Assembly: GCA_024643795.1 (NCBI GenBank)
Contig: JAHEMF010000005.1
Coordinates: forward strand, 56,929 to 104,203
Length of the DNA: 47,275 nt
Source of the DNA: Bacteroidota bacterium
Lineage (GTDB): Bacteria > Bacteroidota > Bacteroidia > AKYH767-A > OLB10
Direction of reading: 5' to 3'
Numbering within the stretch: the first letter of the stretch is position 1; the number at the start of each line of letters is the position of its first letter. Shown piece by piece: positions 1 through 47,275 of the stretch. The notes beneath the pieces were generated by a model. That model searched no databases and was not told the origin of the DNA. It saw only the letters and a list, made by a program, of their open reading frames with translations. Position numbers and translations under genes: made by a program.

Positions 1-1543
1 ATGTGTCTGTACAACCTGTCTGACTGTCGCTTATGGTCAGGCAAACGGTATATGTGCCTGCATTGGCGAAAATATGAATAGGGTTTTGTTGTGTTGAAGT
101 ACTTCCATCGCCAAAATCCCATAAATATGATAACTGTGCACCTGCAGAATAACTCGTAAAGTTGATTGCAATTGTACCGGCATTTTGATTCCATGTATAG
201 TATGCTGAACACGAACTTGTTGAGCCTACATAAACAGTGTCGCATGCAGTAGAAACACAATTCGAGTTACTAACGGTAAGGCATACGCCATAGATCCCGG
301 AGCTGCTATAGCTGTGTTGCGGATTTTGCATGGTTGAAGTACTGCCATCTCCAAAACTCCAGAAGTATGTCAGATTTGTTCCGGTTGAGTTATTGCCAAA
401 AGTAAAGTTGAAATTTGTTGAGTCGGCATTTACACTGAATGCTGCCTGACAGTTACTTGCGGCTAATACCTGAACAGAGTCGCAATAAGTACTGGTGCAT
501 CCGATAGCAGGGTTACCTATAGTTAAGCATACCATATACCAGCCTGGATTTTGATACGTATGAATGGGATTAGTTTGAGTGCTGGTTGTGCCATCGCCGA
601 AATCCCAAACAGAAGTAATAAAATTCCCTGTTGAGGTATTGGTAAAGTTTAAAAACGGTTGCGAAGTATTTTGAGTGTAGGTGAAGTTAGCAGTGCATGT
701 GCCTCCGCTTCCTGTAGTTACAATTACTGAATCACAATATGTGACAACACACTGTGGGTTTGATGTAGTAAGAATCAGACAGACTAAATACGTTCCCGGA
801 GCACTGTATGTGTACGTGGGTGCCTGTCCGGTACCTGACCCTCCGTCACCGAAATTCCAGAACCAACTAACCGGAGTACCAGAACCTCCACTTGAAGCGG
901 TGAATAATACTGAACCACCACCACCTACATTAGCAAAGAAATTCGCTGAACATGTGGCTGATCCTGTCACTGTAATATTTTGACAATAAGTGTCGAAGCA
1001 GTTGGTGGCTGAATCACCAATTGTTAGACAGACCAAGTAAGTTCCCGGATTGCCATAAGTGTGTACAGGATTAGCACTGGTTGAGTTGGAACCATCACCA
1101 AATGTCCAGTATTGATATGTATATGTTCCAGTTGATTGATTTGTAAAAGATATAATTGGCTGTGGTAAATTTTGAGAATAATTGAAACTGGCATTGCAAC
1201 TGCCGGCGCCACCTACTGATATAGTATCGCAATACACAGAAGTGCATGCCGGATTAGCAGATACAATGGTAAGACAAACCAAATAAGTTCCTGGGGAATT
1301 GTAAGTGTGAACCGGGTTTTGTGTAGTGGAACTTCCGTTATCTCCAAAGTCCCATATCCAAGAAACTATGTTTCCGGAAAAAACTGTTGATGAATCAAAG
1401 AATGATACACTAGTGGTACCGGCATTGGTCATGTATTGAAATGCAGCTACACACGGATTCTGCGCGTTAGCATTTTGGCCTGTTGCAAAGAACAGCAATG
1501 TAAAGGCTGCAATGAGCAATTTAAGATTAAAAGACGTTTTCAT
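1..1543 (-). CDS. Secreted multi-PKD-repeat protein, 3' part outside window
   Basis: The minus-strand frame is open from an ATG at 1543-1541 to the window edge (about 514 residues visible; the C-terminus lies to the left). The N-terminus is a signal peptide (MKTSFNLKLLIAAF... ending near NANAQ), then six tandem PKD-type domains of about 80-84 residues. Each has a W/F-x-F-G-D-G core (near 1350, 1103, 852, 600, 355 and 115) and a following NPxHTY...PGTYxVCLTI strand. Each unit carries about four cysteines in a fixed pattern (CxAxF, VCLTI, a mid-loop Cys and YC), suggesting disulfides. PKD arrays are beta-sandwich spacers in surface adhesins and secreted enzymes. A T9SS sorting domain would be expected at the unseen C-terminus; that is inference. 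A good -7 box lies upstream at 1580-1587. Ligand or enzymatic partner unknown. Confidence 0.9.
   Translation of the reverse strand, partial: MKTSFNLKLLIAAFTLLFFATGQNANAQNPCVAAFQYMTNAGTTSVSFFDSSTVFSGNIVSWIWDFGDNGSSTTQNPVHTYNSPGTYLVCLTIVSANPACTSVYCDTISVGGAGSCNASFNYSQNLPQPIISFTNQSTGTYTYQYWTFGDGSNSTSANPVHTYGNPGTYLVCLTIGDSATNCFDTYCQNITVTGSATCSANFFANVGGGGSVLFTASSGGSGTPVSWFWNFGDGGSGTGQAPTYTYSAPGTYLVCLILTTSNPQCVVTYCDSVIVTTGSGGTCTANFTYTQNTSQPFLNFTNTSTGNFITSVWDFGDGTTSTQTNPIHTYQNPGWYMVCLTIGNPAIGCTSTYCDSVQVLAASNCQAAFSVNADSTNFNFTFGNNSTGTNLTYFWSFGDGSTSTMQNPQHSYSSSGIYGVCLTVSNSNCVSTACDTVYVGSTSSCSAYYTWNQNAGTIAINFTSYSAGAQLSYLWDFGDGSTSTQQNPIHIFANAGTYTVCLTISDSQTGCTDT
104..1361 (-). repeat. Six in-frame PKD-coding tandem repeats, about 246 bp period
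   Basis: The segment coding for the F-G-D core recurs at about 1338-1361, 1091-1114, 841-864, 590-612, 344-366 and 104-126. Spacings are 247, 250, 251, 246 and 240 bp, so the units differ slightly in length but stay in frame. The repeats are diverged at nucleotide level. They are coding repeats, not CRISPR. Confidence 0.8.
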
Positions 1544-1579
1544 ATCACTGTGGTTTATGGATTTTAGCAATTACAGGTT

Positions 1580-1587
1580 CAAAGGTA
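1580..1587 (-). promoter_or_regulatory. -7 box (TACCTTTG) for the PKD-repeat gene
   Basis: On the minus strand this reads TACCTTTG, an exact match to the Bacteroidota consensus TAnnTTTG. A TTG that could be the -33 element lies 20 nt upstream (plus-strand CAA at 1608-1610). The box is 36 nt from the ATG. Confidence 0.6.
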
Positions 1588-1637
1588 CATAGCTACCATT
1601 GTTCATACAACATCAGAAATTTAATATTCTTACCTGT

Positions 1638-3104
1638 TCAAGAGTGCTTTATTTTAAATTCCTGAAGCCATTGAGAGTAATTGATTACCTCATTATCTTC
1701 GTCGGTATTCTTGTTGTAATTGTTTAAATACTTGCTAATTTTCTTAATTATGGCCTCATCCTGGCTAAAATTGACAGATTTGCTCATAGCCAATATAAGC
1801 TGGATGAATTCTTTCTCTTTCAAAAATTGTTTTTCAAGTAAAAGACCTTTGAATTCCTTGCGAACCCGCTTGATAAGGTAGTCAAGGTATATCATATCCT
1901 CTGCAGCAAACCGTACTATCATCTCCGCTACAGATATCTTTAACCTAAGAGAGTTGTCAGCTTTTCTGAATCCCGGAAGCTGGTTGAGCTTTCCAAAATT
2001 TCGTAAAGATTCCCGGATATTACCAAGGTCAAAATATAATATGGCCATATTAAGATATATGAAAATCTCGTAGAAAGGAGAACCTTTTAATTTTTTATTT
2101 GCTCTTAGTTCTTCCAAAATATTCAAAGCCTCCGGTTTGTTTAATTTGGAGTAATTGATCACAAGTGCATTGTAATAGAAGAATACATATTTCTCATAAT
2201 GCAAGTTGCCATAATCACTCATGGCAACATTGAGTTTTGATGCAAATTCCAATGAGTCATTCAGTTTGTTATTTTTAAAAAGAGAATTGACCAGGTAGGT
2301 CAGCATCTGAAGTTTTGTGTCGTGATTATTTTTATTGAACAGACCATCTTTCTCAAATTCATTGTACGTTTTAATAAGGTACTCTTCCAGTGAATGATAG
2401 TCTCTTTTTGTAAGCAGGATACGGCTTACAGCGTTATATACATGGAATTTGAATTTGGGAGAATTAAACAGGTTGGGGTCGTTTGAGTACTCTTCAATGG
2501 TTTGTTGTAGCATCCCGGTTACTGTTGTGTCGTCGCCGGAAAAAGTTTGAGAAAATTTTAAACGGTAACTTAGTACGGCAGTAATATCATCAATGGATCT
2601 GAGTTGCCTGATCCGTTCCTGATTGTCTTTTCTCTTTAGAATATATTCTTCAGGATTTATTGAAAGTGCTTCGTGTGATACTCTGATAAGTTCACTGTAA
2701 ATCATGTCAAGAATTTCAAAGTTCTCGATCTGCGATGCTTTTGTTTCTGCTTTGCGTAAGTACCACAAAGCCAGTTCAGATTCATCACGGGAAGCGAACA
2801 ATTTTGAAAGCGAAAGAAGATTAAGCAGGTATATATGTTCATCTTCCTGAAAGTGCAGACTCAGCAAACATTTATTCAGTTCGGTCATGATGCGGTTTCG
2901 TAACCGATAGTATGCGTTACGGTCGCCCTCTGGATATAATTTGTCAATGATCTTATTTTCATCATAGCCGTTTCCCGACTTGCGGATGTGATCAAAAAGT
3001 TTCAGATCTTTTCTGTCATTGCTTTGAATACGGGAGGTATATAGCTTGTAATACCTGACCTCTTCCTTCTGTAATGAATGAATAATCTGTGCAATAGTGT
3101 CCAT
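1638..3104 (-). CDS. Conserved hypothetical helical-repeat (TPR-like) protein
   Basis: About 488 residues with no signal peptide or membrane segment, predicted cytoplasmic. The sequence is almost entirely helical with repeated Leu/Tyr/Ala spacing (for example ESELALWYLRKAETKAS near residue 110 and NKPEALNILEELRANKKLKG near 345), which resembles degenerate TPR or similar alpha-solenoid units. I do not recognise a named family. The longest frame begins at a GTG at 3122; the ATG at 3104 (MDTIAQII) is preferred as the first ATG. It lies downstream of nothing on the same strand and is divergent from the T9SS cargo gene at 3193. Function unknown; a protein-interaction scaffold is the simplest inference. 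Confidence 0.75.
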   Translation of the reverse strand: MDTIAQIIHSLQKEEVRYYKLYTSRIQSNDRKDLKLFDHIRKSGNGYDENKIIDKLYPEGDRNAYYRLRNRIMTELNKCLLSLHFQEDEHIYLLNLLSLSKLFASRDESELALWYLRKAETKASQIENFEILDMIYSELIRVSHEALSINPEEYILKRKDNQERIRQLRSIDDITAVLSYRLKFSQTFSGDDTTVTGMLQQTIEEYSNDPNLFNSPKFKFHVYNAVSRILLTKRDYHSLEEYLIKTYNEFEKDGLFNKNNHDTKLQMLTYLVNSLFKNNKLNDSLEFASKLNVAMSDYGNLHYEKYVFFYYNALVINYSKLNKPEALNILEELRANKKLKGSPFYEIFIYLNMAILYFDLGNIRESLRNFGKLNQLPGFRKADNSLRLKISVAEMIVRFAAEDMIYLDYLIKRVRKEFKGLLLEKQFLKEKEFIQLILAMSKSVNFSQDEAIIKKISKYLNNYNKNTDEDNEVINYSQWLQEFKIKHS

Positions 3105-3167
3105 TAGTTGGCATTTGAACACGTAAGATATTAAAAAATAAAATTAGTAATGAGGTTTAAGGGAATG

Positions 3168-3175
3168 TATATTTG
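3168..3175 (+). promoter_or_regulatory. -7 box (TATATTTG) for the T9SS cargo gene at 3193
   Basis: Exact TAnnTTTG match 17 nt before the ATG at 3193, predicting a very short leader. No clear -33 TTTG is visible. Confidence 0.6.
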
Positions 3176-3192
3176 AACAAGAAATCAATCCT

Positions 3193-3861
3193 ATGAAAAG
3201 GTCTGTTCTAGTCTACGCCGCATTGGCATTAATGCTTGTAACCACAAACCGTGTCTTGGCACAGGGTTCTTTAGGTGTGATTTCTATGCCTGGGTTTCCT
3301 GACTTACCTGCGGATTCAGCCAAGGAAGGGCAGCTATACAATTTTCAGGTGGTTGTTTCAAACACAACGGGAAGTACCATTCAAGGTCCAATCACATTGA
3401 TGATGAGGGTAGATTCCACTGATGTTATACTTGATACAATAAATAATCCGGTCTCGGGTTCTTCAACATTCACCCAAGGCATAAATAACTTTTCCTTTAC
3501 CCAGCCCACATTTAAGACCGGTAATAATATTGTGGTGGTTTGGCCGGTTGTTAACCTCTCTGTTGCTATCGATACTTTTTATACTGATGTTTATTTTATT
3601 CCTCTGTTAAGTAATATCGAAATTGAAGACCCGTTTGGTTTAACTATTTATCCAAATCCGGCCACCGAATTCATATACCTGGAGTCCGATGGGAAATCAG
3701 AGATCTCAGAAGCCGCATTGTTCGACATACAAGGGCAACTGATAAGACGGTTTAATGACCCCGCCAGGATGATCAATATTGAACAGGTACCCACCGGGAT
3801 GTACTTTTTATACATCAATTATGGAGGCCGACAACGATATGTGAGGCTAATGATCCAATGA
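3193..3861 (+). CDS. Small T9SS-secreted protein with type A sorting domain
   Basis: 222 residues. A signal peptide (about 1-23, cleavage after VLAQ) is followed by a beta-rich region of about 120 residues resembling an Ig-like or CARDB-like fold (YNFQVVVSNTTGSTIQGPI). The C-terminal ~75 residues form a typical T9SS type A sorting domain: YPNPATEFIYL, then a central ALFDIQGQLIRRF strand and a final PTGMYFLYINYGGRQRYVRL. Such proteins cross the inner membrane by Sec and the outer membrane by T9SS, where the C-terminal domain is removed or anchored. The cargo function is not recognisable. Monocistronic, with its own promoter at 3168. Confidence 0.85.
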   Translation: MKRSVLVYAALALMLVTTNRVLAQGSLGVISMPGFPDLPADSAKEGQLYNFQVVVSNTTGSTIQGPITLMMRVDSTDVILDTINNPVSGSSTFTQGINNFSFTQPTFKTGNNIVVVWPVVNLSVAIDTFYTDVYFIPLLSNIEIEDPFGLTIYPNPATEFIYLESDGKSEISEAALFDIQGQLIRRFNDPARMINIEQVPTGMYFLYINYGGRQRYVRLMIQ

Positions 3862-3999
3862 TTGTAGCATCATTGCGATATTACGGATCCTTCTGAGCAA
3901 ACTTTGACACCCGATTATTTATGCTTCTGGAATTACATCAGGAGCAGCTCAAACTACTCAACAACAACATTTGATTCAAATAATTCAGATATTTGAGAA

Positions 4000-4707
4000 A
4001 TGTCAAAGCTTTACATAGTACCAACCCCGATCGGGAATCTTCAGGATATCACGGAAAGGGCATTGGAAGTTTTACGCACAGTTGATATAGTACTTGCTGA
4101 AGACACCCGTGTAACCGGTAACCTTCTCAAGCATTATGGTATTGACAAAAAACTTTTCGCTCATCATCAGAACAATGAACACAACAGTGTTGCCGGCGTA
4201 ATAGAAATGCTTACAGGTGGTAAGTCAGTTGCATTGGCAAGCGATGCCGGCACTCCCGGGATCTCTGACCCCGGTTTCCTTTTGGTTAGAGAGAGTGTAA
4301 GAAACAATATTGATGTTGAGGTATTACCAGGAGCAACCGCATTTGTTCCTGCCCTTATACTTTCCGGTTTGCCCTGCGACAGATTTGTGTTTGAGGGTTT
4401 CCTTCCGGTTAAAAAAGGAAGGATGACGCGTATCAATGATCTGTCCGATGAGAAAAGAACCCTTATTTTTTATGAGTCACCACATAGGATCATAAAAACT
4501 CTTGAGCAGCTTGCAGATTCATTCGGACAAGACAGGCCGGCTTCCTTAACCCGTGAGATCTCCAAGCTACATGAAGAAACAATTAGAGGCACCTTGTTCA
4601 GTATTGCAGAACACTTCAGACAAAATGACCCCAGAGGTGAAATGGTACTTGTTGTTGGTGGTAATCCCGCTACCGGATCTGTAAGCAGGTTGAGCAGTAC
4701 TCCCTAA
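4000..4707 (+). CDS. rsmI: 16S rRNA (cytidine1402-2'-O)-methyltransferase RsmI
   Basis: 235 residues, the usual length for the short form. It uses SAM to methylate the ribose 2'-OH of C1402 in 16S rRNA, in the decoding centre of the 30S subunit. Family signatures: N-terminal LYIVPTPIGNLQDIT, the LAEDTRVTGNLLKHYGI segment, SDAGTPGISDPGF (SAM-binding loop), VLPGATAFVPALILSGLP and FYESPHRI, with the TREISKLHEE motif near 185. All blocks of the tetrapyrrole-methylase fold are in order. Stand-alone, with a small hairpin directly at its stop codon. Confidence 0.95.
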   Translation: MSKLYIVPTPIGNLQDITERALEVLRTVDIVLAEDTRVTGNLLKHYGIDKKLFAHHQNNEHNSVAGVIEMLTGGKSVALASDAGTPGISDPGFLLVRESVRNNIDVEVLPGATAFVPALILSGLPCDRFVFEGFLPVKKGRMTRINDLSDEKRTLIFYESPHRIIKTLEQLADSFGQDRPASLTREISKLHEETIRGTLFSIAEHFRQNDPRGEMVLVVGGNPATGSVSRLSSTP

Positions 4708-4721
4708 AGCGAACGCTTTTT
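4706..4721 (+). terminator. Short terminator-like hairpin after rsmI
   Basis: AAAGC-GAAC-GCTTT forms a 5-bp stem with a 4-nt loop, starting within the rsmI stop codon and running into a T-run of five. Small and AT-closed, so of moderate strength. Confidence 0.4.
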
Positions 4722-4776
4722 AATTAAAGAGAGATTTTATCTACTTTAACTGCGTTTAATTCAATCCGGTATTTAT

Positions 4777-5925
4777 TTGAAAGCTTCCCGTATAGAATCA
4801 ATTGATTGGTTGCGCGGTTTTGTAATGATACTGATGGCGCTTGACCATGTCCGCGATTTCTTTCATTCTTTTCATGGAGATCCGCTCGGCCCTGACGCAG
4901 GACCATTTTTGTACGGTACACGCTGGATAACACACTTGTGTGCTCCTATATTTGTACTCCTTGCAGGAATAGCAGCCGGGCTGGTTGGTAAAAGGAGAAG
5001 CAAAAGCGAGCTTTCGGCATTTTTGTTGTCTCGTGGTTTATGGCTTATTTTTATTGAAATAACTATTGTTTCGCTGGGATGGAAATTTAATTTTTCAAAT
5101 CATCCTGCATTTTTCCTGCAGGTAATTTGGGCCATAGGAATAAGCATGGTTTTTATGTCGTTTCTGGTATTCTTTTCAACAAGATTTAGTTTGATCATTG
5201 GAATATTGGTAATAGCCGGTCATAACCTGTTAGGCTATATGATGCCCGAATCATCGATACCAGCAATTGATCCAGCATGGATGGGAATTGAAAGGCGGAT
5301 CTTTGTTGAGGTTGCAGGTCTCAGGGTTCTTGTAGCATATCCATTTTTAGCCTGGCTTGGGATCATGGCACTAGGATATGGTTTATCTCCCTTGTTCAAT
5401 TTACGACCAGCCAAACGTGCCAGTATATTTGCCTATTTGGGTTTTGGTTCACTGCTGGTTTTCGCGCTTTTAAGGTTCACGAATTTTTATGGTGACACGG
5501 ATGTGTGGGTAGAGGGGGTAAGCAATTTAGATACCTTTATGAGGTTTATGGACGTTCAAAAATACCCTCCATCACTACTGTATACACTGGCTACTTTAGG
5601 AGTCGGATTTTTATTGCTTTCAGTAATTGAAAAGGTAAAGCTTCCATTTCACGATCAGGTGATCACCATAGGCAAAGTTCCATTCTTTTATTACATACTC
5701 CACATTTATCTAATTCACATCCTGGCTATAATTGCAGGTGTGATGGCGGGTTTTGAGTTTTCAGAAATGACCGGTAGTTTCCGTGATATTCCACAGGATT
5801 ATGGATTTGGATTATGGGTGGTATATCTTGTTTGGATCGGGATAGTGGTGGCACTATACCCGTTATGCAAATGGTTTGCAGGAGTTAAGGAGCGTACCCG
5901 CAGCAGAATTTTATCATATTTGTGA
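4777..5925 (+). CDS. DUF1624 / heparan-alpha-glucosaminide N-acetyltransferase-like membrane protein
   Basis: 382 residues with about ten hydrophobic segments. The N-terminus RIESIDWLRGFVMILMALDHV is the hallmark of the DUF1624/HGSNAT-like group, with the DH pair (D23, H24) at the membrane face that is conserved in acyl transfer enzymes of this type. These proteins are thought to move acetyl or acyl groups across the inner membrane onto sugars; the substrate here is unknown. The start is a TTG at 4777; the next ATG (residue 17) would cut into the conserved motif, so the TTG is kept. The TTG also sits inside a -7-like sequence (TTTATTTG, 4772-4779), so the real start is not secure. Stand-alone; its 3' end faces the convergent dehydrogenase gene. 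Confidence 0.8.
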   Translation: MKASRIESIDWLRGFVMILMALDHVRDFFHSFHGDPLGPDAGPFLYGTRWITHLCAPIFVLLAGIAAGLVGKRRSKSELSAFLLSRGLWLIFIEITIVSLGWKFNFSNHPAFFLQVIWAIGISMVFMSFLVFFSTRFSLIIGILVIAGHNLLGYMMPESSIPAIDPAWMGIERRIFVEVAGLRVLVAYPFLAWLGIMALGYGLSPLFNLRPAKRASIFAYLGFGSLLVFALLRFTNFYGDTDVWVEGVSNLDTFMRFMDVQKYPPSLLYTLATLGVGFLLLSVIEKVKLPFHDQVITIGKVPFFYYILHIYLIHILAIIAGVMAGFEFSEMTGSFRDIPQDYGFGLWVVYLVWIGIVVALYPLCKWFAGVKERTRSRILSYL

Positions 5926-5957
5926 CAACGTTTATTGGAATGCCTGACGCTGCATCA

Positions 5958-6000
5958 TAGCCCCGATAGCAGTGAGCTCTGCCGAACGGATAGCGGGACC
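5958..6000 (+). repeat. 43-nt structured intergenic repeat, copy 1
   Basis: Begins TAGCCCCGATAG and ends GATAGCGGGACC. It matches the copy at 37834-37876 at 36 of 43 positions with no gaps. The ends are semi-complementary (CCCGaTA against TAgCGGG), and the middle forms a hairpin GCAG...CTGC. It lies between the convergent 3' ends of the DUF1624 gene and the acyl-CoA dehydrogenase gene. It resembles the TAGCCCYGAT...ATAGCRGGA class of intergenic palindromes I recall from Bacteroidota genomes (memory, not searched). Role unknown; no T-run, so not a classical terminator. Confidence 0.65.
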
Positions 6001-6055
6001 GCAGGATCAAATAAGAACCACCCCAGGCGCTTCAAATACGTTTACTAAAAAATTT

Positions 6056-7234
6056 TCAGGTAAATGCGTTTTCACCGGTGACGTCCATTCCGGTAATAAG
6101 GAGATGGATATCGTGTGTGCCTTCGTATGTTATAACAGACTCAAGATTCATCATATGGCGCATAATAGGATATTCGCCGGTTATGCCCATGCCGCCATGG
6201 ATCTGACGTGCCTCGCGGGCTATTTCAAGAGCCATGTTGACGTTGTTTCTTTTCGCCATAGAAATTTGCGCCGGTGTGGCACGGTTCTCATTTTTGAGCA
6301 CTCCCAAACGCCAGGTTAGCAGTTGTGCTTTGGTGATCTCGGTGATCATTTCAGCAAGTTTCTTTTGTTGTAACTGGAAACCTCCAATCGGCCTACCGAA
6401 CTGCTGGCGTTCTTTTGAGTAACGCAATGCTGAATCGTAACAGTCCATTGCAGCACCTATAGCTCCCCATGAAATTCCAAATCGGGCGGAATTCAAACAA
6501 CCTAATGGACCTTTCAAACCTTTTACATTGGGTAAAATATTTTCCTTGGGTACTCTAACGTTATCGAATACAAGTTCTCCGGTTGCCGATGCACGCAACG
6601 ACCATTTATTGTGAGTTTCAGGAGTAGTGAATCCTTCCATGCCACGTTCAACAATTAAGCCACGTATCACACCTTCTTCATCTTTAGCCCATACAACAGC
6701 TACCTGTGCAAAGGGTGAATTACTGATCCACATCTTTGCGCCGTTAAGGATAACGTGGTCGCCATCATCTTTGATGTTGGTAACCATTCCTCCGGGATTC
6801 GAACCATGATCAGGTTCAGTTAGTCCGAAACAACCCATCCATTCACCAGATGCCAGTTTGGGTAAAAACTTCTTACGTTGCTCTTCGCTGCCATAAGTAT
6901 AAATAGGGTACATGACCAGTGAGCTCTGAACGGATGCAGTAGAGCGTATTCCACTATCACCTCTTTCCAGCTCCTGCATGATAAGTCCGTAAGAGATCTG
7001 ATCTAATCCGCCCCCGCCATATTCAACAGGAATATATGGACCAAAAGCGCCAACCTCGGCAAGCCCTTTGATCAGGTGTTTTGGAAATTCAGCCTTCTGA
7101 CATGCGTCTTCAATGATGGGTGAAACTTCCTTCTTAACCCAGGCCCGGGCCGAATCACGTATCAGTTTATGTTCTTCAGTGAGTAATTCGTCTAACAAAT
7201 AGTAGTCGGGTGCTATAAAGCGATCGGTGGCCAT
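6056..7234 (-). CDS. Acyl-CoA dehydrogenase, glutaryl-CoA dehydrogenase type
   Basis: 392 residues, full length. A FAD enzyme predicted to oxidise and decarboxylate glutaryl-CoA to crotonyl-CoA in lysine/tryptophan breakdown. Evidence: the RSTASVQSSLVMYPIYTYG block characteristic of glutaryl-CoA dehydrogenases, FGLTEPDHGSNPGGM (FAD/substrate loop), KMWISNSPFAQVAVVWAK, RQQFGRPIGGFQLQQKKLA, RQIHGGMGITGEYP, and the catalytic base E371 in VITYEGTHDIH (E370 in the human enzyme). An exact -7 box is 38 nt upstream (7273-7280). No other pathway gene is adjacent. A related short-chain acyl-CoA dehydrogenase is possible, but the SVQSSLVM block favours GCDH. Confidence 0.88.
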   Translation of the reverse strand: MATDRFIAPDYYLLDELLTEEHKLIRDSARAWVKKEVSPIIEDACQKAEFPKHLIKGLAEVGAFGPYIPVEYGGGGLDQISYGLIMQELERGDSGIRSTASVQSSLVMYPIYTYGSEEQRKKFLPKLASGEWMGCFGLTEPDHGSNPGGMVTNIKDDGDHVILNGAKMWISNSPFAQVAVVWAKDEEGVIRGLIVERGMEGFTTPETHNKWSLRASATGELVFDNVRVPKENILPNVKGLKGPLGCLNSARFGISWGAIGAAMDCYDSALRYSKERQQFGRPIGGFQLQQKKLAEMITEITKAQLLTWRLGVLKNENRATPAQISMAKRNNVNMALEIAREARQIHGGMGITGEYPIMRHMMNLESVITYEGTHDIHLLITGMDVTGENAFT

Positions 7235-7272
7235 AGGCTGGTGATTTATTTGAATAAGTTTACTTGGGGCTG

Positions 7273-7280
7273 CAAAGATA
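7273..7280 (-). promoter_or_regulatory. -7 box (TATCTTTG) for the acyl-CoA dehydrogenase gene
   Basis: Plus-strand CAAAGATA, minus-strand TATCTTTG, an exact TAnnTTTG match 38 nt from the ATG at 7234. Confidence 0.6.
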
Positions 7281-7305
7281 AAAATTTAGACCTTGTTAAA
7301 TGCGG

Positions 7306-7917
7306 TTAACGAATAACCATGAAACTGCCTGTAAAGCGTGGTGAATTGTTGCGGCTTACTGTGATAGAGAATACGCCCGGTGTAAATTTCTCAGCTTTTA
7401 TAGGTATGCTATTCTCGCGTGTTTCGCCTTTAAGTATAAGCTTACCCATGGTATCGAAGACCTCATAATTATGGATCTCGTTATTGCTGTTTGAAAAGTA
7501 TAATGTACAACTTCCTTTACAGGGATTAGGAAAAATATTGAACCCATCTGTATTATATCCTATATACAAAACCGATAGTGTTTTACTGGTGATGCCGAGA
7601 GAGCTCACTTCGATACGGTAGTAATTAATGCTGTTATTTTCCGGTGAATCATGAGTCCACACATACGACTCATCAAATGTCGGATTACCACATACTCCCT
7701 GAAATTCATAAACCTCTTCAAAATTCTGTAGGTCTGTTGAGTGCATAATCTTTACTCCCTGACAAGTTACGCCGCCTTTTACAGTAAAAGCAAGTAGAAT
7801 TCCATCTGAGGTTTGCTGCCCAGCAAAGTATACAAACACACTATCGCCCTGCAGCTGAGCTGAAGAAGGGAAACCATAGAATAAAAGTGTGATTAGTATC
7901 AGTAATCGCCTCATCAT
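7306..7917 (-). CDS. Small T9SS-secreted protein with C-terminal sorting domain
   Basis: About 203 residues from the ATG at 7917 (the frame extends to a TTG at 7947, but two consecutive ATGs directly precede the signal peptide MMRRLLILITLLFYGFPSSAQ). The central part has a four-cysteine-containing beta region (GGVTCQGVKIMHSTDLQNFEEVY) of fibronectin-like character. The C-terminal ~75 residues are a T9SS type A sorting domain: FNIFPNPCKGSCTLYF, VFDTMGKLILKGE, FTPGVFSITVSR. Predicted to be exported by Sec and then T9SS. Same strand as, and 66 bp downstream of, the M1 peptidase gene, so possibly co-transcribed. Molecular function unknown. Confidence 0.82.
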   Translation of the reverse strand: MMRRLLILITLLFYGFPSSAQLQGDSVFVYFAGQQTSDGILLAFTVKGGVTCQGVKIMHSTDLQNFEEVYEFQGVCGNPTFDESYVWTHDSPENNSINYYRIEVSSLGITSKTLSVLYIGYNTDGFNIFPNPCKGSCTLYFSNSNNEIHNYEVFDTMGKLILKGETRENSIPIKAEKFTPGVFSITVSRNNSPRFTGSFMVIR

Positions 7918-7983
7918 TTTTCTATTGAGGTAATGTACTTTTAACAACGTGTAAGGATAATAGTTATTACACTGGCTATACTT

Positions 7984-9882
7984 TTACTTGCCGTATTTGG
8001 TGATAGCGTCAAGTGTTTGAATAGATACAGTATGGTAACCTGGCCTGGCTTTCGCATATATACTAGTGGCAAGTTTACTTCCTTCCGGAGTTTTCATCAG
8101 CGCAGTGTAGATCGGTTTCAGGAATTTACGTCTCCCTACATGGATCAGGAAGGACTCCATAGCCGGATAAGCTTTTTCATAGTTATTGAGTATGGCAAGC
8201 TGATACCATTCGCACTGGATCTCGCTGTTTCCTGAATTTGTGAGATCGAAGGCCTTATCAAGTTCAGCAACCCTTTCGGTTGTGATAGTCTGTGCTGACT
8301 CACCGGCCTTTCGTAAGAAGTAAAGCCAGTGGTGAGTGGTCCATCCACTGGTGTCAATGGAAGAAGCAGTGGCACCGCCAATGAATGCCTGACTAGCAGC
8401 CTCTGCTTTTTCCAATTCGGAAGAAGTTATCACAGGACAATTGGAGGGTAATCCCGGTCCGTATATCCATGCTTCATAGTTGATGGTGTTTCTCAGCTCT
8501 TTATCGCCCTTTATCAGCTCTGTTTCTAGATATTCGATAAATGTTTTAGTGTCCATGGTTCTCCATGCATTGGATGTAAAATATTTGTTGAGGAACTGAT
8601 CCCATCGTTCTCTTCCAACTGCATTTTCAATTGAAGTAAGAAAAAATCTTCCTTTCTCATATGCGATATCCGTTACACCGTCATCAGGATCTTTACCTTC
8701 AAGGTCAAGGTATAAATGGGTATCACGACTTGTGTCTCCCATTTCAGTTATGGTTTCTTTCAGATCCATCAGGCTCAAAAGTGTGAGCATGTCAGCATAG
8801 TTTTTGCCATATATCTTTTCCATGATTCGTGTCTCAAAATAAACTGTAAACCCTTCATTGAGCCAGAAGTCGTTCCATGTGGCATTTGTTACCAGGTTGC
8901 CTGACCATGAGTGTGCCAGTTCATGTGCAATGAGGGCCACAAGTGACCGGTCGCCGGCAATTATAGTAGGTGTAGCAAAAGTGATACGAGGGTTTTCCAT
9001 TCCTCCGAAAGGAAAGCTGGGTGGTAATACAAGTACATCGTAGCGACCCCAAGCATAAGGACCGTATAGTTCTTCTGCAGAGCTGATCATTTGAGGCATT
9101 TCTGCGAATTCCCATGCTGCCTTTTCCACCAATGTAGGTTCAGCAAACACACCACTGTTATCACTTAGCTCACGAAATTCAAGATCACCAACTGCAAGTG
9201 CCATCAAATATGAGGGGATTGGTTGTGGCATGCTGAAATGGTAAATCCCATCTTTGCTGCGTGAGGTTTGGTTTTCTGCACTCATTAGTGCCATCAGTTC
9301 TTTAGGGCACCTAACGGTAGCATTATATGTAAATTTAATTCCGGGGCTATCCTGTAAGGGTATCCAGGTGCGCGCCAGAACAGCCTGTGATTGAGTGAAT
9401 AAAAATGGTTGTTTCTTTCCTGCAGTTTGCTCCGGCGACAACCATTGGAGTGCAGCCGCGTTAGGGCTGGTTGAATAAAACACTTTTACTTTTTTGGTAT
9501 TTGGCTTGATGGCAATTGTAAGTGCACTTCCAAGATAAGGCTGGGGTTCAGCAATGTTAAAAGTGGTTTCTTCGCCGTTGTCAAGAATAACTTTTGTGAT
9601 ATTCAGATCTCTGCTGTCGAGGATGATCTCATTCACGCCGGTCTTATTTTCAATGTCGAGTTCAGCACTGCCTTCCAAAGTTTTATTTTCAAAACTTACG
9701 GTAAGGTCCAGATTAAGATGGGTGATCACCGCTTCTGCGGGATGTGAATAAGAATGAATGTCATGTGAGGTCATTTGCTCATCTTTTTGTTCCTGCTCAT
9801 CGCTCCCTTGTTGTGAGTTGGGGGAACATGCTGCCAGAATCCCGGCAACAAACAGCGGAATATATTGCTTTAAAATTTTCAT
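7984..9882 (-). CDS. M1-family aminopeptidase lipoprotein (leukotriene A4 hydrolase-like)
   Basis: 632 residues. A lipoprotein signal (ILAACS, lipidated Cys near 19) is followed by a Ser/Gln/acid-rich linker, so it is membrane-anchored outside the cytoplasm. The N-terminal beta-saddle domain precedes a gluzincin catalytic domain: exopeptidase motif GGMENPR near 290, zinc ligands H320 and H324 in HELAHSWSGN, catalytic E321, third ligand E343 in NEGFTVYFE (18 residues after H324, the standard spacing). The last ~180 residues match the helical C-terminal domain of LTA4H-type M1 enzymes. It should remove N-terminal residues from peptides. The acidic linker may act as a surface-export signal, as in some Bacteroidota lipoproteins; this is inference. 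Confidence 0.93.
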   Translation of the reverse strand: MKILKQYIPLFVAGILAACSPNSQQGSDEQEQKDEQMTSHDIHSYSHPAEAVITHLNLDLTVSFENKTLEGSAELDIENKTGVNEIILDSRDLNITKVILDNGEETTFNIAEPQPYLGSALTIAIKPNTKKVKVFYSTSPNAAALQWLSPEQTAGKKQPFLFTQSQAVLARTWIPLQDSPGIKFTYNATVRCPKELMALMSAENQTSRSKDGIYHFSMPQPIPSYLMALAVGDLEFRELSDNSGVFAEPTLVEKAAWEFAEMPQMISSAEELYGPYAWGRYDVLVLPPSFPFGGMENPRITFATPTIIAGDRSLVALIAHELAHSWSGNLVTNATWNDFWLNEGFTVYFETRIMEKIYGKNYADMLTLLSLMDLKETITEMGDTSRDTHLYLDLEGKDPDDGVTDIAYEKGRFFLTSIENAVGRERWDQFLNKYFTSNAWRTMDTKTFIEYLETELIKGDKELRNTINYEAWIYGPGLPSNCPVITSSELEKAEAASQAFIGGATASSIDTSGWTTHHWLYFLRKAGESAQTITTERVAELDKAFDLTNSGNSEIQCEWYQLAILNNYEKAYPAMESFLIHVGRRKFLKPIYTALMKTPEGSKLATSIYAKARPGYHTVSIQTLDAITKYGK

Positions 9883-9976
9883 AATCTTTGAGAATGGGCG
9901 AAAATAAGCATTTCGGGTCAGAGGGTGTTGTTGGTATCTCGGATCAAGGACTTTCAGATATTGGAGTTCAGGAATT

Positions 9977-9984
9977 TATCTTTG
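9977..9984 (+). promoter_or_regulatory. -7 box (TATCTTTG) for the DUF4271-hemD unit
   Basis: Exact TAnnTTTG match 25 nt upstream of the TTG start at 10010. Confidence 0.6.
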
Positions 9985-10009
9985 CAGATATCAGAAAGTA
10001 ACTACTCAA

Positions 10010-10873
10010 TTGGATCAGCAAATTCAATATCCCGATTCAGTCCTATCAACCGCATCCTATAGTTTGCAGGAAGACACTGTTGAATTCAGGTTCAGCGATG
10101 AGGGGGTTTCGGTGATGCATTCCGAACATGAGGACCCCGGACAACTGCGTGAAATACCCAGAATTTTTGAAGATCATCTGTTAAAGCCTGTAAATCAATC
10201 TCCCCAGCCGGTCATCGACCGCACACCGGACTGGTTCATCATCATTATTTTGGTTGCACTGGCAGGAGTAGCTTACGTAAGAGCCATATATCCCAAGACC
10301 TTTAAACAGATAGTACGTTTGTTGTTCAATGACGCCCTCGCAACTCAAGCGGTAAGAGAGGAGAATACCCTGGTTCAACGGTCTTCAGTAATGCTATCCT
10401 TTATATTTTACATCACGGGTGCCCTGTTCCTCTACCAGCTAAGTATTTATTACAATTGGAAAGTACCGGACCTGTCCAACAACTTTCTGAGATTTGTATT
10501 GTTTGCTCTGCTCATGGCATTTGCTTATTCGCTTAAGCTGGTAATACTCAAATCACTGGGGTGGTTATTCGGGGGCGACAGGCCTTTGTCGCATTACATA
10601 TTCAACATCCTGCTTATCAATAATATCCTTGGGTTGGTTATGTTGCCGGTAGTACTGTGTATAGCATTTATGGATTCAGCCCTCATCAGAGAGTTCATTG
10701 TTGCAGGGATGATTCTGGCACTTATCTCATTTATATACAGGCTTTTCAGAGGAATGATTATTTGGCGGGGTACTAAGGGCGTATCTTTCTTCTATTTAAT
10801 TTTGTACTTTTGCACGCTCGAAATCGCACCTCTGTTGGTGGTATACCGATTGGCAGCGAATTCGTGGTATTAA
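10010..10873 (+). CDS. DUF4271 multi-spanning membrane protein
   Basis: 287 residues. The first ~70 are soluble and polar; then comes a membrane segment at about 75-95 (WFIIIILVALAGVAYVRAIYP) and roughly five more to the end (SSVMLSFIFYITGALFLYQL, LRFVLFALLMAFAYSLKLVIL, an NILLINNILGLVMLPVVL segment, FIVAGMILALISFIY, FFYLILYFCTLEIAPLLVVY). This is the arrangement of the Bacteroidota-specific DUF4271 family, commonly found just upstream of hemD, as here (25 bp gap). The function is unknown. The TTG start at 10010 is used because the first ATG (residue 35) would remove part of the soluble domain and a good -7 box lies just upstream of the TTG. Confidence 0.8.
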   Translation: MDQQIQYPDSVLSTASYSLQEDTVEFRFSDEGVSVMHSEHEDPGQLREIPRIFEDHLLKPVNQSPQPVIDRTPDWFIIIILVALAGVAYVRAIYPKTFKQIVRLLFNDALATQAVREENTLVQRSSVMLSFIFYITGALFLYQLSIYYNWKVPDLSNNFLRFVLFALLMAFAYSLKLVILKSLGWLFGGDRPLSHYIFNILLINNILGLVMLPVVLCIAFMDSALIREFIVAGMILALISFIYRLFRGMIIWRGTKGVSFFYLILYFCTLEIAPLLVVYRLAANSWY

Positions 10874-10898
10874 AGTATAATTAAATTTCACATTCACT

Positions 10899-11666
10899 TT
10901 GGAAAAGACTGTGAGTAAAGACTTGAAAGTGAAATCTATTTTGGTTTCACAGCCTAAGCCGGAATCGGACAAGTCACCTTATCATGATTTGGCTAAGAAA
11001 TATGGTTTGAAGATCGACTTCAGACCTTTTATTCATGTTGAGGGTGTGCCTTCCAACGACTTTCGAAAGGAGCGTATCAATATTTCCGACTTTTCAGCTG
11101 TAATATTAACCAGCCGTTATGCTGCTGACCATTTTTTCAGGATGTGTAACGAATTACGTATTCCTAATCTGGATCAGTTAAAGTATTTCTGCATATCTGA
11201 ATCTACGGCCTTCTATCTTCAGAAGTATGTTGTGTTTCGCAAAAGAAAGATCTTTTATGGTAAGTCCAGTATCAATGATCTGATAGATGTTATTAAAAAG
11301 CACAAGAAGGAAAAATTCCTGTTACCCTGTTCCGATATTCATAAGCAGGAGATAGCTGATACGCTTACTGAACACAATATAGAGTTCACCAAGGCTATTA
11401 TGTATCGTACGGTATGCAGTGACCTTTCTGACCTTGCAGATGTCAATTATGATATGCTGGTATTTTTCAGCCCTTCCGGGATTACGTCGTTGTTGAAGAA
11501 CTTTCCAAAGTTCAAGCAAAATAAAACACGTATAGCCGCTTTTGGTGCTACAACTACAAAAGCAGTTGAAGAAGCAAGCCTGAGGGTTGATGTTATGGCT
11601 CCTATTCCTGAGGCCCCTTCAATGACCATGGCCATTGAACAATATTTAAAAAAGGCTAACAAATAA
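10899..11666 (+). CDS. hemD: Uroporphyrinogen-III synthase
   Basis: 255 residues. Cyclises hydroxymethylbilane to uroporphyrinogen III with inversion of ring D, the branch-point step of haem and corrin synthesis. Evidence: two-domain HemD layout, with VKSILVSQPKPE near the start, the ISDFSAVILTSRYAADHFF block, the inter-domain return and the second-domain motifs MLVFFSPSGITSLLKNF and RIAAFGATTTKAVEEA. HemD sequences diverge strongly, but the S/T-rich SPSG...GATT blocks are diagnostic. The start is TTG (10899); a GTG 12 nt on is possible. Follows the DUF4271 gene by 25 bp and ends just before a strong terminator, so the two form one transcription unit. Confidence 0.9.
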   Translation: MEKTVSKDLKVKSILVSQPKPESDKSPYHDLAKKYGLKIDFRPFIHVEGVPSNDFRKERINISDFSAVILTSRYAADHFFRMCNELRIPNLDQLKYFCISESTAFYLQKYVVFRKRKIFYGKSSINDLIDVIKKHKKEKFLLPCSDIHKQEIADTLTEHNIEFTKAIMYRTVCSDLSDLADVNYDMLVFFSPSGITSLLKNFPKFKQNKTRIAAFGATTTKAVEEASLRVDVMAPIPEAPSMTMAIEQYLKKANK

Positions 11667-11687
11667 TATCCGGAATTCCGGTTGAAG

Positions 11688-11717
11688 AAGGGTGGGAGTT
11701 CCCACCCTTTTTTATTT
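11688..11717 (+). terminator. Strong intrinsic terminator after hemD
   Basis: AAGGGTGGGA and TCCCACCCTT are perfectly complementary (11688-11697 and 11700-11709; in practice a 6-9 bp GC-rich stem with a 4-nt loop), followed by six T and further T-rich sequence. Separates hemD from rnpA, whose ATG is at 11729. Confidence 0.9.
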
Positions 11718-11728
11718 TACATTTAGGC

Positions 11729-12109
11729 ATGGATCGGCACAAGTATAATTTTCCTGCGATTGAAAGGCTCAAACAATTGAACCTTTTTAAGCTCCTATTG
11801 GAAAATGGTAGGGCCTCTAACTTGTCACCCCTCAGAATGACCGTTTATAAAATACCATTTAATGGTGAAAGCAATTTGCAGGTAGCTTTTAGTGTACCTA
11901 AACGTAAATTCAAACGTGCTGTTGACCGAAATCTGTTAAAGAGAAGAATGAGGGAGTCGTACCGCCTGAACTGCCATGATGTAAGAGAAGGGATAAAAAA
12001 TAGCGATTTTACACTGCTGATATTATTCACTTATCTTAATCATGAATTTAAGGATTATCAAACCATTGAGTCGGCTATGATCCGGCACTTAAAAAGTGTT
12101 GAGCTATGA
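11729..12109 (+). CDS. rnpA: Ribonuclease P protein component
   Basis: 126 residues, normal length. The basic protein subunit of RNase P, which helps the catalytic RNA remove 5' leaders from pre-tRNAs. The diagnostic RNR region [18 protein letters not shown] lies at about residues 70-87, preceded by [12 protein letters not shown]. Start ATG at 11729. Overlaps yidD by 4 bp (ATGA), the standard rnpA-yidD coupling. A near-consensus -7 box (TACATTTA, 11718-11725) sits almost on the start codon, directly after the hemD terminator. The usual rpmH upstream and yidC downstream are absent here; hemD occupies the upstream place. Confidence 0.95.
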
Positions 12110-12330
12110 TTAGGAAGGTCATTTCCTATATGTTCATCGGTATCATTTTGTTTTATAAAAATGCCATCAGTCCTTTGTTGCCCCCTGCTTGCAGGTATAC
12201 TCCTACATGCTCGGAATATGGTCTTCAGGCTATTAGAAAATATGGGCCTTTTAAAGGAGGATGGTTGGCTTTGAAGCGCTTCCTTTCATGCAATCCCTGG
12301 GGGGGGCATGGCCATGATCCTGTCCCATAA
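12106..12330 (+). CDS. yidD: Membrane protein insertion efficiency factor YidD
   Basis: 74 residues. A small amphipathic inner-membrane-associated protein that aids YidC-dependent insertion. Family pattern is complete: N-terminal hydrophobic helix ([22 protein letters not shown]), then [19 protein letters not shown] with its conserved cysteines, the [16 protein letters not shown] block and the C-terminal GGHGHDPVP. Translationally coupled to rnpA through the ATGA overlap. Confidence 0.95.
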
Positions 12331-12575
12331 TAGGGTTAAAATGAAAGACATCGGTGCAAGTTTGCAGTTATCCACATTTCATTGGTGTATTTTTACGAAA
12401 TATTGGTCAATAGCCACTGTGTAATCCGTAAGTTTGAAATTCCTGGGAAATGGGTATTTGCAACCCTTATGGTGATAGAGCAGTCTCTGATCATAAAGGC
12501 TCACGGCACTGCAATATCGGACCGGGAGTTGAGTTATTTAAAGATAGAATTTCTATTTCAAACTAGTAAAACGAT

Positions 12576-14258
12576 ATGAAAAGGTCACTCCTCAAAAAAG
12601 CAACCCGGATATTTGCATTTGTATCAGTATTATCTGCAGGTGTTTTTTCTTATTCCTACACCGATGAATTCTTCGAGATCAGCCGTAACATGGACATTTT
12701 TGCCACCCTGTTCCGAGAGCTCAATATTTATTATGTGGATGAGACCAAGCCTGGTAACCTCATGAAAACTGGAATAGATGCCATGCTTGAGTCCTTGGAC
12801 CCGTATACAAATTATATTCCTGAGTCAGAAGTTGAGGATTACAGGTTTATGACCACCGGTCAGTATGGAGGCATAGGAGCTTTGATAGGTCAGAAGGATG
12901 ATAAAGTAGTTATCACAGATCCATATGAAGGTTTTCCTGCTCAGAAAGCAGACTTGCGTGCAGGTGACGTTCTGATAAAAGTTGACAACAAAGAATTGGC
13001 CGGGTTGAAATATGATGAGGTCTCAAAACTCCTTAAGGGCCAGCCGGGAACCCCTGTGAAGCTTACAATTGAACGCCCCGGAACCTCACAATTGCTCGAA
13101 AAAGAGATAATGCGTGATGAGATCAAGATCAACAGCGTTTCATATTATGGAATGCTAGATGATGAAATTGGTTATATCAAACTAACAGGATTTACTGATA
13201 ACGCAGGTCATGAAGTGAAGGAAGCTTTGCTGGATCTGAAAGCCAAACATAATGTAAAATCATTGGTATTTGATTTGCGTGGTAATCCTGGAGGACTTTT
13301 GAACGAAGCGGTGAATATCACAAATATATTTATCGACAAGGGAACCGAAGTTGTAACTACCAAGGGTAAAGTAAAAGAATGGGATAAAGCATATAAGGCA
13401 CTTAACAGCCCTATCGACACCAGTATCCCATTGGTGGTTCTTGTCAACAGCGGATCGGCATCAGCATCGGAGATCGTTTCAGGTAGCATCCAGGATCTTG
13501 ACAGAGGTATCGTAATAGGACAGCGTACTTTTGGAAAAGGGTTGGTTCAAACCACAAGACCTCTAACATATAATGCACAGCTAAAGGTGACCACAGCTAA
13601 ATATTACATTCCAAGCGGAAGATGTATTCAGGCTTTGGATTACTCTCACAGGAACGATGATGGCAGTGTTGGGAAAGTGCCGGATTCGTTAATAACCGAA
13701 TTCAAAACTTCAAAAGGCAGAAAAGTATTCGATGGTGGAGGAGTGTCGCCTGACCTTGCACTTGAACCACAACAGTTGAGCAATATCTCAAGGAGCCTGT
13801 ACTCAAAGCAGTTGATCTTTGATTTTGCAACCCAATACAGACTCAAGCATGAATCAATAGCACCGGCTCGTACTTTTGAGATCTCTGAAAAAGACTATCA
13901 GGATTTTGTAGCATACATTGCCGACAAAGAGTATGATTATACTACACAAAGTGAAAAGAATCTTAATGATCTGATGGCTTCGGCAGAGAAGGAAAAATAT
14001 TTTAATGCTATCAAGCCTGAATACGAAGCTTTGAAGAAAAAGATGATCCACGACAAACAGGAGGATCTTGTTAAATATAAGGACGAGATATCTAAGTTGC
14101 TTACAGATGAGATTGTTTCACGGTATTATTATCAGGATGGAAGAATTGAAGCATCATTCAATGTTGACCCTGAGATCATCAAAGCTATGGAGGCTCTAAA
14201 AGATAATACTGTTTATACTTCCATAATGAACAGAGACCCTCAAACTATGAAGGAGTAA
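12576..14258 (+). CDS. S41-family C-terminal processing protease (CtpA-like)
   Basis: 560 residues. An N-terminal hydrophobic segment (about 10-26) serves as signal peptide or anchor; the protein acts in the periplasm, cleaving near the C-termini of substrates. Domains: helical N-terminal region (30-85), PDZ domain (about 90-185; YGGIGALIGQKDDKVVITD and AGDVLIKVDNKEL), then the S41 catalytic domain. The predicted catalytic dyad is S296 in GSASASEIVSG and K321 in TFGKGLVQ, 25 residues apart as in E. coli Prc. A charged helical tail of about 160 residues follows. The 245-bp gap upstream carries no convincing gene; a possible -7 box (TAAGTTTG) is at 12429-12436. Followed at 28 bp by the O-antigen ligase-like gene. 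Confidence 0.93.
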   Translation: MKRSLLKKATRIFAFVSVLSAGVFSYSYTDEFFEISRNMDIFATLFRELNIYYVDETKPGNLMKTGIDAMLESLDPYTNYIPESEVEDYRFMTTGQYGGIGALIGQKDDKVVITDPYEGFPAQKADLRAGDVLIKVDNKELAGLKYDEVSKLLKGQPGTPVKLTIERPGTSQLLEKEIMRDEIKINSVSYYGMLDDEIGYIKLTGFTDNAGHEVKEALLDLKAKHNVKSLVFDLRGNPGGLLNEAVNITNIFIDKGTEVVTTKGKVKEWDKAYKALNSPIDTSIPLVVLVNSGSASASEIVSGSIQDLDRGIVIGQRTFGKGLVQTTRPLTYNAQLKVTTAKYYIPSGRCIQALDYSHRNDDGSVGKVPDSLITEFKTSKGRKVFDGGGVSPDLALEPQQLSNISRSLYSKQLIFDFATQYRLKHESIAPARTFEISEKDYQDFVAYIADKEYDYTTQSEKNLNDLMASAEKEKYFNAIKPEYEALKKKMIHDKQEDLVKYKDEISKLLTDEIVSRYYYQDGRIEASFNVDPEIIKAMEALKDNTVYTSIMNRDPQTMKE

Positions 14259-14286
14259 TCATTCGGTTCTGATTTACCATAAATTT

Positions 14287-15849
14287 ATGAGCCGAGAACA
14301 AGTTTCTTACTACCTGTTGTTCACAGGGATATTTATTCTTGCGGCTTCTCTTTCGCTTTCCAACTTTGGCATGAGTATTTCGCAGGCTTTTCTAGGAGCA
14401 GGTTGGCTTTTGTCATCAAACTTTTCTGAAAAATTCAAAAAGCTAAAAACCAGTAAAGCTGCACTCTTATTGATATCGGTATATCTGCTTCATATCATTG
14501 GTTTGCTATGGACCGCAGATTTTACTTATGCAATGAAGGATCTTCGCATTAAGCTGCCATTATTTGTGATCCCTTTCATAATGGCTACAATTCCTCCATT
14601 AAAGTCGGGGCACTTCAATAAAATATTGAAATTAATTATAGCCGGTGTGTTTGTTTCAACACTTATCAGTTTTGCTGTTTACCTGGGAATAATAAAACGA
14701 GAGGTCATAGATATTAGGGATATCTCAATCTTTATTTCTCACATCAGGTTGTCATTGCTGATCACTGTCTCAATAATTTTATCAGGTTGGTTATGGTATA
14801 AGGATTCGGATAAAAAGTTGTCCATAGTCTATTTATTCCTAACCGGATGGTTTATTTATTTTCTATCGCTTATCGAGTCGGTTACGGGTTTTGCAATTTT
14901 ATTCGTGCTAATGATCAGTGGACTTATTTTTCTTGTTGTGAGAATTAGAACAATTTCACTGAGGTATATTGTTGTTGCAACAATTGGGGTCATGATATTG
15001 TCAAGTTTATGGTACCTTAAAAAGGTCAATGATGAGGTTTGTGCAAGCCCCGCGATCGATTTCACATCACTTGATAAAACTACTGTTAACGGTAACGCAT
15101 ATAGTAATGATCCAGTGGCGGGAACTTATGAAAACGGAAATTACATCTGGATGTATGTGTGTGAACAGGAACTGGAATATGAATGGGGTAAAGTGAGCAG
15201 TATGCCTATCCATGGAAATGATAAGCGTGGTCAGTCGTTAAATGTTACATTAATCCGATACATGGCATCAAAAGGGCTAAGGAAGGATTCAGCCGGTTTC
15301 TCAAGTTTATCTTCTGATGATATTAACAGTATTGAAGGTGGTGTTGCCAATTATAAATATAACCATCCGGGACTAATAGGTGCCAGACTACATCAGATAT
15401 TCTGGGAAATAAACAGGTATCATAAAGGTGGAGACCCCAGTGGTCATTCGGTTGCCCAGCGTCTTGAATATTGGAGGGCTGCCATTGCTATTATTAAAGC
15501 TGAGCCCTTCATTGGTGTTGGTACGGGTGATCCGCCAGGTGCGTTTTCATTACAATATAAAAAAATGAACAGCAGGCTTTCGGATAAGTGGCGTTTGCGG
15601 GCGCACAATCAATACTTATCATTTGCGGTTGCATTTGGTATTCCGGGAATGATTTGGTTTGTGTTTGTTCTTTGGTACTTGTGCGGTGTTGCTATAAGAC
15701 AAAGGAATTTTCTATTCATTTCATTTTTTATAGTGGCATTACTTTCTATGCTCACTGAAGATACTCTTGAAACTCAGGCCGGAATTACCTTCTTCAGCTT
15801 TTTTAGCAGCCTGTTTTTATTTACTTACCCAACAGCTGAAGACCGTTGA
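14287..15849 (+). CDS. O-antigen ligase / Wzy-family membrane protein
   Basis: 520 residues. About ten hydrophobic segments in the first ~250 residues, then a large extracytoplasmic loop (about residues 250-430) and two or three C-terminal membrane helices. The loop contains the family features RLHQIFWEINRY, GDPSGHSVAQRLEYWRAA, FIGVGTGDPPGAF and the RAHNQYLSFAVAFG motif with the conserved His, as in Wzy_C (WaaL/Wzy) proteins that join or polymerise lipid-linked glycans at the periplasmic face. Two Cys (DEVCASP, YVCEQE) in the loop may pair. It could be a polymerase or a ligase; the sequence does not decide. Likely in one transcript with the S41 protease. Confidence 0.85.
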   Translation: MSREQVSYYLLFTGIFILAASLSLSNFGMSISQAFLGAGWLLSSNFSEKFKKLKTSKAALLLISVYLLHIIGLLWTADFTYAMKDLRIKLPLFVIPFIMATIPPLKSGHFNKILKLIIAGVFVSTLISFAVYLGIIKREVIDIRDISIFISHIRLSLLITVSIILSGWLWYKDSDKKLSIVYLFLTGWFIYFLSLIESVTGFAILFVLMISGLIFLVVRIRTISLRYIVVATIGVMILSSLWYLKKVNDEVCASPAIDFTSLDKTTVNGNAYSNDPVAGTYENGNYIWMYVCEQELEYEWGKVSSMPIHGNDKRGQSLNVTLIRYMASKGLRKDSAGFSSLSSDDINSIEGGVANYKYNHPGLIGARLHQIFWEINRYHKGGDPSGHSVAQRLEYWRAAIAIIKAEPFIGVGTGDPPGAFSLQYKKMNSRLSDKWRLRAHNQYLSFAVAFGIPGMIWFVFVLWYLCGVAIRQRNFLFISFFIVALLSMLTEDTLETQAGITFFSFFSSLFLFTYPTAEDR

Positions 15850-15911
15850 CCAAAAAATCTCTGGTGTTTGCCAACCTCGCTTTGTACATTGCAATACGGT
15901 AAATAAGATTA

Positions 15912-15964
15912 GAGCTGTAATTGTAAGTGGCTGATTATCAAGGCTGGAAAATATCCTACAGCTC
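15912..15964 (+). repeat. 8-bp inverted repeat in the TPR gene leader
   Basis: GAGCTGTA at 15912-15919 and TACAGCTC at 15957-15964 are perfect complements with a 37-nt loop, ending 21 nt before the ATG. Could be a leader hairpin, but an 8-bp pair can arise by chance in a gap of this size. Confidence 0.25.
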
Positions 15965-15985
15965 ATATAAACGGGGAATATTAAA

Positions 15986-16483
15986 ATGGCAGGCAAACTA
16001 CCTGATATTGAGTTGCTATACTTAAAAGCAATAGAACATGAATCGGCTAATGATACAGGTTCAGCTGCTGGAGCTTTTGGAGATATGGCGGAAAAATACC
16101 CTGAAGATAGCAGGGGGTGGCTTGGGTTGGCTAATATATATTACAATAAACTTGGTGACCTTGAAAAGGCAGAAGAATATTACAAAAAGGCGGTTGGACT
16201 TCCCGGTGCCAGTGCTGCAGCTTTTCTTTCTTACAGCGACTTGCTATTGCATTTGAACAGGTTTGCGGAAATGAATGCAATGGTAAATAAGGCGATGGAG
16301 ATAACGGGAGTCAGTAAGAGTACAGGATCATACAAGGTGGGACTACTTAAAGAGAGTCAGGGGAATTTTGATGACGCTATAGATGCTTATCGAAAGGCCA
16401 TTTTAGCTTCTTTCTCAGGAGATGAAATAGACCTGGCAGAAAAATCTATTCTTCGTTGTCAGGTGAAGAAAAAGTATTCGTGA
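15986..16483 (+). CDS. Small TPR protein
   Basis: 165 residues, no signal peptide. Three to four tetratricopeptide units are readable: LYLKAIEHESANDTGSAAGA, then SRGWLGLANIYYNKLGDLEKAEEYYKKAV (a textbook TPR), AAFLSYSDLLLHLNRFAEMN, and GSYKVGLLKESQGNFDDAIDAYRKAI. TPRs mediate protein-protein contacts; partners unknown. The ATG follows a 136-bp gap after the O-antigen ligase gene, and an 8-bp inverted repeat lies just upstream (15912-15964). Its 3' end is convergent with the histidine kinase gene. Confidence 0.85.
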   Translation: MAGKLPDIELLYLKAIEHESANDTGSAAGAFGDMAEKYPEDSRGWLGLANIYYNKLGDLEKAEEYYKKAVGLPGASAAAFLSYSDLLLHLNRFAEMNAMVNKAMEITGVSKSTGSYKVGLLKESQGNFDDAIDAYRKAILASFSGDEIDLAEKSILRCQVKKKYS

Positions 16484-16516
16484 TCAACTAATGCCGGGCC
16501 AGAATTTACATATCAG

Positions 16517-18769
16517 TTAATTGCTTTTATCAAGATCGAACTCCTGAATTGAGTCGTCAACTTTTTCGGCATATGATAGGTCGGGGAGGTATATTTCAAA
16601 TCGGGTGAATTTTTCTTCAAGTGATGAAAATTCTATCACCCCTCCCAATCGGTCTATTGCGTTCCTTACAACATATAATCCCAGACCATTGCCCTTTGAT
16701 GAATTACTCCCTCGGTTGAACATAAAGAACATATTATTCCTGGCCTGCTCATCAATGCCTTTTCCATTGTCTTCGATGCGGATCATCACACCTTTCAGAA
16801 AATCAGAAACCTCTATACTTGCTATCCGTCCCGGGTTACCGGCACTGAATTTAATAGCATTATCAATAAGGTTGTGGAGGATGTTGAATAAAAGATCAGG
16901 ATCGGTTTTGAATGTCGTGTTATTGCTGATCTTGATCTTTTTCCTGACGGAATCAAAATCGGGTGATGATTTTAATTTATCTAATACTCTTCGAATAGTC
17001 TCAGCAAAATTTATTTTTTTCGGAAATATCTTTTCACGTCTGATCCTAACAACATTCAGAAGTTGTTCCAGCATTATATTTAGTTTTTCTGCTGATGTGT
17101 GGATCATTTCATTGTAATCATGGATTACTTTAGAGGCGTTTTCTTTTCTTAACAGATCTGTCAATCCAAGTATTGATGATAAAGGACCTTTTAAATCATG
17201 AGAAGAGCGATAAATAAATGTTTGAAGTTCGTTGCGGGCTGATTTTAACTTTTCTTCAATCATCTTCTTATCATGGATGTCAGCTAACGTTGCCAGCAAC
17301 CCATCAGGCTCACCGTTTTTATTTCTTATGATTGAATAACTGAAAAGGCACCATCTTGACGACCCGTCTTTTGTATGCACTTGCGTCTCATAATGCTCAA
17401 ACATTGTTTCTGTCACATCTCTTTCCAACAAATCAGTTAATGGTATCTGAAACATCTCCTGAGGTAAGGTCTTGCCTTGAAGGGAGTTTTTATCATAACC
17501 GGTGATGTCAAAGAAACGGCTATTGGCCAGCATCATCTCGCCAGACGAATTAACAAGTAATAATCCTTCATGCATAGTTTCAACAAGAGCCCTGTAATCT
17601 TCCTCTTTCCTACGGATCTTTTCCTGAGCCTCCTTTTGTTCTGTGATCTCAGCATGCGTCAATAAGGTTCCTGTAATGACACCCTGATCATCATGGAGTG
17701 GAGTTGAACGGACTCTGAACCAAGTTTTGATTCCGGACCTGTTCATGATCTGCAATTCAATGACCTTACTGGAATGACGTAATGATCGGTTTGTTTCTTC
17801 ATCACTCTTTTCACCTGCTTGTAGCAATGAGCTATACTGGATTCCATTCACCTCTTCAAGCTTGTATCCTGATGCAGCAAGAAATTGTTTGTTAACAAAT
17901 CTTATTATACCATCATTATCGATATGTACAACGCCCTCTGATATATTATCTAGTAGCAGTCTGTACGCATATTCACTTTGGCGAATTGTTCTTTCTGCAA
18001 CTTTACGATCACTTATGTTCCTTGCAAAAAAAGAGATCCCTTCCGGTGAGGCATCTTTTCCCAAAATTGGATTCACAGATATTTCAACATCCAATGTTGT
18101 GCTTCCAAAAGCGAAGGAAGTTTCTTCAGTAAACTGCTCACCGTTAAAACCTCTGTCCATCAGCATCTTGAACCATTTGCTGTATTTGGCTCCAATTGTT
18201 TCAGGCAAGCTTTCGCCAATTATAGGTACATGACCCGAGATTCGATAGTAGCTATCACGAAATACGGAATTGATGGTTATAAACCTGTAATTCCGGTCAA
18301 CCGACCATATTCCGTCACGAGTGTTTTCAATTAATGCTTCAGTAGTGGCTTTACTTCCGTAGAGTTCATTTTCAAATTCTTTCCTCTCTACAGAATAATT
18401 CACCGACCTTGTCAGCAGGTTTGACGATAATTGATTTTTCAAGAGGTAGTCTTGTGCACCTTCTCTTAATGCCTCTTTGGCTAATTTTTCATCATCGATA
18501 GCTGTTAAGATTATCACAGGTATCTTTTGAGCTATTGTTCTCAGTAATCTGAATGAGTTGATGCCCAAACTATCGGGCAAATTAAGGTCGAGGAAAATAA
18601 CATCAGGATACAAAGTTGAAATCATAGAGATCCCATCAGCCAGGTTATCTGAAACGTGAAGTTTTTCAATTTTCAGGTTCGTATGAGATAAAGTTTGCCT
18701 GAACACCCTTGAATCAACAGGGTTATCTTCTATTAAGAGGAACTTAAAAGGTTTGTTTTTGGTTCTCAC
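16517..18769 (-). CDS. Sensor histidine kinase with N-terminal receiver and three PAS domains
   Basis: 750 residues, no membrane segment, so cytoplasmic. Order: receiver domain (1-125) with acidic pocket E14-D15, phospho-acceptor D61 (FLDLNLPD), T89 and K111 all present; PAS 1 (~140-255); PAS 2 (~265-380); PAS 3 (~385-505); HisKA with phospho-acceptor H524 (SSHDLKGPL); HATPase_c with N-box HNLIDNAIKFS, G1 DNGKGI and G2 GNGLGLYVV. With the receiver at the N-terminus, it probably takes phosphate or a signal from another kinase and then passes it on. No response regulator gene is adjacent. The start is GTG (18769); the only nearby ATG upstream hits a stop. Exact -7 box 47 nt upstream. Confidence 0.93.
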   Translation of the reverse strand: MRTKNKPFKFLLIEDNPVDSRVFRQTLSHTNLKIEKLHVSDNLADGISMISTLYPDVIFLDLNLPDSLGINSFRLLRTIAQKIPVIILTAIDDEKLAKEALREGAQDYLLKNQLSSNLLTRSVNYSVERKEFENELYGSKATTEALIENTRDGIWSVDRNYRFITINSVFRDSYYRISGHVPIIGESLPETIGAKYSKWFKMLMDRGFNGEQFTEETSFAFGSTTLDVEISVNPILGKDASPEGISFFARNISDRKVAERTIRQSEYAYRLLLDNISEGVVHIDNDGIIRFVNKQFLAASGYKLEEVNGIQYSSLLQAGEKSDEETNRSLRHSSKVIELQIMNRSGIKTWFRVRSTPLHDDQGVITGTLLTHAEITEQKEAQEKIRRKEEDYRALVETMHEGLLLVNSSGEMMLANSRFFDITGYDKNSLQGKTLPQEMFQIPLTDLLERDVTETMFEHYETQVHTKDGSSRWCLFSYSIIRNKNGEPDGLLATLADIHDKKMIEEKLKSARNELQTFIYRSSHDLKGPLSSILGLTDLLRKENASKVIHDYNEMIHTSAEKLNIMLEQLLNVVRIRREKIFPKKINFAETIRRVLDKLKSSPDFDSVRKKIKISNNTTFKTDPDLLFNILHNLIDNAIKFSAGNPGRIASIEVSDFLKGVMIRIEDNGKGIDEQARNNMFFMFNRGSNSSKGNGLGLYVVRNAIDRLGGVIEFSSLEEKFTRFEIYLPDLSYAEKVDDSIQEFDLDKSN

Positions 18770-18815
18770 TATTGTAGTGGCATTTTAAAAATTAAATTAC
18801 CACTGGCTTTGTACG

Positions 18816-18823
18816 CAAAAGTA
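18816..18823 (-). promoter_or_regulatory. -7 box (TACTTTTG) for the histidine kinase gene
   Basis: Plus-strand CAAAAGTA, minus-strand TACTTTTG, an exact TAnnTTTG match 47 nt from the GTG start. It sits between meaB's 3' end and the kinase, suggesting separate transcription of the kinase. Confidence 0.55.
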
Positions 18824-18846
18824 CCCCCTTAAGGTTTCATAATCAG

Positions 18847-19776
18847 CTATTTCGGTGCAGTAGGGTTTTGGTCAAGAAACCCTGCTAAAAACCTGTGAAT
18901 ATTGAATTCAGGGGATTTTGAAGCCTGATCAAGGGCTGAGCGGAGTGCTTTTTGGTCGTATTTTTTTAGAAGATAAGCACCTGCCAGGTGAAGTGCCCGG
19001 CGATACATCAGCTCACTACTATGCGGGTGAGTTGTTGAAAGTTGTTGTTTGATAGCTGAAAAAAGATCCTCTACACCCTTCTCCTCTGAGGCTACAGTTT
19101 TTATAACAGGAATATCGTTTTTTGTATCAGGCCTTTCGTGGACCATTAACTGTAATGTTTGAATCATTTTATCCGCACCTGCTCTGTCAGCTTTGTTGAC
19201 AACAAATATGTCAGCTATTTCAATGATCCCTGCTTTAATGGCTTGGATCTCATCACCTGATTCAGGAACAAATATCACCAATGTTACATCTGCCAGTCCG
19301 GCAATCTCCACTTCTGATTGACCCACACCAACTGTTTCAATGATCAGATAGTCGAACCCTGCAGCTTTCATCACATCAACTATTTCATATGTGCGCGATG
19401 ATAGACCTCCCAATGCTCCACGGGTTGCCAACGACCTTATATAAACCCTGGGGTCATTGAAGTGTGAGCTCATTCGTAATCTATCACCCAACAATGACCC
19501 TTTGGTAAAAGGTGATGTAGGATCTACAGCCAGAACCCCAACCTTGATCTTTTCATCTTTGAGCAGCTCATTTATAAGGGCATTTACCATAGTGCTCTTA
19601 CCGGCACCCGGAGGACCGGTGATACCTATAACAGGAGTGCTTTTTGGGATATGAAGATTTTGAAGTATGAATTCTCCGTCAGGTGAATTATCCTCCACTT
19701 TACTTATGCACCGTGCTAGTGCACGCAGGTCACCTGCATGTAATTTATCTATGAGTGCCTGTACAGATCCATCCAT
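18847..19776 (-). CDS. meaB: Methylmalonyl-CoA mutase-associated GTPase MeaB
   Basis: 309 residues, usual length. A G3E-family GTPase chaperone that loads and protects the adenosylcobalamin cofactor of methylmalonyl-CoA mutase. Motifs: Walker A GITGPPGAGKST (G54-S61), DPTSPFTKGSLLGDRLRM (diagnostic for MeaB/ArgK), RSLATRGALGGLS, FDYLIIETVGVGQSEVEIA (Walker B/switch region), and the base-specificity NKADRAG. Its client mutase genes are not in the window. The gene upstream on the same strand, 12 bp away, encodes a DinB-like protein, so the two are probably co-transcribed. Confidence 0.95.
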   Translation of the reverse strand: MDGSVQALIDKLHAGDLRALARCISKVEDNSPDGEFILQNLHIPKSTPVIGITGPPGAGKSTMVNALINELLKDEKIKVGVLAVDPTSPFTKGSLLGDRLRMSSHFNDPRVYIRSLATRGALGGLSSRTYEIVDVMKAAGFDYLIIETVGVGQSEVEIAGLADVTLVIFVPESGDEIQAIKAGIIEIADIFVVNKADRAGADKMIQTLQLMVHERPDTKNDIPVIKTVASEEKGVEDLFSAIKQQLSTTHPHSSELMYRRALHLAGAYLLKKYDQKALRSALDQASKSPEFNIHRFLAGFLDQNPTAPK

Positions 19777-19788
19777 TTCCGGCTCAAA

Positions 19789-20244
19789 TTAACTATTTAC
19801 TTCAGATGTTAATATTCTCCTGCAATAATTTATCTGTCCCAAATGATATGTGAGATGAGCCAGTAAAAATGACAGGGTTTCTGAATAGTCCATTTTAAAT
19901 CCTCCTATCTCCAACGGATATGTTTTTGTGAGATCGCCAGGAGCAAGACCATCAATTGACTTTTGAACTTCATCTTTGGTAATGTGTATCAACTCTAACA
20001 ATTCATCAACTGTAAGTCCGGATCCGGTGAACTCCTTTTCACGGTCTCTGATGTAGCCAGTATTTCCTATGGCTGAACCTATAAAATGTCGGAGGTTTCC
20101 ACATATGTGCATGGTAAGATTCCCAATACTGTTTGTTATCCCTGGTAATACTTTCCAAAGCTCATTAGAATGTTTTAACTGCAACAGTTCCGACCCCAGT
20201 GTTTCCAGTTCCTTTAAATAGAGTTTGTTATAAAATAATAGCAT
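19789..20244 (-). CDS. DinB-like (DUF1572-type) four-helix protein
   Basis: 151 residues with no signal peptide. Four-helix DinB/YfiT-like pattern with candidate metal ligands in NLTMHICGNLRHFIG (helix 2) and LAHLTYHLGQINYCRR (helix 4), the usual three-histidine geometry. DinB-like proteins are metal-binding, and some are thiol-dependent transferases; the specific activity cannot be read here. Placed 12 bp upstream of meaB on the same strand; divergent from the glycosyltransferase at 20346. Confidence 0.85.
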   Translation of the reverse strand: MLLFYNKLYLKELETLGSELLQLKHSNELWKVLPGITNSIGNLTMHICGNLRHFIGSAIGNTGYIRDREKEFTGSGLTVDELLELIHITKDEVQKSIDGLAPGDLTKTYPLEIGGFKMDYSETLSFLLAHLTYHLGQINYCRRILTSEVNS

Positions 20245-20345
20245 CTGATGATTTTCCTGTGATAGAGTGCTAATGTATGATTTTAGCCATTAAAGTGAGG
20301 TCAATTTCGTAAATGAAATAGTTAATGTTTTACTTTGCGGTAGAT

Positions 20346-21110
20346 ATGGGAGAAGTTAAAATATCAGGGATGGTTGTGTGCTTCAACGAAGAGCGGGATA
20401 TCGAAAGATGTCTGAGATCTTTGCTGAAAGTCACTGATGAAATAGTGGTGGTTGATTCTTATTCCACCGACTCTACTCCGGAAATATGCAAGTCGCTTGG
20501 GGTTCGGTTTATCCAACAGGAGTTTTTAGGATATATTGAGCAAAAAAGTTTTGGCGCATTGCAAACAGAATATGATGTTATATTATCGCTTGATGCAGAT
20601 GAAGAGCTATCTGAAGATCTTATCAAATCAATTTTAGAAGTTAAATCAAACTGGAAAGCTGATGGATTTTTATTGAACAGGCTTACAAATTATTGTGGTA
20701 AGTGGATATATCACAGTGGATGGTACCCTGATAGTAAATTAAGGTTATTCAATAAGCAAAAAGCAAAATGGGGTGGAAGTAATCCTCATGACAAGGTGAT
20801 CATGAACAAAGGGTCAATTGTAAAGCAGTTGCGAGGTGATATCCTTCATTACAGTTATTATACCTTTGAAGAACATGTGAACCAGATAAACAGGTTTTCT
20901 GATATAGCTTCAAGGTCTTTGTACAAAAGAGGTGTGAAGGGAAGTGTTATAAAAGTAATTTATAAGCCATTGGCCCGATTCATTAAATCATACATTTTCA
21001 AATTAGGTGTATTGGATGGTAAGGCGGGCTTTACAATTGCTAAAATGACAGCCAAGGCGTCTTATATGAAATACACGAAACTATTGAAACTTCAAAAAGA
21101 GGGAGCATGA
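20346..21110 (+). CDS. Family 2 glycosyltransferase, WaaE/KdtX-like
   Basis: About 254 residues. A GT-A fold transferase acting at the cytoplasmic face on lipid-linked or LPS-core sugars. Evidence: ISGMVVCFNEERDIERCL (nucleotide-sugar site), EIVVVDSYSTDSTPEI, the metal-binding DxD in SLDADEEL, and YHSGWYPDSKLRLFNKQKAKW plus NPHDKV, typical of the WaaE (LPS core beta-1,4-glucosyltransferase) subgroup. The longer frame starts at an ATG at 20325, but a near-consensus -7 box (TTACTTTG, 20330-20337) overlaps that extension, so the ATG at 20346 is preferred. Overlaps the next gene by 4 bp. The sugar and acceptor are not known. Confidence 0.88.
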   Translation: MGEVKISGMVVCFNEERDIERCLRSLLKVTDEIVVVDSYSTDSTPEICKSLGVRFIQQEFLGYIEQKSFGALQTEYDVILSLDADEELSEDLIKSILEVKSNWKADGFLLNRLTNYCGKWIYHSGWYPDSKLRLFNKQKAKWGGSNPHDKVIMNKGSIVKQLRGDILHYSYYTFEEHVNQINRFSDIASRSLYKRGVKGSVIKVIYKPLARFIKSYIFKLGVLDGKAGFTIAKMTAKASYMKYTKLLKLQKEGA

Positions 21111-22225
21111 CTGAACCAGTGGTACTTCATATTTCTACAGCACGTTCATGGCGAGGAGGAGAACAACAGCTGGCATATCTGGTTGGTGAATTAAAAAAAA
21201 TGAATGTCAAACAGTACGTTCTATGTGTAAAAGATTCAGCTGTTGAAACATATTGCAGGCATTCCCACATCCCGTATTTTTCAACTGAAAAGCGCTCATC
21301 GGTGGATATATTTTTTGCTTCCAGGATAGCTTCTATTTGCAGAAAGAACAAGATAGAACTTATTCATACTCATGATTCCCATGCTCATACTTTCAGCATT
21401 CTGGCCTGTGATTTCTTTGGTTGCAGATCTTCAATAATTGTAAGCAGAAGGGTTGATTTTCCTGTAAGTAAGAGTGCATTCTCTAGGTATAAATATAATC
21501 ACCGTAAGGTAAAACGAATATTATGTGTCTCTGATAAGATCAGGGAGATAACCTCCGGTTCATTGAAAGACCCTTCCAAGATACTCACTGTACATTCCGG
21601 AATAGACTATTCAAGATTCGCCGGCAAGACCAATTCTGGTAAACTCCACACAGAATATTCGCTTGATAGTTCCATGAAGTTGGTTGGAAATGTGGCTGCA
21701 CTGGCACCACATAAAGATTATTTTACGTTTGTTGATGCGGCGGCTATTCTTTGTAGAAAAAATGATAACATCTGCTTTTTTATCATCGGTGATGGTCCCT
21801 TGCAATCAGAAATAAAAGCATATGTGAAAAAAAGTGGATTTGCCTCGCGAATCATCATGACCGGTTTCAGAACAGATATCCCCGAGATTCTTCCTGAACT
21901 GGATGTGTTTTTGATAACTTCTGAAACCGAAGGTTTAGGAACCACCATATTGGATGCTTTTGCTTGCAGAGTGCCGGTTGTTGCTACTGCTGCAGGCGGT
22001 ATTCCCGAGATCGTAGTTCATGAACATACGGGTCTGCTTGCTTCTGTAAAGGATTCTGTTTCACTGGCCAAATATGTAGAAATAATGCTTGCAGATCTGA
22101 ATTTCAGAGATAAGATCATAGAAAATGCATCCGAACACTTGACCTTATTTACTACTTCGGCAACAGCAGAAAAAACCCTGGCATGTTATCGGGAAGTAAG
22201 TGGTGCCTACAATGAAGAGAACTGA
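21107..22225 (+). CDS. Family 4 glycosyltransferase
   Basis: 372 residues, GT-B fold. The N-terminal half has the acceptor-side glycine loop (STARSWRGGEQQLAYLV) and HTHDSHAHTF; the C-terminal half has FIIGDGPLQSEIKAYV, IIMTGFRTDIPEILPELDVFLITSETEGLGTTILDAFACRVPVVAT and GGIPEIV, the EX7E-type retaining GT4 signature (E-G-L-G...). Makes glycosidic bonds from nucleotide-sugar donors, probably for LPS core or surface glycan together with the upstream GT2 (ATGA overlap). Ends 14 bp into uvrC, which is a fortuitous-looking but tight gene run. Confidence 0.9.
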   Translation: MTEPVVLHISTARSWRGGEQQLAYLVGELKKMNVKQYVLCVKDSAVETYCRHSHIPYFSTEKRSSVDIFFASRIASICRKNKIELIHTHDSHAHTFSILACDFFGCRSSIIVSRRVDFPVSKSAFSRYKYNHRKVKRILCVSDKIREITSGSLKDPSKILTVHSGIDYSRFAGKTNSGKLHTEYSLDSSMKLVGNVAALAPHKDYFTFVDAAAILCRKNDNICFFIIGDGPLQSEIKAYVKKSGFASRIIMTGFRTDIPEILPELDVFLITSETEGLGTTILDAFACRVPVVATAAGGIPEIVVHEHTGLLASVKDSVSLAKYVEIMLADLNFRDKIIENASEHLTLFTTSATAEKTLACYREVSGAYNEEN

Positions 22226-24017
22226 AACACTTAAAAGAATCATATCCGGATTGCCTGATACCCCCGGAGTTTACCAGTTCTTTAACGATCAGGAGCAACT
22301 CATTTATGTAGGCAAGGCTAAAAGTTTAAAGAAAAGAGTATCCAGCTATTTTACAAGAGGAAAATACGACAACGCCAAAACAGCCATACTTGTAAGACAT
22401 ATTCAGGATATCAAGTACATATTGGTTGAAACAGAACTTGACGCATTGTTACTGGAGAATAATCTCATTAAAAAACATCAGCCAAGGTATAATGTACTTT
22501 TAAAAGATGATAAAACATACCCCTGGATATGCATTAAAAATGAGAACTTTCCCAGGGTTTTTTCAACGCGTAAATTCATTCGTGACGGTTCGCAATATTT
22601 TGGACCTTTTGCTTCGGCTAAGATGGTAAACACATTGTTGGAATTGATACATAAGATCTTCAAGATCCGTACCTGTCATCTTGCGCTGACGCCGGAAAAT
22701 ATAGCCAAAGGAAAGTTCAAGGTATGTCTGGAATATCAAATTGGAAACTGCCTGGGCCCATGCGAAGGTTTGCAAACTCAGGATGATTATGATCAATCTG
22801 TTCAACAGGTGAAGGAGATACTTAAAGGAAACATCCACACGGTTATCTCCTATCTTAACGGGTTAATGAAAAAGAGTGCCGATGCATTCAGGTACGAAGA
22901 AGCACAGGTGTTGAAAGATAAGATCGAGATCCTGGATAATTATAGAAGCAAGTCAGTTGTGGTAAACTCATCAATACATAATATTGATGTATTCTGCATA
23001 ATTGACAGAGGTAAGATTGCGTATGTGAACTTTTTAAAGGTCATGAATGGTGCTATAATACAGTCGCACACCATTGAGCTCAAGAAGAAACTGGATGAAT
23101 CGATACCGGAATTACTCTCTCTAGCAATTGCAGAATTAAGGAACAGGTACAACAGTGAATCCAATGAGATCATTGTGAATGAGCTTCCTGATATGGAACT
23201 CCCTGGTGTTACTTTTACGATTCCCAAGATCGGCGATAAAAAACATTTGCTTGGGTTGTCAATAAAGAATTTAACTTATTACATCCGAGAGCAGGAGTTG
23301 AAGCAAGAGAAACTAGACCCTGAGGTAAAGATAGACCGTATCATGGAACAGATGAAAAACGATCTCAGGATGCGGGTTCAGCCCAGATATATCGAGTGTT
23401 TCGATAATTCCAATTTGCAGGGAACTGATCCTGTTGCTGCAGTAGCTGTTTTCCGCAATGGCAGAGCTTCAAAAAAGGAGTATCGCCATTTTAATATCAA
23501 AACGGTGGAAGGACCTGATGATTTTGCATCCATGGAGGAGGTGATATTTCGCAGATATAAAAGGTTGATAGATGAGAATGCTGAACTGCCACAACTAATA
23601 GTGATAGATGGTGGAAAGGGACAACTAAGTTCGGCTGTCGGGAGTTTGAGGAAACTAGGCGTTTATGGCAAGGTCACCATCATTGGAATAGCAAAACGAT
23701 TAGAAGAGATCTACTTTCCCGGCGACCCTGTTCCACTTTATCTTGATAAGAAGGGAGAGTCACTACGTATCATACAACAGATCAGAGATGAGGTTCACCG
23801 GTTCGGTATCGCGCATCATCGTAAACTCAGAGAAAAGAAAATGAAAAATACTTCATTGTCGGAGATCAATGGAATTGGCAATACCACAGCAGAATTATTG
23901 CTGAGTCATTTTAAATCAGTAAAAAAGATTAGTGAATCAAGTTTTGATGAGCTTTCCGGGTTGATCGGTCAGGCAAAAGCTAAAATGGTATTTGACCATT
24001 TCAATAGGTTAAAATAA
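22212..24017 (+). CDS. uvrC: Excinuclease ABC subunit C
   Basis: 601 residues from the ATG at 22212 (a GTG at 22200 would add four residues). The dual-incision nuclease of nucleotide excision repair, recruited by UvrB to damaged DNA. Domains: GIY-YIG nuclease at the N-terminus (PGVYQFFNDQEQLIYVGKAKSLKKRVSSYF), the Cys-containing segment CLEYQIGNCLGPCEG, the UVR motif for UvrB binding (~215-250; ADAFRYEEAQVLKDKIE), the RNase H-like 5' nuclease (IECFDNSNLQGTDPVAAVAVF; VIDGGKGQL), and the C-terminal tandem HhH (EINGIGNTTAELLLSHF; SGLIGQAKAKMVF). Full length. Its stop is 3 bp from the convergent gene's stop. Confidence 0.97.
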   Translation: MKRTETLKRIISGLPDTPGVYQFFNDQEQLIYVGKAKSLKKRVSSYFTRGKYDNAKTAILVRHIQDIKYILVETELDALLLENNLIKKHQPRYNVLLKDDKTYPWICIKNENFPRVFSTRKFIRDGSQYFGPFASAKMVNTLLELIHKIFKIRTCHLALTPENIAKGKFKVCLEYQIGNCLGPCEGLQTQDDYDQSVQQVKEILKGNIHTVISYLNGLMKKSADAFRYEEAQVLKDKIEILDNYRSKSVVVNSSIHNIDVFCIIDRGKIAYVNFLKVMNGAIIQSHTIELKKKLDESIPELLSLAIAELRNRYNSESNEIIVNELPDMELPGVTFTIPKIGDKKHLLGLSIKNLTYYIREQELKQEKLDPEVKIDRIMEQMKNDLRMRVQPRYIECFDNSNLQGTDPVAAVAVFRNGRASKKEYRHFNIKTVEGPDDFASMEEVIFRRYKRLIDENAELPQLIVIDGGKGQLSSAVGSLRKLGVYGKVTIIGIAKRLEEIYFPGDPVPLYLDKKGESLRIIQQIRDEVHRFGIAHHRKLREKKMKNTSLSEINGIGNTTAELLLSHFKSVKKISESSFDELSGLIGQAKAKMVFDHFNRLK

Positions 24018-24020
24018 TTC

Positions 24021-24845
24021 TTATTCCTCCGTGATAGTTGCAGGCCCCAAGGCATTCAGCTTTTGACCGTTTTCACTGAAAACAACAACCCTGTACCAAA
24101 CTGGTCCTTCAAGAGTGGTGTAATCAGTAAATGAATAAGTGATCTTATCATTTTTAATCGTCCCCGAATTAACATACCCTGCAAATACATATTTATTACC
24201 GTCAATTGATCTTTCTACCAAGTAGTAGCCGGTCTTATTTAGATCATCTTCTGTCCATGTAACATTTGTTGAGTTGTTTTCAGATCTTACAAGAATGGTA
24301 TGTTCTGTCTCAGGTTCAAAGATCTCAATAATTTGGGATGGTGTTCCTTCAACTGAAATCGTTATTCCCTTGTTCGGTAAACGCCATATTTCATCTGCTC
24401 CATCGCAAACAAAAGAGATGCGCATACGTACGTTACCTTTGGCCGGTACAACTAAAGTATCGGTAAGCACTAAGCCATCCTGAGTTACCACGTCACCTCT
24501 TACAGTAACTGATCTGACCACTTTATCATTAACATAATAGAATAACCACGCAAAATCTCTTGATTCCAGATTGCCACTATTTATCAGCTGTGTTTTTATT
24601 ATAACCTTATTGTTTGCAGTTTCATCAGTGGTTGGGAGTGCCACAGCGGCAGAATAAAAATTGCATGAATTTTTTGATACCGTCCAGCCCTGCTCACCTG
24701 CCGTATTGCATGAAACCTGGTACAGGTTTTTCATACTGGCCTGAAACTCATAGAGTTTCACAGGCTCTGATGCAAACAAAGAGCCCGTAAAACAGTAGAT
24801 CAGAGCCACAGTTAACAGTCTATTGATCAATACTTTTGGAAACAT
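24021..24845 (-). CDS. Secreted hypothetical protein with C-terminal FnIII-like domain
   Basis: 274 residues. Signal peptide at 1-26 (LLTVALIYCFTGSLFAS). The central region is beta-rich with two Cys pairs (QVSCNTAGEQGW, KNSCNFYSA; later SFVCDGADEIW) and resembles a CARDB-like module (VIIKTQLINSGNLESRDFAWLFYYVNDKVV). The final ~85 residues look like a fibronectin type III fold: NVTWTEDDLNKTGYYLVERSIDG through VWYRVVVFSENG. It ends TITEE without a T9SS sorting domain, so it is likely periplasmic or otherwise exported. Not recognised as a named family. Divergent from the 1118-residue fusion gene and convergent, 3 bp apart, with uvrC. Confidence 0.75.
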   Translation of the reverse strand: MFPKVLINRLLTVALIYCFTGSLFASEPVKLYEFQASMKNLYQVSCNTAGEQGWTVSKNSCNFYSAAVALPTTDETANNKVIIKTQLINSGNLESRDFAWLFYYVNDKVVRSVTVRGDVVTQDGLVLTDTLVVPAKGNVRMRISFVCDGADEIWRLPNKGITISVEGTPSQIIEIFEPETEHTILVRSENNSTNVTWTEDDLNKTGYYLVERSIDGNKYVFAGYVNSGTIKNDKITYSFTDYTTLEGPVWYRVVVFSENGQKLNALGPATITEE

Positions 24846-24941
24846 TGGTAATTTATACGCAATAATTGGTGGTGGGTTACTTGTCTAGTTGGCTGAAAAG
24901 CAATCTAATGCCTGAGAAATCGTTAAATTCGCATTACCGGA

Positions 24942-24949
24942 TATTTTTG
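24942..24949 (+). promoter_or_regulatory. -7 box (TATTTTTG) for the propeller/outer-membrane fusion gene
   Basis: Exact TAnnTTTG match 18 nt before the ATG at 24968. Confidence 0.6.
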
Positions 24950-24967
24950 AATCTCCCCAGGTAGTTT

Positions 24968-27900
24968 ATGAAGTTAAAGGTATCATATTTTTTCTCTTTG
25001 TGTTTTGTATTGGTACTGGTATTGCCTGTATCGAATAGTTTGGCCCAGTTTTACCAGGGCTATCAAATGGATTTTGGAAAGAACAGAGTACAGCATAAAG
25101 ATTTTCTCTGGACATACTACCGGTTCAAAAATTTTGACACTTATTTCTATGTGGGTGGTAAAGAGTTGGCAGTATTTGTTGGAAAAACTGCCGACCAGGA
25201 GATCAAAGATGTAGAGACTTTATTTGACTATAAGGGATTTAACAGACTCCAGTTTATGATATTCAACAGTTTGTCCGATATGAAACAAACCAATATCGGT
25301 TTGGATGGGGGTGAACTTGTTCAAAATACCGGAGGGTTGACACGCATTGTTGGTAATAAAGTATTGGTTTATTTTGACGGCGATCATGAACACTTGAGAC
25401 AGCAGATTCGTGCAGGTATTGCTCAGGTATATTTTAACCAGTTGATGTATGGTGGTAATATAAAGGACAGACTTCAAAGTGCTGTGCTGCTGACCATACC
25501 GGAGTGGTACGAACAAGGATTGATATCCTATGTTTCTAAAGGGTGGACATCTGTTGAAGATAACCAGATGCGTGACGGTATTCTTTCAGGTAAATATAAG
25601 CGTTACAATAAACTGCTTGAAAATGAAAGTGTTTTTGCAGGACATTCCATGTGGCATTATATATCAGAAAACTACGGAAGGCATGCAATTGCCAATCTCC
25701 TCTATGTTACCAGAGTGAACCGGAGTGTGGAAAGCAGTTTTATGAATGTTATAGGAGTCAATATCAAACAACTTACCAGAAACTGGCTAACATACAATCA
25801 AAAGTATTATCAGGATGACGATAAGGGCAGGGCAATGCCAAAAGGCGACCCTGTTGCAATAAACAAAAAGCCATCACGAATAATTACACAACCTCATCTG
25901 AGTCCTGATGGATCTCAACTAGCCTATGTTTCAAATGATCTGGGTAAGTACCGCGTATATGTTGTTGATGTGAACAAGAAGAAACGACATAAGGTCTTAA
26001 AAGACCATTATAAATCACTGGAACAAATAACCGACCTTTCGTTTCCCCTGTTAGCTTGGCACCCATCGGGTAGTTACCTTACGGTGATGCGTGAAAAAAA
26101 AGGTAAGATCTGGTTTGAATATTACCCTACTGGTAAAGGGAAAATAGAGCGTAGTCAATTCTTTTATTTCGACAAGGTTTTGGATTATTCCTTTTCTGAT
26201 AATGGCCAGGATATTGTTCTCTCAGGAATTCAAAATGGTCACTCAGATATTTTTGTTTATAATGTTCGCAGTCGAACAGCCACAAACCTTACGAATGATG
26301 CCTATGATGATCTGTATCCCAGGTTTATCAACGGCTCACGAGAGATAGTTTTTTCTTCTAACAGAGTCAATGATACTATTGGAGTTGACAAGAGTGATGT
26401 GTTACCACCATCCAATAATTTCGATATCTTCCAGTTGGACTATGCTTCCCGATCAGATGTTTTAAAAAGAGTAACAAATACTCCGCTTGCCAACGAGATA
26501 AGACCTGAGCCATTAGATTCAGGCAGGTTTTATTTTTTAAGCGATGCTTCAGGAATATATAATCGATACGTTGGGTATACTGACAGTACCATTGCATTCA
26601 TTGATACTTCGGCACATTACCGTTATTACTCAGAAGCTTTTCCGCAATCAGATTATTCTCGCGGACTCATAGACCATCATATGAGCCAGAAGCAAAACAG
26701 ATATGTTGAAATGATATACTCTGAAGGGCGGTACCGTATGTACGTCAATGCTCCTCCAAGGCCAGACCTTACAGGTGCAGTTACGCCATCTACAACCATG
26801 CTCAAGCAATTGCAGGCAGGAAGGTTTATTCGTAATAAAGTTAAAAAGAAGATAGTGCCGGAAATTTTACAACCGGTAAAAACAGAAGTAGTTGACTCTG
26901 CTGATAGTAAACCGAAGATCAATGCTACAGATAAAATTGATATCAATAACTATGTTTTTCAGAGTGAATTTGAAAAGCCACGTGCAGAAAAGAAACGTGA
27001 AGAGAAAGCTGCAGCCAAACAAGCAGCTATAGAAGAGGCTTCGGAGTTTGAGTCGGATTCATTACCCTCAAATCCGAAAACTAATTTGGCGTTGGCAGAC
27101 AGTGGCGAGATTGAGTTTATGCTACCCAAACAAAGAAATTATGACCCCGCATTTTCAGCCGATTATTTTCTCACTCAGCTGGATAATACATTGCAAAACT
27201 CAACCTACCAGCCCTTTACAGGTGGTGCTTTTTACTTTGATCCCGGACTTAACATACTGATAAAAGTTGGAGTTAATGATCTGATGAATGATTACCGGAT
27301 CACCGGTGGTTTCCGACTGGCAGGAGACCTGAACTCCAATGAATATTTCATGAGTTATGAGAATCAGAAAAAAAAGATCGACAAAAAACTCTCTTTTTAC
27401 AGACTGGCAAGAGAGTATACCAGTGGATTTTCCTATTTAAAAGTTCACACACATGAGGTGAAAGGGCAATTGAAATTTCCTCTCAATGACCTCACATCCA
27501 TCAGGCCTTCATTATCATTCCGTACAGATCGCATTGTTACTTTAAGTACGGATATAGCCTCCTTAATTGAACCTACAGTTCATAACTATTGGGGATCCGG
27601 AAAAATCGAATTCGTTTATGACAACACTATAAATAAAGGGTTGAATTTATATAACGGTATACGTTATAAGATCTTTGTAGAATCATTCAGGCAGATCGAC
27701 CAGGAGAAGACCTGGCTTGGAGTGGTTGGGGCAGACTTCAGATATTATATGAAAGTTCATCGTCAGATAATATGGGCAAACCGGTTTGCTACTAGTACCT
27801 CGTTTGGCGATCAGAAACTACTATACTATCTGGGATCTACTGACAATGCTATAGTGCCATCAAATAATTTTGACTACGGCATTCCTATAGACCAGTCGCT

Positions 27901-28324
27901 TAACTATGGTTTTCAGGCGGTGGCCACTCACTTGAGAGGCTTTAAGCAGAACATAAGAAATGGAAATAGCTTTGCATTGATAAATTCTGAACTTAGGGTT
28001 CCTTTGTTTCAATATCTGTTGAATAAACCCATACGTTCAGACTTTATCAGGAATTTCCAGATAGTAGGTTTCTTTGATATTGGAACAGCATGGACCGGAG
28101 ATACACCCTATTCAAACAATAATAGCTTTAATACAGAGGTAATTTCAGGAAACCCTGTAACTGTTGTGCTTGACAGGCAGGTTGATCCTGTGGTGGCAGG
28201 ATTCGGAGGAGGATTACGTTCGAGAATCTTCGGATATTTTCTAAGAGCCGACTGGGGTTGGGGTTATGAAGACGGTGTAGTTCGTAAGCCTGTGTTTTAT
28301 CTGGCTTTAGGACTGGACTTTTAA
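24968..28324 (+). CDS. Pseudo-peptidase / TolB-like beta-propeller / outer-membrane barrel fusion
   Basis: 1118 residues. Signal peptide (~1-26, LAQ). Residues ~40-285 resemble a gluzincin-like module: the PEWYEQGLISYVSKG motif (E182) matches the third zinc-ligand region, but the HExxH position reads AGIAQ (149-153), so it should not be an active zinc peptidase. Residues ~300-620 carry TolB/PD40 beta-propeller repeats (HLSPDGSQLAYVS, AWHPSGSYLTVM, SFSDNGQDIVLSG). A charged KKREEKAAAKQAA linker (~650-730) leads to a C-terminal ~375-residue beta-barrel of Omp85/D15-like character, ending in LALGLDF with a terminal Phe as in outer-membrane proteins. Such proteins are usually labelled TolB-like in Bacteroidota. 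Function unknown; an outer-membrane structural or assembly role is inferred. Confidence 0.85.
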   Translation: MKLKVSYFFSLCFVLVLVLPVSNSLAQFYQGYQMDFGKNRVQHKDFLWTYYRFKNFDTYFYVGGKELAVFVGKTADQEIKDVETLFDYKGFNRLQFMIFNSLSDMKQTNIGLDGGELVQNTGGLTRIVGNKVLVYFDGDHEHLRQQIRAGIAQVYFNQLMYGGNIKDRLQSAVLLTIPEWYEQGLISYVSKGWTSVEDNQMRDGILSGKYKRYNKLLENESVFAGHSMWHYISENYGRHAIANLLYVTRVNRSVESSFMNVIGVNIKQLTRNWLTYNQKYYQDDDKGRAMPKGDPVAINKKPSRIITQPHLSPDGSQLAYVSNDLGKYRVYVVDVNKKKRHKVLKDHYKSLEQITDLSFPLLAWHPSGSYLTVMREKKGKIWFEYYPTGKGKIERSQFFYFDKVLDYSFSDNGQDIVLSGIQNGHSDIFVYNVRSRTATNLTNDAYDDLYPRFINGSREIVFSSNRVNDTIGVDKSDVLPPSNNFDIFQLDYASRSDVLKRVTNTPLANEIRPEPLDSGRFYFLSDASGIYNRYVGYTDSTIAFIDTSAHYRYYSEAFPQSDYSRGLIDHHMSQKQNRYVEMIYSEGRYRMYVNAPPRPDLTGAVTPSTTMLKQLQAGRFIRNKVKKKIVPEILQPVKTEVVDSADSKPKINATDKIDINNYVFQSEFEKPRAEKKREEKAAAKQAAIEEASEFESDSLPSNPKTNLALADSGEIEFMLPKQRNYDPAFSADYFLTQLDNTLQNSTYQPFTGGAFYFDPGLNILIKVGVNDLMNDYRITGGFRLAGDLNSNEYFMSYENQKKKIDKKLSFYRLAREYTSGFSYLKVHTHEVKGQLKFPLNDLTSIRPSLSFRTDRIVTLSTDIASLIEPTVHNYWGSGKIEFVYDNTINKGLNLYNGIRYKIFVESFRQIDQEKTWLGVVGADFRYYMKVHRQIIWANRFATSTSFGDQKLLYYLGSTDNAIVPSNNFDYGIPIDQSLNYGFQAVATHLRGFKQNIRNGNSFALINSELRVPLFQYLLNKPIRSDFIRNFQIVGFFDIGTAWTGDTPYSNNNSFNTEVISGNPVTVVLDRQVDPVVAGFGGGLRSRIFGYFLRADWGWGYEDGVVRKPVFYLALGLDF

Positions 28325-28351
28325 CAAGTTGTACCATTAAACAGAATTCAA

Positions 28352-29560
28352 ATGAATGAGAACACAAAACAGTTGAAGGAAAAAGTGAAGGCGCTGGCAA
28401 AATCGTGTTTTCAGCAAACAGTGGAAACAAGAAGACACCTACATCAGAACCCGGAGCTCTCCTTTCAGGAATACAATACAAGCGAATATGTATGGAGCAG
28501 ACTTGAGCTTTTAGGAATTGCCGATAAGAAGAAGCTCGCTACTACCGGGATTGTGGCGCATATAAAAGGTAAAAACCCTGATTCCCGCACTGTTGCACTC
28601 AGGGCTGATATGGATGCCTTACCCATTCTTGAGTCGAATGAGGTTGAATATAGGTCTAAGAACGAAGGTGTGATGCATGCGTGCGGGCACGATGCTCACA
28701 CAGCATCTTTATTGGGTGCGGCATATATTTTAAATGAACTTAAAGACAACTTTGAAGGCACAATAAAACTGGTTTTTCAGCCGGGAGAAGAAAAACTTCC
28801 GGGTGGTGCATCGATCATGATAAAGGAAGGAGTTTTGGAAGACCCGAGACCTGATGGTATGATAGGACAACATGTGATGCCTCTCATTCCGGCCGGTAAA
28901 GTTGGATTTCGTTCAGGAATGTATATGGCTTCAACCGACGAAATTTATATGACTGTTAAAGGTAAAGGAGGGCATGGTGCTATGCCTCATTTTAATATAG
29001 ACCCTGTGTTGATCACCGCCCATCTTATTACTGCACTGCAACAAATAGTAAGTCGAGTTGCTGACCCGTCTATGCCCAGTGTATTATCATTTGGTAAAGT
29101 TATTGCTAACGGCGCCACCAATGTGATTCCCAATGAGGTGTATCTTGAAGGAACCTTCAGAACGCTTGATGAAAAATGGCGCGATGAGGCGCACATAAAG
29201 ATTCGTACTATGGCTGAAACATTGGCTAAAAGTATGGGTGGTTCAGTTGATCTGGAGATCCGCAAAGGGTATCCGGCTCTTGTCAATGACCCTGAACTCA
29301 CATCATCATCCAAAGCTGCCGCTGAAGAATATTTAGGAAGCGATAATGTTGTAGATCTTGATATTTGGATGGCTGCAGAAGATTTTGCCTTTTATTCGCA
29401 ACAGACCCGTGCATGCTTTTACAGGCTGGGTACGCGTAACGAAGAAAGAGGAATCACTTCATCGGTTCACACACCTACCTTTGACATTGAAGAGAATGCG
29501 CTGGAAGTCGGAACAGGTTTGATGGCCTGGCTGGCTCTAAAGGATCTTGACAATAAATGA
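28352..29560 (+). CDS. M20-family amidohydrolase (hippurate / N-acyl amino acid hydrolase type)
   Basis: 402 residues, cytoplasmic. A dinuclear metal peptidase-like enzyme cleaving the amide of N-acylated amino acids. Evidence: HLHQNPELSFQEYNT (N-terminal block), ALRADMDALPI, metal ligands in MHACGHDAHTASLLGAA, the catalytic GEE in VFQPGEEKLPGGA, the lid-domain GKGGHGAMPH, and the AAEDFAFYSQ block near the C-terminus with a final metal-binding HTPTFDIEENAL. This pattern is the HipO/AmaA subgroup; the true substrate cannot be assigned. Follows the outer-membrane fusion gene by 27 bp and may be co-transcribed; its 3' end faces recQ. Confidence 0.92.
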   Translation: MNENTKQLKEKVKALAKSCFQQTVETRRHLHQNPELSFQEYNTSEYVWSRLELLGIADKKKLATTGIVAHIKGKNPDSRTVALRADMDALPILESNEVEYRSKNEGVMHACGHDAHTASLLGAAYILNELKDNFEGTIKLVFQPGEEKLPGGASIMIKEGVLEDPRPDGMIGQHVMPLIPAGKVGFRSGMYMASTDEIYMTVKGKGGHGAMPHFNIDPVLITAHLITALQQIVSRVADPSMPSVLSFGKVIANGATNVIPNEVYLEGTFRTLDEKWRDEAHIKIRTMAETLAKSMGGSVDLEIRKGYPALVNDPELTSSSKAAAEEYLGSDNVVDLDIWMAAEDFAFYSQQTRACFYRLGTRNEERGITSSVHTPTFDIEENALEVGTGLMAWLALKDLDNK

Positions 29561-29619
29561 CCAAGGTTGCACACAGCTAATGTGGAAGTTCACAACAGAT
29601 TCATTTGGAAAATTACAGA

Positions 29620-31821
29620 TTAATTGGCAAGTTCACTCATGAACTTGATGCGCATTAAACGGATCTCCTCTTCTGTATATTCATCAGACCCAAGCTCATC
29701 TAATGCATCCTGAATGGAATCGGTTGTAGCAGATCTGAAATAATCAAAAATTTCCTGTTGACGGTCTTCATCCAGTGCATCATTCAGATAATATTTGATA
29801 TCGATCTTGGTACCTGAAGAAACAATAGATTCAAGTTCATTGATAAGGTCGGCAAGCGACAACCCTTTAGCTTCTGCAATATCATCAAGAGGAAGTTTTC
29901 TGTCAATGTTCTGTATGATATAAACTTTCAGTCCTGATTTATTGATCACAGATTTCACAACGAAGTCTACCGGCCGGTCAATGTCATTCTCTTCAACATA
30001 GTTTGAGATCAACTCGATGAAGGGTTTTCCGAATTTGACAGCTTTACCACTACCTACACCACTGATGTTTTTAAGCTCATCCATGGTGATAGGATATTGT
30101 ATTGCCATTTCTTCCAATGAGGTCTCCTGGAATACAACGAAAGGAGGAACATTTTTCTGCTTTGCAACCTTTTTACAAAGGTCTTTCAGCATAGAGAACA
30201 GCTCTGCATCTGCAGCACTACCGCCACCTTTACTTGCAGAAGGTTCATCGTCATCTTCCTCTTCAGATTCATCAAAATCGTGATCCTGGGTCACTTTAAA
30301 AGAAGTTGGTTTTTTGAGGAACGACTTGCCTTCCGGAGTTATCTTCAAAAGGCCATAGTTGTCGATATCCTTGGTAAGCAGTCCGGCCAATAATACCTGA
30401 CGGATTACCGCCATCCAGAATTTAGGATCCTGGTCTGCACCTTCACCAAACTCTTCAAGTTGGTTGTGGTTGTATGACTTGATCGTTTGGTCTTCTTTTC
30501 CTACCAGCACATTCACAACATGTTCGGCAGCGAATTTTTCCTTTACGGCGATGACGGTATCCAGCAGCAGCTGAACTTCGTCCTGAGCTTCAACTTGAGT
30601 TTTCGGGTGAAGACAATTATCGCAACTCTGACAGTTCTCTTCTTCATATACTTCACCGAAATAATGTAGCAATACTTTTCTTCTGCACACAGAAGTTTCG
30701 GCGTAAGCTACGGTTTCAAGAAGCAACTGCTTTCCGATCTCCTGTTCGGCAACGGGTTTGCCCTTCATGAATTTCTCAAGCTTCTCAATATCTTTATAGG
30801 AGTAGAAAGCTACGCACCTTCCTTCTCTTCCATCACGACCTCCACGTCCTGTTTCCTGATAATAACCTTCTAGGCTTTTTGGAATGTCATGATGTATCAC
30901 AAACCGTACATCGGGTTTATCAATTCCCATTCCGAATGCTATTGTAGCAACAATAACATCTGCTTCTTCCATCAGGAACATATCCTGGTGCTTGGCACGC
31001 ATACCTGCTTCGAGGCCGGCATGATAAGGAAGTGCTTTGATTCCATTTGCATTTAAGGTGCTTGCAACTTCTTCAACCTTTTTACGGCTTAAACAATATA
31101 CAATACCTGATTTTCCGCTATGACTCTTGATGAATTTAACGATCTCTTTTAGCACGTTCACTTTAGGACGTACTTCATAATATAAATTAGGTCTGTTAAA
31201 GGAAGATTTAAAGATTGTAGCTTCCATCATGCCCAGGTTTTTCTGGATATCCTGTTGCACTTTCTCTGTTGCCGTTGCAGTGAGGGCGATTATCGGAAGA
31301 TTACCTATCTGTTCAATGATAGGACGTAGTCTGCGGTATTCAGGGCGGAAATCATGACCCCATTCTGAGATACAGTGAGCTTCATCGATTGCAAAAAAGG
31401 AAATGTTGATCTCCTTCAGAAAGCTCACATTATCCTCTTTGGTAAGCGACTCTGGTGCAACATATAAAAGTTTTGTGCGCCCTTTTAAGATATCTTTCTT
31501 AACTTGTTGTGCTTCGGCTTTGGTCAATGATGAATTTAGGAAGTGTGCAATACCATCATCGGATTGAAACCCTCTTATGGCATCCACCTGATTTTTCATC
31601 AGAGCTATCAAAGGCGAAATAACAATTGCAGTACCTTCACTTAGCAATGCAGGTAGCTGATAGCACATTGATTTACCCCCCCCGGTTGGCATAATAACAA
31701 AGGTGTCGTTACCATCCAAAACGTTCTTTATAATTTCCTCCTGATCCCCCTTGAATGTTTCATATCCGAAGAATTTCTGAAGGCTACCCAGTAAAGAACT
31801 TTCAACAACAGCAGTACTCAT
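29620..31821 (-). CDS. recQ: ATP-dependent DNA helicase RecQ
   Basis: 733 residues, longer than E. coli RecQ (609). A 3'-5' superfamily 2 helicase for recombination and fork repair. Motifs: Walker [16 protein letters not shown] (K50), DEAH box [19 protein letters not shown], motif [10 protein letters not shown], motif [30 protein letters not shown], then the RQC zinc site ([12 protein letters not shown]...NCQSCDNC), RQC winged helix, and an HRDC domain (~535-610). Unusual: an acidic low-complexity linker ([18 protein letters not shown]) before HRDC, and an extra C-terminal ~110 residues with a helix-turn-helix-like fold ([18 protein letters not shown]). Divergent from kdsD. Confidence 0.96.
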
Positions 31822-31834
31822 TATTTAATATTGA

Positions 31835-31842
31835 TAATTTTG
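31835..31842 (+). promoter_or_regulatory. -7 box (TAATTTTG) for kdsD-tatC
   Basis: Exact TAnnTTTG match in the recQ/kdsD divergent gap, 54 nt before the TTG start at 31896. Confidence 0.5.
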
Positions 31843-31895
31843 TTCCTTAAATATATACAATAATTGCGAAAACATTACAAGCAAATTTTAAAATT

Positions 31896-32861
31896 TTGAA
31901 ATCTGATCAGGAAATTATTGAGAGGGGAAAACTGACCCTTAACATCGAAGCCGAATCTATCCTTGCATTAAAAACATCAATTGACCAGGGTTTTGTTGAG
32001 GTTGTAAAATTAATACATTTTTCTGAGGGAAGGGTGATTTTCACAGGGATTGGCAAGAGTGCAATTATCGCCTCAAAAATTGTAGCCACCCTTAATTCTA
32101 CCGGAACTCCTGCCATATTTATGCATGCAGCCGATGCTATTCATGGTGACCTTGGCATCGTTCAAAATCAGGATATTGTTGTGGTGATTTCCAAAAGTGG
32201 GAACACCCCCGAAATAAAAGTGCTGGTGCCGTTGATCAGATCCGGAAACAATAAATTGATCGGCATGACAGGTGATATTAATTCTTTTTTGGCCAAGAAT
32301 TCCGATCATATTTTAAATACTACTGTAGGGCAGGAAGCCTGTCCTAACAATTTGGCACCTACCAGCAGTACTACAGCTCAACTGGCTATGGGGGATGCGT
32401 TGGCAGTGTGTTTGCTTGATTGTAAGGGGTTTACAGGAAACGATTTTGCAAGATATCATCCCGGTGGTTCATTAGGAAAGAAGTTATATCTTAAGGTATC
32501 AGACCTTTACCCTAACAATCCTATACCCCAAGTTACGGTTGAAGATAGCCTTGTTAAGGTGGTGCATGAAATATCATCCAAACGCCTTGGCGCAACCGCT
32601 GTGGTTGAAAATGATGTAGTTAAGGGCATTATTACAGATGGCGACCTCAGGCGAATGATGGAAAAAGGGGGCGACATTTCCGGCATAATAGCATCAGATA
32701 TCATGTCTGCTTCACCCAAGACCATTGATGCTGATGAAATGGCTGTTGATGCATTTCATATGATGAAATCGAAAAACATCACCCAGCTGGTAGTTGTAAA
32801 AGAAGGTAAATATGCAGGTATGATTCACTTACATGATCTTTTGAACGAGGGAATCATATAA
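31896..32861 (+). CDS. kdsD: Arabinose-5-phosphate isomerase, KpsF/GutQ family
   Basis: 321 residues, normal length. Interconverts ribulose-5-P and arabinose-5-P, the first step to Kdo for LPS. Domains: SIS (~35-170) with VIFTGIGKSAIIASKIVATLNSTGTPAIFMHAADAIHGDLG (phosphate-binding GKSA and HaaDa-H-GDLG motif), ISKSGNTPEIK, and LAPTSSTTAQLAMGDALA; then FARYHPGGSLGKKL and two CBS domains (~205-320). The start is TTG: no ATG exists in frame upstream before a stop and the N-terminus aligns with the family. Followed by tatC at 19 bp. Activity could instead be GutQ-like in sugar alcohol use; LPS context favours KdsD. Confidence 0.92.
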   Translation: MKSDQEIIERGKLTLNIEAESILALKTSIDQGFVEVVKLIHFSEGRVIFTGIGKSAIIASKIVATLNSTGTPAIFMHAADAIHGDLGIVQNQDIVVVISKSGNTPEIKVLVPLIRSGNNKLIGMTGDINSFLAKNSDHILNTTVGQEACPNNLAPTSSTTAQLAMGDALAVCLLDCKGFTGNDFARYHPGGSLGKKLYLKVSDLYPNNPIPQVTVEDSLVKVVHEISSKRLGATAVVENDVVKGIITDGDLRRMMEKGGDISGIIASDIMSASPKTIDADEMAVDAFHMMKSKNITQLVVVKEGKYAGMIHLHDLLNEGII

Positions 32862-32880
32862 TATCTGTAATCTTGCCATC

Positions 32881-33702
32881 ATGAACTTCAAAAAACGGAA
32901 GGATCCCAATAAAGAGATGCACTTTTTGGACCACCTGGAGGCCCTCAGGTGGCATCTGGTGCGTTCTGCTGCAGCTATTGTTATAATGGCCATTGCCGCT
33001 TTTACCAATAAAGAGATCCTTTTCGATAAGATCATTCTGGCTCCCAAGTACCCTGATTTCCTTACTTACAGGGTGCTTTGTAAGTTAAGTGATAAACTTG
33101 GAATTGACATGTGTATCACTGAAGTACCATTCAACCTCATAAATATCAACATTTCAGGACAGTTTACCACGCATATATTTGTTTCATTAACAGCCGGTTT
33201 CATAATGGCATTCCCCTATTTTATATGGGAATTATGGAGGTTCATAAAACCTGCCCTTTCACAAAAAGAACGGAGTTTTTCCAGAGGTGTGGTATTCTTC
33301 ACCTCTTTGCTATTCCTTATCGGGATCTTATTCGGATATTTCGTTATCAGCCCATTATCAGTGAATTTTCTCGGAAGCTACCAGATCAGTGAAACAGTGA
33401 CCAATCAGATCAGCCTTGATTCTTTCATTTCTACGATCACCATCCTTACATTTTCATGTGGATTGGTATTTGAGCTGCCGATTGTGGTCTTTTTCCTATC
33501 CAAGATCGGTATCATCTCGCCTCAGTTCATGAGACAATACCGTAAACATGCCATGGTGATAAACCTTATCATAGCTGCTTTTATAACGCCTTCACCCGAT
33601 GTGGCCAGCCAGCTTTTAGTGGCTATTCCTTTGTTTTTGCTTTATGAAGTAAGCATATGGGTATCGGCCATGGTTTATAAAAAAAGCGCTGATACGGAGT
33701 GA
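32881..33702 (+). CDS. tatC: Twin-arginine translocase subunit TatC
   Basis: 273 residues. The six-helix receptor of the Tat pathway that exports folded proteins with an RR signal. Signatures: MHFLDHLEALRWHLVRSAAAI (N-terminal signal-binding face with the conserved E), PYFIWELWRFIKPALSQKER, FGYFVISPLSVNFL, FGLVFELPIVVFFLS-like helix 5 region, and FITPSPDVASQLLVAIPLFLLYEVSIW. The cytoplasmic N-terminus is basic. No tatA/tatB gene is adjacent in the window. Probably co-transcribed with kdsD. Confidence 0.95.
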   Translation: MNFKKRKDPNKEMHFLDHLEALRWHLVRSAAAIVIMAIAAFTNKEILFDKIILAPKYPDFLTYRVLCKLSDKLGIDMCITEVPFNLININISGQFTTHIFVSLTAGFIMAFPYFIWELWRFIKPALSQKERSFSRGVVFFTSLLFLIGILFGYFVISPLSVNFLGSYQISETVTNQISLDSFISTITILTFSCGLVFELPIVVFFLSKIGIISPQFMRQYRKHAMVINLIIAAFITPSPDVASQLLVAIPLFLLYEVSIWVSAMVYKKSADTE

Positions 33703-33794
33703 GTTATTAATTAATCAGTATATAAAGCCCCTGAATTGAACACCAATTTGTTGGCAATAACCGGAACCCATTCCTATGTGTGCCTGTAAAAGGA

Positions 33795-33802
33795 TATTTT
33801 TG
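33795..33802 (+). promoter_or_regulatory. -7 box (TATTTTTG) for the AhpD-like gene
   Basis: Exact TAnnTTTG match 20 nt before the ATG at 33823. Confidence 0.6.
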
Positions 33803-33822
33803 TCTGAAACCAAAAACTTAAA

Positions 33823-34164
33823 ATGAATCAGGAGGTAACAGAATTCAATGAATACAGGTCCAGAATGAATAAAAAGATACTGGATGCTGATAATCTTGTA
33901 CTGAAACGGTTGTTCAATCTGGATACCAATACTTATTCGGAGGGTGCCCTGAATGAAAAAACAAAAGAAATGCTGGGGCTTGTTGCAAGCATGGTACTTA
34001 GATGCGATGATTGTATCAAATATCACTTACAAAAATGTTATGAATGTGGAGTCAACAAGGAAGAGGTATTCGAAATATTTGCCGTTGCCAATATCGTAGG
34101 TGGCACTATCGTTATACCTCATTTGAGGCGGGCTGTAGAATTTTGGGAACAATTGGAAAGTTAA
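33823..34164 (+). CDS. Carboxymuconolactone decarboxylase family protein (AhpD-like)
   Basis: 113 residues, all helical. The AhpD redox motif is present: MVLRCDDCIKYHLQKC (CxxC with His four residues on), followed by GVNKEEVFEIFAVANIVGG, as in the small single-domain alkylhydroperoxidase-like proteins. The CxxC suggests thiol-disulfide or peroxide chemistry rather than lactone decarboxylation. Own promoter at 33795; followed after 27 bp by the DUF5686 gene. Partner reductase not seen. Confidence 0.88.
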   Translation: MNQEVTEFNEYRSRMNKKILDADNLVLKRLFNLDTNTYSEGALNEKTKEMLGLVASMVLRCDDCIKYHLQKCYECGVNKEEVFEIFAVANIVGGTIVIPHLRRAVEFWEQLES

Positions 34165-34191
34165 TTGAACCGATAGCCAGCAATTAGATCT

Positions 34192-36654
34192 ATGACCTCA
34201 CGGGAAATACTTTTTTTGATCTGCCTGATTTTCTTATCAGCCATTTCTGCAGTTGCTCAAAACACAAAAGTTACAGGAAGGGTAACTGATGCGTTAACCG
34301 GCGAGCCGGTGCCATTTGCCAACGTGGCCTTCAAAGGCACCAGTGTTGGAGCAGTAACTGATATTGATGGCTATTATTCTATAGATTCTAAAACAGCTTC
34401 CGATTCTTTAACTGCTTCATATATCGGCTACATTCCTGTTACTCTGGGTATAAGTAAAGGAAAAGCCCAAACTGTAAATTTTCTTTTGAAGGTGAGTAAG
34501 GTGCAACTGATGGAAGTGGAGATAAAAGCAGGGGAGAACCCTGCTATAATTTTATTGAGAAAGATCATCGACAATAAAGATCAAAACGATAAAAGGGAAT
34601 TCGATTCTTATCATTACGAGACCTATAATAAGATGGAATTTGATCTCACAGATATTCCTCCTGACTTTAAAGAGAAAAAGCTTATAAAACCTTTTGCATT
34701 TATTTTTGATAATGTAGATAGCACAGTAACCAACAGTAAACCTTTCCTGCCTTTTTTTATAACGGAATCGCTATCAGATGTTTATTACCGGCAAACACCA
34801 CGAGCCCGAAAAGAAGTTATCAAAGCCAGTAAGATCTCAGGTCTGGAAAATGAAACTATTACTCAGTTTTTGGGAGATATGTACCAGAATGTTGACATAT
34901 ATGCCAACTACATGGACATCTTTGGAAAAAGCTTTGTTAGTCCGATCTCAAATGTTGGTACAGTATTCTATGAGTACTATCTTCTTGACAGTACATTTAT
35001 TGAAAACCAGTGGTGTTATAAACTTAAGTTCAAACCCAAGCGAAAACAGGAGCTTACCTTTACTGGTGAGTGTTGGGTACACGATACAACTTTTGCCATA
35101 CGTAAAATTGACATGCGTATCGCACAGGATGCCAACATCAACTTTGTGGAAGACCTGGCAGTTGTGAAGGAGTATGAAAGGATTGAGAACAAATACTGGA
35201 TGCTTACCAAGGAACTACTGGTTGTAGATTTTGCAGCAGCCAAAGATGGTATTGGTTTTATCGGAAGAAAATCTACTTCATACAAAGATATTAACATCAA
35301 TAAGCCAATACCTGATGAAGTGTTCTATGGGTCGGAAGATATAAAGGTACTTGATGAAGCAACTCTCAAGCCCGATGATTTTTGGAATGAAGCACGGCAT
35401 GATTCCTTATCAGACCGGGAGAAGAAGATCTACCATATGGTGGATACCATAAAAACCCTGCCTGCATTTAAAACTTATGTTGATATCATAACACTTTTTA
35501 TCACTGGATATAAACAATTCGGTAAGGTAGAGGTAGGTCCTTATTTTACGCTTTTGAGTTATAATGCAATTGAAGGTTACAGGATAAGGCTGGGAGGAAG
35601 AACAAGTAATGAATTCAGTGACAGGTTGCGACTAGAGGGTTATGTGGCATATGGTACCCGCGACGAGACCATTAAGTATATGGGAGGATTCAGATATTAT
35701 CTGAACACACGACCGCGGGAAGCTATAGGTGCCATGTATAAAAATGATGTGCAACAGCTTGGGCAAAGTGAAAATGCATTTCAGGATGATAATATACTTG
35801 CCTCTTTATTCCGGAGGTTACCTTCATTGAAGCTTACATCCACAGAATATCTTACCACTTATTATGAGAAGGAGTGGGTGAGCGGTTACTCACACAGACT
35901 TTCGTTCAGTCATGGATTTTTTCAGCCATTAGGTTCACTTGATTACAGTTATTATACAGATGAGGAAAAAACAGCGGTACGTAACAGGTTAAATGTAACT
36001 GAGATCTCCATAAGAACACGATTTGCATATCGTGAAAAATTTGTTGAAGGCAAGTCGGGTCGTATAAGTTTAGGAAGTGATTATCCGGTTGTACAGTTGA
36101 TATTCAGGCAAGGTTTAAAAGGTGTGTTGAACAGTGATTTCAGTTATCAGAAGTTGCAGGCGAAGATCGATGATGATATCAAGGTGCCGCCATTTGGTCA
36201 TACTTATTATGCAATTGAAGCAGGAAAAACATGGGGTACAGTTCCCTATCCTCTACTGGACGTGCATGTAGGTAATGAATCATACTTCTACGATTACCTT
36301 GCCTTTAACATGATGAACTACTATGAGTTTGTAAGCGATCAGTTTGTTTCGTTTCATATCATCCATCACTTCGATGGGTTTTTTCTGAATCGCATACCGC
36401 TTATGCGGAAGCTGAAGTGGCGTGAACTGGTAAGTATGAGAGCGGTAGCGGGTAGTATGCGTCAGGAGAACCTTGACATACTTGTAAACCCCAATGATTT
36501 TTATGCGTTGGCCAAACCATATTATGAAGCCGGATTTGGTATAGAGAATATACTTAAGATTATTAGGCTGGATTTCCTTTACAGACTCTCATTTCTTGAT
36601 AATCCCAATGTTTCCAAGTTTGGCATCAGGGGAAGCCTGCAACTGCAATTCTGA
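34192..36654 (+). CDS. DUF5686 outer-membrane protein with carboxypeptidase-like regulatory domain
   Basis: 820 residues. Signal peptide (1-22, AVAQ). Residues ~23-105 form a CarboxypepD_reg-like beta-sandwich (KVTGRVTDALTGEPVPFANVAFKGT, GAVTDIDGYYSI) as on TonB-dependent receptors. The remainder matches the Bacteroidota DUF5686 pattern (NPAIILLRKIIDNKDQND, YHYETYNKMEFDL, SLSDVYYRQTPRARKEVIKAS) and ends in alternating aromatic strands with a terminal Phe (FGIRGSLQLQF), suggesting a C-terminal beta-barrel. No TonB box or plug domain, so not a classical receptor. Molecular function unknown. Separated by 24 bp from lptB, which has its own promoter. Confidence 0.85.
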   Translation: MTSREILFLICLIFLSAISAVAQNTKVTGRVTDALTGEPVPFANVAFKGTSVGAVTDIDGYYSIDSKTASDSLTASYIGYIPVTLGISKGKAQTVNFLLKVSKVQLMEVEIKAGENPAIILLRKIIDNKDQNDKREFDSYHYETYNKMEFDLTDIPPDFKEKKLIKPFAFIFDNVDSTVTNSKPFLPFFITESLSDVYYRQTPRARKEVIKASKISGLENETITQFLGDMYQNVDIYANYMDIFGKSFVSPISNVGTVFYEYYLLDSTFIENQWCYKLKFKPKRKQELTFTGECWVHDTTFAIRKIDMRIAQDANINFVEDLAVVKEYERIENKYWMLTKELLVVDFAAAKDGIGFIGRKSTSYKDININKPIPDEVFYGSEDIKVLDEATLKPDDFWNEARHDSLSDREKKIYHMVDTIKTLPAFKTYVDIITLFITGYKQFGKVEVGPYFTLLSYNAIEGYRIRLGGRTSNEFSDRLRLEGYVAYGTRDETIKYMGGFRYYLNTRPREAIGAMYKNDVQQLGQSENAFQDDNILASLFRRLPSLKLTSTEYLTTYYEKEWVSGYSHRLSFSHGFFQPLGSLDYSYYTDEEKTAVRNRLNVTEISIRTRFAYREKFVEGKSGRISLGSDYPVVQLIFRQGLKGVLNSDFSYQKLQAKIDDDIKVPPFGHTYYAIEAGKTWGTVPYPLLDVHVGNESYFYDYLAFNMMNYYEFVSDQFVSFHIIHHFDGFFLNRIPLMRKLKWRELVSMRAVAGSMRQENLDILVNPNDFYALAKPYYEAGFGIENILKIIRLDFLYRLSFLDNPNVSKFGIRGSLQLQF

Positions 36655-36664
36655 TTTATTTGGA

Positions 36665-36672
36665 TATTTTTG
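36665..36672 (+). promoter_or_regulatory. -7 box (TATTTTTG) for lptB
   Basis: Exact TAnnTTTG match 6 nt before the ATG at 36679. An alternative TTG start at 36670 would lie inside this box, which argues for the ATG and a nearly leaderless transcript. Confidence 0.6.
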
Positions 36673-36678
36673 CCCATT

Positions 36679-37404
36679 ATGATACTTCGATCAGATAACC
36701 TTGTAAAGAAATATAAAAGCCGCACTGTGGTCGACCATGTGTCTATCGAGGTTAAGCAGGGTGAGATCGTAGGATTGCTTGGTCCGAATGGTGCAGGCAA
36801 AACAACCTCATTTTATATGATAGTCGGACTTATTCGTCCGAATGACGGAAAAATATATCTGGATAAGAAGGATATAACGTTTGAGCCTATGTACAAACGA
36901 GCTCAGATGGGTATTGGTTATCTTGCGCAGGAAGCATCTGTATTCAGAAAGCTTAGTGTTGAAGATAACCTGAAAGCTGTGCTTGAGATGACCAAACTTC
37001 CTAAAAAGGAACAAGACGAAAAAGTTGAGACATTACTTGAGGAATTCGGATTGGTAAAGATCAGAAAAAGCAGGGGCGATTTTTTATCGGGTGGTGAACG
37101 CCGACGTACGGAGATCGCAAGAGCACTGGCTGTTGACCCGAAATTCATTTTGCTTGATGAACCTTTTGCAGGTGTTGACCCGATAGCTGTTGAAGATATT
37201 CAGGCTATAGTAAGCAAGCTGAAAGAAAAAAATATCGGTATACTCATAACCGATCATAATGTGCATGAAACGCTGAGTATTACCGACAGGGCCTACCTTT
37301 TGTTTGAAGGTTCTATTTTGAAAGCCGGAACAGCTCAGGAATTATCAGAAGATCCTGATGTGAGGAGGGTTTACCTAGGGCAGAATTTTGAGCTTAGGAA
37401 GTGA
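36679..37404 (+). CDS. lptB: LPS export ABC transporter ATP-binding protein LptB
   Basis: 241 residues. The ATPase of LptB2FG that extracts LPS from the inner membrane into the Lpt bridge. Walker [16 protein letters not shown]-loop [19 protein letters not shown] (the LptB-typical [10 protein letters not shown]), signature [16 protein letters not shown], Walker [21 protein letters not shown] and H-switch [11 protein letters not shown]. These are full-length and in order. ATG at 36679 chosen because a -7 box overlaps the upstream TTG. No lptF/G/A/C genes are in the window. Confidence 0.96.
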
Positions 37405-37495
37405 TCAGATAATTTTTTTGGAGTTTGAATCTGGTAGGGTGTATGCAGGCACTCTCTATGAATTTGTGAGTCTTATCGCTGTAATTTCAATTTTC

Positions 37496-37550
37496 CGTTC
37501 CCTCAATGAAACCTGCCGTTAACTAAACCAAACCAGACGTTCCCTAAATG
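37496..37550 (+). repeat. Short direct repeat CGTTCCCTmAATG, two copies
   Basis: CGTTCCCTCAATG at 37496-37508 and CGTTCCCTAAATG at 37538-37550 match at 12 of 13 positions, 42 bp apart. May be chance or part of the repeat cluster in this gap. Confidence 0.4.
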
Positions 37551-37589
37551 CTTATTGACAAACATTCAATTCTTCATTAAATTTATAAT

Positions 37590-37656
37590 GGGGTGGGGAG
37601 GAGCATCTTCCCCCGCCAAAGCCCTCACCGTTTAAAGCATTTCAAGCCAAGGTTTT
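37590..37656 (+). repeat. Degenerate direct repeat, copy A, with hairpin
   Basis: Copy A shares with copy B (37683-37749) the blocks GGT, GGGAGGA, TTCC, CTC, CGTTTAAA, TTCAA and GGTTT in the same order with at most one-base indels. Inside it GGGGAGGA and TCTTCCCC pair with a 3-nt loop (one G-T wobble), a strong stem-loop. Function unknown. Confidence 0.5.
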
Positions 37657-37682
37657 TTTCTGATTGTTGTAGTTGTTTAACT

Positions 37683-37749
37683 GAGGTTGGGAGGAACAAT
37701 TTCCACCACATATGCTCTCTTCGTTTAAAATAATTCAACCCGTCGGTTT
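37683..37749 (+). repeat. Degenerate direct repeat, copy B
   Basis: Offset 93 bp from copy A. The hairpin in this copy is weaker (TGG...CCA and GGAA...TTTC around the same loop) but in the same place, so structure may be partly conserved while sequence has drifted. Confidence 0.45.
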
Positions 37750-37833
37750 GGATATTCCGGATCGCAGCTACCATTTAATTTTTTGAAGAGAGAAACTTTA
37801 TTTCACAGCCCCTGAAAACCTAACCTTGCCACC

Positions 37834-37876
37834 TAGCCCCGATAGAGGCGAACTCTGCTGAGCCGATAGCGGGACC
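37834..37876 (+). repeat. 43-nt structured intergenic repeat, copy 2
   Basis: Ungapped match, 36 of 43 identical, to 5958-6000; both ends (12 nt each) are invariant. The inner hairpin here is AGAG...CTCT instead of GCAG...CTGC, a compensatory-looking change. A further CTGAGC...GCTCAG pair (from 37858 to 37889) surrounds its 3' half. Also lies between convergent genes (lptB and purS). Confidence 0.65.
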
Positions 37877-37933
37877 GGGCTTTGCTCAGTGTGATTTGTA
37901 GCGCTTCTGAAAAAAAGTGTAGTTAAATTAAGA

Positions 37934-38185
37934 TCAAGCCTGCTCGAGCTTGAAGTCATAACTCTCCATGATTGGATTGGAAAGTAGTTTTTTGCATGCC
38001 GTATCAACAGCTTCACGCGCAGTATTCTCATCACCCGCTTCAACTTCAAGTGTTATATGTCGGCCTATGCGAACATTTTGAATTTGTTCGAGATTGAGGT
38101 TTTTCATGGAGTGGGTAACAGCTTTTCCCTGAGGATCAAGAAGTGCCTTATGTGGCATTACATTTATACTGGCAGTGAATTTCAT
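37934..38185 (-). CDS. purS: Phosphoribosylformylglycinamidine synthase subunit PurS
   Basis: 83 residues, the standard size. A small dimeric subunit that bridges PurL and PurQ in the FGAM synthase complex of purine synthesis. Family pattern: ASINVMPHKALLDPQGKAVTHSMKNL, then NVRIGRHITLEVEAGDENTAREAVDTACKKLLSNPIMESY. Presence of PurS implies separate small PurL and PurQ elsewhere; they are not in the window. Lies 13 bp downstream of pssA on the same strand, so probably in the same transcript. Confidence 0.93.
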   Translation of the reverse strand: MKFTASINVMPHKALLDPQGKAVTHSMKNLNLEQIQNVRIGRHITLEVEAGDENTAREAVDTACKKLLSNPIMESYDFKLEQA

Positions 38186-38198
38186 ATTCGCGATCGAT

Positions 38199-38924
38199 TT
38201 AATTGGAAATAGTGCCCTTAAAAAGGAGCGACAAAATTATATATAATAAGATAATAATAGGTATTGCAGTGTAACCCAAACTAAAAATAAGCACTACCGA
38301 TAGTGCAGCCAGGATGATCTGGGGTTTGCTGGTGGTCCAGCTAACAGATTTTATTTTTAGAGAAAACAAACGGATGTCGGAAATGAGCAATGCCGACATG
38401 ACAGCACTTATAGCCATTAGCACATATGTATTGGAAAGCAAAGCCGCCAACCCGAACGAATCATGGTGCAGGATGAGTGGGAGAGAAGCAATTACCATAG
38501 CACTTGCAGGAGTAGGTAATCCGCGAAATGTTGTACTCTGACTATCATCGATGTTGAAGCGTGCCAGACGGATCGCTGAAAACACTGCTACAATAAATGG
38601 GAAGTAAGAGATTGGGAAGAAATATGGTGCACCTACATTATTTAGCAGTGGATGACTTTTGAGGATGAGTTCATGGAGGATGAATGCCGGTGCTACACCA
38701 AATGAAACCACGTCGGCCAGCGAATCAAGCTGCTTTCCTAATTCGGAATAGGCATTGAGCGATCTGGCAGTGAAACCATCCAGGAAATCCATAATCAGAC
38801 TCAGGCCAATGAGCATAGAAGCTCCGGCCATATTTCCCTGTGATATAAGTGCCAGCGCAATACATCCAAAGAAGAGGTTGAGGGCGGTTATGAGGTTCGG
38901 AATCTGTTTCTCGGGAGCAGCCAT
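38199..38924 (-). CDS. pssA: CDP-diacylglycerol-serine O-phosphatidyltransferase
   Basis: 241 residues, about seven to eight membrane helices. Transfers phosphatidyl from CDP-diacylglycerol to serine to give phosphatidylserine, precursor of phosphatidylethanolamine. The CDP-alcohol phosphotransferase motif DG(x2)AR(x8)G(x3)D(x3)D is intact in MDFLDGFTARSLNAYSELGKQLDSLADVVSFG; the N-terminal IPNLITALNLFFGCIAL and the VSFGVAPAFIL continuation match type II PssA. ATG at 38924 lies 13 nt after an exact -7 box. Upstream of purS. Confidence 0.94.
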   Translation of the reverse strand: MAAPEKQIPNLITALNLFFGCIALALISQGNMAGASMLIGLSLIMDFLDGFTARSLNAYSELGKQLDSLADVVSFGVAPAFILHELILKSHPLLNNVGAPYFFPISYFPFIVAVFSAIRLARFNIDDSQSTTFRGLPTPASAMVIASLPLILHHDSFGLAALLSNTYVLMAISAVMSALLISDIRLFSLKIKSVSWTTSKPQIILAALSVVLIFSLGYTAIPIIILLYIILSLLFKGTISN

Positions 38925-38937
38925 AGTGTTGAAAGGG

Positions 38938-38945
38938 CAAAAATA
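38938..38945 (-). promoter_or_regulatory. -7 box (TATTTTTG) for pssA-purS
   Basis: Plus-strand CAAAAATA; minus-strand TATTTTTG, exact TAnnTTTG match 13 nt from the pssA ATG, implying a very short leader. Confidence 0.6.
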
Positions 38946-39045
38946 GGGTTTTCCTTCATCGGTTTTTAACCCTATATAATGTGAATATGTTTAAAACTCA
39001 TTGAAAACTAGCTATTTGCAAAAATCTTTTTATTTTATAAACTAT

Positions 39046-39053
39046 TAACTTTG
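39046..39053 (+). promoter_or_regulatory. -7 box (TAACTTTG) for the PorV/PorQ-like and C25 genes
   Basis: Exact TAnnTTTG match, 105 nt before the ATG at 39159, giving an unusually long leader compared with the other promoters in the window. Confidence 0.55.
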
Positions 39054-39105
39054 ATGGGGAACTTTCGTTGTTAATCTATGTATAAAGGTTCACCGGGCAA
39101 CTTCT

Positions 39106-39128
39106 GGTAATTTTTATCGAAAATTACC
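39106..39128 (+). promoter_or_regulatory. Perfect 9-bp hairpin in the 5' leader of the PorV/PorQ-like gene
   Basis: GGTAATTTT and AAAATTACC are perfect complements around a 5-nt loop TATCG. The hairpin ends 30 nt before the ATG and lies inside the predicted ~95-nt leader. No T-run follows, so it is not a terminator; an mRNA-stability or protein-binding site is possible. Confidence 0.5.
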
Positions 39129-39158
39129 GTTTGGAAGGGCAAACCTACACAACTAACC

Positions 39159-40241
39159 ATGACCAGAAACCTCATCATTTCACTGATCATTGCAACTGTA
39201 TGTATTACACCTGTGTTTTCGCAGGCGCCAAAATACAGTAATGAGTTTCTTTCCATTGGTATTGGTGCACGAGCACTGGGTATGTCAGGTGCACAAGTGG
39301 CATCGGTGAACGATATTACTTCGGGTTACTGGAATCCTGCCGGACTTACACAGGGAGTTGGTGATCTGCAGATTGGTTTGATGCACTCTGAATATTTTGC
39401 CGGGATAGGTAAGTTCGACTATGGAGCACTTGCGGCACCCATTGATGAAACACGAACTATTGGTTTCAGCGTGATTCGTTTTGCTGTTGATGATATCATT
39501 GATTCAACTGAATTAATTGATGCAGATGGTAATATAAACTATGACAGACTGAAATCATTTTCCGCTGCCGATTATGCATTTCTTTTTTCTTATGCTAAAA
39601 GAACCAACATTGAAGGGTTGCGTTACGGCGGTAATGTGAAGGTGGTGCACCGTAAGGTTGGCGACTTTGCTACAGCATGGGGTTTCGGTCTGGACCTGGG
39701 AATTCAATATGATAAAAACAAATGGCATTTTGGTGCCATGGCACGTGATATAACTTCAACATTCAATGCCTGGAGTTTTAATACCGAAAAACTTGAACCG
39801 GTGTTTATTCAAACTGGTAACGAGATCCCGGAGAACGGACTGGAAGTAACTTTACCAAAATTAATTTTAGGTGCTGCATGGAGATCACCTATCGGTGCCA
39901 AGTTCAGTATCCAACCTGAGCTGAATCTTGATGTTACTTTTGATGGTAAACGTAATGTACTAATCAAATCAGATCCGGTTAGTATTGAACCACACATGGG
40001 TGTTGAATTCGGTTATGATGATTTTGTGTTCATACGTGGTGGTGTAGGTAACATCCAGGATGTTAAGGATGTTGATGGTTCTACTTCCAAGATAGTATCA
40101 CCCAGCATAGGTATTGGTGTTAAGATCAAGAATGTGCAGGTTGACTATGCATTCACAAACTTCGGCGGCAGTGGCGGCGATAAGCTGTATTCAAATATAT
40201 TCTCTCTTCGTCTGGCACTGTTCAAGCAAGAAAAGAAATGA
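39159..40241 (+). CDS. PorV/PorQ-family outer-membrane protein
   Basis: 360 residues. Signal peptide (1-21, FSQ). Beta-barrel-like alternating strands with the family N-terminal motif NEFLSIGIGARALGMSGAQVASVNDITSGYWNPAGL, and repeated GARA/GLDLGIQYD/GVGVKI-like strands. PorV and PorQ act as outer-membrane shuttle or attachment proteins of T9SS that receive cargo C-terminal domains. Canonical PorV instead has a TAVPFL.I.PDARAGAMGD...SPD start, which is absent, so this is a PorV/PorQ paralog rather than PorV itself (from memory of the families). The stop overlaps the C25 gene start by 4 bp, giving a coupled pair. Confidence 0.85.
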   Translation: MTRNLIISLIIATVCITPVFSQAPKYSNEFLSIGIGARALGMSGAQVASVNDITSGYWNPAGLTQGVGDLQIGLMHSEYFAGIGKFDYGALAAPIDETRTIGFSVIRFAVDDIIDSTELIDADGNINYDRLKSFSAADYAFLFSYAKRTNIEGLRYGGNVKVVHRKVGDFATAWGFGLDLGIQYDKNKWHFGAMARDITSTFNAWSFNTEKLEPVFIQTGNEIPENGLEVTLPKLILGAAWRSPIGAKFSIQPELNLDVTFDGKRNVLIKSDPVSIEPHMGVEFGYDDFVFIRGGVGNIQDVKDVDGSTSKIVSPSIGIGVKIKNVQVDYAFTNFGGSGGDKLYSNIFSLRLALFKQEKK

Positions 40242-43200
40242 TCAAACGTTATACTCTGGCTGTAATTCTGTTTATGTTGTGTTCCCTTACGGGGATGGCA
40301 CAGCCTTATGGTAATGAGTGGATCAATTTTTCAACCAACCAACCCTATTCAAACCAACAGTATTTTAAGATCAATGTTTGGAAAGATGGAATCTACCGTA
40401 TAACGTATTCCGATCTTCAGGCAGCTGCATTTCCTATTGGCAGCTTTAGTCCAAAGCAGTTTCAGATCTTTCATGAGGGGGAGGAGCAGTTCATATATGT
40501 AGAGGGTGAGAATGATGGTTCTTTTGATCCTGCAGACTTCATTGAATTTTACGGTAAAAAGAACGACGGTAGTTTTGATACGCAGTTATATGCAAAACCA
40601 GAAGATCAGCTGAACCCTGATTTCAGCTTACTAACTGATACAGCTGTTTACTTTATCACGGTAAACTCAAATCCTTTGATTGTTAATCGCCGTATGGGTA
40701 ATGAAACAGATGTGAACTTCATCGGATATAACCCTTTGCCATATTGCATTTATACGGCATTCACAGGATACCATCAGGAGTATATTGAAAGTAATTATGC
40801 TCAGGTGATCGATCCTTCGTACTCGGCCGGTGAAGGGTGGTCGGGTGCTAAATTTGGAGGTAGCCCAACACGTACATTGTCTGTTCCCAATGTTAGTACC
40901 AACTTTACAGCTCCTCAGGCGATAGCCGAAACTATTGTAATGGGTGCAAATAACGATGGTCAACCACATACAATAGGAGTTAGTGTTAATGGTATAGGTA
41001 CATCAGTCAACTTTATTGGTTTTGAGATCAACCGGTTTATGATCAATCTGCCACCTTCGGCAATATCAAGTGGCACAGCAAGTTTTTCATATACAGTAGG
41101 TACCGGGGTAACTAACCTTAATACTACTCCATTTATAAAAGTAACGTATCCTCATAACCTCAGCTGGGGCGGACAGTCTGGAAAATATCAGGAGTTTGAT
41201 GTTCCCGGCAATCTTGCTCCGGGGAAGTCTTTGATCAACATGACCAACCTTTCGGTTAACTCACCAAGGTTGTACATGTTTTCAAACGATACACTTAAAA
41301 GGGTTTCACTGGTTGGTTCAGGTAGCAACTGGCAGGCTTTGATACCCACTTTTGGTAACAGCAGATCATGTGTTATCACCGATACGGTTTATTCTTCTTC
41401 TACCGGAAACGACTTCTACATTGAACCTGTCACAGAAGATCCTCAACGCTTTGCGCGATTCATTAACTATCAGTATATCGGTGACGCAGATTATGTAATC
41501 ATTACGCATCCGTTGTTGTGGAACAAAGCTGTACAGTATCAGAACCTCCGAACCATGTCGGGTTATCAGACCTTACTGGTTGATGTGATTGAGCTTTACA
41601 ATCAGTTTGCATACGGTACTCAAAAGCATCCTTTATCGATCCGTAATTTCTGTCGTTATGCACTCAATGCATTTAATACCAAGCCCGAATATTTATTCCT
41701 GTTTGGTAAGAGTGTGGTAACACATCGTACACGTTTTGTAAACTCCAACTGGGATAAGAATCTGGTGCCTACTTATGGATTTCCACCAAGCGACCTCATG
41801 CTGGTGTCAGCCATTACAGATTCTGTATTCCGACCGGCAATTGCAGTTGGAAGATTATCAGCGCAAAACGAGACAGACGCTGAAAACTATTACAACAAAA
41901 TGGTGGAGCATGAGATGTTGTTATCTCAACCACCACAAGACTGGCAAAAGAAAGTTTTACATTTTGGCGGAGGTACCGATATCCAACAGCAGGGCATTAT
42001 TGAAAGTATTCTTTCAGGATATAAACACATATTGGAAGACACGCTGATGGGGGCCAACGTTATTACCTTCCTTAAAACATCGTCTGATCCTATACAGGTC
42101 AATCTGTCAGAATATCTGCAGGCAACCATTGACAGTGGCGTTACCCTTATGACTTTTATCGCCCATGCTTCCGGAACATCGTTTGATATAAGTACTGATC
42201 TTCCGGAAAACTACCGTAATAAAGGACGTTATCCGATAGTGCTTGCAAACAGTTGTTTTGTTGGTGACATTCACTCTCCTGACCGTTTGATAAGTGAAGA
42301 TTTTTTGTTGTTGCCCGAGAAAGGTGCCATTGGCTTTATTGCCGAGCCCAGCGTTGGTTACCTGGAACAATTACAGGTATATAGCAGTAATTTTTATCAT
42401 CAGTTCGGTAATTATAATTACGGAGGTACAATCGGTAATACTATGAAGTATGCTATTGATACTATGATCAACGATCCGGTAGCACTGAGCAACCCGTACA
42501 TCTTTTATCTGTATAAATCCACCGCCATGGGTATGACCCTTCATGGTGATCCGGCATTGCAGATGACTAAATTCAATTTACCTGATTACAAGATCACCAA
42601 TGCTAGTGTTTCATTTCAGCCGGAGCTGATTACCAGTGATCTTGATTCATTTGATGTGCATGTTTATGTGCGTAATCTGGGTATGGCCACCAGCCAGCCA
42701 TTTGTAATGCATATACAACGAAGGTTCCCCGACGGGGGCGCTGTGTTTGAAAAGGATACAGTGTTGTCATATATCCCTTACGGGGACACTATCACTTTCC
42801 GACTGCCGGTTGATCAGGCCCGGGGAGTAGGTCTCAACCTCTTTGATGTATATGTTGATTATTACAGTGAAGTTGCTGAGTACAATGAAAATAACAATTC
42901 AGCTTTAGGGGTTCAGCTGCTGATACAGTCTACTGATATTATTCCGGTATTCCCATATGAGTTTTCAATTGTGCCCAATAGTGCCTGCACTTTAAAAGCC
43001 ACTACCTCAAATATACTTGCGCCGTTAAAGCCCTATGTGTTTCAGATAGACACTACCGACCGCTTCAACAGTCCTTTCATGAAACAGAACATTATTTCAA
43101 GTACCGGTGGTGTGGTTACCTGGCCGTTATCATTTTCATTGCAGCCAGACCTTGTATATTACTGGAGGGTGAGTCGCGACTCCTTGCCAGGCGATACAAT

Positions 43201-45307
43201 CCATCCAACATGGAAAGAAAGTTCATTCATTCACAAGCCGGGGCTTACAGGCTGGTCACAGGCACATTATTCGCAATTCAAGAATGATATATTTAACAAC
43301 ATAGATTATTCCAATACAGTTGACAGTACATTCCAGTTTGTTACCAATGCATCTACTTTATTTGCCAGAAACTTTTTAACGCTGAATATTTTTGATACTC
43401 CTACGTACGAAATAAACAGCGTTGTACAGGATTACCAAACGTGCGGTGGAAACACTGCCATTCATGTTGCTGTAATTGACTCAATTACTCTTCAACCCTG
43501 GACAACTGCCGAGCATGCATTTGGAAATGTGAACACCTTTGATCCGATTACCAATCAGGGAACCTGTCGTAATAGGGCGGAAAAATATTTCATTTTTAAA
43601 CCTGTTGATTTCCAGCAGCAACCTAACCTACAGCAGCAGCAGGCATTAGAAGACATGTTGCGAGATTCAATTCCTTGTGGGAATTATATACTTATTTATA
43701 CCGTGTATGGTGGTAAGTATTCGCAATGGACACCGTCGTTGATGCAGGAGATTCTGAATCTGGGAGCTGATTCGGTTCAGTATCTTCAGGATTACCAGCC
43801 TTATATCTTCTTCACCAAGAAATGTAATACAGGATATGAGCAGGAATCTATTGGCGACAGCAGCCGCACTTATATAACTCTCAGTGCTACTATGGGTGGT
43901 AACTGGTCTAAAGGGTTTGTAAATTCCAGAACTATAGGACCAGCTTCACAATGGACATCATTCCACTGGGGGCAATCACCACTTGAGGCTGTGCCCGGGG
44001 CTGATTCTATTTACATTGATATAATAGGTATTCAGCAAACAGGTGTTGAAACACCCTTACCTAACTATCAGGGCATACCTGTAAATACTCCTGATATCAG
44101 CATCACTCCGGTAGATGCTAATGTTTTTCCAAAGCTCAAGCTACGGGCATACATGCAGGATGAACAGTTGTACACTCCTCCTCAGCTCGATCGATGGCAG
44201 ATATACTATGATGAAGTGCCTGAACTGGCGTTGAGTCCGGTAAAGTATTTCAATGTTTCTAAGGATTCAATACAGGAAGGTGATGTGATATTTGTTGAAA
44301 TGGCTGTAGAGAATATCAGTGACCGACCGATGGACTCGGTACTTGTTAATTTTTATTTTTACGATAATAACAGGGTGAGGCATCAGCTTCCCATGACTCG
44401 TTATAAGCCTTTACAACCCGGAGATACGCTGATATGTAGCACAACGTTAAGTACTGACGGATATCCGGGATCACTATCATTGTGGATAGAAGCAAACCCT
44501 GACGATGATCAGCCTGAACAATATCACTTTAACAATCTTGCTGAGATACGTTTTGAAGTGAACAAGGATATCACCAACCCGATACTTGATGTCACCTTCG
44601 ATGGTATTCATATTCTGGATGGTGACCTGATATCCGGAAAACCTAATATTCAGATACGGTTAAAGGATGAAAATAAATTCCTTGCGTTGAATGATACTTC
44701 AGACTGGCAGGTATTCCTGACCGACCCTTCAGGCGTCCAGACAAAACTCGCGTTTGAACAACTATCATGCAGCGGACCAGCAACAGATGTTATGAAATGG
44801 TGTCCGGCCAACCTTCCTGATAATACCTTCAAGATCGAATTCAATCCGCTGTTTGAAAAAGATGGAGTGTATGAACTTTATGTTCAGGCAACTGACCGCT
44901 CTTCAAATCTGTCAGGCGATAATAGGTATAGCATAACATTCGAAGTGATAAACAAATCCACCATTACGGAGGTGATCAATTATCCGAACCCATTCTCTAC
45001 TTCTACCAGGTTTGTATTCACACTTACCGGGTCAAAGATCCCCGATTATTTCAAGATCCAGATCATGACCGTTACCGGTAAGATCATAAGAGAGATAACT
45101 CAGGATGAAATTGGTCCTATCCGAGTAGGGAGAAACATCACCGATTATGCATGGGATGGCAGAGATGAGTTTGGTGACCAACTTGCCAATGGGGTGTATC
45201 TGTACAGGGTCATTACACGTATTGAGGGGTCTTCCATAGAAAAGAGAGAAACCACAGCCGACCAGTATTTCAAAAAAGGTTGGGGTAAGATGTACCTTAT
45301 GCGATAA
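40238..45307 (+). CDS. Large C25-family cysteine peptidase, PorU-like, with T9SS-type C-terminal domain
   Basis: 1689 residues. Signal peptide (1-22, GMAQ). N-terminal beta region (~23-400); C25 gingipain-like catalytic region (~410-790) with predicted catalytic H643 (IAHASG) and C673 (ANSCFVGD), 30 apart versus 33 in RgpB; a CARDB-like domain (~800-890); a region with GGNTAIHVAVIDSITLQ and DSIPCGNYILIYTVYGG resembling the interleukin-like/ILEI fold (~1065-1155, tentative); a second CARDB-like domain (~1340-1435); C-terminal FlgD-Ig/T9SS sorting-like domain (YPNPFSTSTRF, near 1581-1689). PorU proteins, the T9SS sortases, are usually about 1100-1300 residues. Could be a PorU variant or a protease cargo. 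ATGA-coupled to the PorV/PorQ-like gene. Confidence 0.88.
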   Translation: MIKRYTLAVILFMLCSLTGMAQPYGNEWINFSTNQPYSNQQYFKINVWKDGIYRITYSDLQAAAFPIGSFSPKQFQIFHEGEEQFIYVEGENDGSFDPADFIEFYGKKNDGSFDTQLYAKPEDQLNPDFSLLTDTAVYFITVNSNPLIVNRRMGNETDVNFIGYNPLPYCIYTAFTGYHQEYIESNYAQVIDPSYSAGEGWSGAKFGGSPTRTLSVPNVSTNFTAPQAIAETIVMGANNDGQPHTIGVSVNGIGTSVNFIGFEINRFMINLPPSAISSGTASFSYTVGTGVTNLNTTPFIKVTYPHNLSWGGQSGKYQEFDVPGNLAPGKSLINMTNLSVNSPRLYMFSNDTLKRVSLVGSGSNWQALIPTFGNSRSCVITDTVYSSSTGNDFYIEPVTEDPQRFARFINYQYIGDADYVIITHPLLWNKAVQYQNLRTMSGYQTLLVDVIELYNQFAYGTQKHPLSIRNFCRYALNAFNTKPEYLFLFGKSVVTHRTRFVNSNWDKNLVPTYGFPPSDLMLVSAITDSVFRPAIAVGRLSAQNETDAENYYNKMVEHEMLLSQPPQDWQKKVLHFGGGTDIQQQGIIESILSGYKHILEDTLMGANVITFLKTSSDPIQVNLSEYLQATIDSGVTLMTFIAHASGTSFDISTDLPENYRNKGRYPIVLANSCFVGDIHSPDRLISEDFLLLPEKGAIGFIAEPSVGYLEQLQVYSSNFYHQFGNYNYGGTIGNTMKYAIDTMINDPVALSNPYIFYLYKSTAMGMTLHGDPALQMTKFNLPDYKITNASVSFQPELITSDLDSFDVHVYVRNLGMATSQPFVMHIQRRFPDGGAVFEKDTVLSYIPYGDTITFRLPVDQARGVGLNLFDVYVDYYSEVAEYNENNNSALGVQLLIQSTDIIPVFPYEFSIVPNSACTLKATTSNILAPLKPYVFQIDTTDRFNSPFMKQNIISSTGGVVTWPLSFSLQPDLVYYWRVSRDSLPGDTIHPTWKESSFIHKPGLTGWSQAHYSQFKNDIFNNIDYSNTVDSTFQFVTNASTLFARNFLTLNIFDTPTYEINSVVQDYQTCGGNTAIHVAVIDSITLQPWTTAEHAFGNVNTFDPITNQGTCRNRAEKYFIFKPVDFQQQPNLQQQQALEDMLRDSIPCGNYILIYTVYGGKYSQWTPSLMQEILNLGADSVQYLQDYQPYIFFTKKCNTGYEQESIGDSSRTYITLSATMGGNWSKGFVNSRTIGPASQWTSFHWGQSPLEAVPGADSIYIDIIGIQQTGVETPLPNYQGIPVNTPDISITPVDANVFPKLKLRAYMQDEQLYTPPQLDRWQIYYDEVPELALSPVKYFNVSKDSIQEGDVIFVEMAVENISDRPMDSVLVNFYFYDNNRVRHQLPMTRYKPLQPGDTLICSTTLSTDGYPGSLSLWIEANPDDDQPEQYHFNNLAEIRFEVNKDITNPILDVTFDGIHILDGDLISGKPNIQIRLKDENKFLALNDTSDWQVFLTDPSGVQTKLAFEQLSCSGPATDVMKWCPANLPDNTFKIEFNPLFEKDGVYELYVQATDRSSNLSGDNRYSITFEVINKSTITEVINYPNPFSTSTRFVFTLTGSKIPDYFKIQIMTVTGKIIREITQDEIGPIRVGRNITDYAWDGRDEFGDQLANGVYLYRVITRIEGSSIEKRETTADQYFKKGWGKMYLMR

Positions 45308-45330
45308 GGTTATAATATCTGATAAAATAT

Positions 45331-45367
45331 ATTCCCGTCGTATAAATGGCGGGAATTTTTATTTTTA
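45331..45367 (+). terminator. Intrinsic terminator after the C25 gene
   Basis: ATTCCCGTC and GGCGGGAAT (9-bp stem with one T-G wobble, 9-nt loop region) followed by TTTTTATTTTT. The ATG at 45346 lies within the hairpin, so it is not the lnt start. Confidence 0.8.
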
Positions 45368-45372
45368 CCATA

Positions 45373-46968
45373 ATGAATATCAATATTAAGTCGGGTGTAT
45401 GGTTTTCTGTGCTCAGCGGATTGCTGCTTTGGATGTCTTGGCCAGCTGCAGGCATTGCTCCGCTGCTGTTCATTGCCCTGATTCCATTGTTGCTGGTAGG
45501 CGAAAGTTATGTTTTGCCTGATTCTTTCAGCAACAAAACATTTTTCGGACTGGTTTATCTCTCATTTTTCATATTCAACCTTCTCACTACCTGGTGGATC
45601 TATTTTGCAAGCTTGTTTGGTGTTTGCATGGCGGTGGTCTTTAATTCACTGTTCATGACGCTGGCATTTTACTTTGGGTACAGGATCAAGAAGCTTGCAC
45701 CTCACAAGTTTGGGTTTTTCCCCCTCATTGTAATCTGGATATCATTTGAGTACCTGCATATGAACTGGGATCTGTCATGGTCGTGGCTGAACCTTGGCAA
45801 CGGATTTTCAGCCTGGTATCAGATAGTGCAGTGGTATGAATATACCGGTGTGTTAGGTGGTACTTTATGGGCGTTGATGGCAAATGTGATCGGGGCATCC
45901 TCATTGGTTGCCATGTTTAATAAAGATGGTGCAAGAGCTGTTAAACTGATCAGAGTTTTTTCTTTGGTCATTCTAATACCGGTGTTGGTCTCCATATTCC
46001 GGTACATAAATTATGTAGAGGTGAATGATCCTGTTGAAATTGCAGTTATTCAACCCAACATAGATCCGTACAATGAGAAATTTTCAGGAATGTCATCATC
46101 GGAACAGTTAAATAGAATACTTGCCCTGGCCGACTCAGTAGTTGATGAGAATACAGAGTATGTTGTAGCACCTGAAACGGCACTGCCTGACGGGTTATGG
46201 GAGAATGATCTTGAAACACATCCGCATATTCAATTATTGAAAAAATTTCAGTCGAATTATCCCGGGTTAAGCTGGGTTATAGGAATGGCATCCAACTATT
46301 ATTATGAAGACAGCACAAAGAGGTCGATTACCGCACGACGTTTCACTGAGGCTCCCGGATATTACGATTCCTATAATACTGCTATTCAGATAGAACACGA
46401 TGAGCCGATACAAATACATCATAAATCGAAACTGGTACCCGGAGTGGAAAGAATGCCATACCCTGCCATTTTCAATTATCTGAGTCGGTTTGCAATAGAT
46501 CTGGGTGGTACAACGGGCAGCTTGGGTACACAAAGCTCACCATCTGTTTTTACCAACAGTAAAGGTGTAAGCATCGCTCCGGTTATATGTTATGAATCTG
46601 TATATGGCGATTACCTGACTGAATACATCAAAAAAGGGGCATCGCTCATTTTTATCATCACCAATGATGGCTGGTGGCACAACACTCCCGGTTATCGCCA
46701 GCACCTCACCTATGCATCTCTGAGAGCTATTGAGCTGAGGAGAAGCATCGCCAGATCAGCCAATACCGGTATCTCATGCTTTGTGAATCAGAGAGGAGAT
46801 ATAATCGATCGGACCTCTTGGTGGGTTCCTGCAGCCTTTAAAGGTGAACTGAACAGGAATACAACAATGACCATTTATGCGCTTACAGGAGACATTCTTG
46901 GTAAGCTAATGGTGCTTTTTTCTGTTGGAGTGGTCTTAACTGTAGTGGTATTGCGCTTTAAACGTTAA
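45373..46968 (+). CDS. lnt: Apolipoprotein N-acyltransferase
   Basis: 531 residues from the ATG at 45373 (an upstream in-frame ATG at 45346 lies inside the terminator hairpin). An inner-membrane enzyme that N-acylates the lipidated Cys of lipoproteins. Seven to eight membrane helices in the first ~210 residues and one at the C-terminus flank a nitrilase-fold domain with catalytic triad E268 (VAPETALP), K351 (HHKSKLVP) and C406 (PVICYESVYG), comparable with E267/K335/C387 in E. coli; the downstream ITNDGWW and RSANTGIS motifs are also present. Full length. Confidence 0.95.
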   Translation: MNINIKSGVWFSVLSGLLLWMSWPAAGIAPLLFIALIPLLLVGESYVLPDSFSNKTFFGLVYLSFFIFNLLTTWWIYFASLFGVCMAVVFNSLFMTLAFYFGYRIKKLAPHKFGFFPLIVIWISFEYLHMNWDLSWSWLNLGNGFSAWYQIVQWYEYTGVLGGTLWALMANVIGASSLVAMFNKDGARAVKLIRVFSLVILIPVLVSIFRYINYVEVNDPVEIAVIQPNIDPYNEKFSGMSSSEQLNRILALADSVVDENTEYVVAPETALPDGLWENDLETHPHIQLLKKFQSNYPGLSWVIGMASNYYYEDSTKRSITARRFTEAPGYYDSYNTAIQIEHDEPIQIHHKSKLVPGVERMPYPAIFNYLSRFAIDLGGTTGSLGTQSSPSVFTNSKGVSIAPVICYESVYGDYLTEYIKKGASLIFIITNDGWWHNTPGYRQHLTYASLRAIELRRSIARSANTGISCFVNQRGDIIDRTSWWVPAAFKGELNRNTTMTIYALTGDILGKLMVLFSVGVVLTVVVLRFKR

Positions 46969-47003
46969 TTGCGCTTTAGGTGGCTCGTTTGGCATGTATG
47001 TGT

Positions 47004-47275
<272 letters not shown>

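Follow-up and report, generated by a model that had tools for sequence, protein, structure and literature searches.

The window, by which we mean the whole 47,275-nucleotide stretch of DNA analysed here (Bacteroidota bacterium, GenBank assembly GCA_024643795.1, contig JAHEMF010000005.1), contains two forward-strand genes, porV2 and porU2, that lie between a divergent pssA gene and a downstream lnt gene. Both open reading frames, together with their 4-bp overlap, were found where the original prediction had placed them. The features of the locus, in coordinates of the window, are as follows:

38199..38924, reverse strand: pssA, divergent neighbour (TIGR00473, 116 bits; cut-off 107)
39159..40241, forward strand: porV2, 360 aa, stop TGA; outer-membrane barrel of the PorV/FadL fold with a signal-peptide-like N-terminus
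40238..40241, forward strand: ATGA, the 4 bp common to the porV2 stop and the porU2 start, which suggests translational coupling
40238..45307, forward strand: porU2, 1689 aa, stop TAA; C25 cysteine peptidase with a long C-terminal extension
41492..42565, forward strand: peptidase C25 domain, residues 419-776 (PF01364, 191.8 bits)
42164..42166, forward strand: His643 codon, aligned with the conserved C25 His
42254..42256, forward strand: Cys673 codon, aligned with the conserved C25 Cys
42635..42901, forward strand: CARDB domain 1, residues 800-888 (PF07705, 25.1 bits; cut-off 22.7)
43346..43906, forward strand: ILEI/FAM3/POMGnT1-stem-like domain, residues 1037-1223 (predicted model and profile matches)
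44204..44569, forward strand: CARDB-like domain 2, residues 1323-1444 (predicted model, Z 13.5 to 3IDU over 110 aa, rmsd 2.6)
44975..45304, forward strand: PorU-like CTD of the type A CTD kind, residues 1580-1689 (profile, structure and FlgD_ig)
45227..45304, forward strand: PorU2-specific CTD tail, residues 1664-1689 (tail model, 74.6 bits; conserved), a proposed PorV2-docking element
45346..46968, forward strand: lnt, apolipoprotein N-acyltransferase, downstream neighbour (LNT_N, 71.6 bits; CN_hydrolase, 62.9 bits)

Both proteins belong to families that are already named in NCBIfam. The 360-aa protein scores 509.5 bits over residues 6-354 against NF052325 (PorVQ2, 'putative type IX sorting system protein PorV2'; curated cut-off 325), from which we found no difference. 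The 1689-aa protein scores 697.5 bits over residues 7-887 against NF052324 (PorU_rel_Nterm, 'putative type IX secretion system sortase PorU2'; curated cut-off 450), which places it in that family; this model covers about the N-terminal half, and the ILEI module and CTD tail of the window protein fall outside it. The window pair is a new member of a named, uncharacterised kind. Our search of the open-access literature, in which papers were mostly judged by title or the start of the abstract, found no paper on the PorU2/PorV2 pair. The string 'PorV2' in the table of one paper was set aside: other names in that table also carry a stray final 2, which suggests that the string is PorV with a footnote mark.

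Neither protein reaches the cut-off of a canonical family: the smaller scores 31.9 bits against PorV (NF033710; cut-off 250) and 81.3 bits against PorQ (NF033711; cut-off 220), and the larger scores 207 bits against PorU (NF033707; cut-off 420). Furthermore, another contig of the same genome, C34, carries canonical porU and porV genes side by side (1377 and 526 bits, respectively), which bears out the proposal that the window pair is non-canonical. Because the canonical genes lie elsewhere in the genome, the window pair is not the housekeeping pair. The alternative that it is simply PorU-PorV in reversed order, with true PorU and PorV as best matches and no second copy in the genome, could draw on general family resemblance only (the 207 bits to NF033707); the sub-cut-off scores and the pair on C34 rule it out, and we give it practically no weight. 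The PorU and PorV on C34, together with type A CTD cargo (at least 139 matches at E <= 0.1, with 150 of 202 candidates scored), indicate that the host is a T9SS genome.

The predicted structure of PorV2 (pLDDT 86) adopts a FadL-type barrel fold, and its closest solved match is PorV (8GL6_F; Z 32.7, rmsd 3.8 over 296 aa). The N-terminus, NEFLSIGIGARALGMSGAQVAS, was noted in the original prediction as unlike the PorV consensus; it is the form typical of the PorV2 family, whose consensus over 48 aligned proteins is KYSNEFLxIGVGARALGMSNAxVAS. We considered BamG as the identity of PorV2, a FadL-type BAM subunit being named in PMC12578637, and set it aside, since the match to PorV exceeds those to BAM-complex chains (Z 25-26).

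PorU2 resembles PorU in its catalytic domain. Single-sequence searches of whole PorV2, whole PorU2 and PorU2 residues 1-889 against solved structures gave no usable match, and profiles were therefore used; the PorU2 profile matches PorU (6ZA2, E 7.5e-18) and gingipain R (1CVR, E 9.2e-10). The His643/Cys673 dyad is intact as predicted, aligns with the conserved PorU residues and is kept in every one of the 100 C25 domains compared in the alignment, which comprise 64 other PorU2 (two rows identical), the window protein, 21 PorU, 10 gingipain-layout and 4 other-class proteins. In the midpoint-rooted C25 tree, the 64 PorU2 and the window protein form a group (support 100/98) apart from the PorU group (100/100), and the gingipain-layout proteases, with their C25 domain at about residues 240-600, form another.

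The long C-terminal half of PorU2 was compared domain by domain, as a whole-chain Foldseek search returned mostly common Ig-repeat proteins, with PorU 6ZA2 at rank 4. Of the two CARDB-like domains that had been proposed, the first passes the Pfam cut-off and the second is seen in the predicted structure. The ILEI-like module gives a weak Pfam match in the window protein (E 0.085), yet it gains backing from the family, where E <= 0.1 is reached by 33 of the 46 PorU2 C-terminal halves, the best at 8.6e-10, and from its predicted fold, which matches the POMGnT1 stem (5GGJ/5GGL, Z 18.7) and FAM3C (Z 15.6). Profile matches to FAM3B (E 0.00064) and POMGnT1 (E 0.0019) agree with this assignment, and ILEI was detected in none of the four PorU tested. 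Based on this resemblance, the modelled domain may bind glycan. In POMGnT1 the sugar is contacted by Asp179 (PMC9802357), and an equivalent residue was not evident in PorU2 by reading of the profile alignment.

The last 110 residues of PorU2 form a PorU-like CTD. Its profile matches the C-terminal part of PorU 6ZA2 (E 2.8e-4), the predicted model matches PorU with Z 10.3 but an rmsd of 13.7 over 204 aa, and all 46 of the PorU2 C-terminal halves match FlgD_ig at E <= 0.1. The sorting-like C-terminus that had been predicted matches the type A model weakly (20.8 bits, and 23.4 in the genome search; cut-off 23). The end of this CTD carries a tail for which we trained a model on 44 named PorU2s with PorV2 adjoining. 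Although the rows are not phylogenetically independent and the score threshold was not fixed in advance, the tail model gives 21.2-74.6 bits wherever PorV2 accompanies an intact PorU2 (16 of 16 genomes), 0.1-9.3 bits in all four PorU2 genomes that are PorV2-negative, and at most 2.0 bits in all 21 PorU. In the C25 tree the tail was lost at two or more positions, probably three. Because the tail is present with PorV2 and lost without it, these sequence comparisons suggest that the PorU2 tail docks on PorV2. Against this, the tail is missing from all four PorU2-like proteins of other classes (-0.4 to 8.0 bits), although their genomes hold PorV2-like proteins below the cut-off (200-273 bits). A loop of PorV2, the extracellular DGKRN (DG at 262-263), was considered as the other half of the docking signature and dropped. 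It at first seemed to split 64 PorU2-associated from 25 PorU2-less PorV2; however, two of these 25 (G037 and G041) keep the loop without PorU2, and its change is limited to groups f4 and f5, so the loop gives no independent support for docking.

The two genes are widely associated. Of 295 Bacteroidia genomes sampled, 208 contain a PorU2 above its cut-off. Upstream sequence of 1.3 kb or more is available for 67 named loci, of which 47 have porV2 immediately before porU2 in the same orientation; 23 of these 47 adjacent pairs have the 4-bp overlap seen in the window, which argues that the pairing is not chance. The phylum sample includes 21 genomes of the window's class that have PorU2; PorV2 adjoins PorU2 in 12 of them, lies on a different contig in five and is absent from four. 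Furthermore, 26 of the 43 genomes over the PorV2 cut-off in this sample have no PorU2, which indicates that PorV2 is not only an anchor for PorU2. Consequently, the suggestion that PorV2 is a private anchor for one protease stands in part: the retention and loss of the tail with PorV2 favours it indirectly, whereas the PorV2 genomes without PorU2, and the PorU2 genomes with PorV2 absent or on another contig, count against exclusivity.

Three genomes rated 100% complete (G007, G091 and G126) retain PorU2, canonical PorV and type A cargo and have no PorU. They contain one, two and two C25 proteins, respectively, all at PorU2 loci; their best PorU matches reach only 1e-22 to 1e-34, and no PorU-length ORF was found in the examined neighbourhood of their canonical PorV. 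Since scoring with the PorU model took two candidates per genome, the absence of PorU was checked with a PF01364 search of the genomes. Type A CTDs number 8, 52 and 96, with all candidates scored. Because these genomes keep PorU2, PorV and cargo without PorU, PorU2 may act as a sortase. All three come from one family, and one has the 8 CTDs only. Five PorV-bearing genomes with neither sortase (G080, G099, G130, G134 and G182) still carry 4-33 type A CTDs, which shows that type A cargo can persist without one.

Taken together, these results give what we regard as an even chance that PorU2 and PorV2 constitute a second T9SS surface-processing pair. PorV2 would be a PorV-like barrel in the outer membrane, and PorU2 a C25 cysteine peptidase or sortase-type enzyme that uses its own CTD for export by the T9SS. 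This CTD would probably stay uncut and docked on PorV2 through the extra tail, which is found in PorU2 and not in PorU; PorU on PorV and PorZ on PorQ provide precedent. At the surface, PorU2 would remove the CTDs of type A cargo and might also transfer the cargo to glycan, beside PorU where both exist and in its place where PorU was lost, with the glycan acceptor possibly held by the ILEI/POMGnT1-like module. A more far-reaching form, in which the pair is a second self-contained attachment module with private-tail docking, its own glycan-holding ILEI in place of a PorZ-like deliverer and, in some lineages, the role of sole type A sortase, we consider unlikely.

A somewhat unlikely alternative is that PorU2 has no sortase role and serves as a large protease at the surface, itself a T9SS client held by PorV2, degrading external protein or maturing a small number of partners. 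The CTD and type A features would fit such a client, as would the large, modular C-terminal half and the extra PorU2-locus copies that end differently, namely a second G126 copy with a classic type A CTD and a 1597-aa G091 copy without the PorU-like CTD. However, its domain order and PorU-type CTD resemble PorU and not the gingipain-layout proteases, its spread over Bacteroidia is in our judgement broad for a nutritional protease, and the three PorU-less genomes with T9SS cargo have C25 proteins at PorU2 loci only. We also weighed an older role for PorV2 itself, as a shuttle or in a lipid- or lipoprotein-related process, with PorU2 a mere neighbour outside any working complex. The 26 genomes with PorV2 alone speak for this, as does synteny: three f5 loci without PorU2 (L086-L088) share PorV2 neighbours with the window (a pssA homologue, an LptB-type ATPase and others), a gene of an Lnb-like family comes next after PorV2 in four loci (L086-L089; one member scanned), and PorV2-like proteins occur in other classes. 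The repeated direct coupling of porV2 to porU2 with the 4-bp overlap, and the loss of the tail together with PorV2, weigh against it and make it quite improbable.

If PorU2 and PorV2 form a second processing pair, a C25 sortase-type enzyme with its own barrel, many Bacteroidota would run two attachment routes, and knowledge from PorU-only lineages (e.g., group f5) might not transfer to lineages with both. The species with PorU2 and type A cargo that lack PorU would be natural knock-outs in which PorU2 activity could be measured, and the tail provides a specific, removable candidate docking element.

Current T9SS models, as presented in PMC10202324, assume a single sortase, PorU, and a single type A shuttle, PorV. 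PorV2 shares the FadL-type barrel with PorV (PDB 6H3I, 8GL6), its best structural match, and differs in profile score and in having 17% identity in the structural alignment; its resemblance to PorQ is a distant family one. PorU2 shares the C25 domain, the Cys/His dyad and the PorU-type CTD with PorU, the T9SS C-terminal signal peptidase/sortase, and differs in its lower PorU score, its own tree group, the ILEI module, the CTD tail and a length that exceeds the PorU of the same genome by 392 residues. According to PMC10202324, the CTD of PorU is not removed and remains bound to PorV, and that of PorZ binds PorQ; uncleaved CTDs are also reported in PMC11285876, where insertion of a PorZ-type hairpin into a cargo CTD left processing unchanged, which indicates that CTD insertions need not set fate. 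With PorZ-PorQ (PMC10202324), and with type B CTDs and PorP/SprF (PMC12618676), the PorU2-PorV2 pair has in common the idea of a CTD served by a dedicated barrel that is often encoded nearby. Those systems involve other barrel and client families and are experimentally supported, whereas PorU2-PorV2 is a predicted pair.

The original prediction described a PorV/PorQ-type gene that overlaps the gene for an oversized C25 peptidase by 4 bp and considered the pair non-canonical. The coordinates and the overlap hold, with ATGA at 40238-40241 common to both ORFs:

39159-40241 (+), PorV2, 360 aa
40238-45307 (+), PorU2, 1689 aa

Profile searches placed the first ORF in the PorV2 family (NF052325, 509.5 bits vs a cut-off of 325) and the second in the PorU2 family (NF052324, 697.5 bits vs 450), both of which carry "putative" in their NCBIfam titles. 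The first ORF fell under the cut-offs for canonical PorV (31.9 vs 250 bits) and PorQ (81.3 vs 220 bits) and the second under that for canonical PorU (207 vs 420 bits), which supports the non-canonical assignment. As read from the sequence, each protein begins with a signal-peptide-like stretch. The pair is named in NCBIfam, and no study of PorU2-PorV2 was found in the open-access literature searched.

The window pair could have been the housekeeping sortase pair, with best matches to true PorU and PorV and no other copy in the genome. This reading is ruled out because a genome search found canonical PorU (NF033707, 1377 bits) followed by PorV (NF033710, 526 bits) on contig C34 of the same genome, in which a second large C25 protein is present. 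The genome also contains at least 139 matches to type A cargo C-terminal domains (CTDs) at E <= 0.1, with 150 of 202 candidates scored. Two type A CTDs lie inside the window, at 3646-3858 (+) (45.4 bits, within ORF 3193-3861) and at 7342-7536 (-) (27.6 bits, within ORF 7306-7947). A seemingly enormous open frame in the genome was rejected as an artefact of a masked stretch rather than a giant protein.

The C25 tree, rooted at its midpoint, holds 100 of the 129 domains found, after omission of some named PorU2 rows and of short or masked ones. In it, PorU (21 rows, support 100/100) and PorU2 including the window protein (65 rows, 100/98) formed separate groups. Gingipain-layout proteins from the window's order formed their own group (10 rows, 100/100). 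Four PorU2-like rows of other classes were placed outside the PorU2 group, one of them (G079) despite being just above the PorU2 cut-off (456 bits). His643 and Cys673, described as intact in the window protein, are conserved in every group of the alignment. Among solved structures, the PorU2 profile matches PorU 6ZA2 (E 7.5e-18) and gingipain R (E 9.2e-10). The gingipain-layout group is a third C25 protein of ~1130 aa, encoded at ten loci from the window's order (L223-L232); its catalytic domain spans residues ~240-600, and many of the ten proteins end in a type A-like C-terminus.

PorU2 exceeded its cut-off in 208 of 295 Bacteroidia genomes sampled evenly, and PorU in 270. Across 247 genomes of the phylum, PorV2 was over cut-off in 43 and PorU2 in 23, 21 of which belong to the window's class. 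PorV2 directly adjoins PorU2 in 12 of those 21 and lies on another contig in 5, while G049, G146, G186 and G190 have no PorV2 over cut-off (best matches 1e-6 to 1e-8). Named PorU2 carriers include Taishania, Fluviicola, Fulvivirga, Reichenbachiella, Marivirga, Runella, Rufibacter and Pedobacter. Of 70 named loci, 67 have 1.3 kb or more of sequence upstream (the other 3 were left out for short upstream sequence), a set that includes partial PorU2 genes and one weak relative (L199). In 47 of the 67, PorV2 is the gene immediately upstream in the same orientation, and the spacing is -4 in 23. We conclude that PorU2-PorV2 is a real, conserved second PorU/PorV-type pair. Extra PorU2 copies occur among L064, L065, L071 and L081: G166 has a tandem copy, the G126 copy ends in a classic type A CTD, that of G091 has another kind of C-terminus, and that of G190 is short (1080 aa).

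PorV2 occurs without PorU2 in 26 of the 43 PorV2 genomes, namely 24 from groups f4 and f5, the latter presumably Flavobacteriaceae, plus G037 and G041. Three such f5 loci (L086-L088) place PorV2 in a window-like neighbourhood (pssA, an LptB-type ATPase and three or four more shared families). PorV2 therefore has a role independent of PorU2. One common gene family follows PorV2 in L086-L089, and its one scanned member is Lnb-like (DUF4105; 196.6 bits, under the NCBIfam cut-off of 550). In the window, lnt follows PorU2; both neighbours belong to lipoprotein N-acylation. The predicted PorV2 structure (pLDDT 86) is closest to solved PorV (8GL6_F, Z 32.7, rmsd 3.8 over 296 residues), followed by FadL proteins (Z 29).

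The motif WDGxDxFGDxLxxGVYxYR marks a CTD form found in most PorU2 and many PorU, and the PorU2 profile hit the C-terminal region of PorU 6ZA2 (E 2.8e-4). According to an excerpt of PMC11285876, the CTDs of PorU and PorZ, which stay uncleaved, exceed cleaved ones in length and have an extra beta-hairpin, and a cargo CTD given such a hairpin was processed unchanged. Unlike PorU, PorU2 has a further stretch ahead of its last strand (KRETTADQYFKKGWGKMYLMR in the window), within which a short helix is predicted at residues 1673-1677 (local pLDDT about 83-88). We built a model of this tail from the C-terminal 32 residues of named PorU2s that have PorV2 next to them (44 sequences) and applied it, with no threshold set in advance, to separate genomes whose PorV2 status came from profile search. 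Each of the 16 PorV2-positive genomes with intact PorU2, among them that of the window, has a best copy at 21.2-74.6 bits, against 9.3, 5.9, 0.7 and 0.1 bits in the four PorV2-negative genomes of the class; 21 PorU scored at most 2.0. PorV2-positive G115, whose PorU2 is broken, scored 10.5, extra copies with other C-termini -1.5 (G126), -2.4 (G091) and -1.7 (G190), four other-class PorU2-like proteins -0.4 to 8.0, and the short PorU2 of G532, a genome outside the positive/negative comparison, -2.7. Judging PorV2 by adjacency alone, the tail is present in most named loci without adjacent PorV2 or upstream sequence and missing in Runella (6.9, 6.3), L186 (4.0) and L199 (-0.6); L159, L162 and one L175 piece, with ends masked or out of frame, have no score. 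In the C25 tree, the PorV2-negative rows that lack the tail branch from within tail-bearing ones at two or three points (G190 with Runella, G146 beside Fulvivirga, G049 with G186). We read this pattern as a putative docking element lost along with its partner PorV2, a correlation rather than proof.

Three f3 genomes rated 100% complete (G007, G091, G126) have 1, 2 and 2 C25 proteins by PF01364 search, each of them at a PorU2 locus; G091 also gave a third, weak hit to the PorU2 model, in which PF01364 detected no C25 domain. Their best PorU-model matches, with two candidates scored per genome, were 2.9e-34, 2.1e-29 and 2.3e-22. All three keep canonical PorV, adjoined by a GldJ-like gene in G007, and the stretches examined around PorV held no PorU-length ORF. 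They carry 8, 52 and 96 type A CTDs, compared with 18, 18, 60 and 121 in four PorU-bearing f3 genomes. Also in f3, G150 has PorU only, and G115 has PorU2 broken by stop codons beside intact PorV2 (L068), with intact PorU elsewhere. In other-class G195 and G199 (16 and 18 type A CTDs), the sole C25 protein found is a long PorU2-like one. Of the 295 class-sample genomes, 25 are under the PorU cut-off; by table reading, six of them have PorU2 of over-cut-off strength, three of these incomplete (G347 86%, G401 69%, G496 71%). G504 (92% complete) differs from its congeners in having a PorU2 match near cut-off and only a weak one to PorU. Type A CTDs persist (4, 9, 9, 12 and 33) in five genomes that have PorV but lack both sortases, selected from a larger number, and type A cargo is therefore no proof of sortase action.

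The ILEI-like module suspected in PorU2 appeared as an ILEI-fold domain at residues 1037-1223 of the predicted C-terminal half (880-1689, mean pLDDT 88). In structure comparison this domain aligns with the POMGnT1 stem at Z 18.7 (144-146 residues, rmsd 1.8-1.9) and with FAM3C at Z 15.6, and profile matches of the region include FAM3B (E 0.00064) and POMGnT1 (E 0.0019). Pfam ILEI was found at E <= 0.1 in 33 of 46 PorU2 C-terminal halves versus none of four PorU tested. The POMGnT1 stem binds GlcNAc via Arg129, Asp179 and Arg207 (excerpt of PMC9802357); because the profile alignment shows no evident counterpart of this Asp in PorU2, the fold does no more than suggest sugar binding. A glycan-holding domain in PorU2 would make sense, since PorU joins cargo to A-LPS supplied by PorZ (excerpt of PMC10202324). 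The same excerpt describes the PorU CTD as remaining bound to PorV, and the PorZ CTD as retained and binding PorQ. Taken together, our analysis suggests that PorU2-PorV2 is most likely a surface enzyme-anchor pair in which PorU2, a putative sortase, would dock on PorV2 and work there as PorU does on PorV.
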